Positions 1 to 38,203 of a stretch of 38,203 bases of DNA are shown piece by piece. The position numbers and the translations under genes are program-made. The stretch's first letter is position 1. The number at the start of each line of letters is the position of its first letter. The DNA lies in IMG/VR virus record IMGVR_UViG_3300025978_000025, positions 1-38,203 of that record; one strand, given 5' to 3'. The stretch is from a virus. Under the pieces are notes generated by a model. The model had not been told where the DNA came from and did not search any database. It was given only the letters and a program-made list of their open reading frames with translations.

Positions 1-1988
1 CGTCTACCATCACCACGCGGGTCCGGCAGTCAGGCACCAGCCCGGTGGACTTCGGGGCTATTGGTGACGGCGCTGCCGACGAGTCGGAAGAGGTGCAGGA
101 CGCAATCGACGCGGCGACGTTCGTTGTTGACCTCCAGGGTCTAATCTACCGATGCGACAACTTTCTGACGCTTCCTAGCGACGTGCAGATCATCAACGGA
201 ACGCTCGATTTCACCAGCTGCAACGATGATGAGTACGTTCGCATCGTCGGAACTATTGGCAACGCGATAGCGCTGGGCGGAGACATTGCCGCAGGAGACA
301 CCGAGACGCTGATTAGCCCGGTGGGACTGTCTGTGGGCGATGTGCTGTTCATCAGCAGTTCGGCGGCGTGGCGAGATGGCACCGGAAAGACCGGTGAGCT
401 CTCCGTCTACTCGGAGGTGTCCGAGGGCGTCATCCTCGGTAAGCCGGCCCGAGACGCGTACACCGCTGTTTCGTCATCGGCCAAGAAAATCACGCCGAAG
501 ACCGGCGTGTCGTTCCGCAGCGTGACTTTCGTTGGTAGCTCGAGCGCGAGCGGCGATGGCGTGCTGGTGTTCGCCGACTTGTCCCGCCGCCTGCGTTTTG
601 ATGACTGCGTGTTCTCCGGGATCAAGGGCGCCGGCATTCGGCTCAATACGTGCCTGGATGTGGCCATCAATGGTTGCGCGTTCAGCGACGGGGCATCGTC
701 TTCTGTCGGCGTCGAGATCGCTGAGTGCTGCGAGCAGATCACTATCGAATCGTGCGATTTCGAGAGATTAGGAGAGGGCGTTAACATCGGGACCGCAGGA
801 ACGCGTGACGGTGTGTGCCGCGACGTGATGGTCGATGGATGCCGTATCGTGGCTCCCGTGGTCAACGGGATCGCGGTCAACCAACTAACGCAGAACGCAA
901 CTTTGGTCGACAACGAGGTGGAGGCTGTCGATGTGCCAGCCATCGCGCTGGCGAGCGCCTCGGAGGTCAAGCTGCTGGGCAACAAGGCGCGGACGACGGG
1001 CGACAGGTGCATCCACGCCACGGGCATCGTCGACGCGGTGTTGATGACTGGCAACATGTTCGAGCGCGTGGACACCACGGGCCCCGTATGCGAGTTCGCG
1101 GGAACAGGCGCAGGCAACATCAGCGGCGTGAACGCCGTGGGCAACCGGCTCAAGGGCGGCACCTACGGAATCACCGGGTCGAACGTGGCAAGCGGAACGT
1201 TTGCGCGCAACAGCAACGTGTTCACCGGGCAGGCTACGGGGGAGATCAACGGGCTCGGAACCAATCTCGCGATTGAGGTTGGGGCAATCACGGCAGGAGC
1301 AATCACGTCGACCGACATTGTGACGGCATCGGCAGCCGACAAGATCCCAAGAGCAGGAGGAGATGGAAAACTTGCTGCGGCTTGGATCCCTGATGTGAGC
1401 GGAACCTACGCTCCGGCAGCCAATGGCGTGACCAACGGTGATAGCCATGACCACAGCGGCGGGGACGGCGGGCAGATAGCGCATACGGCGCTGAGCGCTA
1501 TCGGCACCAACAGCCACTCGACAATAGATAGCCACATTGGCAGCACGTCGAACCCGCACAGCGTTACCGCCGCCCAGGCTGGTGCCATCGCCACGGAAAC
1601 TGCGGGTGCGGCTAGTGGGGTGGCCACACTCGACGGAAGTAGCAAGGTGGTCCAGGAGCCAGCCAGTAAGGCGCAGGCCAGCGGCATCGCATCGCTCAAC
1701 TCGTCAAGCACCGTCGTACAGAACCAGGCGAACTTCTGCGCGGGGAGGATTGCCGACGACGGAACGACAATATGGGCTCGCGGAGTGTCGTTCACTTCTG
1801 CGCGCACTGGGACCGGTGTCTACACAATAACGGCATCTGGGGTCACAACGTCTTCCTCCATCGTTGTGACGCTGAACGCTACGGGGTGCACGTTCGAGGC
1901 TCATCCCGGAACTGGCGTCTTCACCGTTGGCACTGCTTACAGTGGTTCTCCAGCGAATTCTGAGTTTTGCTTCATGGCATTCTGGTAG
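1..1988 (+). CDS. Tailspike/tail fibre with pectate-lyase-like beta-helix, 5' end cut by window
   Basis: The frame is open to the left edge, so the N-terminus is missing; the first GTG at 45 is internal. The sequence DFGAIGDGAADESEEVQDAIDAA (read in two pieces, DFGAIGDG then a D/E-rich helix) is the classic entry to a right-handed parallel beta-helix of the pectate lyase 3 superfamily. A long run of short Gly/Asn/Val-rich strands follows to about residue 400. The C-terminal third has the tail-fibre motif NPHSVTAAQAGA and His/Gly-rich spacers, then a short beta-rich tip ending in FMAFW. Family knowledge says such proteins trimerise at the tail tip and bind or cleave surface polysaccharide; actual enzyme activity is inference. 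It is the first of two tail-fibre genes and converges on the minus-strand gene that ends at 1990. Confidence 0.85.
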   Translation, partial: STITTRVRQSGTSPVDFGAIGDGAADESEEVQDAIDAATFVVDLQGLIYRCDNFLTLPSDVQIINGTLDFTSCNDDEYVRIVGTIGNAIALGGDIAAGDTETLISPVGLSVGDVLFISSSAAWRDGTGKTGELSVYSEVSEGVILGKPARDAYTAVSSSAKKITPKTGVSFRSVTFVGSSSASGDGVLVFADLSRRLRFDDCVFSGIKGAGIRLNTCLDVAINGCAFSDGASSSVGVEIAECCEQITIESCDFERLGEGVNIGTAGTRDGVCRDVMVDGCRIVAPVVNGIAVNQLTQNATLVDNEVEAVDVPAIALASASEVKLLGNKARTTGDRCIHATGIVDAVLMTGNMFERVDTTGPVCEFAGTGAGNISGVNAVGNRLKGGTYGITGSNVASGTFARNSNVFTGQATGEINGLGTNLAIEVGAITAGAITSTDIVTASAADKIPRAGGDGKLAAAWIPDVSGTYAPAANGVTNGDSHDHSGGDGGQIAHTALSAIGTNSHSTIDSHIGSTSNPHSVTAAQAGAIATETAGAASGVATLDGSSKVVQEPASKAQASGIASLNSSSTVVQNQANFCAGRIADDGTTIWARGVSFTSARTGTGVYTITASGVTTSSSIVVTLNATGCTFEAHPGTGVFTVGTAYSGSPANSEFCFMAFW

Positions 1989-1989
1989 C

Positions 1990-2487
1990 TTACTCGACGA
2001 GCATCATCTTTTCGAAAATGATGCTGTCCCAACCTGACGCCCGATAGCTGGTATCGAAGAACGGCTCAGGGTGGTCGACCCCCGGGGATCCGGTCCATCT
2101 GTGCAGGTGGGCGTGCATCAGTTCGTGTGACAGGGACCAGTAGAGCGCAGGCTCAGACATCCCCGGGACCAAGCCGACGTAGAACGTGTCTCCGGTGATC
2201 CATAGATTTCCGTTCCGCTGAGGCTTGACCTCTCGCGAGTCAAAAACGATCGCAGCGTTCTTCCCTATGAAATAGTCAGCGTCACCCGAGAGTTCTCTCC
2301 CGTCGAGATCGGCGAACATGGCAATAGAGGTGGCTACCCTAGCGTCCATGGTTTCCCCTGGTCCGATCTCCTCTCGCTCTGCTCCAACCACACAAAATCC
2401 CGACTTCCGCAGTCTGATGCTCGCATTCTCGCAATGGTCGACTCCGCACCCCGCCACCATCGCCGCTATCGCAATCAAGATCCTCAT
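1990..2487 (-). CDS. Predicted lipoprotein with zinc-metallopeptidase motif (HELMH)
   Basis: The chosen ATG at 2487 follows a strong AGGAGG site; the frame stays open further upstream but has no good start there. The protein has 165 residues. It starts with a short positively charged and hydrophobic segment, MRILIAIAAMVAGC, which has a lipobox (VAGC, Cys14), so it should be lipid-anchored outside the cytoplasmic membrane. HELMH at about residues 121-125 is the HExxH zinc-binding signature, followed by HLH and a DH pair that could supply the third ligand. It lies between two tail-fibre genes on the opposite strand, so it looks like an independently expressed moron. Possible roles are wall or protein cleavage at the envelope, or altering the host surface; neither is shown. 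Confidence 0.7.
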   Translation of the reverse strand: MRILIAIAAMVAGCGVDHCENASIRLRKSGFCVVGAEREEIGPGETMDARVATSIAMFADLDGRELSGDADYFIGKNAAIVFDSREVKPQRNGNLWITGDTFYVGLVPGMSEPALYWSLSHELMHAHLHRWTGSPGVDHPEPFFDTSYRASGWDSIIFEKMMLVE

Positions 2488-2702
2488 GGCTTCCTCCTCA
2501 GGTTCGGGTTGCCAGCTGGCCTGGCGTTCTCGGCGTACTCTGTGATCTTGTAGTGCTCGATCATCCACTGCACGTATGCCACCCTGACTCCAAGCGCCCG
2601 AGCGGTAGCCGTCATCCCCCACCCGTTGAGCTTGAGCTTGGCCAGCAGGTTCGCTCTGCGCTCGGCGTCGCAGCGGTCGCGAAGTTCTCGGTCGGTGGTC
2701 AT
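2484..2702 (-). CDS. Small Fis-type helix-turn-helix protein
   Basis: The 72-residue product has a Fis/HTH_8-like core: LLAKLKLNGWGMTATARALG followed by a recognition-like helix (VAYVQWMIEHY). The middle reads N-GW-MTATARALGV, the usual pattern N-W-xTATARxLGV of NtrC/Fis C-termini. ATG 2702 was chosen because the HTH begins soon after it and a GCGAGG lies 10 bases upstream; an ATG at 2771 would add a poorly structured leader. It overlaps the lipoprotein gene by 4 bases, so the two are translationally coupled. A similar domain is found at 10941-11165. It probably binds DNA as a small regulator. Confidence 0.65.
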   Translation of the reverse strand: MTTDRELRDRCDAERRANLLAKLKLNGWGMTATARALGVRVAYVQWMIEHYKITEYAENARPAGNPNLRRKP

Positions 2703-2724
2703 GGATAGTATGCCTCGCTCATGG

Positions 2725-3000
2725 CTACTTGGCTCCTTGGATCGACAGGCAATAGACTGTGACAATGACACTGATTTCAGGATTGGGCGTGCCGATGCCG
2801 CCGCGAGTGATTAGCTGGCCAGAGCGTCTTGATTTTTTGACTTGAAGGCCATCTCTCTTGGCTTTCTTGGCCATGTCGTCTCTGGCCTTGCGGGCCGCTT
2901 TGTGGGCCGACATATCGTCGAATGCGTACCAGCCGCGCGTAAACAGGAACCCGTAATCGACAGGGTTAAAGGTCATGTATCCGTTGTCGATGATGGTCAT
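2725..3000 (-). CDS. Hypothetical phage protein, 91 aa
   Basis: Start ATG 3000 follows TTAGGAGAAGCC, a good ribosome binding site. The N-terminal half has an aromatic segment (YGFLFTRGWYAFDDMSAHKAARKA), then a Lys/Arg-rich stretch (KKAKRDGLQVKKSRR), and the C-terminus is a hydrophobic strand (ISVIVTVYCL). It is not recognised. It is part of a tightly packed minus-strand run of small genes between the parS-bearing control region and the lipoprotein gene. Confidence 0.55.
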   Translation of the reverse strand: MTIIDNGYMTFNPVDYGFLFTRGWYAFDDMSAHKAARKARDDMAKKAKRDGLQVKKSRRSGQLITRGGIGTPNPEISVIVTVYCLSIQGAK

Positions 3001-3008
3001 GGCTTCTC

Positions 3009-3134
3009 CTAATAGCTGGCGAGCAGCTGTTCGGCCTCCTCGCGGGTCAATGCGAGTCCTCTGATGTACTCTTGCCCGTAGTCGTCCAGGTCGAATACGG
3101 CCCAGTTTCCTGATGGTAATTGGCGTATGTGCAT
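3009..3134 (-). CDS. Tiny acidic hypothetical protein, 41 aa
   Basis: A complete 42-codon frame from ATG 3134 to TAG fits exactly in the gap between its neighbours. The product has the pattern M-IRQL-SGNW-VFDLDDYG, ending in LTREEAEQLLASY, a plausible beta-hairpin plus helix. A weak GGAAAG lies upstream, and the AGCC-ATG context matches the neighbouring genes. Function unknown. Confidence 0.5.
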   Translation of the reverse strand: MHIRQLPSGNWAVFDLDDYGQEYIRGLALTREEAEQLLASY

Positions 3135-3136
3135 GG

Positions 3137-3355
3137 CTACTTTCCATCACGTAGGATCGTCTCGTCACGCACGTACTCGCGGCATTCTTTGGCACTCGTC
3201 AGGAACGGACGGCAGCATGCGTTTTTGGTAACTGCGCCCTCCAGCCCCCATACGTGCCGCAGCTCCTTGTGAACTCTGCCAAATCGAGTCACTCGCACGG
3301 TGGTGGTGGTATCGGTCTCATGGCAGAAGGTGTTTTTGTAGCCGAAGCTCTTCAT
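3137..3355 (-). CDS. Small Cys-containing hypothetical protein, 72 aa
   Basis: Start ATG 3355 follows AAGGAGAG at good spacing. The product has several cysteines and histidines (FCHE, ACCRPF, KECREY) and a Thr-rich stretch DTTTTVRV. It may fold as a small beta-rich protein, possibly metal-binding, but no family is recognised. It lies in the same minus-strand run as the genes at 1990-3134. Confidence 0.5.
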   Translation of the reverse strand: MKSFGYKNTFCHETDTTTTVRVTRFGRVHKELRHVWGLEGAVTKNACCRPFLTSAKECREYVRDETILRDGK

Positions 3356-3373
3356 CTGGTCTCTCCTTGGTGG

Positions 3374-3466
3374 TTACTTGCTCAGCTGCTTGATCAGCAG
3401 CGCCATTTGGGCCGCCGCCTTGATTGAGCTCGAGTAGGTCGCCTGGTTTGTGTTCGTCGTGCTCAT
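3374..3466 (-). CDS. Tiny 30-aa ORF, probably leaderless first gene of the minus operon
   Basis: ATG 3466 opens a 30-codon frame, MSTTNTNQATYSSSIKAA continuing to a helical IKQLSK end. There is no ribosome binding site, but a good promoter (-35 TTGACG, 17-base spacer, -10 TATATT) ends 7 bases before the ATG, so transcription could start at or beside the ATG. That supports a leaderless message. The protein itself is unrecognised. Confidence 0.4.
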   Translation of the reverse strand: MSTTNTNQATYSSSIKAAAQMALLIKQLSK

Positions 3467-3472
3467 GATCTT

Positions 3473-3501
3473 AATATACCGCACAAAATAAATTGCGTCA
3501 A
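3473..3501 (-). promoter_or_regulatory. Sigma70-like promoter for the minus-strand small-gene run
   Basis: Reading the minus strand: TTGACG at 3501-3496, a 17-base AT-rich spacer, and TATATT at 3478-3473. This is 5/6 and 5/6 to consensus. It sits directly upstream of the ATG at 3466 and drives genes towards 1990. Confidence 0.6.
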
Positions 3502-3522
3502 CATTAATTTATGCTGTATCGT
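3493..3522 (+). promoter_or_regulatory. Weak candidate promoter for the tail-fibre gene
   Basis: TTGCGT at 3493-3498, an 18-base spacer, and TATCGT at 3517-3522. The match is only 3/6 and 4/6. If used, the transcript would carry the parS and palindrome sequences in its leader. It overlaps the divergent minus-strand promoter. Confidence 0.25.
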
Positions 3523-3540
3523 AAAAAGAATTCCATATAT

Positions 3541-3552
3541 CCTACATGTAGG
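3541..3552. promoter_or_regulatory. 12-bp perfect palindrome, possible operator
   Basis: CCTACATGTAGG is fully self-complementary and abuts the parS palindrome, sharing two bases. It lies between two divergent promoters and the tail-fibre start, so it could be a binding site for a dimeric regulator. No protein can be assigned to it. Confidence 0.4.
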
Positions 3553-3566
3553 TTTCACGTGAAACA
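3551..3566. other. parS-like centromere site
   Basis: GGTTTCACGTGAAACA matches the widely conserved bacterial chromosomal parS consensus TGTTTCACGTGAAACA at 15 of 16 positions, and the inner 14 bases GTTTCACGTGAAAC form a perfect palindrome. Known biology: parS is bound by ParB, a CTP-dependent clamp that loads and spreads along DNA. The phage's own ParB/Srx-domain protein (31471-32091) shows no parS-reading helix-turn-helix, so the host ParB is the likely reader. The site is intergenic, between divergent genes. Function in the phage is inference. Confidence 0.8.
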
Positions 3567-3603
3567 GGTACAAAATCATGACCGATCGTGGTAGTCATGC
3601 GGT

Positions 3604-6582
3604 ATGGCGACCAAGATCGAGTTTCCTGCGCCAGCGACTCCTGTTTCCGAGGGCTCATCGGCTCCCATGGGGGCCACCTGGCGCCGGTATTTTTTCGAGT
3701 CGGCCAAACGCCTGAGCGACTTGGTTGCGCAGCAGATAGCCCACCTCATTCGCAACGCAGACGTGGCTAGCGACGCGGCCATCGCCGAGAGCAAACTGGC
3801 GTTGACCTACGGGACAGCGTCACTCAATACGGCCATCGGGACCAAAGCCGACGCGAGCGCGCTGAGTTCGCACGCGGGAAACACGAACAACCCGCACGCT
3901 ACGACCGCGGCACAGGTCGGGGCCGTGGAGTCGAACACCGCGATCACGGGGGCCACTAAGACCAAGATCACGTACGACAGCAAGGGCCTGGTTACCGCTG
4001 GCGATGATGCTACTGCGGCAGACGTGGGGGCCGTCGCGGTCAACGCATCGATTACCCCAGGCACCGGGACCAAACTGACGGTCGACGCCAAGGGCCTCGT
4101 GACCGTCGTCGGTACAGCAACGGCTGCCGACGTTGGGGCCGAGGATTCTGGTTCCGTCGCCACCCACGCCGCTCTGGCTACCGGTGTACACGGGCTCGGG
4201 GGGGCATCGCAGCTCAACGTGGGGACGACCACGGGCACGGTGGCCGCTGGTGACCATGGGCATGCGCACAGTGCACTGAGCGGTCTGACGACGGGCAACG
4301 ACCACACGCAGTACGTGTTGCGCGAGGGGAAGGCGCTCGGTCAGGTAATCACGGGCGGCACTGGGTCGGCAGAGGCCTTGGCCTTTCATTCGACGATGCA
4401 CGGAACCAAGGGAAACATCGAGATTGGGCAGTACGGAGCGCATGCGATCCTGTCTGTACTCGAGGAAGACGGCGAGGTGGCCCTCCCGCAGCTCACTGCT
4501 GGCAAGCCGTTGATGCTCGACTCCTACCAGATGATCATCGCCCAGGACATACCAGCGGCCAATGTGAGCGGGCTGGGTGGCGCGGCGATGCTGAGCGTCG
4601 GTGCCACTGCGGGAACCGTGGCGGCCGGAGACGATTCGCGTTTTCACTCCCGCGCCCACGACATGGTAACCTCGGCAGATCACCAGGCTGCGGCGGCAGG
4701 GGACAAAGACAAGTACCTGCATAGCAACGCCTCGACGGGAACCATTGAATGGGTGGCAGGAGCTACCCCGTCGGCTCATGCCTCGACGCACAACGCGGGC
4801 GGGAGCGATGCTCTCGCGATTGACGCGGCGGCAGGAACCGGAAGCCTGCGCACTCTGGGGACGAGTTCGACGAGCGCGGCTCCGGGGAACCACACGCACG
4901 CGGCTGCTGCCCCAGCGGCTCATGCCTCGACGCACAACGCTGGCGGCAGTGACGCGCTTGCGATCGATGCGGCTGCAGGAACTGGTTCGCTGCGTACCCT
5001 GGGGACGAGCGCAACAAGTGCCGCGGCAGGAAATCACGCGCACACACTGCCCGTAACTACCGAAATGCAGTACGGGAAATGGTTAGATAGCTACGACGCA
5101 GCGACCGGACAATTCACGGCCACAACCCCGACGTACTCACAGATCGGTGCAGCAGGAGCCGGCCACAAACACGGTATGACTGCACCATACGATATGATCG
5201 TGGGCGCGTATGCTGGCGCCCCAGATCGACTTGCCGGGCCTACAGTAGACGGCACCTACTGGCTCAAGTCCGTCGCCAGCGGCGGGGCAACGACAGGGGT
5301 GTCGTGGTCCGCGCTGGCAAAAGCCGACGTGGGCCTAGGCAACGTGACCAACGATGCCCAGGCCAAAGCTGGCGCCGTCACTGGTTCCGGACTCACGATA
5401 GCCACGGCCAAAGTCCTCGGACGGCTCACGGCGGGCACGGGCGCGATCGAGGAGCTGGACGTAGCGACTACGGCTACAGCCAATGCTGTTTGGCAAGTCA
5501 ATGCATCTAATCAGGCTGCTCTCGGGTACGGATCAGCGTTAACCTGGAATGACGTAGCGGGCAACGCCGGTGCAAACCGCTTAGGTGTCAGTAACGACGC
5601 CACGCACCTGGACTTTCGATATCGTGCGGCTAGTGGCATGCTGCGATTTTATGCCAACAGCTCCACAGCTGGCAGTGGCGGCGAGAGCCAAGTTGCACAA
5701 TTCGAGTACAACAAAGCAACTATCTATCAGCCACTGACGCTTTCTGGCCCGATCACACAGGCCGTCTCTGGCACCGCGAGTGTCGCGAACTCGTATCTAG
5801 TAGCCTCGCTCGCCAGCGGGAATGACGTATACGGCATCGTCGGCCGGGCCGACACCACTGACCAGTCACTGCGCTGGGGCCATCACTACGACAGCACGGC
5901 AGCAAGCAGCTACGGTTATTTGTCTATCGGAGGTGAGGCGGCCAGCACAGGTGGCCTGACTCTGCAGCGCGCTGGGCATGTTGGCATCGGCCAGGCCCCC
6001 GACACCTCCTACAGCCTGGCGTGCGTGGGGGCGGTCAAGGCAACGGGGGTCAATGTCACAGGCCTAACGGCGTCACGGATCGTGGCTACCGACGCGATCA
6101 ATAACCTCGTATCGCTCGCCTACTCGTCAACCGGCGCCGCGTCGTCTTTGGTGCAGACCGATGGCGAGCTGTACGCAAGCCGGGCGCTGGCGACTACCGC
6201 AAGCGGTGCACTGCATTCGCTCTCAGCCGCGAGCACGACCGCACGCGGATCCGACCTGTATTGCAGCACGTCGAGCTGGGTCGAGCACGCATCGGTAGGT
6301 ATGCTTGCGGGCACGTGGTTGCTGATTGCTGACTATGGCGGCGGTAGCGACGTTGACGCCACCATGGGCATCAGGATGGTGCACTGGACTGACGGGGTGG
6401 TCCCGAACTCCACTGCGTACTTCGGCCTCAATGCGGGTTCATCGACGTGCTTTTCGCGCTCCGTGATCGTTTCAGACACCGAGACATTCTCCGTGGCCGT
6501 TCAGGTATTCGCAAGTATCGGCAGCAACCACGTTGGTTACTCCGACGCCTCGTGCTCGATCAAGGCGATACAGCTGTACTGA
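3604..6582 (+). CDS. Large tail fibre protein, 992 aa
   Basis: The first 50 residues are a helix-rich possible attachment end (FESAKRLSDLVAQQIAHLIRNADV). After it come tail-fibre motifs: NPHATTAAQVGA near residue 95, two TAADVGA blocks each preceded by KGLVT, and repeats with SAHASTHNAGGSDAL. The middle and C-terminus are beta-rich with low Cys, like trimeric fibre shafts and tips. It shares the NPH-TAAQ-GA signature with the gene at the left edge. No Shine-Dalgarno is seen before ATG 3604. The role is host binding at the tail; a receptor cannot be named. Confidence 0.85.
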   Translation: MATKIEFPAPATPVSEGSSAPMGATWRRYFFESAKRLSDLVAQQIAHLIRNADVASDAAIAESKLALTYGTASLNTAIGTKADASALSSHAGNTNNPHATTAAQVGAVESNTAITGATKTKITYDSKGLVTAGDDATAADVGAVAVNASITPGTGTKLTVDAKGLVTVVGTATAADVGAEDSGSVATHAALATGVHGLGGASQLNVGTTTGTVAAGDHGHAHSALSGLTTGNDHTQYVLREGKALGQVITGGTGSAEALAFHSTMHGTKGNIEIGQYGAHAILSVLEEDGEVALPQLTAGKPLMLDSYQMIIAQDIPAANVSGLGGAAMLSVGATAGTVAAGDDSRFHSRAHDMVTSADHQAAAAGDKDKYLHSNASTGTIEWVAGATPSAHASTHNAGGSDALAIDAAAGTGSLRTLGTSSTSAAPGNHTHAAAAPAAHASTHNAGGSDALAIDAAAGTGSLRTLGTSATSAAAGNHAHTLPVTTEMQYGKWLDSYDAATGQFTATTPTYSQIGAAGAGHKHGMTAPYDMIVGAYAGAPDRLAGPTVDGTYWLKSVASGGATTGVSWSALAKADVGLGNVTNDAQAKAGAVTGSGLTIATAKVLGRLTAGTGAIEELDVATTATANAVWQVNASNQAALGYGSALTWNDVAGNAGANRLGVSNDATHLDFRYRAASGMLRFYANSSTAGSGGESQVAQFEYNKATIYQPLTLSGPITQAVSGTASVANSYLVASLASGNDVYGIVGRADTTDQSLRWGHHYDSTAASSYGYLSIGGEAASTGGLTLQRAGHVGIGQAPDTSYSLACVGAVKATGVNVTGLTASRIVATDAINNLVSLAYSSTGAASSLVQTDGELYASRALATTASGALHSLSAASTTARGSDLYCSTSSWVEHASVGMLAGTWLLIADYGGGSDVDATMGIRMVHWTDGVVPNSTAYFGLNAGSSTCFSRSVIVSDTETFSVAVQVFASIGSNHVGYSDASCSIKAIQLY
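4774..5046 (+). repeat. Tandem 144-bp repeat inside the tail fibre
   Basis: Two consecutive 48-codon copies, starting at 4774 and 4918, encode AHASTHNAGGSDALAIDAA then GTGSLRTLGTS. The proteins are nearly identical while third codon positions differ, so the repeat is not very recent. Shaft repeats of this kind change fibre length. Confidence 0.85.
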
Positions 6583-6691
6583 ACCAAACGGGAAAAGAGC
6601 CATGAGCCACAACATAGGCAACTAGATGAAACACAGGCCATACTAACAATAGTATCGACACGCAGGAGAACAGCAGAGGGCCGTAAGAATC

Positions 6692-7048
6692 ATGGATCCA
6701 GTAAGCGCAGCAGAAAAGTTAGTTCCTCTTGTCCAACGCGGACCGGACGCCACGCTCGTCGTCTGCTGCTGTGTGCTCGTAGCGATGCTGGTGTCGTTCT
6801 CGACGGTGATATTTAGATTCTACACATCAGCGATGCAGACTATCCAGACAATCCAGGCCGCACACTATCAGCAAATGGTGCAGCTCGACGCTCGCAACAC
6901 AGAGCAAAAGCACGAGCTCATCAACAGCCTGAGAGACAACACCGAGGTCATCCGATCGGTGCTCGACAACCTCAAGAGCAACACGGATCTGCTCGGTAAT
7001 CTATCTCGAGACATGGCTGTATACTATGACAGGATCGGCCGTGTATGA
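6692..7048 (+). CDS. Membrane-anchored coiled-coil protein, 118 aa
   Basis: One strong transmembrane segment at about residues 20-45 (ATLVVCCCVLVAMLVSFSTVIF) is followed by a polar helical region (QTIQTIQAAHYQQMVQLDA, then NTEVIRSVLDNLKSNTDLL) that should form a coiled coil. This N-in, single-TM plus long helix shape is common in phage lysis and tail-associated proteins. It begins the plus-strand cluster leading to the endolysin and overlaps the next gene by ATGA. The role is unknown; a spanin-like or holin-accessory role is possible. Confidence 0.6.
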   Translation: MDPVSAAEKLVPLVQRGPDATLVVCCCVLVAMLVSFSTVIFRFYTSAMQTIQTIQAAHYQQMVQLDARNTEQKHELINSLRDNTEVIRSVLDNLKSNTDLLGNLSRDMAVYYDRIGRV

Positions 7049-7383
7049 GCCTATGGAGAAGGAAACCAAAATTGCATCGAACTAGGCTTGGAGAGTTACT
7101 GGTAAAGAATGGGGCTCCTGCGGACAAAGTGGACGCGGCGATGACGGAATACTATGGGCGTGTTCCGGGTCGCAGCGGAGAGTATTGCTTGTCGGTTGGA
7201 GCGTGTACGCAGGAGCAGTTGAATAGGTCGCTCGCCGAGCAGGCCGCTGAGCGCGACGACTACGACGAAGCCAGCCGTTACCGAGCGAGCACCATCGAGG
7301 ACACGCACCGGTCAGTGCTCGACCACCTCGACGACGCCAGGTCGCAGATAGCAGCGCTCATAGCGCACTACAGGCGGACATGA
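7045..7383 (+). CDS. Hypothetical protein with two MshEN/GspE-N-like half-motifs
   Basis: After a basic start, RLGELLVKNGAPADKVDAAM and then RSGEYCLSVGACTQEQLNRSL-AEQ follow the RLGxxLxxxGxxxxxxLxxxLxxQ pattern of the N-terminal domain of type II secretion/type IV pilus ATPases (GspE-N/MshEN). A charged helical tail follows. In MshE this fold binds cyclic-di-GMP; here binding is only an idea, and no ATPase is attached. It is coupled to the upstream membrane protein by ATGA and converges with the gene ending at 7386. Confidence 0.5.
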   Translation: MSLWRRKPKLHRTRLGELLVKNGAPADKVDAAMTEYYGRVPGRSGEYCLSVGACTQEQLNRSLAEQAAERDDYDEASRYRASTIEDTHRSVLDHLDDARSQIAALIAHYRRT

Positions 7384-7385
7384 TG

Positions 7386-7862
7386 CTAGAGAGCAGCAGG
7401 TCGCAGCTTGTACCTCTCGATGACCTCGCCGATGTCCTCAGTGATCTCCATTGGGATACCAAATATTTTGAGGGCGAGCCTGCCAGCGTAGGCCGCCACC
7501 TTGTCGACGGCACGAGTCTCGGTACCGACAATGACGATGATAGCAGCAACCTCGCTCATCGAATTACGCCCCCACTCGACCATGATCCTGATCGCGTCCT
7601 CGTCGTAACCGATGCCCAGAGAAAAATCATGGACGTAGACATACTTGGTCCGCGGCCAGCGAGAGCGCATCACCCGATCAACCTCGATCGTCATGTCGAG
7701 CGCGAGCTGTGTGGTTACGCGAGCCCCATCGGTAACCCGGTTAACGACGCCCGGGGGTGCGGTGATCCAAGACTGCAGCTGACCATGGACGATATGCGGA
7801 GCGGTATCAAATATCGGGTTTGCCATGCAATGCGTCATACCACAGACCGGGCGGCGGAGCAT
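7386..7862 (-). CDS. STAS-like hypothetical protein on the opposite strand of the lysis cluster
   Basis: This frame is preferred over the opposite-strand one because its translation looks globular: TQLALDMTIEVDRVMRSRW, then YVYVHDFS-GIGYD, then VAAIIVIVG and a C-terminal helix. The arrangement of strand-helix units resembles small single-domain STAS-like proteins common in myxobacteria, by memory only. Start ATG 7862 has AGGAGG close by (3 bases); ATG 7826 gives 146 residues but no ribosome site. It converges with the gene ending at 7383, with a 2-base gap. It looks like a separately expressed host-like insertion. Confidence 0.55.
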   Translation of the reverse strand: MLRRPVCGMTHCMANPIFDTAPHIVHGQLQSWITAPPGVVNRVTDGARVTTQLALDMTIEVDRVMRSRWPRTKYVYVHDFSLGIGYDEDAIRIMVEWGRNSMSEVAAIIVIVGTETRAVDKVAAYAGRLALKIFGIPMEITEDIGEVIERYKLRPAAL

Positions 7863-7888
7863 CGTCCTCCTGGCAAAGGAGAAGCACA

Positions 7889-8260
7889 ATGGTCAAGCCT
7901 CTGATGATCAACCTACCGACCCCCCCGAATCATCACGACTCTTGCCAAGCCATAGTCCGCGTGGCCGCCGTCGAGAGCAGGCTGGACGCGCTCACGGACG
8001 AGGTGCACGGCATCTCCGCAGAAGTGTCCAGATTCGCGGAGTCGGCCGCCGATTTCAAAGCGTCATTGGCGCGTACCGAGGCGCTGAACGTTGAGATCGG
8101 CCTGCAGCTCAAGCGCTTCGCCGAGTTCGCCGAGCGTAACCAGCGGCACGCCGAACGCAGCTCCGACCTCGATGGCAAGCTGACCGAGGTCATCGTTGCC
8201 CTGAGGATGATGACCGACGGGGAGATCAAAACCACAAGCAAACGAAAGGCGAAGCGATGA
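7889..8260 (+). CDS. Coiled-coil hypothetical protein, 123 aa
   Basis: ATG 7889 follows AAAGGAG at good spacing. Residues 20-100 are predicted helical heptads (VESRLDALTDEVHGISAEV, then LKRFAEFAERNQRHAERS), and the C-terminus is basic (TTSKRKAKR). It overlaps the endolysin start by ATGA, so the two are coupled. There is no signal or TM segment. It may be a small structural or lysis accessory protein. Confidence 0.6.
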   Translation: MVKPLMINLPTPPNHHDSCQAIVRVAAVESRLDALTDEVHGISAEVSRFAESAADFKASLARTEALNVEIGLQLKRFAEFAERNQRHAERSSDLDGKLTEVIVALRMMTDGEIKTTSKRKAKR

Positions 8261-8733
8261 CCGACGAATTGCTGCAGGTGTCACCCCATTTTTCGTTGCG
8301 GGAACTCACCACCACGAGCCACACGGAGATCAACAACACACCGGACCCCGAGTCGATGTTTCACCTCGTGAATCTGGCAAACACAGTGCTCGAGGTGATT
8401 CGCGCGAAGTTCGGACCGCTGCGCGTCACGAGCGGCTACCGTAGCCCGGAACTCAACGCAGTGATCCCGGGCAGCGCCAAGAATAGCGCTCACTGCTACG
8501 GGTGCGCCGCCGACGTGCAGAGCATCAACGGCCACGACCCAACCGATATGGTCAGGTGGGTGGCGTTCGAGAGCGGTATCGACTTCGATCAGGTGATCGA
8601 CGAATTCCGCCGAGACAAGCACGGGGAGGTATCGCGATGGATGCATATCGGGATGCTGCGTCCAGGGTATGAGGCCCACCCTAGGCACCAAGCGTTGACC
8701 AACCATTTCGACGACTGGAGCGATTTCAAATGA
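8257..8733 (+). CDS. Endolysin, M15-family zinc peptidase
   Basis: The 158-residue protein matches the peptidase M15 (D-Ala-D-Ala carboxypeptidase/L-Ala-D-Glu endopeptidase-like) fold: VTSGYRSPELN near 58-67, the zinc motif SAHCYGCAAD at 77-86 (His79, Asp86), and WMHIG with His130. These family ligands cut peptide links in peptidoglycan. It lacks a signal peptide and a separate binding domain, so it needs a holin-like route out of the cytoplasm. The downstream membrane protein overlaps it by ATGA. Confidence 0.9.
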   Translation: MTDELLQVSPHFSLRELTTTSHTEINNTPDPESMFHLVNLANTVLEVIRAKFGPLRVTSGYRSPELNAVIPGSAKNSAHCYGCAADVQSINGHDPTDMVRWVAFESGIDFDQVIDEFRRDKHGEVSRWMHIGMLRPGYEAHPRHQALTNHFDDWSDFK

Positions 8734-9005
8734 GCCAGTGGCGCACGGTGGCTGCCGTCCTGGTGCTGGGGTTGATGCTCCTCGCTGGGCTGTGGATGTG
8801 TTCCCAGATTGCGGGTCCGGTGGCGCTGATGGCCGCCGCCCTATTCTCCTCGTTCGCACTGGCCATCGTGGGGCTCGGCGGCATCCTCGGCACCAAGAGC
8901 GCTGTGGAGCACCTGGCAGAAGGTGGGGGCATCAAGGGGGCCGTCTCCGCGCTGATGACCGACGCCAAGCCGGGAGAACCTCCGGCGACAAAGGAGCAGC
9001 CATGA
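8730..9005 (+). CDS. Holin candidate with two membrane segments
   Basis: The 91-residue protein has two hydrophobic segments, about residues 7-27 (AAVLVLGLMLLAGLWMC) and 30-53 (VALMAAALFSSFALAIVGLG), and a polar tail with Lys/Asp/Pro. It starts inside the endolysin stop codon. Small size, two TM segments and position make a holin the most likely role; it has no recognised holin family signature. Confidence 0.6.
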   Translation: MSQWRTVAAVLVLGLMLLAGLWMCSQIAGPVALMAAALFSSFALAIVGLGGILGTKSAVEHLAEGGGIKGAVSALMTDAKPGEPPATKEQP

Positions 9006-9223
9006 ACCCTTGGGAATGCCCGAGATGCCACGTGATCCACGCCGGGTGGGTGGCGCGGTGTGACTGCAAGCCAAACACGGCTGCGTCGACGGGGGAAGGA
9101 GTTTCAGACCCCACCATCGGAGCTCATCGATCGACGCAGTGCCCTATCTGCCATCAGGACGTCTGGGTTGGCTACAGTCACGAATGCACCCCGAAGGTCA
9201 TCGTGACGGTGCATCGATGCTAG
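9002..9223 (+). CDS. Small double zinc-ribbon-like protein, 73 aa
   Basis: ATG 9002 overlaps the preceding TGA. The product has Cys pairs in ribbon-like spacing: CPRC near the start with CDC, and CPIC with a later HEC and final C. This suggests one or two small zinc knuckles. Function unknown; it sits between the holin candidate and the spanin-like protein and overlaps the latter (ATGCTAG). Confidence 0.55.
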   Translation: MNPWECPRCHVIHAGWVARCDCKPNTAASTGEGVSDPTIGAHRSTQCPICHQDVWVGYSHECTPKVIVTVHRC

Positions 9224-9855
9224 CCCGCTTTGCTCCCTGGCTCCTGGCCGCGCTGCTTGGCGCCTGCTGCGCGTGGCTGATTCACCGGGCATGGATGGTG
9301 CAGTCGGACGCCGCGCGCGCCATAGAGGCATCCAGGCTCGCATCCGAGGGACAAATCGTCGAGCTCGAGCGGACGGCAAAACAGCTCGAGACCGAGCGGG
9401 ATGCGATGGGCGTTGGCAACGAGGCCCTGCGGTTGTCGCTGGCGGCGGCACACAAGGCGGCGCCGGGGTCCAAAGAGGTGCGCGTCGTGCGAGCGTCAAC
9501 GGGCCCGATGGTGGCTGGAGGCGTCCCGCGCGAGTGTCCGGCTCATACCCCAGATACCGGGTGCGTGTGCCCGGAGGTGCCAGTGTGTCTCGTGTCCCCC
9601 GGTGATTCGCTCGAGGTGCGCGTTGCCGAGGTCGACCTGCAGACCAAGTCCGGAAACCGCATCATTGTTGGCACCGGAGAGTGTCTGCGGCTCCTGCCGG
9701 CGCCCGAGACGAGCCTAGCTCGCGGACCATTCGAGGCGAGCCTGACCACAGTCCACGAGCTCGCACCACCTGTTGACGACCGGTGGCCGTGGTATGCGCA
9801 TGAGGCGATCGGCCTGGGCGTTGGCCTCGTGGCCGGCGTCATGGTGGCCAAATGA
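9217..9855 (+). CDS. Spanin-like membrane protein, 212 aa
   Basis: The start ATG 9217 overlaps the previous stop. A transmembrane helix at about residues 4-24 (APWLLAALLGACCAWLIH) is followed by a coiled-coil region (AIEASRLASEGQIVELERT to about 80). A Cys-rich patch (CPAH, GCVCPEVPVC) precedes a beta-rich part, and a second hydrophobic segment (AIGLGVGLVAGVMVA) ends the protein. Downstream of an endolysin, an inner-membrane coiled-coil protein fits an i-spanin or Rz-like role, but the C-terminal TM is unusual for Rz. Confidence 0.5.
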   Translation: MLARFAPWLLAALLGACCAWLIHRAWMVQSDAARAIEASRLASEGQIVELERTAKQLETERDAMGVGNEALRLSLAAAHKAAPGSKEVRVVRASTGPMVAGGVPRECPAHTPDTGCVCPEVPVCLVSPGDSLEVRVAEVDLQTKSGNRIIVGTGECLRLLPAPETSLARGPFEASLTTVHELAPPVDDRWPWYAHEAIGLGVGLVAGVMVAK

Positions 9856-10007
9856 GCCCGGCGATTCTTGTCACGTCCGTCGTGGCAGCCGTTGTCACGC
9901 TGGCGCTCATCGGCGTGGACATCTACTGGGCCGCTGACCACGTGCGAGGCAACACCCTGTCCGAGGTGCTGCGCTACTGGGGCGAGCGCTACAAACTCAT
10001 CGCGTAG
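9852..10007 (+). CDS. Tiny single-TM membrane protein, 51 aa
   Basis: ATG 9852 overlaps the stop of the spanin-like gene (ATGA). Residues 4-26 form one membrane helix (AILVTSVVAAVVTLALIGV), followed by an amphipathic tail (TLSEVLRYWGERYKLIA). It is likely part of the lysis unit, but no family is recognised. Its 3' end overlaps the 3' end of the minus-strand gene at 9989 by 19 bases. Confidence 0.55.
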   Translation: MSPAILVTSVVAAVVTLALIGVDIYWAADHVRGNTLSEVLRYWGERYKLIA

Positions 10008-10252
10008 TCTCGCCAAGAACCGTTTTCGTCCTCGCAGTAGCTTCCTAGAGCATATTCGACCTGCTCTCGATGGGGCTCAAACAATGCGACGACAGGAGAA
10101 AACTGCGCGGCGGTAAGTCTCCTGCGTCCCGACTGGACGCCGATAGCCTCTGCGATTTGAAGTGACGGGTTGGCGCCCCCGTAGCCGTCGACGACAAGGT
10201 CGAAGTTCCACATCAAGAAATCCTCAAGCGTACTCCCAGGACAGCTACTCAT
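9989..10252 (-). CDS. Hypothetical protein, 87 aa
   Basis: The second of two adjacent ATG codons (10252) is preferred because AAAGGAG lies 5 bases before it. The product mixes a hydrophobic start (LEDFLMWNFDLVVDGYGGAN) with a polar C-terminal helix region (REQVEYALGSYCEDENGSW). It is not recognised. It is the last gene of the large minus-strand block running from 18560. Confidence 0.45.
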   Translation of the reverse strand: MSSCPGSTLEDFLMWNFDLVVDGYGGANPSLQIAEAIGVQSGRRRLTAAQFSPVVALFEPHREQVEYALGSYCEDENGSWRDYAMSL

Positions 10253-10309
10253 CATCGCTCCTTTGTTTCAGGTTTCAGTCGGAACCAGTTTCGTGTCCAA
10301 CGATGCAAT

Positions 10310-10609
10310 CTATTCCTCCCGCATTGTACCGATGATTCTTTGTAGTTCTCGATAGCATTGCTCGCACACAAGATCATGGTCTACTGCGGAGAGAACGGAT
10401 CCAACGAGTATGTCTCGCTGGTGCTTCGCTCCCAGGGTCGAGCATATCGGAGAAACCCACGATGGCAGCGAGTCTTGGTCGAACCCAAAAACACCTCCCC
10501 TCTCGATGATGTGGAATGACCCACGCGAGACGCTGTGTCCGTACTTGTCCTCGGCGTAGGCGTAGAGCTCATGCACAAGGCTATGGGCGTCGCACTTGTA
10601 CGTGATCAC
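10310..10609 (-). CDS. Hypothetical protein with C-terminal CEQC, GTG start
   Basis: A GTG at 10609 overlaps the stop of the upstream gene by GTGA and is the only start that fits the operon style; longer in-frame options enter the neighbour. The 99-residue product begins ITYKCDAHSLVHELYAYAED and ends with LVCEQCYRELQRIIGT, so it may hold a single metal site from CDAH and CEQC. Function unknown. Confidence 0.55.
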   Translation of the reverse strand: MITYKCDAHSLVHELYAYAEDKYGHSVSRGSFHIIERGGVFGFDQDSLPSWVSPICSTLGAKHQRDILVGSVLSAVDHDLVCEQCYRELQRIIGTMREE

Positions 10610-10944
10610 GTCTGTCCGCCGTCCAGGTAGCACGCCAGATCGTCCGGGTTTCGTGCGTACCTCTTCGCCGCGCGGATGAGCCGAGCGGCGAGCGCCTCGT
10701 CGCGCGACCTGTTGACTCTGTGGATCACCCAAAGGCAGGCGTTGGTTGTGACGCTGGCGAACAACAAAAAGGCAATCCTGCCGTAGCAGCACCACGAGCT
10801 GAAGTGCCACCAGTCGACAAGGGCATTCCGGAATCTCCAACCGCGCGTCGACGGGTACTCGGGATTGTTGGCGACTCCACGGAGCTCGTCTGCCGCCCAT
10901 CGGGCAAGCGCCACGGTAAGCGAATGGTCAATGATCTTGATCAT
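10606..10944 (-). CDS. Small membrane protein, 112 aa
   Basis: ATG 10944 follows GAGGAAG and overlaps the stop of the Fis-like gene by ATGA. A hydrophobic segment at about residues 55-77 (RIAFLLFASVTTNACLWVI) is flanked by charged regions, including a C-terminal Arg/Ala/Asp helix (DEALAARLIRAAKRYARNP). No family recognised. Confidence 0.55.
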   Translation of the reverse strand: MIKIIDHSLTVALARWAADELRGVANNPEYPSTRGWRFRNALVDWWHFSSWCCYGRIAFLLFASVTTNACLWVIHRVNRSRDEALAARLIRAAKRYARNPDDLACYLDGGQT

Positions 10945-11165
10945 GGGTTCTTCCTCGGCCTTCCCACCCCACGCCCGTGCTGCTTGAGCTCGTCATCGAT
11001 CCCGTGCGACTTGATCATCGCCCGCAGCCCGGTGTCAGGCACCCCGAGTTCGCGGGCCGTGGCCCCCACGTTCCAGTCGTTGCGATCGAGCGCCCCAAGG
11101 ATCAAGCGCTTCTCCTCGTCCTGATGCCGGCGCCGGATCGCGGCGATTGTGACGTGACGGATCAT
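10941..11165 (-). CDS. Fis-type helix-turn-helix DNA-binding protein, 74 aa
   Basis: The HTH_8/Fis pattern is clear: LILGALDRNDWNVGATARELGVPD-GLRAMIKSHGI. A basic tail, GRGVGRPRKNP, contains an AT-hook-like GRPRK. ATG 11165 follows AGGAG. It is likely a DNA-bending or regulatory protein. It resembles the Fis-like protein at 2484-2702 in architecture, but the sequence differs enough that a recent duplication is not evident. Confidence 0.75.
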   Translation of the reverse strand: MIRHVTIAAIRRRHQDEEKRLILGALDRNDWNVGATARELGVPDTGLRAMIKSHGIDDELKQHGRGVGRPRKNP

Positions 11166-11222
11166 CGTGCTCCTATCATGCGGCGGATTGGGCCGACCTG
11201 CGCCGGCCCGTACCTCGCGTGT

Positions 11223-11621
11223 CTAGATCTCCTCGGCCGGTAGGTCGGCAATGCACTCGCGGATCACGCTGTCCGGCAGGCCGCAATCCTCGCCCACCTC
11301 GCGGATAGCCGCGGCGATGTCCGCGCCAGCGTCGAGGAGTTGGCCACCACGCCGACTCTCGCTGCAGGTCCAGGCGGTGGCTGCCGCGAGGACGCCATAG
11401 ACGATCGCGCGACCGTCAGCGTGCTGTCGCACTGTGATGGTGTAGTCATCCAGCTCGCCCTGGGCATCTGCTTGCTGCTTGCGCGCGTAGTCGTGGCCCA
11501 CGAATGAGTCGCCAGACCCCTGGGCGATGCGCGGCCACTCGTCCTCGATGATCTTGACGGGCGCCCGGCCAGTGAGTGTGATGGTGCGGGTCTTGGTCTT
11601 GGTATGCTCTGTCTCTGACAT
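11223..11621 (-). CDS. Acidic hypothetical protein, 132 aa
   Basis: ATG 11621 follows AGAGGA. The N-terminus is Thr/Lys-rich (KTKTRTITLTGRAPVKI), the middle has a beta-like ITVRQHADGRAIVYGVLAAAT, and the C-terminus is acidic and helical (AAAIREVGEDCGLPDSVIR). Phage proteins with a similar layout exist but I cannot name this one. It lies in the minus-strand early block. Confidence 0.55.
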   Translation of the reverse strand: MSETEHTKTKTRTITLTGRAPVKIIEDEWPRIAQGSGDSFVGHDYARKQQADAQGELDDYTITVRQHADGRAIVYGVLAAATAWTCSESRRGGQLLDAGADIAAAIREVGEDCGLPDSVIRECIADLPAEEI

Positions 11622-11698
11622 GATGTCCTCTGGTTGCGGTTGGTTGGCTCCGCGACGCCCGTAGGCGTTTCGTCCGCGCCCGCGGACTCATCAGGCGG

Positions 11699-11929
11699 CT
11701 AGCGGTAATACCCGTGCTCGCTGCCTGGGCTCTCTGAGCACGCGCCAGTAGGGTTGGCCAGCGTCCCTCCCTCGGTGCACAGCAGCGTGTGGTACGGCTG
11801 GCCCTTGGCGGTCCGGAAGCCGAACTGCTTGTCGCCGCGGCGACGGGCTTCAGCTCGCGCATCCTCGATGATCGCTGGCGTGAGCTGCGCTCTGGTGTAT
11901 CCGCTGGTGGGTGTGGTGCTGGTAGTCAT
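11699..11929 (-). CDS. Hypothetical protein, 76 aa
   Basis: ATG 11929 follows a clear AGGAG. The Thr/Ser/Pro-rich start (MTTSTTPTSGYTRAQLTP) leads into a helix (IIEDARAEARRRGDKQFGF) and a short Cys-containing tail (LLCTEGG, GACSESPG). The frame remains open upstream to ATG 11989, which has no good ribosome site. Function unknown. The 220 bases upstream, to the methyltransferase stop at 12149, hold no convincing gene. Confidence 0.5.
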   Translation of the reverse strand: MTTSTTPTSGYTRAQLTPAIIEDARAEARRRGDKQFGFRTAKGQPYHTLLCTEGGTLANPTGACSESPGSEHGYYR

Positions 11930-12148
11930 GCGGTGCTCCTGGTTCGAGCTGGTCGGCGTCGTGCCGTGCTCATGATCATAGTGTGCCATCACGCGTCCCC
12001 GAGCGCAACAAAACAACACCAGTCCGGTGTAGATTTATTTCCGCACAGCATACATGCAAAGGTGTTCAGACGAGCCCCAGCGCAGCGCCGGAAGCTCGCA
12101 CGGCATCCGTCCCTCTGCACGTACACTCCTCATTTGTGATCTCCGATG

Positions 12149-12883
12149 TCATCGACGCAGCGTCTCCCATGCCCCAGCAACCACTGCTGGAACCTGTCCG
12201 TTTCCAAGGGCTCGGATGCGGTCCATCCGATTGGCCACCCCATGAACCACTCGCACCAGTCCGGGTTCAGCGTCCCACCAAGTTGCTCTGGCTCTGTCAC
12301 CGCGCTCCTGAGCCTCGATACGGCCGTCGCCAACCCATCGCCTGATTTCTTGCTCGCACCCTTGCGGTTGTAATTCCCGCTCACGGTCAAGGTCGGCAAC
12401 AATCCAGAGACGCTCTCGCAGGTGCCATGCTCCAAAGGCTTCTGCGGATAGCACGCCCCACCGGCCATCAGCCCCCACCTCGGCCAAGTCCGCAAGCACT
12501 CGTCCGAGGCCCCGAGTAGTGAGATTTGGGCTGTTCTCCACGAACACATACTTCGGTCGTACCTCGCGAACGATCCGCGCAAACTCTCGCCAAAGCCCAC
12601 TCTTCTCGCCGTCAATGCCTGCGCCGTTGCTGTTTGCGGTGCTGATGTCCTGGCAAGGAAATCCGCCCGAAACCACGTCAACAGAGCCTCTCCACGGGCG
12701 TCCGTCGAAGGTACAAACATCATCCCAAATGGGGAACGGTGGCAGGTGCCCTTCATTCTGTCGCTGCATGAGTCGTCGAGCGCAGTAGGCGTTGATCTCC
12801 ACGGCGCAGACGGTGCGCCAGCCGAGGAGCACGCCCCCGAGAATGCCTCCTCCAGCGCCAGCGAATAGTGCCAACTCACGCAT
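12149..12883 (-). CDS. DNA cytosine-5 methyltransferase, 244 aa
   Basis: Conserved C5-MTase motifs occur in order: motif I FAGAGGGILG (7-16), motif IV GGFPCQDIS with catalytic Cys77, motif VI ENS at 116-118 (usually ENV), a RERLWI motif VIII near 157, and motif X ALGNGQVP near 226. The gap before motif X, where the target-recognition region lies, is short, so this is a compact phage-type enzyme whose recognition sequence cannot be read from sequence. ATG 12883 follows AGGAGG. It should methylate phage DNA, most likely to evade host restriction; no partner nuclease is adjacent. Confidence 0.92.
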   Translation of the reverse strand: MRELALFAGAGGGILGGVLLGWRTVCAVEINAYCARRLMQRQNEGHLPPFPIWDDVCTFDGRPWRGSVDVVSGGFPCQDISTANSNGAGIDGEKSGLWREFARIVREVRPKYVFVENSPNLTTRGLGRVLADLAEVGADGRWGVLSAEAFGAWHLRERLWIVADLDRERELQPQGCEQEIRRWVGDGRIEAQERGDRARATWWDAEPGLVRVVHGVANRMDRIRALGNGQVPAVVAGAWETLRR

Positions 12884-13012
12884 GGCCTCCTGTTAACCTC
12901 GCTATGTTTTTCTCTCAGCGTTTACCAGCCGAACCGTCGTCCGTGAGCGTCTCCGAGGCTTCCGGCGAGGCGATGGCCTGCGCCGTATTTCCCGCTCTGT
13001 GGTCGGCTCATC

Positions 13013-13345
13013 TCACGCCCAATCGAAGTGCAGCAAACCAACGTCGTTGGTGACCGAGAACTTGTGGTTGCCGGTCCCTGGCGTCGTGTAGAGCGCCATC
13101 AGCTGGTCTATCGCCTTATCGTCCATGCTCGCGACAATCGGGTCCACCTTTGGTAGTGAGTAGCGTTCTTCCTCCCTGTCACACAGAGCTCGTATCGCGG
13201 CGTCGATGACTGGCTGAGCAGCGGCAACGAGTTTGTCGCGGATGACCTGCTTCTCGGCCTCCTTCAGCTTGTCGTAGTCGCTTTTGTCCTTCACCTTCTT
13301 GTCCTTCGCGGCCTTCGTTAGGTCTTTGGCTTCTTTGGCTTGCAT
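13013..13345 (-). CDS. Lys/Asp-rich hypothetical protein, 110 aa
   Basis: ATG 13345 follows the stop of the upstream gene by 1 base, with GAGGG inside that gene. The N-terminal 40 residues are almost all charged (KAAKDKKVKDKSDYDKLKEAE) and should be helical. The rest has AALCDREEERYSLP and a hydrophobic end (VGLLHFDWA). Not recognised. The bases 12884-13012 downstream have no convincing gene. Confidence 0.5.
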   Translation of the reverse strand: MQAKEAKDLTKAAKDKKVKDKSDYDKLKEAEKQVIRDKLVAAAQPVIDAAIRALCDREEERYSLPKVDPIVASMDDKAIDQLMALYTTPGTGNHKFSVTNDVGLLHFDWA

Positions 13346-13346
13346 G

Positions 13347-13550
13347 TTATTTACCCTCGGACTCGTACGCGGCTTTGAGCAGCACCGCAGCCAATTCGCG
13401 AGCTGATTGCACGGTCAAATACGTTCCATTCCATCGAGCGTCTTGATCTGCGGCGATCCTGATCTCTTTGCCTCCGCCATCCGCGATCGGGACCTTTCGC
13501 ACCTGCACCAAGACACTGTGCCATTTGTTGGTCCTTACTACTTTCTTCAT
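13347..13550 (-). CDS. Hypothetical protein, 67 aa
   Basis: ATG 13550 follows GAGGATAGGG. The short product looks folded: SVLVQVRKVPIADGGGKEI is beta-like and SARELAAVLLKAAYESEGK is a C-terminal helix. It is coupled to the next gene. Upstream are a GC-rich imperfect hairpin (13572-13593) and the CGACNN array. Confidence 0.55.
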   Translation of the reverse strand: MKKVVRTNKWHSVLVQVRKVPIADGGGKEIRIAADQDARWNGTYLTVQSARELAAVLLKAAYESEGK

Positions 13551-13632
13551 GGCCCTATCCTCGTCTCTGCCGCGCCCCTAGTCGGGGGAGCGCGACGGTT
13601 ACCGCCGACCCGGTTTGCATTTGGATGGTCTA

Positions 13633-13788
13633 CGACCGCGACCGCGACCGCGACCGAGACCGCGACCACGACCGCGACAGCGACCACGACAGCGACAGCG
13701 ACAGCGACCACGACCGCGACAGCGACCGCGACATCGACCGCGACCGAGACAGCGACAGCGACCGCGACAGCGACCACGACCGCGACAA
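13633..13788. repeat. Hexanucleotide array, 26 units of CGACNN
   Basis: On the plus strand the unit CGAC plus two variable bases (mostly CG, AG or CA) repeats 26 times without phase loss, over 156 bp, apart from two units that begin AGAC. It lies in the 270-bp gap between the genes starting at 13550 and ending at 13821. All three frames of both strands read as low-complexity peptide (Arg-Asp, Ala-Thr, Val-Ala), and none has a convincing start, so I treat it as non-coding. Its CGCGAC core is also the core of the 12-bp array at 23179. Confidence 0.9.
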
Positions 13789-13820
13789 ATCACAGCCAAC
13801 TCGAAGTGATGCAGCGTTCA

Positions 13821-14123
13821 TTATATCATCCGGCGCATTGGCCCGTGTGGCCACAGGTAGGCGTCGACAATAGACCCCCTGCCAACAATAGACAGACCGT
13901 CCGGCGCTGGCTCTACCTCGGAGCAATTTCCAGTGCGCATGGCTTCGCTGAATCGTCCGGTGTCGGCAATCCACGCAGCGTCACGCAGCGTGATTTCGTG
14001 ATCGTCGATCGAAACCAACTCGCCAACTATGTAGCGAGTTACAGTGAATATAATATAGAGGTTTCCCTTCATCCAAAACACCTTTGGAGTTTTGATGGAC
14101 CTCTTCTTCGCTGCCTTCTTCAT
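13821..14123 (-). CDS. DUF6948-like hypothetical phage protein, 100 aa
   Basis: ATG 14123 follows a strong AGGAGG, itself abutted by a small GCGAC-TTTT-GTCGC hairpin in the leader. After a basic start (KKAAKKRSIKTP), the pattern YIVGELVSIDDHEITLRDAAW then GRFSEAMRTG, with a C-terminal IVDAYL, resembles small phage proteins of the DUF6948 type, in which a beta strand pair leads into 'LSEVA..G'. The link is from memory and weak. Function unknown. Confidence 0.5.
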   Translation of the reverse strand: MKKAAKKRSIKTPKVFWMKGNLYIIFTVTRYIVGELVSIDDHEITLRDAAWIADTGRFSEAMRTGNCSEVEPAPDGLSIVGRGSIVDAYLWPHGPMRRMI

Positions 14124-14164
14124 GTTTCCTCCTGCGACAAAAGTCGCGTTTTCTGTCACAACAT

Positions 14165-15346
14165 CTAGTCTTCTCCGGGCTCTCGCGCTGGTTCACCCGT
14201 GATCGATGCATCCTGTTCCCTTTGCTTTTTCTCGTATGCCTCCTTGGCGATCTCGTGATCGCCGTTCTTGAGCATCCGCATCAGCGTCTGCAACCCCATG
14301 CGCTCGTTCACCGTCTTGGCGTTGGCGATGGCTGCGAGCACCTTGGTCAGCGGTGTTTCGACCTCGCCTGTATCGGGGTCGTGTGGTGGCTCTTCGACAG
14401 GTGTCGGGGCCTGCTTCGCTTTCCGCTTAGACATCAGCCTCTCTTTGATCGTGGCCGTCGCCGGTTGCGGAGCTTCTTCAGGAGCATGGGTTCCGTCCTC
14501 GATCGGGTGAAACTCGTCAGCGATAGCCTCTTGCTCTTCGTCGGTCTCGTCGGCTGGCGCCGTGAGCATCGCGCGGTAGCTGCGGTTGAGCTCTGCCACC
14601 TCGCCGACAAGAGTACCGCGCATCTTGGCCGACTCGAGCGCCGTGCGCTGGGCGTCGAGAACGTCCTTGGCCCGCAACTCAATGTGCGCGCAGTATACGG
14701 TTGATTTCTCCGTTTTCACGGGCTGAACAACAAGGCACAGCGGCAATCCTTGCAGCATTCCGGTCATCTTTTTGATTTGCAGCAACGACCCGATGATGCG
14801 GCGGATCGTGATGATCGACGTGGTACGGAAAGTGTAAATGGCGCCGGCCACCGCGAGACCAGGAACAGCTATCGAGCAGTAGAGGGTTGCGTGTGGCTTG
14901 CACGACGCCCCGCGCTTGTCATCACCGTCCGACAGGAACGGGCACGGGCACGTCATCTGCTTTGATTCACCCGTGCGCGTCATGATCCCGTTGTCTCCCT
15001 TGACCAGTTCCCATCGCTCGGCTGTCTGACCGTCGCCCGAGCAATGGAGCTTCTTTCCGGCGTAGCGCGCATACTGAGTCGGGAACACCTCATCAATCTC
15101 GTCGCTGTGTAGCACGATGGGTATCGACCTGAGCTTTCTGTCAGGGTCGTGCGGAAGGGATCGCATCAGTTCTTCGTCACGCACAAGGTCTCCCGCAGCG
15201 TCGCGGTAGGTCTTGGTGATGGCGAAGTCGTCATACTTGACCGGCTGTCGGTAGACGGTTCCAGATTGAGACCTGCGCTCTTGGCCCAGGCCTCCGAGTT
15301 TGATCTTTCCGGTTTCGGCTACGCTGGGGATGATGCCGTGAATCAT
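14165..15346 (-). CDS. Gp3/recombination-directionality-factor-like zinc protein, 393 aa
   Basis: ATG 15346 overlaps the exonuclease stop by ATGA and follows AAGGAC. The N-terminal half has the features of the phage Gp3-like/RDF family: an early GKIKLGG, then CPCP followed by ASCKPHATLYC, a presumed zinc site, then FRTTSIITIRRI and GMLQGLPLCLVVQPVK. The C-terminal 130 residues are acidic and low complexity (DETDEEQEAIADEF, PEEAPQPATAT) with a charged helical end. In phiC31 the homologue switches integrase direction, but no integrase is seen here and the gene sits where a RecT-like annealing protein usually sits, beside an exonuclease. Confidence 0.6.
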   Translation of the reverse strand: MIHGIIPSVAETGKIKLGGLGQERRSQSGTVYRQPVKYDDFAITKTYRDAAGDLVRDEELMRSLPHDPDRKLRSIPIVLHSDEIDEVFPTQYARYAGKKLHCSGDGQTAERWELVKGDNGIMTRTGESKQMTCPCPFLSDGDDKRGASCKPHATLYCSIAVPGLAVAGAIYTFRTTSIITIRRIIGSLLQIKKMTGMLQGLPLCLVVQPVKTEKSTVYCAHIELRAKDVLDAQRTALESAKMRGTLVGEVAELNRSYRAMLTAPADETDEEQEAIADEFHPIEDGTHAPEEAPQPATATIKERLMSKRKAKQAPTPVEEPPHDPDTGEVETPLTKVLAAIANAKTVNERMGLQTLMRMLKNGDHEIAKEAYEKKQREQDASITGEPAREPGED

Positions 15347-16332
15347 TTGATGTCCTTGATTTTTACCCTCAGCGACCTGCTGGCGGGCGGTGTGTACGTG
15401 TACTGCGCGATGACGTTGTCGGGGACGTTCAGGCTCTCGACAATCGCCTTGTAGTCGACCTTCGGACGGTAGTGCGTTGCGCCGTAGCTGATTACCCACC
15501 CATCGCCACGGACCCCTTCATGGTCACCGATCAGCTCAATCAACCGCATCTTGGCGGTCTTCTCGCGCGTTTCGGCCTCAACCTTGTCGAGACGTGCCGC
15601 CTCTTTCTCGATGGCCAGATCTTCGATCTCGGATGTTGGCTCGGCAAGACCAGCAGTAGGGACCGGGTGCAGCATCAACAGGTTGTCGAGGTCGCGCGGG
15701 TCGGTCGCGGGCGGAGCTTTGTCGGCAACCACATAGTCTCTATGCCAGCGGGCCGCGTCCTCGAGCAAGGCGCCCTCGAATTCCTCGTCACGCCGGACGT
15801 AGTAGAGTCGAAACTCGAACTTGTACCCACCTACAAGTACAGGAACTAGACAGGTGTCGACCTCGGGCCAGTGGATCAGATGCCAGTGCGACTGCACCAG
15901 AGCCCCGGGGTGAATGTCGTCGGTGCCCTCCTCGCCGTAGTGCTTGGCGACGCCACCGGATACGGTTTTACCCTCGCCGATGTACCTGATGACCGATGGA
16001 GAAACAGCAGCCGCATCGGACGAATTCGCGGACATGGACGGCCCGACATAGACCGCGTCCGCGCTGTCGCCAGCCCACGCATGACGGGGGTGCTGTCGAA
16101 ATGGGGCCGGACGAAGATCAAGCATCAGCTCTTCGCACGGGTACTCCAGAACAAGTCGCTCAAGAAGGTTCCCACGCTCCATCGCCTTCGTGGTCTCCGT
16201 CGGTGGCAGCTTTCCCGTGACCCGCATCAACGCGTCTAGCGGCGTCATGTTAGGGTTGAGCCCCAACGCACCGGCAACGATGCTGGAAGTCATCTTGCCC
16301 TTTCGGGCGGCTACCTGTTCTGCTGTCAGCAT
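15343..16332 (-). CDS. YqaJ-type viral recombinase exonuclease, 329 aa
   Basis: The N-terminus has the YqaJ/lambda-exonuclease-like entry KMTSSIVAGALGLNPNMTPLDAL, then MERGNLLERLVLEYP (the Gx(L/I)xE region), AGDSADAVYV with the catalytic Asp, and an EGK motif at about 122, matching the D-ExK core of PD-(D/E)XK nucleases. A Q-rich HPGALVQSHWHL follows. The C-terminal helix region is Lys/Glu rich. It should degrade one strand of dsDNA ends to give 3' overhangs for annealing. ATG 16332 is favoured by the TCGAGGG site. Confidence 0.8.
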   Translation of the reverse strand: MLTAEQVAARKGKMTSSIVAGALGLNPNMTPLDALMRVTGKLPPTETTKAMERGNLLERLVLEYPCEELMLDLRPAPFRQHPRHAWAGDSADAVYVGPSMSANSSDAAAVSPSVIRYIGEGKTVSGGVAKHYGEEGTDDIHPGALVQSHWHLIHWPEVDTCLVPVLVGGYKFEFRLYYVRRDEEFEGALLEDAARWHRDYVVADKAPPATDPRDLDNLLMLHPVPTAGLAEPTSEIEDLAIEKEAARLDKVEAETREKTAKMRLIELIGDHEGVRGDGWVISYGATHYRPKVDYKAIVESLNVPDNVIAQYTYTPPASRSLRVKIKDIK

Positions 16333-16676
16333 CTTTTCACCCTCGAATTGGGCGGCCCACCGCACACGCTACGGTGAGCCGCTGTTCTCGCCATGGGCGG
16401 CAGGCAGGCCTCCCAGAACGATACTTTGTCGATAGTGGGGCCGAGGGGAGTGACCCCGGCCCCTGACACTGCCGTTCGACACCAGGTGGCTTCCTCGTCC
16501 CCGGCAGTGCCAATCTCGAACCCAGGTGGTGACAACGCGGTTGAATGGGGGGGGTATATATTCGTCCGCATTGCCACCACCCGACCCGGACCATTCCGGG
16601 GATCCCGTTCAGCAACTTTTCTCCCGACGCCAAGGAAGGAATCGGACTCTTGCTGCGCGGGAACCATCGCGATCAT
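16326..16676 (-). CDS. Possible hypothetical protein filling the gap before the exonuclease
   Basis: The frame starts with an ATGA overlap at the stop of the zinc-knuckle membrane gene and ends 7 bases inside the exonuclease start, exactly filling a 340-base gap, which argues for a gene. The 116-residue translation (FLGVGRKVAERD, then Pro/Ser/Gly-rich) is not clearly folded and the interval also carries strong inverted repeats: a GGGGCC...GGCCCC hairpin at 16437-16463 and a CACTGCCG/CGGCAGTG pair. It could equally be a structured leader. Confidence 0.35.
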   Translation of the reverse strand: MIAMVPAQQESDSFLGVGRKVAERDPRNGPGRVVAMRTNIYPPHSTALSPPGFEIGTAGDEEATWCRTAVSGAGVTPLGPTIDKVSFWEACLPPMARTAAHRSVCGGPPNSRVKRC

Positions 16677-16972
16677 TTCGCCACCATCCTACGGCACGAG
16701 TCGCAGTATTGGTGTGACCCACACACGACACGCGGATGCCCGCCGCAGTGAGTACAAAGACCACGAGCACTGCGATACCCGTAGATCGATGCCATGCGCA
16801 GGGGGTGGGTCACAAACAGCACGATACCCACCACCACACGCACGATACGCACTAGCCACCGATCACGACCTCGACCTGCACGCAGTGCGCGCTTGTCGCG
16901 AAGGGCTCGACCAACGGCCTGGTCTCCGAGGCGAACAGCGCGCAGTGGTGGGTAGCGACGTACGGAGTTCAT
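16673..16972 (-). CDS. Membrane protein with C-terminal zinc knuckle, 99 aa
   Basis: ATG 16972 overlaps the next gene's stop (ATGA). A basic N-terminus leads to a hydrophobic helix (IVRVVVGIVLFVTH) near residues 43-56, and the end has CTHCGG and CGSHQYCDSC, two Cys pairs in ribbon spacing. An N-in membrane protein with a small metal-binding tail is implied. Not recognised. Confidence 0.5.
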   Translation of the reverse strand: MNSVRRYPPLRAVRLGDQAVGRALRDKRALRAGRGRDRWLVRIVRVVVGIVLFVTHPLRMASIYGYRSARGLCTHCGGHPRVVCGSHQYCDSCRRMVAK

Positions 16973-17262
16973 GTTACCACCGTCCTGTAGAGTGGTGCGG
17001 ATGCATGCCAGCGCATGCGGTCACGTAGGCCTCTGTTCTCGAATTCAGCATCCATCACGTGGGCCACAAATTCATCTGGTCCGTATATGTTCCTCACCAG
17101 CTCCACCTCGGAGGCGATGAGCGTTGACCGACATCGTGGGCAGTCGACGGCCTGCTGCACAACCGTTCCATCGCAGTCGCTGTACGCCTGATAGTAGGCA
17201 GTAGGAAGAGTCACCCACTCGCGTAGCGTGAACGGTCTACCGCAGTTGCAGTGGTCACGCAT
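16969..17262 (-). CDS. Zinc-ribbon-like protein, 97 aa
   Basis: The chosen ATG at 17262 overlaps the end of the upstream gene; a longer frame to 17322 lies inside that gene. Early CNCG and later CPRCRS are two metal-binding pairs about 35 residues apart, fitting one zinc ribbon. The remainder is helical and charged (EFENRGLRDRMRWHAS). Function unknown. Confidence 0.55.
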   Translation of the reverse strand: MRDHCNCGRPFTLREWVTLPTAYYQAYSDCDGTVVQQAVDCPRCRSTLIASEVELVRNIYGPDEFVAHVMDAEFENRGLRDRMRWHASAPLYRTVVT

Positions 17263-17530
17263 ATCGCTCACCCATGTCCTCGCGGTCGATCTCCCGCTGC
17301 TCTTCGTGGTCGAGACGCTCATCCTCGAGGTCGTCGAGAACGTGGTTTGCTATGCATTCCTCCTCGACAGCGCTCAGCACATCCGGCGGGAGACACGCCC
17401 GAACGCTCCCCCCTGGCGAGTGGTGCACAGCAACAACGCTCTCGATATCGACAACTCCGTCATCGTCGACAGACGCCGTGATCTCGCAGGTCAACGTCAA
17501 CTCATAGGTGATGGTACGTTGTGTGATCAT
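17255..17530 (-). CDS. Acidic hypothetical protein, 91 aa
   Basis: ATG 17530 follows the stop of the upstream gene by 2 bases. A beta-rich start (TITYELTLTCEITASVDDDG) is followed by a long acidic helix (VLDDLEDERLDHEEQREID). No family recognised; it is coupled on both sides. Confidence 0.55.
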   Translation of the reverse strand: MITQRTITYELTLTCEITASVDDDGVVDIESVVAVHHSPGGSVRACLPPDVLSAVEEECIANHVLDDLEDERLDHEEQREIDREDMGERYA

Positions 17531-17532
17531 GG

Positions 17533-17760
17533 CTAGTCGTCCATCGGCATGCCGTCGACGTGCTCGGCTTCGATGTCGGTGGCCTGTATCGGCTCCCACT
17601 CGACAAGACCGGCCTCAAGATCGTCGGCAAACGCCAACAGCACACGCGCCGCGTCCGTCCCTACGTACTCGAGAGCCTTGGCGCGCATCCTGGCCACGCA
17701 GTCCTCGACACCGGCCCGAGCCCCGGAAGAATAGTAGATGTCGGCACGAGTCGGTGTCAT
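17533..17760 (-). CDS. Small acidic hypothetical protein, 75 aa
   Basis: ATG 17760 overlaps the stop of the large upstream gene by ATGA. The product is mostly helical (VEDCVARMRAKALEYVGTDAARVL) with an acidic C-terminus (EAEHVDGMPMDD). Not recognised. Confidence 0.55.
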   Translation of the reverse strand: MTPTRADIYYSSGARAGVEDCVARMRAKALEYVGTDAARVLLAFADDLEAGLVEWEPIQATDIEAEHVDGMPMDD

Positions 17761-18560
17761 TTGGACACCGCCTTGATCGCCGATACGTGGCAGCCGAAAA
17801 GATCTGTTGACGCGCTATCGAGAGAGCGATACAGGCCCGAGAGCATCGATTGCATCTCGCCGCCCGACAGTGCGCTGCACGTGGCCTCGTCAACCGCGAC
17901 CTCTCCCGACAGCACCGAATAGCATGCGCATTCCATCTCACCGGCCTTGCTGTGCGCATCGCTGATTGCATCGAGTAGCGATTGGCATGTTGCTCCGAGC
18001 TTCCGCAGGAATCCGTCGGAGTCTTTCTTGCCTCCCACGTGGCAGCCAAAGCTCGCAGCTAGACGAGCAATCACCGCGTCGGTGGACGATATGATCGCGT
18101 GGTTGTCGCGCGCCACCACGTCAGCGGTGGACGGGCGCATCCCCTTGCGCCGGTCAGGGTCCGGGTTGGGAAGGTTCGATCTCAGGGCTTGCCCCGACAG
18201 CGACGATGCGGCTTTGGCAGCCCTGAAATGAGCGCGGGCCTGGTCGTGGGCAGCAACAGCTGAACCCAGGATATCGGCGGCCTGGCGGAACGCCGATGGC
18301 TCGACGAGTGACGCGTCAGGGTTCCGCACCTGAGCCAGCATCCCATTGCGCTGCATTAGGATGATTTTCCCACCACAATCACAAGCGTACAAGTACAGCC
18401 TGGCCCCGTCTGACGACGGCATCGGCACTATTCCGGTCGTCAGATCTGGGCCTCCGTAGCTGCGCTGGCATTTTCGGCACGTGGCGATTGCCTTAGGTGT
18501 GCTCTCGTGCGCTAATATCGATTGCTGTGTGCTGCTGATGATTGCTGTCGTCGATGCCAT
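17757..18560 (-). CDS. Hypothetical protein with N-terminal zinc ribbon, 267 aa
   Basis: ATG 18560 follows GGAGGCAGCC. Residues about 25-65 carry CRKCQRSYGG and later YACDCGG, a four-Cys ribbon. The remaining 200 residues are helical, Ala/Ser-rich, with Cys-containing loops (FGCHVGGKKD and a second GCHV at the end), suggesting a repeat of the same element. It begins the minus-strand block at the divergent promoter region. It may be a DNA- or RNA-binding early protein; unproven. Confidence 0.6.
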   Translation of the reverse strand: MASTTAIISSTQQSILAHESTPKAIATCRKCQRSYGGPDLTTGIVPMPSSDGARLYLYACDCGGKIILMQRNGMLAQVRNPDASLVEPSAFRQAADILGSAVAAHDQARAHFRAAKAASSLSGQALRSNLPNPDPDRRKGMRPSTADVVARDNHAIISSTDAVIARLAASFGCHVGGKKDSDGFLRKLGATCQSLLDAISDAHSKAGEMECACYSVLSGEVAVDEATCSALSGGEMQSMLSGLYRSLDSASTDLFGCHVSAIKAVSK

Positions 18561-18603
18561 GGCTGCCTCCAATGGCGCGGCGTGATTGCCGCAATGTGTA
18601 TTG

Positions 18604-18632
18604 AGTCTGCCACGGTGGTTTGTGGTTGTCAA
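18604..18632 (-). promoter_or_regulatory. Candidate promoter of the minus-strand early block
   Basis: On the minus strand TTGACA (perfect -35) at 18632-18627, a 17-base spacer and CAGACT (3/6) at 18609-18604. Weak -10, but located 44 bases before the ATG at 18560. Confidence 0.35.
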
Positions 18633-18644
18633 TAAAAAAAGACA

Positions 18645-18673
18645 TTGACTTTTGTGTGGCGATTCACGATAAG
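18645..18673 (+). promoter_or_regulatory. Promoter of the RHH-led plus-strand block
   Basis: TTGACT at 18645-18650, a 17-base spacer and GATAAG at 18668-18673. The start point would fall at or very near the ATG at 18680, so a leaderless transcript is expected, in line with the absent Shine-Dalgarno. Confidence 0.5.
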
Positions 18674-18679
18674 CGTTGC

Positions 18680-18859
18680 ATGAGCACACCATCGAAAAAA
18701 CCACGTCAGCTCTGGTTCCGGGCCGACACATCTATAGAGCGTCGCATTGACGCAGTGGCGAAACGGCTGCCGGCGTCGCCAACGCGGTCGCAAGTCGTCC
18801 GCGAAGCCGTTCTTCGTGGGCTGCCGGACCTCGAGCGCGATGCGGGTTGTGGCAAGTGA
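18680..18859 (+). CDS. Ribbon-helix-helix transcriptional regulator, 59 aa
   Basis: The core QLWFRADTSIERRIDAVAKRL then SQVVREAVLRGLPDL fits the RHH (MetJ/Arc/CopG) pattern: a short strand, helix A with basic residues, a turn and helix B. Size is typical. ATG 18680 is preferred over an earlier frame extension because the RHH begins shortly after it and the promoter ends just before it. It sits between two divergent blocks and probably represses one or both. Confidence 0.8.
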   Translation: MSTPSKKPRQLWFRADTSIERRIDAVAKRLPASPTRSQVVREAVLRGLPDLERDAGCGK

Positions 18860-18872
18860 TCCGGGGGCGACG

Positions 18873-19169
18873 ATGATCTTTCGCGCGTACGAGCAAACGC
18901 ATTCCGATGTTTTCAACCTCGGGGTCGTCGAAGCCGCCGACCCCATCAGCGCAATAGCGATAGCGTCTGGCAAACGAAGGCACGCTAACTCGACGGTCGG
19001 GGTGGTCGCGAACGGGGAGTTGCTCCCTAGCGTCGACCGACATGTTGCGATGACGATGCCTCGCAATCGGGCCGAGTGGCAAAGAGTGCAGAAACGAAAC
19101 ACCGGGGCAGCGCTTGCGGCGGGTCGAGCCATTCGGCGAGAATCGTTGGGCAGGAGGTCGTGGGAATGA
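18873..19169 (+). CDS. Hypothetical protein, 98 aa
   Basis: ATG 18873 follows GGGGGCGACG; an ATG at 18840 overlaps the regulator gene and is less likely. The product reads MIFRAYEQTHSDVFNLGVVE, AADPISAIAIASGKRR and a basic end (AALAAGRAIRRESLGRR). Short with a beta-alpha start; not recognised. Confidence 0.5.
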   Translation: MIFRAYEQTHSDVFNLGVVEAADPISAIAIASGKRRHANSTVGVVANGELLPSVDRHVAMTMPRNRAEWQRVQKRNTGAALAAGRAIRRESLGRRSWE

Positions 19170-19279
19170 CTCGCCGCGAACTCCTGGACTCGATCGACAG
19201 CGCTCTTCGCGGCGAGGACCGTGCACACAACCTTCGCATGCGTTTGTTCTGTGGACTGAGAGAGGTGATAACGACATGA
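19166..19279 (+). CDS. Tiny hypothetical protein, 37 aa
   Basis: ATG 19166 overlaps the preceding stop and lies after GGAGGTCGTGGGA. The product is a helical peptide, TRRELLDSIDSALRGEDRA, with a short tail. It overlaps the next gene by ATGA. Function unknown. Confidence 0.5.
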   Translation: MTRRELLDSIDSALRGEDRAHNLRMRLFCGLREVITT

Positions 19280-19563
19280 ATCAGAAGTTCGCCGTTGGAG
19301 ATCGCGTAGAGTGGACAAGTTCGTCGGGCGGGTCCACGGTTACCAAGCGCGGCGTTGTGATTGAGGTCATCCAGCCCGGGAGAGAGCCAGGATTTTTGAG
19401 GTGGCATTGCGGCAGAGGAAGGTCAGAGGAGAGCTATGCCATCGGTGAAGTTGAGGCCGAACGTTGGAGCACTTCGCGCCAAGAGCGAGTGTTTGTAAAG
19501 CAGTCACAACCATACTGGCCAGCCGCGAACAAGCTGCGACTGGTCAGCAAGAAGGAGAAGTGA
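19276..19563 (+). CDS. SH3-like hypothetical protein, 95 aa
   Basis: ATG 19276 overlaps the preceding stop. The start FAVGDRVEW then TKRGVVIEV matches the compact beta-barrel opening seen in many phage SH3-like or KOW-like small proteins. A charged Gly/Arg part (RWHCGRGRSEESY) follows. Function unknown. Confidence 0.5.
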   Translation: MNQKFAVGDRVEWTSSSGGSTVTKRGVVIEVIQPGREPGFLRWHCGRGRSEESYAIGEVEAERWSTSRQERVFVKQSQPYWPAANKLRLVSKKEK

Positions 19564-19928
19564 TGCACCAAACCATAACGCTGGACAACCTCAAGGGCGG
19601 CGCCGTCCTTGAACGATTTGAGGACGAGCTCAAACGCCTAGCCGAGAACGTCATTGACCCCAATTGCGAGGCCAGGGCCAAACGTGAGATCGTCTTGCGC
19701 ATCGTCGTCAAGCCGGACTCCGAGCGTCGCATTGCCACGATCGGGATCTATGCGTACTCCAAACTTGCTCCGCCGCTGGCGCTAGTGACGCGTGCGTTCT
19801 TCGCCAAAGACGGAGGCCAAGCTGTGGCGTTCGAGGATGACCCGCAGCAGCTCACACTCGACAAGTTCATCGAGACCAAACCACAACCCAACAACGTAGC
19901 GCAGCTACCGAAAGCAGACGCCAAATGA
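19563..19928 (+). CDS. Hypothetical protein, 121 aa
   Basis: ATG 19563 follows AAGGAGAAG at good spacing. The product has ITLDNLKGGAVLERFEDELK, then VLRIVVKPDSERRIA, TIGIYAYSKL and a Gln/Pro-rich tail. This order (DELK, IVVKPD, beta strand) is seen in some phage conserved proteins that precede the next gene type, but I cannot name it. Confidence 0.55.
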   Translation: MHQTITLDNLKGGAVLERFEDELKRLAENVIDPNCEARAKREIVLRIVVKPDSERRIATIGIYAYSKLAPPLALVTRAFFAKDGGQAVAFEDDPQQLTLDKFIETKPQPNNVAQLPKADAK

Positions 19929-20650
19929 TCGCAGAAGCCATTGCCAAGATCCAAGAGCTAACCAGGACAGGACTAGAGGTAGGGCCGAAGTCGGCGCGCA
20001 AGGTGGTGATGCCAAGTGGGGATCTGGCTGACCTTGAGTGCCCAAAGGCCACGGCCGAAACCGTCAAGCTGACGACGCTTGTGGCTTTGTCGGAGTACGT
20101 CAGGACCGACTTCGATAGCGTGAAGGGAGCCGGTATCTTCGTGTTCGGGCCAAAGCTCGTCCAGCTCAACTCGAAGATATTTGGAGACTTCCGCCAGCGC
20201 GAGACGTTCATCTGTGTTGAGCCCCATGTGTCTGATGGTTTCCACTTCAACGACTACATGGAGATCGACACTTTCGTTACGGCGCTGCAGTCGCATTTTG
20301 TGTGGGACGCCATGGTGTCGCAGGTTCTCGGAGTGGTCGGAAACATCCAGTCCGAACTCGTGCAGACCTCGGCCGATGACGGAGTTTCGCAGACCGTGAC
20401 GGCGCGGTCCGGCATTGTCAAGGTGACAACACTTCCCGTCCCCAATCCGGTATCACTATGCCCGTTCCGCACCTTCCCTGAAATCGAACAGCCGGCGTCA
20501 AAATTCGTACTTCGCATGAGGAGACGCGATGGATCGTTGCCGCTCGTGGCGCTCTTCGAGACCGGTGACAACCAGTGGCAGGTTGAGGCCATCAAGAAGA
20601 TCGGCACATACTTGCGTGACCAGAACCTTGGTATCCCGGTGTTCGCGTAG
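19925..20650 (+). CDS. Conserved phage protein of unknown function, 241 aa
   Basis: ATG 19925 overlaps the preceding stop by ATGA. The protein resembles, from memory, a broadly distributed phage family: VKLTTLVALSEYVR, GAGIFVFGPKLVQL, FICVEPHV, MEIDTFVTALQSHFV, LGVVGNIQSELVQTSADDG, QTVTARSGI, TLPVPNPVSLCPFRTF-EIEQPASKF and VALFETGDNQWQ. These elements follow the usual order. Such genes usually neighbour replication/recombination genes, as here. Confidence 0.7.
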   Translation: MIAEAIAKIQELTRTGLEVGPKSARKVVMPSGDLADLECPKATAETVKLTTLVALSEYVRTDFDSVKGAGIFVFGPKLVQLNSKIFGDFRQRETFICVEPHVSDGFHFNDYMEIDTFVTALQSHFVWDAMVSQVLGVVGNIQSELVQTSADDGVSQTVTARSGIVKVTTLPVPNPVSLCPFRTFPEIEQPASKFVLRMRRRDGSLPLVALFETGDNQWQVEAIKKIGTYLRDQNLGIPVFA

Positions 20651-20651
20651 G

Positions 20652-21074
20652 ATGGCGCGGGGTAGCTCAGTGGTAGAGCCGGAGTCTCATAAACTCCATG
20701 CCGCTGGTTCGATTCCAGCCCCCGCAACCATCCCCACCGAGATACAGGAGTGCGTCGCTCTCGTGAGGTGGATGCTCTCCCGCGGCATCATCTTCATGCA
20801 TGTTCCCCTGGAGTCCGTGCGCTCACAGCAGGGGCGCGCCATCCAGAAGGCGATGGGTGCATCCAAGGGATTCCCTGACTACATCATCATCACCAAGGCG
20901 CCACTCAGACCAGAGGCCCGCGGGATATTCATCGAGATGAAGCGGAGACGTGGTGGACGTGCGTCCGCAGAGCAGGGCCACTGGATATCGATGCTTCTAG
21001 ATAACGGGTGGCAAGGAGCAGCATGCAACGGCGCACGGGACGCTGTCGAGTTCTTGAAGGGTCTTGGGTTTTGA
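20652..21074 (+). CDS. VRR-NUC nuclease with a tRNA gene inside its first codons
   Basis: The conserved domain covers PTEIQECVALVRWMLSRGI (motif with Glu and Gln), MGASKGFPDYIII (GxPD), FIEMKRRRGGRASAEQGHWI (ExK and QxxW) and a C-terminal LLDNGWQGA, the VRR-NUC pattern. This places the active core after the tRNA. ATG 20652 begins 1 base after the preceding stop, as other coupled starts do, but the next 75 bases are the CAU tRNA. The downstream GTG 20763 has AGGAG at 10 bases but would drop the EIQ motif. The true start is undecided. Role: PD-(D/E)XK nuclease in replication or recombination. Confidence 0.7.
   Translation: MARGSSVVEPESHKLHAAGSIPAPATIPTEIQECVALVRWMLSRGIIFMHVPLESVRSQQGRAIQKAMGASKGFPDYIIITKAPLRPEARGIFIEMKRRRGGRASAEQGHWISMLLDNGWQGAACNGARDAVEFLKGLGF
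20656..20730 (+). tRNA. tRNA with CAU anticodon, initiator-like C1/A72
   Basis: All arms fold: acceptor CGCGGGG pairs with CCCCGCA except position 1 (C1 x A72), D arm GCTC/GAGC, anticodon stem GGAGT/ACTCC with loop CTCATAA (CAU at 34-36), T arm GCTGG/CCAGC with loop TTCGATT, and an encoded 3' CCA. The C1-A72 mismatch is the initiator (fMet) hallmark, but the anticodon stem lacks the three G-C pairs and position 11-24 is C-G, elongator-like. The CAU anticodon could also belong to Ile2 (with lysidine) or elongator Met. Confidence 0.9.
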
Positions 21075-21080
21075 CGAATC

Positions 21081-22469
21081 GTGCGCTACACCCTCCGACC
21101 CTACCAGCTCGACGCAATTGAGCGAACGCGCGCGGAGATCCGATCCGGACGCAAGCGCGTCGTCATCGTAGCCCCGTGCGGCGCTGGCAAAACATCCATC
21201 GCATGCTCGATCATCGAGTCTGCGGTCGCCAAGGGCAATCGGGCTATCTTCGTGGCTCACCGAAAAGAGCTCGTGGGACAGGCATCGGCTCGCCTAGACT
21301 CCATCGGCATCGACCACGGTATCATCATGGCCGACCACGAGCGCTACAATCCCGAGTGCCAGGTCCAGGTAGCGAGCGTTCAAACACTCATCCGACGAGA
21401 CCACCCGCAAGCCCAGCTCGTGGTTTTCGATGAGGCGCACCTCAGCATCTCGAAGTCGTGGCTAGCGATCGTCGAGAGCTATAAAGATGCCGTGATCCTT
21501 GGCCTGACCGCCACACCCTACCGAGGCGATGGCAAGGGACTGCACCACATCTTCGACGGCATGGTGGTCGTGGCACAGCCTCGCGAGCTTGTCCCAGACT
21601 ACCTGATGGATCCGCGCATCTTCGCGCCGGACAAGCCCGACCTCCGCAAGATCCGAACAGTGCGTGGAGACTACGACGAGACACAGCTTGCCGGCGTGAT
21701 GATGGCTGCCCAACTCGTGGGCAATGCCGTCGACCAGTGGGTCAAAATCGCTAGTGGTGTTCGCACTCTCGTATTCGCGGTCAATGTCGCTCACTCGCTG
21801 GCTCTGTGCGACCGGTTCCGAACTGCCGGTGTTGCCGCTGAGCACATCGACGCCACGACGCCTGCCGCTGAACGTGAAGCAACGCTTACCAGACTACGCA
21901 GCGGAGAGACGCGCGTTGTCTGCAACGTCGGCATTCTGACCACCGGCTACGACCTGCCAGAGCTCGGTTGTGTGTCGCTCGCCAGGCCGACCCAGTCGCT
22001 GGTGCTCGCGTTGCAGATGATTGGCCGCGTTCTTCGCCCGTCGGCCGGGAAGTCGGCTCCCATCATCCTCGACCACGGCGGGGTTGTGCATAAGCATGGT
22101 CACCCCCTCGACGAACGCGATTTCACTCTCGACGACCTTCCTCGAGTCGAACGCGGGACGGGCGAGCGAAAAACATCGACCGTCAAGATCTGCGACGAGT
22201 GCCAGGCGGTGGCTCCGTCGTCGGCGGTAGAGTGTCCAGAGTGCGGCGTTGTGTTCGCCATCAAGACGCCGATGCCCGAGGAGCACGACGGAGAGCTGCG
22301 AGAGCAGCAGATCGGGAAGCGACATCCGCGCGTGGCCAAGGCCGACAAGATCAGTGAGTGGCAACGGCTCGAGGAGACGCGCAAGCTAAAGGGCTACAAG
22401 CCTGGTTGGTCAGCGCATCGGTACCGGGCGCTGTTTGGGGTGTGGCCTCGGGGTGTGCGCAACGGGTAG
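21081..22469 (+). CDS. SF2 DEAH-type helicase with C-terminal zinc ribbon, 462 aa
   Basis: Motif I APCGAGKTS (31-39), DEAH (from 117), motif III TAT (about 142), and motif VI QMIGRVLRP (about 311-319) give an SF2 helicase of the type III restriction/SSL2-like group. A four-Cys ribbon, CDECQ...CPECG, lies at about 371-388, followed by a charged tail that ends RALFGVWPRGVRNG. GTG start at 21081. It likely unwinds DNA at origin or recombination intermediates, near the VRR-NUC, conserved protein and primase. The 3' 50 bases are echoed at 25097-25146. Confidence 0.9.
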   Translation: MRYTLRPYQLDAIERTRAEIRSGRKRVVIVAPCGAGKTSIACSIIESAVAKGNRAIFVAHRKELVGQASARLDSIGIDHGIIMADHERYNPECQVQVASVQTLIRRDHPQAQLVVFDEAHLSISKSWLAIVESYKDAVILGLTATPYRGDGKGLHHIFDGMVVVAQPRELVPDYLMDPRIFAPDKPDLRKIRTVRGDYDETQLAGVMMAAQLVGNAVDQWVKIASGVRTLVFAVNVAHSLALCDRFRTAGVAAEHIDATTPAAEREATLTRLRSGETRVVCNVGILTTGYDLPELGCVSLARPTQSLVLALQMIGRVLRPSAGKSAPIILDHGGVVHKHGHPLDERDFTLDDLPRVERGTGERKTSTVKICDECQAVAPSSAVECPECGVVFAIKTPMPEEHDGELREQQIGKRHPRVAKADKISEWQRLEETRKLKGYKPGWSAHRYRALFGVWPRGVRNG

Positions 22470-24122
22470 CTAGGTCTCAACAACAGGGTTGTATTCGCCA
22501 GGTTCGATTCCAAACGTCCACGCAACCGCATCATCGGCCGTGCGTACATCGGGAGGCACTCGCAGGAAATACGTTTTACGTTCACCGCCTGGCTCGGGAG
22601 TCGAGTTCAGTACCTCAACCATCTGTATTGGCTCATCGTCGATAACCTCCTTGCGCCATAGCTTTCCGCGCGACGATTCATTGACTTTGGTTGCTCCAGA
22701 GTCTTTGAGATAACGAGAGATGCCGCACTGCTCGATCATCACGCGTCGGATCTCGGCGTTACGCTCGCTATCGATCGACGCGCACGTGATTGATTCAGGT
22801 CTCTCAATTATCCACGCCGGTACCCGCACCCCATGGACCGCATATAGCGCTGACCCATCGCGCCACCTGCAAAATGGTCCCGTCGTGCAATGTGGTCGAT
22901 TGCGATCATCAACGAGCAACGTATCGGGTCGATCCGAAACCATGCAGAAATCGGCGTGCATTATGCGCGGCCCGGAGTGCAATGACGCCTGTTCCCAGTG
23001 CCGCCACGCCTCGTACTCGAGGAGGTCTAGGCCAACGACACGGTCGAAGAACGACAAAAACGAATCGTACGACGACCACTGATTTCCTCCTTGCCACATT
23101 CGCCATGCCTCCTTGGCGCACATCCATCCACCAGCAGATAGGTGTGGACGACTACAGACATACCACTCAGACTCACGAGTCGCGGCAAGAGTCGCGTCAG
23201 AAGTCGCGGAATCGGTCGCGGAATCGGTCGCGTAATCGGTCGCGGCACGAGTCGCGTCAAAAGTCGCGTCAGAAGTCGCGCCACGAGTCGCGGCACGAGT
23301 CGCGTCAAAAGTCGCGTCAGAAGTCGCGCCAAGAGTCGCGACACGAGTCGCGGAATCGGTCGCGTCAAAAGTCGCGACAAGAGTCGCGTAATCGGTCTCG
23401 GCAGAAGTCGCGGCGTCGGTCGCGGCACGAGTCGCGGAATCGGTCGCGGCAGAAGTCGCGGAAGAAGTCGCGACAAGAGTCGCGTCACGAGTCGCGGAAT
23501 CGGTCGCGTAATCGGTCGCGGCAAAAGTCGCGGCAAAAGTCGCGTCAGAAGTCGCGGCGTCGGTCGCGTCAGAAGTCGCGGCAAAAGTCGCGACAAGAGT
23601 CGCGGCGTCGGTCGCGGCACGAGTCGCGGAATCGGTCGCGGCAGAAGTCGCGGCAGAAGTCGCGACAAGAGTCGCGTCACGAGTCGCGGCACGAGTCGCG
23701 GAATCGGTCGCGTAATCGGTCGCGTCAGAAGTCGCGGCAAAAGTCGCGTCAGAAGTCGCGGCGTCGATCGCGTCAGAAGTCGCGGCAAAAGTCGCGACAA
23801 GAGTCGCGGCGTCGGTCGCGGCAGAAGTCGCGGCGTCGGTCGCGGCACGAGTCGCGTCACGAGTCGCGGCATTGTCCCTGCGACACCACCACCACCACGC
23901 CGCTTCTCCCCCAGCGAAACGCAAGACGAACGGGCTGGGCACGAAAACAATGGCTTTCGGAAGAGGCAGGCCTGCGGCTCTGTATAACCCAAGGATCGAC
24001 ACACGGGTTGCCTCCCGATCCTCGTCAGTCATTGGACGCGTCGACATCGCATTAGCAATCCACTTGTCCCGCCACGCCGGGATTTGGGCGCGGTGCTCCT
24101 CGGTCAAAATGTATTTTTTCAT
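22470..24122 (-). CDS. DUF6745-like protein with 4-residue AT repeats, 550 aa
   Basis: The N-terminal 80 residues (VSILGLYRAAGLPLPKAIVFVPSP) and the C-terminal part (FSDRPDT-like, PAWIIERPESITCASIDSERNAEIRRVMIEQCGI, RYLKDSGAT, VEVLNSTPEPGG-RKTYFLRVPP, AVAWTFGIEPGEYNPVVET) match the DUF6745 family as I remember it. Between them, about residues 83-315, is a 4-residue repeat ATxx (DAATSAATLVAT...). Relatives have VxxQ-type repeats at this place, so the repeat is expected though its residues differ. No function is established. ATG 24122 overlaps the preceding stop. The stop abuts the helicase stop. Confidence 0.75.
   Translation of the reverse strand: MKKYILTEEHRAQIPAWRDKWIANAMSTRPMTDEDREATRVSILGLYRAAGLPLPKAIVFVPSPFVLRFAGGEAAWWWWCRRDNAATRDATRAATDAATSAATDAATLVATFAATSDAIDAATSDATFAATSDATDYATDSATRAATRDATLVATSAATSAATDSATRAATDAATLVATFAATSDATDAATSDATFAATFAATDYATDSATRDATLVATSSATSAATDSATRAATDAATSAETDYATLVATFDATDSATRVATLGATSDATFDATRAATRGATSDATFDATRAATDYATDSATDSATSDATLAATRESEWYVCSRPHLSAGGWMCAKEAWRMWQGGNQWSSYDSFLSFFDRVVGLDLLEYEAWRHWEQASLHSGPRIMHADFCMVSDRPDTLLVDDRNRPHCTTGPFCRWRDGSALYAVHGVRVPAWIIERPESITCASIDSERNAEIRRVMIEQCGISRYLKDSGATKVNESSRGKLWRKEVIDDEPIQMVEVLNSTPEPGGERKTYFLRVPPDVRTADDAVAWTFGIEPGEYNPVVET
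23179..23874. repeat. 58-unit 12-bp repeat within the DUF6745-like gene
   Basis: The plus-strand unit GTCGCG plus six variable bases (often TCAGAA, GCAAAA, GCACGA, GAATCG) repeats 58 times in exact 12-base register over 696 bp. On the minus strand it codes the ATxx tetrapeptide. The constant part is CGCGAC when read on the coding strand, the same core as in the 13633 array. Confidence 0.95.
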
Positions 24123-24430
24123 CAGTCAGCCACCCTTCTGATTTCTGTTGGCGTGTACTCGACCTGCCGAGTCACTTTGTGCCACCCTGGCTCGATATCG
24201 ATCGGCGCATGCTCCTCATGCTTCAACTGCGTTCGCCGCAAAACCTTGAGGTACATTGCGCCAGCCAGCATATACATCACCGCGTGCTGTGCGTTGACAG
24301 CGTGGTGGTGACCAGTGGCCTCTCCGGCAGCCAGGATTAGACGGCCTCCTTCGTCCTTGACCATCTGAGCCTTGCTGACATCTGGATCTTCGCACGTCTC
24401 AATAAACACATCACCTTGTCTCATCTGCAT
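24122..24430 (-). CDS. Conserved small phage protein with HHHA and HEEHA motifs, 102 aa
   Basis: ATG 24430 follows AAAGGAG. The sequence RQGDVFIE, then AAGEATGHHHAV, then VLRRTQLKHEEHAPIDIEPGW, then VTRQVEYTPTEIRRVAD is a widely distributed prophage and phage family remembered without a name. The two His clusters could form a metal site, a cupin-like idea. It is directly coupled to the DUF6745-like gene and overlaps the HTH gene by 20 bases. Confidence 0.65.
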   Translation of the reverse strand: MQMRQGDVFIETCEDPDVSKAQMVKDEGGRLILAAGEATGHHHAVNAQHAVMYMLAGAMYLKVLRRTQLKHEEHAPIDIEPGWHKVTRQVEYTPTEIRRVAD

Positions 24431-24623
24431 GACATGCTCCTTTGGTCTTGTCGGACCAGCACCGCATCGCCGCTTCAACTGGCCCCGGTATTGGGTTAAT
24501 GCCTGCGATCCATTTTGAGACGCTGGCTCGGTCAACGCCTAGTTTCTTGGCGCAACGAGTCTGCCAGCCGCACTTGCGGCCGAATACTTGGCGAGCCAGG
24601 CGGGAGAATTGGTTAGAAGTCAT
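24411..24623 (-). CDS. Small XRE-like helix-turn-helix protein, 70 aa
   Basis: The core RLARQVFG then RCAKKLGVDRASVSKWIAGI has the classic Cro/CI HTH pattern with LGVDRASVSKW as recognition region. A polar tail, CWSDKTKGACHADETR, follows. GCGAGGTAGCG precedes ATG 24623. It may regulate the accessory minus-strand block. Confidence 0.65.
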   Translation of the reverse strand: MTSNQFSRLARQVFGRKCGWQTRCAKKLGVDRASVSKWIAGINPIPGPVEAAMRCWSDKTKGACHADETR

Positions 24624-24625
24624 CG

Positions 24626-24934
24626 CTACCTCGCCTTTACCATCGCCGCCATCTTTGCGTGCCCAGCGAGAGCGTCATCGCGAGTGGTGTAGCGCTGGCA
24701 CTCCATAGACTCCCGTCCAACAAACACCATGGTCTCGAAAAGCACCGGTTCGCCGCTGCTCACGAAGTTGTGATCGAGTCCGAGAAACACCGTAGACACA
24801 CGGGTTTCACCTATATTGCTGATGGCTACCTGGCGCTTGTCGCCGTTTTCTTGGAACCACCTACCCCACTCCAGAAAATCGTTGCATTCCTTGGGGTTTC
24901 CTTGCTCATCGAGAATGTATCTGTCGCTGCTCAT
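24626..24934 (-). CDS. Conserved phage hypothetical protein, 102 aa
   Basis: ATG 24934 follows GAGGCGACACG. The sequence EWGRWFQENGDKRQVA, then STVFLGLDHNF, then PVLFETMVFVG, RYTTRDDALAGHAKMAAMV is a well-known conserved phage/prophage small protein of unknown function. No catalytic motif is visible. Confidence 0.7.
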   Translation of the reverse strand: MSSDRYILDEQGNPKECNDFLEWGRWFQENGDKRQVAISNIGETRVSTVFLGLDHNFVSSGEPVLFETMVFVGRESMECQRYTTRDDALAGHAKMAAMVKAR

Positions 24935-25023
24935 CGTGTCGCCTCGAACTCATGGATGAACGTCAGCACCGATTCTGAGAATCCGCCGCCTACGCCACGA
25001 GCAAAAGCATTCTGCCATTCTTT

Positions 25024-25048
25024 GTTGCCGATGGCAACATTTATTTTT
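25024..25048 (+). terminator. Rho-independent-like terminator
   Basis: GTTGCC-gat-GGCAAC is a perfect 6-base stem (7 with the flanking T-A) with a 3-base loop, followed by ATTTATTTTT on the plus strand. No active plus-strand gene lies just upstream now. It sits before the primase/helicase scar and may be a relic of a former helicase-to-primase intergenic region. Confidence 0.5.
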
Positions 25049-25065
25049 CATTCGGTGCATCATTG

Positions 25066-25146
25066 CCGCGCCTCCGATGTCCTCCTCAAACTCGAAGGTA
25101 CCGGGCGCTGTTCGGGGTGTGGCCACGAGGCGTGCGGAGTGGATGA
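25066..25146 (+). pseudogene. Chimeric scar: primase 5' end joined to helicase 3' end
   Basis: 25066-25099 matches the primase start (25884-25917) at 32 of 34 bases, and then 25097-25146 matches the helicase 3' end (22420-22469) over 50 bases, with differences almost only at third codon positions and the stop at the same place. The two parts meet at GGT, a shared triplet. The primase part has lost its ATG. The joint protein would shift frame, so neither part is expressed. Confidence 0.8.
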
Positions 25147-25179
25147 GTAATTGACCGTGAGATCCCAGTGTGGCACATG

Positions 25180-25200
25180 TGATTAGGGCACCACTAATCA
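25180..25200. other. Inverted repeat behind a minus-strand gene
   Basis: TGATTAG-GGCACCA-CTAATCA is a perfect 7-base stem and 7-base loop, immediately after the stop of the minus-strand gene at 25202. There is no T run, so it is not a clear terminator. Confidence 0.4.
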
Positions 25201-25201
25201 T

Positions 25202-25687
25202 TCACTCGTAGTGCGTCACCCGCTTGCGCTCGTAGTAGTAGATCGTGCGTGACTTACCGTGCTCATAGACAACCACCGCTCGATTGAGATAGCGCCCGGT
25301 GTCCGCAGTCGGCTCACCACCACGCGGAGGCATGACCACAACGTTGACGTGCACGCTGCCTCGCTCGTAGCGGTAGGTGTTGTTGCCCCATGTCAGATGC
25401 TCGACGCGGACGAACTTACCAAGATTCAGCGCAAGCCCGGCCACGTCACCGGGAATCACCGACGAACCCGACGCCACGCTGGTTACCGCGCCCTTGGAGA
25501 TCGCGATCTTGCCGTGCTCGCCAGTCACCGCGCCATCTTTCGCCACCTTGACGCGTCCAAGCGGGTATTGGTGGGTCATGACCGCGAGCTGCTTCTGCGT
25601 CACCGGCTCTGATGCGAATGCGGAGTCCAGGATCGGCGGAGGGCAGGCGCATGTGCAAGTCTTCTGCGTTGATGCTTCGACCTTCAT
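25202..25687 (-). CDS. Hypothetical protein, about 161 aa, start uncertain
   Basis: Conserved-looking parts are a Cys/Pro-rich start (TCTCACPPP), then GRVKVAKDGAVTGEHGKIAI, VHVNVVVMPPRGG and a Tyr/Arg-rich end (TIYYYERKRVTHYE). ATG 25687 is the shortest plausible start; ATG 25705 and ATG 25861 are in frame but also lack clear ribosome sites. With the long start the gene would nearly meet the primase start. Not recognised. Confidence 0.45.
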   Translation of the reverse strand: MKVEASTQKTCTCACPPPILDSAFASEPVTQKQLAVMTHQYPLGRVKVAKDGAVTGEHGKIAISKGAVTSVASGSSVIPGDVAGLALNLGKFVRVEHLTWGNNTYRYERGSVHVNVVVMPPRGGEPTADTGRYLNRAVVVYEHGKSRTIYYYERKRVTHYE

Positions 25688-25878
25688 CGTTCGTGGATAC
25701 CACATCCTATTGACACGCGCCAGGACCCGTGCCACCCTGCCGCCCGTGACGATGGTATCCAACGCTAGATAGCCCTCCCGGACCCCGTCGACGACACCAT
25801 CGTCACGGTTGGATCTCGTCTGGGGTCCGGGTGGGCGCTGTGCAGGTGCGCAATGACCCATTCTCGTAGGTCGTCACG

Positions 25879-28767
25879 ATGACCCGCGCCGCCGATGTCC
25901 TCCTCAGACTCGAAGGTGTTCGCAAATCAGGATCGGGGTGGTCGGCTAAATGCCCGGCCCACGAAGACCGGCGCGCAAGCCTAAGCGTCACCGAAACCGA
26001 CAACGGCGAGCTGCTGATGCACTGCCACGCGGGCTGCTCGTTTGCGCAGATCCTCGAGGCGATTGGCGGGCCGGTCAAATCAGATGGAAGGCCAACAACC
26101 AAGATGCCTGAGCCTTCGGCCCCCAAGGTCTACACCGGGCCGCTGGACGCGGCACTGACCGTGACGCGCGCTGCCGGAAGCCACATCACGGGCGAGTGGA
26201 CCTACCGAGATGCCAAGGGCGAAGTCGCGTTCATGGTCTACCGGTTCGACGACGCCGACGGGAAGACGTACCTGCCGGCGTCGCCAGTGGACGGGGGGTG
26301 GACGATATCTCTGCCTCCAGACCCAAGACCGCTCTACCGCCTACCCGAGCTGCTGGCGTCCAGTGGAACCGTCATTGTCGTTGAGGGCGAGAAAGTAGCC
26401 GACGCCGCGGTGGCACTAGGGCTCAACGCCACCACATCCCAGGGCGGCGCCGACGCTTCATCGAAATCCGACTGGTCTCCTCTCGCCGGCCGCGATGTGG
26501 TCGTCTTCCCGGACAACGACCCCCCCAACAAGAAAACTGGTGTCCGACCAGGGATCCGGTACGCGAAAGCCGTCGCCAAAACTCTTGCCGCGCTCACCCC
26601 TCCAGCCAACGTCAAGATCGTCGAGATACCCGGGCTACCACTCAATGGAGACCTTTTCGACTACGTGGCACAACAGCGCATCCTTCGCGTCGGAGACCAG
26701 CAGATCCGCGAGTACATCGAACAACTCATCTCCTCAGCATCACCCCCCAAGACCTTCGCCGAGGAGCTCTCCGTCGGGCTGAAGCGCGACCCGGGCCACG
26801 CCTGGGAGCGCATTGATCAGATCACCGAGGTGTTCGCGTCCAAGGACCGCGCCGAGTGGACGCGCGTCGCCCGCGTGTTGCGCAAAGAGGGCTTGCTCAA
26901 GGACATCGAGCTCGAAGCCCGCAAGCGCACCGGCAAGGTCAAGCCGCTGCGCGCCATCGATGGCGGCGGCGAGCCACGCGCCCAGGACGCCGTGCTCTCG
27001 GTCCTCCCCGACGCGCCTGTCCCCGAGGAGGCCAAGGTCCCCGACGGCTGGGTCCTGCTCGCGGACTCTGACAGCGGAAAGCCTGCCCTGCAACGACTCG
27101 TAGCCAAGAAAATCGACGGCCAGGACGCCGTGATCCCCATCCCAGTGGCGCACAACCCAATCGTGATCTCGGCATGGCTGGCCAACCGGTCGACGGGCGG
27201 CAAGATGCTCGAGGTGTCCTGGCGCGCCGGCGGCAAATGGCACTCGCGCGTAGCCCCGCGCGAAAAGCTCATGGCCGCCCAACAGATTGTTGCCACGCTG
27301 GCGACGCACGGCTTCCCTGTGTCGAGCAACAACGCCCAAGACCTCGTAGCCTACCTGTGCGACTACGAGCGCTGCAACGTGCGACACGCCATCCCCGTGC
27401 GTAACTTTGCCGACCATCTTGGCTGGCAGCCTGATGGTGGGTTCATTGTCGGCTACGAGCGCATCGGTTGCGCTGAGACCGTGTTTCAGGGCGCAGACGG
27501 CGGCGATCAGGCAGTCGCCGAACGATTCCACGCTCGCGGGACGTTCGACGGCTGGCGCGCTGCGGTATCTGTGGTTCGCCAGTGGCCCAAGGTCGAGCTC
27601 GCACTCTATGCGTCTCTGTCCGCACCCCTGCTCGAGATGCTGCGGGCCCCGAGCTTCGTCATCGACTGGGCGGGTGGCAGTTCCACAGGAAAGACCACCA
27701 CCCTGTGTGTCGGCGCCTCGTGCTGGGGTGTGCCCGATGAGCGCGATCCCCTGTCGCTTGTCGTCTCGTGGGCGACAACCGATGTTGGGATTGAGCGTTA
27801 CGCAGCACTCCTCGGCAGTTTACCGTTGTTCCTCGATGAGTCGAAGCGCGCCAAGGTCGTCGGTGGCAAATCCATGGCCCCGGAGATCATCTACGCCCTG
27901 GCCAACGGTCAAGGCAAGGCCCGCGGCAGCAAGACCGGACTCCAATCCGTTCGCCATTGGCGCACCGTCGTGCTGACGAACGGCGAGCAGTCTCTCATCC
28001 GCATGAGTCGTGACGGCGGACTCGCGGGCCGTGTCCTGACGCTATGGGGATCACCGTTTGGCGGCTTCAACCCTGCGGTGGCCGGGCTCACGCGGTCGCT
28101 GTCAGAGCACTACGGCCACGCCGGGCCCGCATTCGTGCGCTGGTTGGTAGACCACCGCGACAAGCTCCCCCAGTGGCAGGCCCGCCTAAGCGAGCTGGAG
28201 GCCATCTACACGGTACGCCTCGACCACGCCGGAAGCGGCGCTCCGACGCGCCTGGCGACCTACCTAGCGACTTTGGAGCTATGCGCCGAGCTCGCCCATC
28301 CGGCGCTCTCGTTCCCGTGGATCTACGTATCCCCCATCTCGAGATGCTGCGACGAGATTGCGGGCAAGTCGGCGGCTGTTGATCGCTCCAAAGAGGCTCT
28401 AGATTGGGTGTTCTCGGTGGCGGTGGCCCACCAGGCCGAGTTCTGCGGGCGGCATTACGGGTCTGACGAGAGTGTTGAGCGGTCTCCGTCGCGAGGTTGG
28501 GCTGGCGTATGGTCAAGTGGCGATAGCTGGGATTCGATCAAATTCCTACCATCCTGGCTCGAAAAAACACTCACCGATGGAGGCTTCGATTACGACTCTA
28601 CGGTGCAACATTGGGCCGACAAAGGTCTCTTGATCTCGAGCGGAGACCATTCAAGGCGCCAACTAAAAACAAGTATTGACGGAATCAAATGCTGGACGGT
28701 GGCCTTAAAGCGATCTGCGTTCCCCACAGAAGACACCGATGGGAACCAGATGGATTTGAAAGTATAG
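25879..28767 (+). CDS. Primase-helicase: CHC2 zinc finger, Toprim and DUF927 ATPase, 962 aa
   Basis: An N-terminal zinc finger CPAH (25-28) with CHAGC (49-53) matches CHC2-type primases. A Toprim region follows: VIVVEGEK near 165-172 with Glu, and FPDNDP near 210-215 with Asp. A helical linker leads to a DUF927-type helicase/ATPase domain: Walker A GGSSTGKTTT near 599-607, then a hydrophobic strand and acidic LFLDESKRA. The C-terminus has a helical tail. ATG 25879 has no clear Shine-Dalgarno. Family knowledge: it lays primers and unwinds DNA at an origin, as P4 alpha does. The iteron region directly follows. Confidence 0.93.
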   Translation: MTRAADVLLRLEGVRKSGSGWSAKCPAHEDRRASLSVTETDNGELLMHCHAGCSFAQILEAIGGPVKSDGRPTTKMPEPSAPKVYTGPLDAALTVTRAAGSHITGEWTYRDAKGEVAFMVYRFDDADGKTYLPASPVDGGWTISLPPDPRPLYRLPELLASSGTVIVVEGEKVADAAVALGLNATTSQGGADASSKSDWSPLAGRDVVVFPDNDPPNKKTGVRPGIRYAKAVAKTLAALTPPANVKIVEIPGLPLNGDLFDYVAQQRILRVGDQQIREYIEQLISSASPPKTFAEELSVGLKRDPGHAWERIDQITEVFASKDRAEWTRVARVLRKEGLLKDIELEARKRTGKVKPLRAIDGGGEPRAQDAVLSVLPDAPVPEEAKVPDGWVLLADSDSGKPALQRLVAKKIDGQDAVIPIPVAHNPIVISAWLANRSTGGKMLEVSWRAGGKWHSRVAPREKLMAAQQIVATLATHGFPVSSNNAQDLVAYLCDYERCNVRHAIPVRNFADHLGWQPDGGFIVGYERIGCAETVFQGADGGDQAVAERFHARGTFDGWRAAVSVVRQWPKVELALYASLSAPLLEMLRAPSFVIDWAGGSSTGKTTTLCVGASCWGVPDERDPLSLVVSWATTDVGIERYAALLGSLPLFLDESKRAKVVGGKSMAPEIIYALANGQGKARGSKTGLQSVRHWRTVVLTNGEQSLIRMSRDGGLAGRVLTLWGSPFGGFNPAVAGLTRSLSEHYGHAGPAFVRWLVDHRDKLPQWQARLSELEAIYTVRLDHAGSGAPTRLATYLATLELCAELAHPALSFPWIYVSPISRCCDEIAGKSAAVDRSKEALDWVFSVAVAHQAEFCGRHYGSDESVERSPSRGWAGVWSSGDSWDSIKFLPSWLEKTLTDGGFDYDSTVQHWADKGLLISSGDHSRRQLKTSIDGIKCWTVALKRSAFPTEDTDGNQMDLKV

Positions 28768-28931
28768 TAAGTATACAACCACAAACTAGCCCATGCGGTT
28801 CCCCTGTGTTGGTGTCGGTTCCCCCTAACGGGGAACCCCAAAAAACAGCTCAAGTACCCGATAGTAATAGTAAATTTGACAGCGGTTCCCCAGTTCCCCG
28901 TGTTTCCTCTGTGGAGGGTCACCCTATACGC

Positions 28932-28964
28932 GATCACGCGAGAGGTGATCACGCGATCACGCGA
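28932..28964. repeat. Three GATCACGCGA repeats inside the origin region
   Basis: GATCACGCGA begins at 28932, 28947 and 28955, the last two overlapping by two bases. They lie between the two clusters of GTTCCCC iterons, and may be a second kind of protein-binding site. Confidence 0.7.
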
Positions 28965-29263
28965 GAGTGGGTCACAAGCAGTGGTTCCCGTGACGCGTAT
29001 ATATTTCAAGGGGAACTAGGGGAACTGTATGGTATAAGTATATCTATATATCTAATATATATAAGCAAATGCAGTTCCCCAATGCAGTTCCCCATGCGGT
29101 TCCCCGTAATCAGGAGTGGGAACCGCTACGGTTTGCCTGTCGGCGCATCCGACAATCACGCCGTTATCGAGATCGTGGTGAGCTACAGTGATTTGCATTT
29201 CCCTGCGTGATGTGGCACAACGCCTATCGTGAGCTATCGAGATCAACCAACGTCATCGAAGTT

Positions 29264-29320
29264 GCCAACCCGGCTCGCCGCCACGGTAGCTCACACTCCT
29301 CACCGGCGGGTCGGGTTGGC
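29264..29320. other. Long-loop inverted repeat before the gene at 29341
   Basis: GCCAACCCG at 29264-29272 is the exact complement of CGGGTTGGC at 29312-29320, separated by 39 bases. It could form a stem or bind a dimeric protein upstream of the plus-strand small-gene run. Confidence 0.4.
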
Positions 29321-29340
29321 TGTACCATGCGGGGAACGTG

Positions 29341-29667
29341 ATGATTGAGCTCGCGACCATCGACCACACATCCAAGCTAAGGCACATCGCCAAGCAACTG
29401 CGGGCCATCGCGCGCAAGTACTCGCTCGATATGCCGCCCACGCTGGCGGCCGGATTCCGCAAGGCGGTCAAAGTGCAGGCATCCGAGATTGACGAGATTG
29501 CATGTGACCCATGGGCCGAGACCCACCACCAGATAGGCCACGCTTCTCCCTGTGCCACGAAAATCACAGAGCCCTACCTCGGACGGCCCCAAACGTCCTG
29601 CGACGCTCCTGGGGCAACGTCGTGCGTTTTTGAGCGACCGTCAACCAAGGGTGAAAATCATGAATAG
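29341..29667 (+). CDS. Hypothetical protein, 108 aa
   Basis: ATG 29341 follows GGGGAACGTG; an in-frame GTG lies immediately before. The N-terminal half is helical and basic (TSKLRHIAKQLRAIARKYSL), then AAGFRKAVKVQASEID, and the C-terminal third is Pro/Ser/Cys-rich and less ordered. Unknown. First gene after the origin region. Confidence 0.5.
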   Translation: MIELATIDHTSKLRHIAKQLRAIARKYSLDMPPTLAAGFRKAVKVQASEIDEIACDPWAETHHQIGHASPCATKITEPYLGRPQTSCDAPGATSCVFERPSTKGENHE

Positions 29668-29782
29668 TAGGCAGATCGCTATGATGCTGGGTGAGCGCCA
29701 GGATCCGTTGTGGCCTCGCTGGGTTTTGGCTGTCGCCGTGGTCGTCTTGGCTGCTGTGATGTTTTGCCTGGTGGCGGAGTGA
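29660..29782 (+). CDS. Tiny single-TM protein, 40 aa
   Basis: ATG 29660 follows AAGGGTGAAAATC and overlaps the previous gene by 8 bases. Residues 20-38 are one membrane helix (RWVLAVAVVVLAAVMFCLV). Function unknown. Confidence 0.5.
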   Translation: MNSRQIAMMLGERQDPLWPRWVLAVAVVVLAAVMFCLVAE

Positions 29783-29784
29783 CC

Positions 29785-30207
29785 ATGAAAAACGGTGAGC
29801 TGTTGAGCGATGCAAAGGATGCAAATCAGGAAAATGCAGCAGACAACCTAACGAACGAGCAACGCGACAAGCTGGCGCCGCCACCGCAGCCGCAAGCACC
29901 GTCATCGGGGACTTCACTGCCCGACCCGCGTCCGGCCCAACCACCACAACCCCAAGCCCCGCCTGACTGGTTCGACGTGCTCCTGGGCGGCCTGTTTTTT
30001 CTCTACCCGCTCTCGGTAATCAGGCCTCAGACGATCCATGCCTGGTGGGGATATCTCCGGCACCTTCCTCAGGTAGCGCTGTCCATCGCCTTCCGTTCGG
30101 CTCCCACCAACTGTGACCACGGAACCGTGCCCAGTGCCGAGCTCGTGCGGCGGTTGGCGGAGCAGTGGCTCCGGGAACAGTCGGCGCGCAAGGCGGATGC
30201 CCCATGA
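29785..30207 (+). CDS. Pro/Gln-rich membrane-associated protein, 140 aa
   Basis: ATG 29785 follows GGAG and directly succeeds the 29782 stop. The N-terminus is polar, then a Pro/Gln repeat (PPPQPQAPSSG and PPQPQAPPD), then a hydrophobic segment WFDVLLGGLFFLYPLSVI, and a charged C-terminal helix (AELVRRLAEQWLREQSARK). Not recognised. Confidence 0.5.
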   Translation: MKNGELLSDAKDANQENAADNLTNEQRDKLAPPPQPQAPSSGTSLPDPRPAQPPQPQAPPDWFDVLLGGLFFLYPLSVIRPQTIHAWWGYLRHLPQVALSIAFRSAPTNCDHGTVPSAELVRRLAEQWLREQSARKADAP

Positions 30208-30308
30208 ACGTCACCAAAGAAATCCACGGCCGTGGCGTGACGCTAGGCGACATTCGTTGCGCGCCGAACAAAGGCCACATTGGCGATTGCTCATGGGCAC
30301 GCAAATGA
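30204..30308 (+). CDS. Tiny Cys-containing protein, 34 aa
   Basis: ATG 30204 overlaps the preceding TGA, and its own stop overlaps the next ATG. The product VTKEIHGRGVTLGDIRC is followed by two cysteines spaced about 10 residues. Its place in an overlapping chain makes it likely real. Function unknown. Confidence 0.45.
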   Translation: MNVTKEIHGRGVTLGDIRCAPNKGHIGDCSWARK

Positions 30309-30505
30309 CCCCAACCTACTCGTGTGACTCGATCGGCGTCTGGCACCAGATCAAGCACATCGATGAGTTCAGTCACCGGGCCCGCGGGGCCTGCGGTCAC
30401 GACTTCGAGCTCAAGACGGCGCCCGTGGCGAAGAGACCGCACAAGGACAAGTATTGTGCTGGGTGCCTGGGCGCTGAGTTTGCGCAGACCGTCGACAAGC
30501 GCTAA
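30305..30505 (+). CDS. Small zinc-site protein, 66 aa
   Basis: ATG 30305 overlaps the preceding TGA. The product has CDS, ACGHDFELK and YCAGCLG, with histidines between, giving a likely four-ligand metal site. No family recognised. Confidence 0.5.
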   Translation: MTPTYSCDSIGVWHQIKHIDEFSHRARGACGHDFELKTAPVAKRPHKDKYCAGCLGAEFAQTVDKR

Positions 30506-30560
30506 GCATTGTTTGCGCGGCTACCGGCATGGTAAGGTGACCACAAGAAAGGCGACCACC

Positions 30561-30968
30561 ATGGCAGACCCTAGACTCGTAGCGATGCTGGCATCACAGG
30601 GCCCCAAGGCGCTACAGAACCCTGTGACGCGTTTTGCGCTAGGATTGCCCATCGGAAATCAGGGAGTGATTCCACAGCCGCAGCCACAACCACAGCCACA
30701 GCCATCGTCGGAGAAGACCGCACAAGGCAAGAACAACTCCGGTATCCAAGAGAAGCTGCTCGCGCGCATCCGCACAGTAGCAGAGACGGGTTTCGCTGTC
30801 CCAGGACCCGGGATACTCCCTGGCTACGCGCTTAGGCCCGAGGTCCGCGCAGCATTCGATGAAATGGGAGGCGTGTCAGGGTTCGATGCGACCAAACTCA
30901 GCCCGGACGAAGAGAAGGGGCTCGCGCTCATCATCGACCCTAACTGGGTGAGGGAGCGGCGGCAATGA
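30561..30968 (+). CDS. Hypothetical protein with PQ repeat, 135 aa
   Basis: ATG 30561 follows AAAGGCGACC. The product starts ADPRLVAMLASQGPKAL, has a PQPQPQPQPQ run, then a helical part (IQEKLLARIRTVAETGF) and FDATKLSPDEEKGLALII. It overlaps the following gene by ATGA, and this short series lies upstream of the terminase genes, as small morphogenesis genes often do. Not recognised. Confidence 0.55.
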   Translation: MADPRLVAMLASQGPKALQNPVTRFALGLPIGNQGVIPQPQPQPQPQPSSEKTAQGKNNSGIQEKLLARIRTVAETGFAVPGPGILPGYALRPEVRAAFDEMGGVSGFDATKLSPDEEKGLALIIDPNWVRERRQ

Positions 30969-31291
30969 CAGCCTACCTCCAACCTGAGCGCGTCCGCTAC
31001 TGGCGCGACCAAGACGACGTGATGAGTATCGCCAAGCGCGAGGACGAGGTGACTCCGCTCGTCATCAACTGGTCCGATCGTCTTGAAGGGTCGACCATCT
31101 CGAGCGTGTCCTACGTTGACGACGGCGTGACGCGCTCGAACACCAGCAACACGACCACCACGAGCACGACGCACGTTACGGGCATTGGCGAGACCGAGGT
31201 CACTGCGACCTTTGCGTCAGGAGAGAAGCGGCAGATGCTCGTGAGGTTTGTGGCCGAGAGCGGGTCTGGGCAGGCGAGCGACTATGAGTGA
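30965..31291 (+). CDS. Ig-like small phage protein, 108 aa
   Basis: ATG 30965 overlaps the preceding stop. The product is beta-rich: VTPLVINWSDRLEGSTI, SVSYVDDGV, a Thr/Asn-rich run, EVTATFASGEKRQMLVRFV. This WSxRL-G and SGEKR layout resembles small immunoglobulin-like phage proteins found near packaging genes. Likely structural, not proved. Confidence 0.55.
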   Translation: MTAYLQPERVRYWRDQDDVMSIAKREDEVTPLVINWSDRLEGSTISSVSYVDDGVTRSNTSNTTTTSTTHVTGIGETEVTATFASGEKRQMLVRFVAESGSGQASDYE

Positions 31292-31481
31292 GTTGGTGTT
31301 ATGGTTTGATGCGGCGGCGGTGCTGTGTATCGGTATTATCGCCATTATTCTGGTCGTGTATGTGTTGGTTGTTGCGTTGGCGTATGCTGCTGCTTCGGTG
31401 TTTTTGGTGATGGTGTATGGCGCTCGCGCGGCGGAATTCATGGCGAAGATAGCATCTAGGGTGAGCGACTATGACGGGTAG
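31284..31481 (+). CDS. Small membrane protein, 65 aa
   Basis: ATG 31284 overlaps the preceding stop by 8 bases. Residues 6-46 are almost wholly hydrophobic (DAAAVLCIGIIAIILVVYVL, then ALAYAAASVFLVMVYG) and may form two membrane passes. Function unknown; not the main holin candidate by position. Confidence 0.55.
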   Translation: MSELVLWFDAAAVLCIGIIAIILVVYVLVVALAYAAASVFLVMVYGARAAEFMAKIASRVSDYDG

Positions 31482-32091
31482 CAAAACCACCGAAGACCAG
31501 AAGAATAAACCAATCCTGAAGACCATCGATGACCTGCGCCCGGCAGACTACAACCCTCGAAAAATAAGCCCGCGTTCCGCTGCTGCCCTTTCGAAATCAA
31601 TTGGCGATTTCGGTGATCTGTCCGGCGTCGTCTGGAATCGGCGGACGGGAAACCTCGTATGCGGCCACCAGCGAGTAGCCGAGCTACGAAAATTGGGTGC
31701 GCAGCTGATAGATGGGGATCTTCAGATCGTGAGTGGCGAGCGGTTTGCAGTACGTATTGTCGACTGGCCCATCGTCAAAGAAAAATCCGCCAACGTGGTG
31801 GCCAACAATCCATCTGTCGCGGGAGAGTTCACCCCCTCTGTAGATGCCGTTCTTGACGAGATCATGGCTGGTATCGGGCAGCAGGATTATGATGCCTTGC
31901 TCCTTGGTGATGCGCGCGTCGGGGCAGACAAGCTGGGAGCCGCAGAACTCAAAGAATGGGACGCCAGCGAGCTGTCGCTTGACGGGATGTTCATCTTCAC
32001 GGCGCCGATTGAGGTGCAGGCCAAGGTTCGAGCTGTCTTGGAACGCGAGTTCCCTGGCGTAAAATTCCGCGAGGAAGTCGTCTATGGCTAA
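31471..32091 (+). CDS. ParB/Srx-domain protein, 206 aa
   Basis: The opening IDDLRPADYNPRKISPRS then AALSKSIGDFGDLSGVVWN and GNLVCGHQRVAEL matches the ParB/sulfiredoxin-like N-terminal domain. The remainder is a helical region with no visible HTH and no typical ParB C-terminal dimer domain. Such proteins neighbour methyltransferases and terminases in phages. It is unlikely to read parS by itself. ATG 31471 overlaps the preceding gene. Confidence 0.8.
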   Translation: MTGSKTTEDQKNKPILKTIDDLRPADYNPRKISPRSAAALSKSIGDFGDLSGVVWNRRTGNLVCGHQRVAELRKLGAQLIDGDLQIVSGERFAVRIVDWPIVKEKSANVVANNPSVAGEFTPSVDAVLDEIMAGIGQQDYDALLLGDARVGADKLGAAELKEWDASELSLDGMFIFTAPIEVQAKVRAVLEREFPGVKFREEVVYG

Positions 32092-32695
32092 CGCGGTCCA
32101 GGTACACAACTCAGCGCCAGAGGCAAAGGCAGAACTTCGTAGGCGTATTGTGGATGCACTTGGCGGCCCTGGGTCTTGTCGGGTGCTCGAGACGCATTCA
32201 GGGCCAGGTGTGATGCGCCGATTGGCGTACGCTGGGGTATCCGACTGGCTCGGTATTGACGCGGACATGGAATCGCCGAACGCCATTCACCACGACAATC
32301 GCGAGGTCATGCGGGCAATCGATCTGTCGCGGTTCAACTTGCTTGATGTGGATGCGTTCGGGTCTCCGTGGGAACAGTTGTGGTTGTTTGCTCAGCGGAG
32401 AACGATTGCCAAGGGCGAGAAAATAGGCCTGGCTCTAACGTCAGGCTTGCAGGGCGCAGGAGCATCCAGATCCCCAACACTGCGCGTGGCCGGGTGGTCA
32501 CAACAAATGGCCGATGCTGTTGGTGCAGACATTCAAATCAAGCACCGTTTTTTTGTCGGGGATAAGGGGGCAAACCCATTAGCCCAACGGCTGGTGCGCT
32601 CCTGGTTCCCGGCGTGCACTATTGCGCGGTGGATGAGTTCAAGATCAAATCACGGCGGGGCGTGGTACTTTGGTGCCGTTCTCATGGGATCATAA
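32084..32695 (+). CDS. Methyltransferase-like protein with a Trm1-like DxDxFGSPW motif, 203 aa
   Basis: RVLETHSGPGVMRRLAYAG is a plausible SAM-binding motif I (E-x-x-S-G-x-G) and LLDVDAFGSPWEQL is like motif IV of tRNA guanine-26 dimethyltransferases (D-x-D-P-F-G-S-P). A RNA-type target is possible but DNA cannot be excluded. It overlaps the ParB-domain gene by 8 bases, so the two form one unit, and converges with the radical SAM gene. Confidence 0.6.
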   Translation: MANAVQVHNSAPEAKAELRRRIVDALGGPGSCRVLETHSGPGVMRRLAYAGVSDWLGIDADMESPNAIHHDNREVMRAIDLSRFNLLDVDAFGSPWEQLWLFAQRRTIAKGEKIGLALTSGLQGAGASRSPTLRVAGWSQQMADAVGADIQIKHRFFVGDKGANPLAQRLVRSWFPACTIARWMSSRSNHGGAWYFGAVLMGS

Positions 32696-33409
32696 TCACG
32701 CGGGCTCGAATTGCGCAATGTCCGCCTTCAATTTGTAGTTCGTTCCTTGCTTGCGGCACTGCTCAACGGCTCGGCGTGTGAAGCTCTCCCAGTCGATGGC
32801 CTTGGATCGCACGTCGTGATTCCAGCGTCCGATTTTGCATAGGTCAACGACTCCGGCCACGGCCGCGATGAGTTCAAGGGTCTGCTCTGGATCAATGACG
32901 GGCTCGAAGCTGGCCCATGTTACGATCCCTCGCCGTTTGGCTTCTTTGAGCGCGGCGATACGTTCCTCCGGCAGCGACGCCCCAGGCTCCCACTCGATCG
33001 AGTCCTGGTTGCGGGAGAATGTCAGCGTAGAACCGTACTTGTCGACACCAGGACGCAAGAGATCGAAATCAGCAACGCTGCGTTGACCTCCTTTGGTAAG
33101 GATCACCACTCTGCAGCCCGAAGACTGCAGGACTCCGATTGCCTCGCGCGTCGTCCCATCGGATCCGGGAGAGTAGGGGTCAGTGGTGAAGCACATCAGA
33201 ACTTCCCGGCCAGCGTGCTTTGGGGCCTCCGCACGCAGAGAATAAATAACCCCTGGACGCGACACCACGGACGAAAACTCCTCTCGGTGCATGTGTAGCG
33301 CATTCGGGGCGTAGCAGTACCTGCATCCATGGGAGCAACCACGGTATAGGTTCACAGCACGCTCACAGTACTCGAGAGCTCGGCCCTTGGGTTCGTAGAT
33401 GGACTGCAT
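32696..33409 (-). CDS. Spore-photoproduct-lyase-like radical SAM protein, 237 aa
   Basis: YEPKGRALEYC then NLYRGCSHGCRYCYAP has the radical SAM CxxxCxxC cluster at Cys25, Cys29 and Cys32. Later features are EVLMCFTTDPYSPG and VVILTKGG, as in phage/bacterial SPL-family radical SAM proteins that lack the full SplB length. It binds a 4Fe-4S cluster and SAM; its substrate is unknown, a DNA lesion or modified base being the obvious guess. ATG 33409 follows AAGGAGG and has its own promoter. Confidence 0.85.
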   Translation of the reverse strand: MQSIYEPKGRALEYCERAVNLYRGCSHGCRYCYAPNALHMHREEFSSVVSRPGVIYSLRAEAPKHAGREVLMCFTTDPYSPGSDGTTREAIGVLQSSGCRVVILTKGGQRSVADFDLLRPGVDKYGSTLTFSRNQDSIEWEPGASLPEERIAALKEAKRRGIVTWASFEPVIDPEQTLELIAAVAGVVDLCKIGRWNHDVRSKAIDWESFTRRAVEQCRKQGTNYKLKADIAQFEPA

Positions 33410-33445
33410 CGGATGCCTCCTTGGTAGGTTGGTTATTCTGAGTAT

Positions 33446-33474
33446 ATTGTAGACGGAGACGACCCATCACGCAA
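33446..33474 (-). promoter_or_regulatory. Promoter of the radical SAM gene
   Basis: On the minus strand TTGCGT at 33474-33469, a 17-base spacer and TACAAT at 33451-33446. The -10 is 5/6. It precedes ATG 33409 by about 37 bases. Confidence 0.5.
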
Positions 33475-33521
33475 GGCTATTATGTTTGCAAAACACTATT
33501 GACAAGAGTACATAACAGTGC

Positions 33522-33968
33522 ATGCCGACAGACTCAAAAACCAGCCATAGGATCTGTACTGCTCGTGAAGACGAGCTGCAGGCGTTCGAGTTGCGCAAGG
33601 CCGGAGCGACCTACCTCCAGATCGGAAAGCAACTCGGGATCTCGAAGCAAAAAGCCTACGATGGCGTCAAGCGTGTTCTGCTCGAGACGATCAAGATCAC
33701 GACCGAGGAGGCTGTTGCCGTCCGAGCCCTGGAGATAGATAGGCTCGATGCCATGTTCCTAGGTTTGTGGCCGAGGGCGCGATCCGGCAATGAGCAGGCG
33801 GTGGCTGTCGCTCTAAAAATCATGGAGCGGCGCTCGAGGCTGCTCGGGCTCGACGCTCCTGAAAAGAGCGAGATAACAGGCAATGACGGGGCGAAACTCA
33901 TTGAATCGATCTCTGTCCATCTAGTACGTGCTGGCGAAGGCGACAAAAAAAATGTCAAAGATCTCTGA
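33522..33968 (+). CDS. Terminase small subunit candidate, 148 aa
   Basis: The product has an HTH-like region (ELRKAGATYLQIGKQLGISKQKAYDGV) followed by a helical part RALEIDRLDAMFLGLWPRA, then ALKIMERRSRLLGLDAPEK, a pattern seen often in small terminase subunits or their HTH partners. It precedes the large subunit by about 50 bases. The N-terminus binds the packaging site; the helical part may oligomerise. A perfect TTGACA at 33499 has no matching -10. Confidence 0.75.
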   Translation: MPTDSKTSHRICTAREDELQAFELRKAGATYLQIGKQLGISKQKAYDGVKRVLLETIKITTEEAVAVRALEIDRLDAMFLGLWPRARSGNEQAVAVALKIMERRSRLLGLDAPEKSEITGNDGAKLIESISVHLVRAGEGDKKNVKDL

Positions 33969-34016
33969 ACTGCTTTCGGAGCAAGGACCTAGTGAGCGAC
34001 CCATGAGCTGCTCCCG

Positions 34017-35276
34017 GTGAAGATAGTAGCCAGCTTCCCCGACAAGCTTCAGTTTCTGTTCGAGCCCGCACGCTACAAGGTGGCATTCGGAGGGAGAGGC
34101 GGGTCCAAGTCGTGGGGTTTCGCTCGCGCCCTCTTGATACTTGCCTTGCGGCGTCGCATGCGCATTCTCTGCGCTCGCGAGCTCCAGATTTCGATTGCCG
34201 ACTCGGTGCACAAGCTGCTCGGAGAGCAAATCATCGAGTTAGGCCTTGGGGACTACTACACCGTTCAGCAGACCAGCATCACGGCGTCCAACGGGTCTGA
34301 GTTCATCTTCGCCGGGCTGCGAACCAACGTAAACAAGATCAAGTCAATGGAGGCCCTCGATGTTGTTTGGGTCGAAGAGGCGCAGTGCGTATCGAGCGAC
34401 TCATGGGAGACATTGATCCCCACCGTGCGCAAGGACGGCAGCGAGATATGGATCAGCTTCAACCCCGACCTTGAGAGCGACCCGACATATCAGCGCTTCG
34501 TGGTCAACCCTCCTGCGAACGCCAAGGTCGTCAAGATCGGGTGGGAGGACAACCCATGGTTTCCCGCAGTCCTGGAGGAAGAGAAGGACTATCTTTACGC
34601 CAAGGACCCTGAGACCGCGGCGCACGTCTGGGGCGGTGGCACGCGCAAGAACAGCGTTGCCGCAGTGCTTCGGGGTCGCTACGTCGTCGAGAGCTTCGAT
34701 CCTGACTCAAGTTGGAACGGACCGTATTTCGGAGCCGACTGGGGATTTGGTGTCGATCCTACGGCGCTTGTCAAGTTGTGGATTTCTGGACGCGCCCTCT
34801 ACGTCGAGCATGAGGCATACGGCGTAGGCGTCGATATCGACGATACTCCAGCGCTGTTTGACATGGTGCCGAAGGCCAAAGACTACATCATTCGTGCCGA
34901 CTGCTCTCGCCCCGAGACCATTAGCCACATGAGGCGCCACGGATACCCGAAGATGATCGGCTGTATGAAGGGCGCCGGTAGTGTCGAGGATGGCGTTGAG
35001 CACCTGCGCAGCTACGAGCGCATCGTCATCCACCCGAGATGCCCTCATGTCGCGGAACAGGCTAGGTTGTGGAGCTACAAGCAGGACAAGCTGAGCGGTG
35101 ACGTGCTACCATCGCTCAAGGACGGAAATGACGATTGCTGGGACGCAGCCAGGTACGCCCTTGAGCCCATCATCCGCGCCGGCAAACCGAAGACGAGGAA
35201 GCAAGACGAGCCAGTGCCGAGAAGTGACTACGACCGCAAGCCACGCGACGATGGCGATAGCTGGAAGACGGTTTGA
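34017..35276 (+). CDS. Terminase large subunit, PBSX/Terminase_3 type, 419 aa
   Basis: Walker A GGRGGSKSW at 25-33 and Walker B VVWVEEA at 116-122 define the ATPase. ISFNPD (about 147-152) is the typical coupling motif. The C-terminal nuclease half starts with GADWGFGVDPTALV and ends with DDCWDAARYAL. GTG start 34017 overlaps the stop of a 22-codon frame beginning at ATG 33952 (MSKISELLSEQGPSE...), which may couple its translation. It cuts concatemers and drives DNA into the prohead through the portal. Confidence 0.95.
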   Translation: MKIVASFPDKLQFLFEPARYKVAFGGRGGSKSWGFARALLILALRRRMRILCARELQISIADSVHKLLGEQIIELGLGDYYTVQQTSITASNGSEFIFAGLRTNVNKIKSMEALDVVWVEEAQCVSSDSWETLIPTVRKDGSEIWISFNPDLESDPTYQRFVVNPPANAKVVKIGWEDNPWFPAVLEEEKDYLYAKDPETAAHVWGGGTRKNSVAAVLRGRYVVESFDPDSSWNGPYFGADWGFGVDPTALVKLWISGRALYVEHEAYGVGVDIDDTPALFDMVPKAKDYIIRADCSRPETISHMRRHGYPKMIGCMKGAGSVEDGVEHLRSYERIVIHPRCPHVAEQARLWSYKQDKLSGDVLPSLKDGNDDCWDAARYALEPIIRAGKPKTRKQDEPVPRSDYDRKPRDDGDSWKTV

Positions 35277-35301
35277 CGCTGGTGCTATGGTGCCACTATG
35301 A

Positions 35302-35359
35302 TGCTCGATAGCTCAGCGGCAGAGCCAAAGGCGCGGGTTCGAGTCCCGCTTGAGCATCA
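35302..35359 (+). ncRNA. tRNA-like element lacking the anticodon arm
   Basis: The acceptor TGCTCGA pairs with TTGAGCA (one G-T), then TA, D arm GCTC/GAGC with loop AGCGGCA, then only CAAAGGC in place of the anticodon arm, T arm GCGGG/CCCGC with loop TTCGAGT, and TCA at the 3' end. D and T arms and acceptor are intact, while about 17 bases including the anticodon are gone. It lies between the terminase and the small genes. Whether it is a decayed tRNA or a folded element with another role is unknown. Confidence 0.8.
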
Positions 35360-35377
35360 CAATGTGGTCTGTCGATC

Positions 35378-35470
35378 ATGATAAAGAACGAGAATAAGCG
35401 CACTGTTTATTGGATGAGCAGGGCGACAGCGAAGAAGCTTAGAACCGCGCTCGGAAGGGTGGGCAGATGA
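35378..35470 (+). CDS. Tiny basic protein, 30 aa
   Basis: ATG 35378 opens a 30-codon frame, IKNENKRTVYWMSRATAKK plus RTALGRVGR, ending by ATGA overlap with the next gene. It is very basic and helical, consistent with nucleic-acid binding. No clear ribosome binding site. Confidence 0.4.
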   Translation: MIKNENKRTVYWMSRATAKKLRTALGRVGR

Positions 35471-35742
35471 TCGACGATGCCGACAAGGCGATTGTGCAAG
35501 CAGACAGGCCGTATCCTCACGCCAACAAGCCGATCACCGGTGCTGCGGTAAGGACTGGTGACTACGGAAATCGAATAGAGCTAGGGTTGTCGTGGGAAAT
35601 CGAAGGCAAACTTTATCGCATGGCATGGCCAATGACGCGAAAAGCCGCTGTCAAACTATATCAGAGCCTCCTGGGAACAAGGGTCACTGGCATAGCCAAC
35701 GGCGAGGAGTATTGCGCTGGAACCGGGACAGATCAGAAATGA
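35467..35742 (+). CDS. Hypothetical protein, 91 aa
   Basis: ATG 35467 overlaps the preceding stop. The product reads IDDADKAIVQADRPYPHAN, then IELGLSWEIEGKLYRMAWPMT and VTGIANGEEYCAG. The middle is beta-rich, the start is acidic. No family recognised. It converges with the minus-strand gene that ends at 35759. Confidence 0.5.
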   Translation: MIDDADKAIVQADRPYPHANKPITGAAVRTGDYGNRIELGLSWEIEGKLYRMAWPMTRKAAVKLYQSLLGTRVTGIANGEEYCAGTGTDQK

Positions 35743-35758
35743 CGATTGGTGTCTTATC

Positions 35759-36115
35759 CTAGAACCGTAAACCCGCCGCCTCCATCCGACCACCGTTGAG
35801 CTGACGCGCTAGTTGGATGACCGCTGCCACCTCCTCGCCCTTGACCTTGAAGTCCTGCGCCTTGCCAGTGGCCATCGACTTTCCGACCACAGTGTACTCG
35901 TCTCTGAGACTGTCGTAGCCGCTGCCTCGCCCGATCTTGATTCGGGCCTCAAGCGATATGGCGAACAGCGCCTTGGATACCTCGCCTGAATTGGCGTCTA
36001 GGCAGCCGTTTGGCGCCGACTTGCAGATACCTCCGAGAGCACCGAACACGCCCTTGTCACGCGCCGGTGGTCTGGGGGCCTTGTAGAGGGGTCGCTTGAC
36101 GAGTCCTTTACTCAT
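35759..36115 (-). CDS. Hypothetical protein downstream of the portal, 118 aa
   Basis: ATG 36115 overlaps the portal stop by ATGA. The product has a basic Pro/Arg start (KRPLYKAPRPPARD), Gly/Cys-containing GICKSAPNGC, and a helical C-terminus (EEVAAVIQLARQLNGGR). It is probably made with the portal and may be a minor head-joining or scaffold-related protein, but no homology is recognised. Confidence 0.5.
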   Translation of the reverse strand: MSKGLVKRPLYKAPRPPARDKGVFGALGGICKSAPNGCLDANSGEVSKALFAISLEARIKIGRGSGYDSLRDEYTVVGKSMATGKAQDFKVKGEEVAAVIQLARQLNGGRMEAAGLRF

Positions 36116-38203
36116 TGTCCTGCTCCTTGGTTGTGCACCGGCGTGGCCTCGATGACCATGACGCCATGGGGCTGCATTGCCCGTTGGTGCTGGTCGACCT
36201 TGATCGCGGTATCGACGCCAGAGCGTTGCATTTGGTCCTGGGCCTGGGCGTTCTTCATCTGCGCGGCCATGGCGTCGGCCTGCATCTGAGCGGGCAGCAT
36301 CTGAGTCTCGACGGCAGTCTTCTCAGCCTGAGCCTGCTGGTTCTGGGCTTGCGCCTGCTGGAGCGCCGAGCGCGTTTGCTCGACCTGTAACTGGGCCTGC
36401 TGCAAGGCCATGGCCATCTGTTGCATCTGCGCCTGCATGGCCTGTTGTTGTTGTTGGGCTTGTTGGGCCGCGGGGTCATGACCTTTGTCAAACTCCTGCA
36501 GGAGCTCGCGCTTGTTGGGAAGACTCGACGCCTGGATGAGCGCGCGCACAAGAGCCGGCGCCATCTCCGGCCTTGCCTGGACAATGGAGGGCGTGAGCTG
36601 ACCAAGTGTCTCAAACTGCTCATCAGCCAACACCGCGGTCTCTGGGGCCTCGTCGATCACGATGTCGATGAGCATTTGGTCGACTTGGTTTACCGTGATT
36701 TCCTTGGCCATCAGAGGGTGACGCATGATGATGCTGCTGAGGTCTGGAGGCGGAGGGGAGCCTGCTGGAGCCATGCCCTGCTGCTGCATCATCTGGGCTT
36801 GCTGCGTCGCAGCCTGAGTCATTTGCGCCGCTTGGACCTGCGCGTCAGCGATGATTTGCGGGGCAACATCACCGGCAGCCGTCTGCAACGCCTTCTCGGG
36901 AGGAACCTGCTTCTGTAGCAGTTCTTGGAATCGCTGCGCGCGAGTCATTCGCTGGTTGAGTGCCACGAATCGGTATCCCGTGAGTTCTCGATCGTCGGTG
37001 ACCCGCAGCCATTTCTCCTCGGTCCAGTACTGGCGAATGCACAACCAGTTGAGCGTGAACATCGAATGCGTCCACTGCCTGAGCTGGTCGAAGATGGTGC
37101 CGAGTTCCTGGGCCGCTGCCTGTTGTCGGGCGATGAACGCGCGGCCCGAGACGCCACCCGGCAGATCGTTGACGCCGCTCGCGCTCGGTCCGATCGAGTC
37201 AATGTCCTGTTTGGCTTCATTGAGCAGCTGAAATTGCCCCTGTGCCATCTCGGTCCCGGTCTCGTTGCGGATGCGACCTTCGACTAGTCCACCGGGAGCC
37301 ACCAGCATCATGCCGTCCGGCTTGGCTCGCTGCGACTGGTACTTGACCGGGTCGTCAATCGCGCCCTCTTCGTAGGTGGTCCTGTCTACACTGAGAAGGT
37401 GCAGTGCCTTGCTCGATCGTTTGTTGATCTCGTCCTGCGGGCTGATGAGAGACGACACCACGCCGTAGCGCCCTCCGTTAGCATCGACGTAGCAACTCAT
37501 CATCACGAGAGGGCAGAGGGAGTGACGGCCCTTCTCGTCGAGAATGAACGTTCGCGTTGGCTCGCTTAGATCGGCGTCCTTGGTGAAGTCGAATCGATAC
37601 CAATCCTTGCCGATGCGGTGGTACATCTCGATGACCTTGACGCGCTTGCGTCGACCGTCGGCCCACGATTTGCCACGCGGTACGTCCTCGGTTGTGGTCG
37701 TCGTGTCGTAGCTGGCTTTTCTGACAGCGGACTCGAGTTCTTGCTGTGCGCCTGGGTACAGCTCTACGGCGTCAGCGAGGTCGAGCCAAACAATGATCCC
37801 CACGTACAGGGCGTCAGAAAAATCGGTGGCTCGGCTAGCAGGGTCGTAGAATAGGCGATCCCACTCGACGTGACGCAGCCCATTGGCGTAGTCGCCGTCC
37901 TCGTCCTGCTTCATCTCCTTGATGGCTCCGCCAAATCCCTCGATCAAGACATTCTTCAACATCTCGCTACGGGCCGCGTCGAACTTCTCTTCCTCTTCGG
38001 CGTATCTTAGGGCATCGGTAGCTGAGCGGGCGGCGTCCTCGTGCTGGGGGGTTCGCGGGCGGGCGGCGGGGTCGACGCGCTTACGGATTTCTTCTCCGAG
38101 GATGAAGTTGATCTTGCGGGCGATGCGGTTTTTGACGATCACCGGCTGCCCGCGCTCTTTGAGCTTCGCTATTTCATCCGATGTCCACTGCTTGTTGTCG
38201 TAG
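36112..38203 (-). CDS. P22-like portal protein, 5' end cut by window
   Basis: The frame is open to the right edge, and the upstream residues YDNKQWTSDEIAKLKERGQP lead directly into VIVKNRIARKIN, so the GTG at 38142 is internal. The order of conserved parts matches P22-type portals: KNVLIEGFGGAIKEM, LFYDPASRATDFSDALYVG, LVMMSCYVDANGGRYGVV then LISPQDEINKRSSKALH, SGVNDLPGGVSGRA. The C-terminal 200 residues are very Gln/Ala rich and helical (AQQQQQAMQAQMQQM). It forms the dodecameric portal ring. It is transcribed towards the terminase. Confidence 0.92.
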   Translation of the reverse strand, partial: YDNKQWTSDEIAKLKERGQPVIVKNRIARKINFILGEEIRKRVDPAARPRTPQHEDAARSATDALRYAEEEEKFDAARSEMLKNVLIEGFGGAIKEMKQDEDGDYANGLRHVEWDRLFYDPASRATDFSDALYVGIIVWLDLADAVELYPGAQQELESAVRKASYDTTTTTEDVPRGKSWADGRRKRVKVIEMYHRIGKDWYRFDFTKDADLSEPTRTFILDEKGRHSLCPLVMMSCYVDANGGRYGVVSSLISPQDEINKRSSKALHLLSVDRTTYEEGAIDDPVKYQSQRAKPDGMMLVAPGGLVEGRIRNETGTEMAQGQFQLLNEAKQDIDSIGPSASGVNDLPGGVSGRAFIARQQAAAQELGTIFDQLRQWTHSMFTLNWLCIRQYWTEEKWLRVTDDRELTGYRFVALNQRMTRAQRFQELLQKQVPPEKALQTAAGDVAPQIIADAQVQAAQMTQAATQQAQMMQQQGMAPAGSPPPPDLSSIIMRHPLMAKEITVNQVDQMLIDIVIDEAPETAVLADEQFETLGQLTPSIVQARPEMAPALVRALIQASSLPNKRELLQEFDKGHDPAAQQAQQQQQAMQAQMQQMAMALQQAQLQVEQTRSALQQAQAQNQQAQAEKTAVETQMLPAQMQADAMAAQMKNAQAQDQMQRSGVDTAIKVDQHQRAMQPHGVMVIEATPVHNQGAGQ

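Follow-up and report, generated by a model that had tools for sequence, protein, structure and literature searches.

Organization of the locus

The window, by which we mean the whole stretch of DNA analysed here, is a virus record of 38203 bases. It harbors a gene for a primase-helicase of 962 aa and, directly 3' of this gene, an ordered array of short repeats (iterons) with the following parts:

25879..28767, + strand: primase-helicase, predicted initiator (Rep), 962 aa (Pfam, PHROG and structure matches)
28719..28725, + strand: outlying iteron GTTCCCC, within the 3' end of the gene (heptamer count)
28798..28824, + strand: left outer iterons at 28798 and 28818 (heptamer count, layout map)
28830..28836, - strand: left inverted singlet iteron, 55 bp start to start from the left doublet (layout map)
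28838..28884, no strand: left arm gap, 62% AT (base composition)
28885..28899, + strand: left central iteron doublet at 28885 and 28893, spacing 8 bp (heptamer count, layout map)
28900..29009, no strand: central spacer of 110 bp, 46% AT, with three GATCACGCGA sites and the degenerate iteron 28984 (base composition)
29010..29025, - strand: right central iteron doublet, inverted, at 29010 and 29019, spacing 9 bp (heptamer count, layout map)
29027..29073, no strand: right arm gap, 79% AT, with a TATATA stretch; candidate unwinding element (stability, composition)
29074..29105, + strand: right triplet of iterons at 29074, 29087 and 29099, the first 55 bp from the right doublet (layout map)
29118..29127, - strand: degenerate right iteron GGGAACCGCT (motif and layout map)
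29331..29337, - strand: outlying iteron abutting the next predicted start codon (heptamer count, ORF list)

The initial annotation had described twelve heptamers in both orientations, far above chance, and this was confirmed: exact copies of GTTCCCC/GGGGAAC number 15 in the window on both strands, 12 of them within 28719-29337, while shuffling of the whole window gave a mean of 4.25 and a maximum of 11. Only three copies lie beyond the array, which is about the chance number. In the 700 bp around the stop codon of the gene GGGGAAC is found 12 times, and the top heptamer did not exceed 4 in 200 shuffles. On the + strand GTTCCCC starts at 28719, 28798, 28818, 28885, 28893, 29074, 29087 and 29099, on the - strand at 28830, 29010, 29019 and 29331; degenerate copies join the array at 28741, 28984 and 29118, and several copies share a 5' extension of the motif, ATGCRGTTCCCC. 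The outermost copies, 28719 and 29331, are separate from the ordered core. The three GATCACGCGA sites reported previously are indeed present, at 28932, 28947 and 28955, and are absent elsewhere on the + strand of the window. GATC was not significantly enriched in the array (6 against 3.8 expected, with up to 11 in other regions).

In the heptamer-enrichment scan of the window itself the array is outscored by a coding tandem repeat at 23200. The gene at 22470-24122 (- strand) encodes a 550-aa protein with a DUF6745 domain and a long low-complexity repeat (runs such as ATDAATSAAT), seen in the DNA as a 12-bp unit in about 58 copies at 23178-23871. Another repeat, the hexamer CGACCG in about 26 copies, occupies 13633-13786 within an open frame of 253 aa that has no match in PHROG.

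The predicted initiator protein

The 962-aa protein has a primase-like N-terminal region (residues 24-267 match phage primase families in PHROG), a DUF927 MCM-like helicase at residues 410-687 (Pfam, 1.1e-42) and, at residues 838-944, the HTH_56 domain of the 'Cch helix turn helix' family (Pfam, 6e-7). A sequence search of solved structures with this protein retrieved the SaPI protein 8tch (5e-31), by its description a SaPIbov1 replication initiator that has helicase activity, and SCCmec Cch 5dgk (8.6e-15). The same two were found by Foldseek with the predicted structure, which covers the last 600 residues at a mean pLDDT of 75.5 (8tch 7.6e-28, Cch 8.3e-24), whereas D5-type and MCM helicases reached only about 1e-5 to 1e-4. 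A SaPIbov1-type initiator is recognised by a DUF927 helicase fold with a C-terminal HTH and by short iterons directly 3' of its gene, and both are found in the window.

The protein had been called P4-alpha-like in the initial annotation, and as a family assignment this did not hold. P4 alpha carries D5_N, DUF5906, Pox_D5 and the TIGR01613 P4-family primase, while the window protein has neither D5_N nor TIGR01613. Judged by the sequence and fold matches to 8tch and Cch and by the absence of P4-family domains, the protein is a DUF927/Cch-type initiator and not a member of the P4-alpha family.

A peptide-pattern search of viral and genome contigs gave no close homologue of the whole protein (identity above about 32%), and likewise none for the Streptomyces query. 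No DNA similarity of the window to phages was found.

Iteron arrays beside related initiator genes

Relatives of the protein were collected by tblastn from phages and plasmids, and viral contigs were added. Those chosen by protein are phages, plasmids and a SaPI-like element, 22-31% identical to the window protein. For each of them we determined, blind to the motif of the window, which heptamer is most over-represented across the 700 bases where the DUF927 gene ends. In most relatives this stretch holds an iteron array that outscores every control window from that locus; four loci (L016-L019) have theirs about 1.5-2.6 kb farther downstream.

The Streptomyces virginiae plasmid NZ_CP108092 (L031) carries the identical heptamer GGGGAAC in 14 copies. 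The iteron is GGTAACT in Streptomyces pFP4, GGGAACT in the SaPI-like PT1028 (AY954948; form given as AGTTCCCG), GGTAACCG in Thermoanaerobacterium THSA-485A and AGGTGAAAC in FP_Epona, and the Geobacillus and Pseudomonas plasmids have cores of different sequence (TGTCACA, GCTAGCA). The PT1028 Rep is nearly identical to that of SaPIbov1, the C-terminal domain excepted. We sought in the alignment a simple code linking the HTH residues to the iteron sequence and saw none. The initial annotation would have abandoned the origin if the heptamers were not conserved in relatives with homologous primases; the idea survived this check. Its statement that the iteron and its arrangement are not known has to be corrected, as GTTCCC iterons accompany SaPIbov1-like Rep, the Streptomyces plasmid and many phages.

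A common dyad layout

The repeats are not only abundant, they are also regularly spaced. Their positions relative to the stop codon are given below, with '>' for GGGGAAC on the coding strand:

Window: 31< 51< 63> 118< 126< [217<] 243> 252> 307< 320< 332< 350>
NZ_CP108092: 83< 95< 106< 120> 173< 181< 284> 292> 327< 338<
FP_Epona: 6< 22> 34> 46> 92< 101< 209> 218> 264<
PT1028: 3< 12< 23< 47> 90< 99< 196>

The window has a near-perfect dyad, in which the singlets 63> and 307< each lie 55 bp from their own doublet; the order is singlet, about 55 bp, doublet, about 110 bp, inverted doublet, about 55 bp, inverted singlet. We defined the core as inverted doublets with copies 7-10 bp apart and 70-130 bp between the doublets. 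This core is present in 18 of 32 loci, many of them mutually related, and when gaps and orientations were shuffled per locus it appeared in 1.10 on average and in 5 at most (2000 trials); the layout was nonetheless seen in most of the divergent groups. The repeat layout is common to many unrelated phages and plasmids.

The heptamers might instead be operators through which a phage repressor or activator acts on the flanking genes, and form no origin at all, as the array is intergenic and the copy at 29331 abuts the next start codon. However, beyond the array the window holds only about the chance number of heptamers, and many elements whose neighbouring genes are unrelated show arrays of like layout after their DUF927 gene. 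We consider an operator function very improbable.

Blind search with the dyad core

Viral contigs were then searched with the dyad core only, GTTCCCNNNGTTCCCN{85,115}GGGAACN{2,3}GGGAAC, and no protein information was used, although the pattern was derived from the window and NZ_CP108092 and the layout grammar was first defined on loci chosen by protein. Together with a stricter heptamer pattern, the core pattern yielded 54 viral loci, while far below one locus is expected in random sequence (our estimate). A DUF927 helicase is encoded at 25 of the 54 loci, in 14 clusters at 50% identity. In 20 of these 25 the DUF927 gene is followed on its 3' side, within 300 bp, by the core, which starts 5-201 bp past the stop codon where gene orientation was measured; the remaining five have the core upstream of the gene or at the gene end. 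Two DUF927 loci (L253 and L259) have the dyad about 3 kb upstream of the gene end, thus 5' of the gene and not 3'. The DUF927 protein nearest to that of the window among the blind loci (L264) is 30% identical over 651 aa. Control contigs with three spaced heptamers and no dense cluster encoded DUF927 in 0 of 50 cases, and contigs with mostly densely clustered heptamers in 5 of 21.

At several of the remaining loci other initiators end beside the core: VapE-like primase-polymerases (L261, L244, L289), a DUF7146-Toprim protein (L267) and an AAA_25 protein (L256). The first of these loci reads 2< 12< 23< 35> 78< 87< 178> 186>, with nearly the spacing of PT1028. More broadly, the VapE-type primase-polymerases L261, L263, L272, L281 and L285 have a layout almost identical to that of PT1028, and their helicase family is unrelated. 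In a separate group of contigs (L053, L054, L061, L091, L124, L142, L147, L154) a DUF7146-Toprim primase gene has 11-16 copies of GTTCCCC at its 3' end, and in some members the open frame continues through the array.

It could be that unrelated initiators (DUF927, VapE-PrimPol, DUF7146-Toprim, P4 alpha) share an origin code, consisting of the dyad geometry and a GG(N)AAC-like core, which is dictated by the footprint of a pair of facing hexamers and not by helicase descent; we put this a little short of an even chance. The geometry would comprise two doublets with copies 8-9 bp apart, inverted relative to each other and separated by about 80-120 bp, each with a singlet about 42-55 bp to its outer side. 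If such a code exists, the DNA sequence by itself could be enough to call origins.

The presence of the GTTCCC dyad beside VapE-PrimPol, DUF7146-Toprim and AAA_25 proteins could also mean that the origin is genuine but read by another factor, the host DnaA or another phage protein, with the helicase merely recruited. However, the DnaA boxes TTATCCACA and TTGTCCACA were not found on the strands searched, the iterons differ among DUF927 loci yet remain beside the gene, and SaPI Rep recognises its origin through its own C-terminal domain (PMC7581432). Recognition by another factor is thus unlikely.

Candidate melting site, GC skew and phage context

The AT-rich TATATA stretch amid the heptamers, noticed at the outset, was verified at about 29025-29072, where the DNA of the record is least stable: the least stable stretches are 40 bp from 29025 and 60 bp from 29002 (6.1 and 5.4 standard deviations). 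Most DUF927 loci have an AT-rich spacer between their central doublets, with 68-80% AT in genomes of moderate GC, compared to 46% in the window. In the window iterons do flank the AT-rich stretch, yet it lies in the right arm and not in the central spacer, and the window is a useful exception because of this. Some GC-rich relatives (L264, L253 and L259) likewise have a central spacer that is not AT-rich. We infer that the DNA of the window melts at the right arm. Cumulative GC skew, which had been suggested as a check, has its minimum at 30132, about 1 kb from the array, and its maximum at 9986; the minimum fits an origin near 29-30 kb, but the signal is confounded by gene direction.

Among viruses sharing the terminase, 34 of 35 have no match to the helicase and one has a weak N-terminal match, though many of them may be incomplete records. 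As the terminase relatives do not share the replication gene, the replication module appears, from these sequence matches, to be a mosaic acquisition. The record also encodes, at 14165-15499 (- strand), a protein matching the Gp3-like recombination-directionality-factor family, beside a YqaJ recombinase, and a tRNA-Met gene at 20656-20730.

The protein encoded at 31471-32091, 2.1 kb away from the array, has a ParB-like match (phrog_620), and the array might be its partition (centromere-like) site. This is extremely unlikely, as Pfam detects no ParB domain in the protein and the dyad tracks the DUF927 initiator across relatives, including the SaPI-like element.

The proposed origin

The best explanation agrees with the initial proposal of an iteron-type origin read by the adjoining primase-helicase: very probably the array is the replication origin of this phage, of the SaPIbov1/DUF927-Rep type, and immediately follows its initiator gene on the 3' side. 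Computation established the array and where it lies, which domains and fold the protein has, and that the layout recurs near homologous helicases. By analogy with the work on SaPI and SCC elements, the C-terminal HTH of the primase-helicase would bind the GGGGAAC iterons, and ATGCGGTTCCCC duplexes are the predicted binding target of the C-terminal domain (about residues 830-962). The inverted doublets 28885/28893 and 29010/29019, with the arm singlets, would seat two oppositely facing helicase hexamers; the AT-rich DNA would then melt, and the hexamers would load onto single strands and travel apart in bidirectional replication, with the fused primase domain priming both forks.

The regular spacing leads to testable predictions on the placement of two self-loading hexameric helicases at an origin. 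The loci found here place this origin type in both phages and plasmids, across several groups of bacteria, and the DNA-only signature picks out origins of this kind, together with their initiators, in viruses from metagenomes. The literature searched, which did not include two SaPI origin papers, described neither the quantified dyad nor a search that uses it as a signature, and no priority is claimed.

Comparison with known systems

SCCmec Cch (5dgk) combines the DUF927 helicase with HTH_56 as the window protein does. Membership in NCBIfam Cch1 (NF047345) was rejected, the window protein scoring 61.6 bits, far below the equivalog cut-off of 700.

The P4 alpha/ori system also pairs a primase-helicase with repeats, annotated as type 1 repeats GGTGAACAG. 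The P4 ori has three iterons, an inverted singlet and a doublet with spacings of 10, 11, 22, 43 and 10, and its order of orientations is the mirrored left half of PT1028 (spacings 9, 11, 24, 43, 9). The crr lies 3' of alpha, like the array of the window, but the ori is distant from alpha, unlike in the window. P4 alpha differs in its D5/P4-family helicase, and hhalign detected no homology of the DUF927 HTH to the C-terminus of P4 alpha (probability 0.5%) or of VapE, though the C-terminal domains of the window protein and P4 alpha may be related at the level of fold. With a P4-like repeat layout and no C-terminal homology, the origin is therefore P4-like in outline while its initiator is not of the P4 family. 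The P4 ori type 1 repeats (L241, 4291-4590 and 9310-9413) have their triplet, inverted singlet and doublet spacing in common with the DUF927 origins.

Faecalibacterium phage FP_Epona and Thermoanaerobacterium phage THSA-485A share with the window a CHC2-type primase fused to DUF927 and an array 3' of the gene, and FP_Epona has the same inverted-doublet dyad. They differ in their iterons, and FP_Epona in its AT-rich central spacer; the iteron orientation of THSA-485A is unreadable because its core is palindromic. In NZ_CP108092 the 14 identical heptamers are directly 3' of the DUF927 gene, with inverted doublets of 8 bp spacing and 103 bp between them, but the bifunctional primase/polymerase is a separate gene, the identity is 29% and the spacer sequence is another one.

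SaPIbov1 Rep-ori has the same DUF927 helicase fold and iterons directly 3' of rep, and the SaPIbov1-like PT1028 has the same GTTCCC core with left outer iterons, inverted singlet, doublet, spacer and inverted iteron. In contrast, SaPIbov1 Rep is only 22-23% identical over the aligned protein and has no primase, which is fused in the window protein; additionally, the central spacer of the window is not AT-rich and holds the GATCACGCGA repeats. A PICI, a satellite without full virion genes, was rejected as the mobile element, as the record encodes a terminase large subunit and a P22-like portal. The element is a tailed phage, to which the window would thus extend the origin type known from staphylococcal satellite islands (SaPI).
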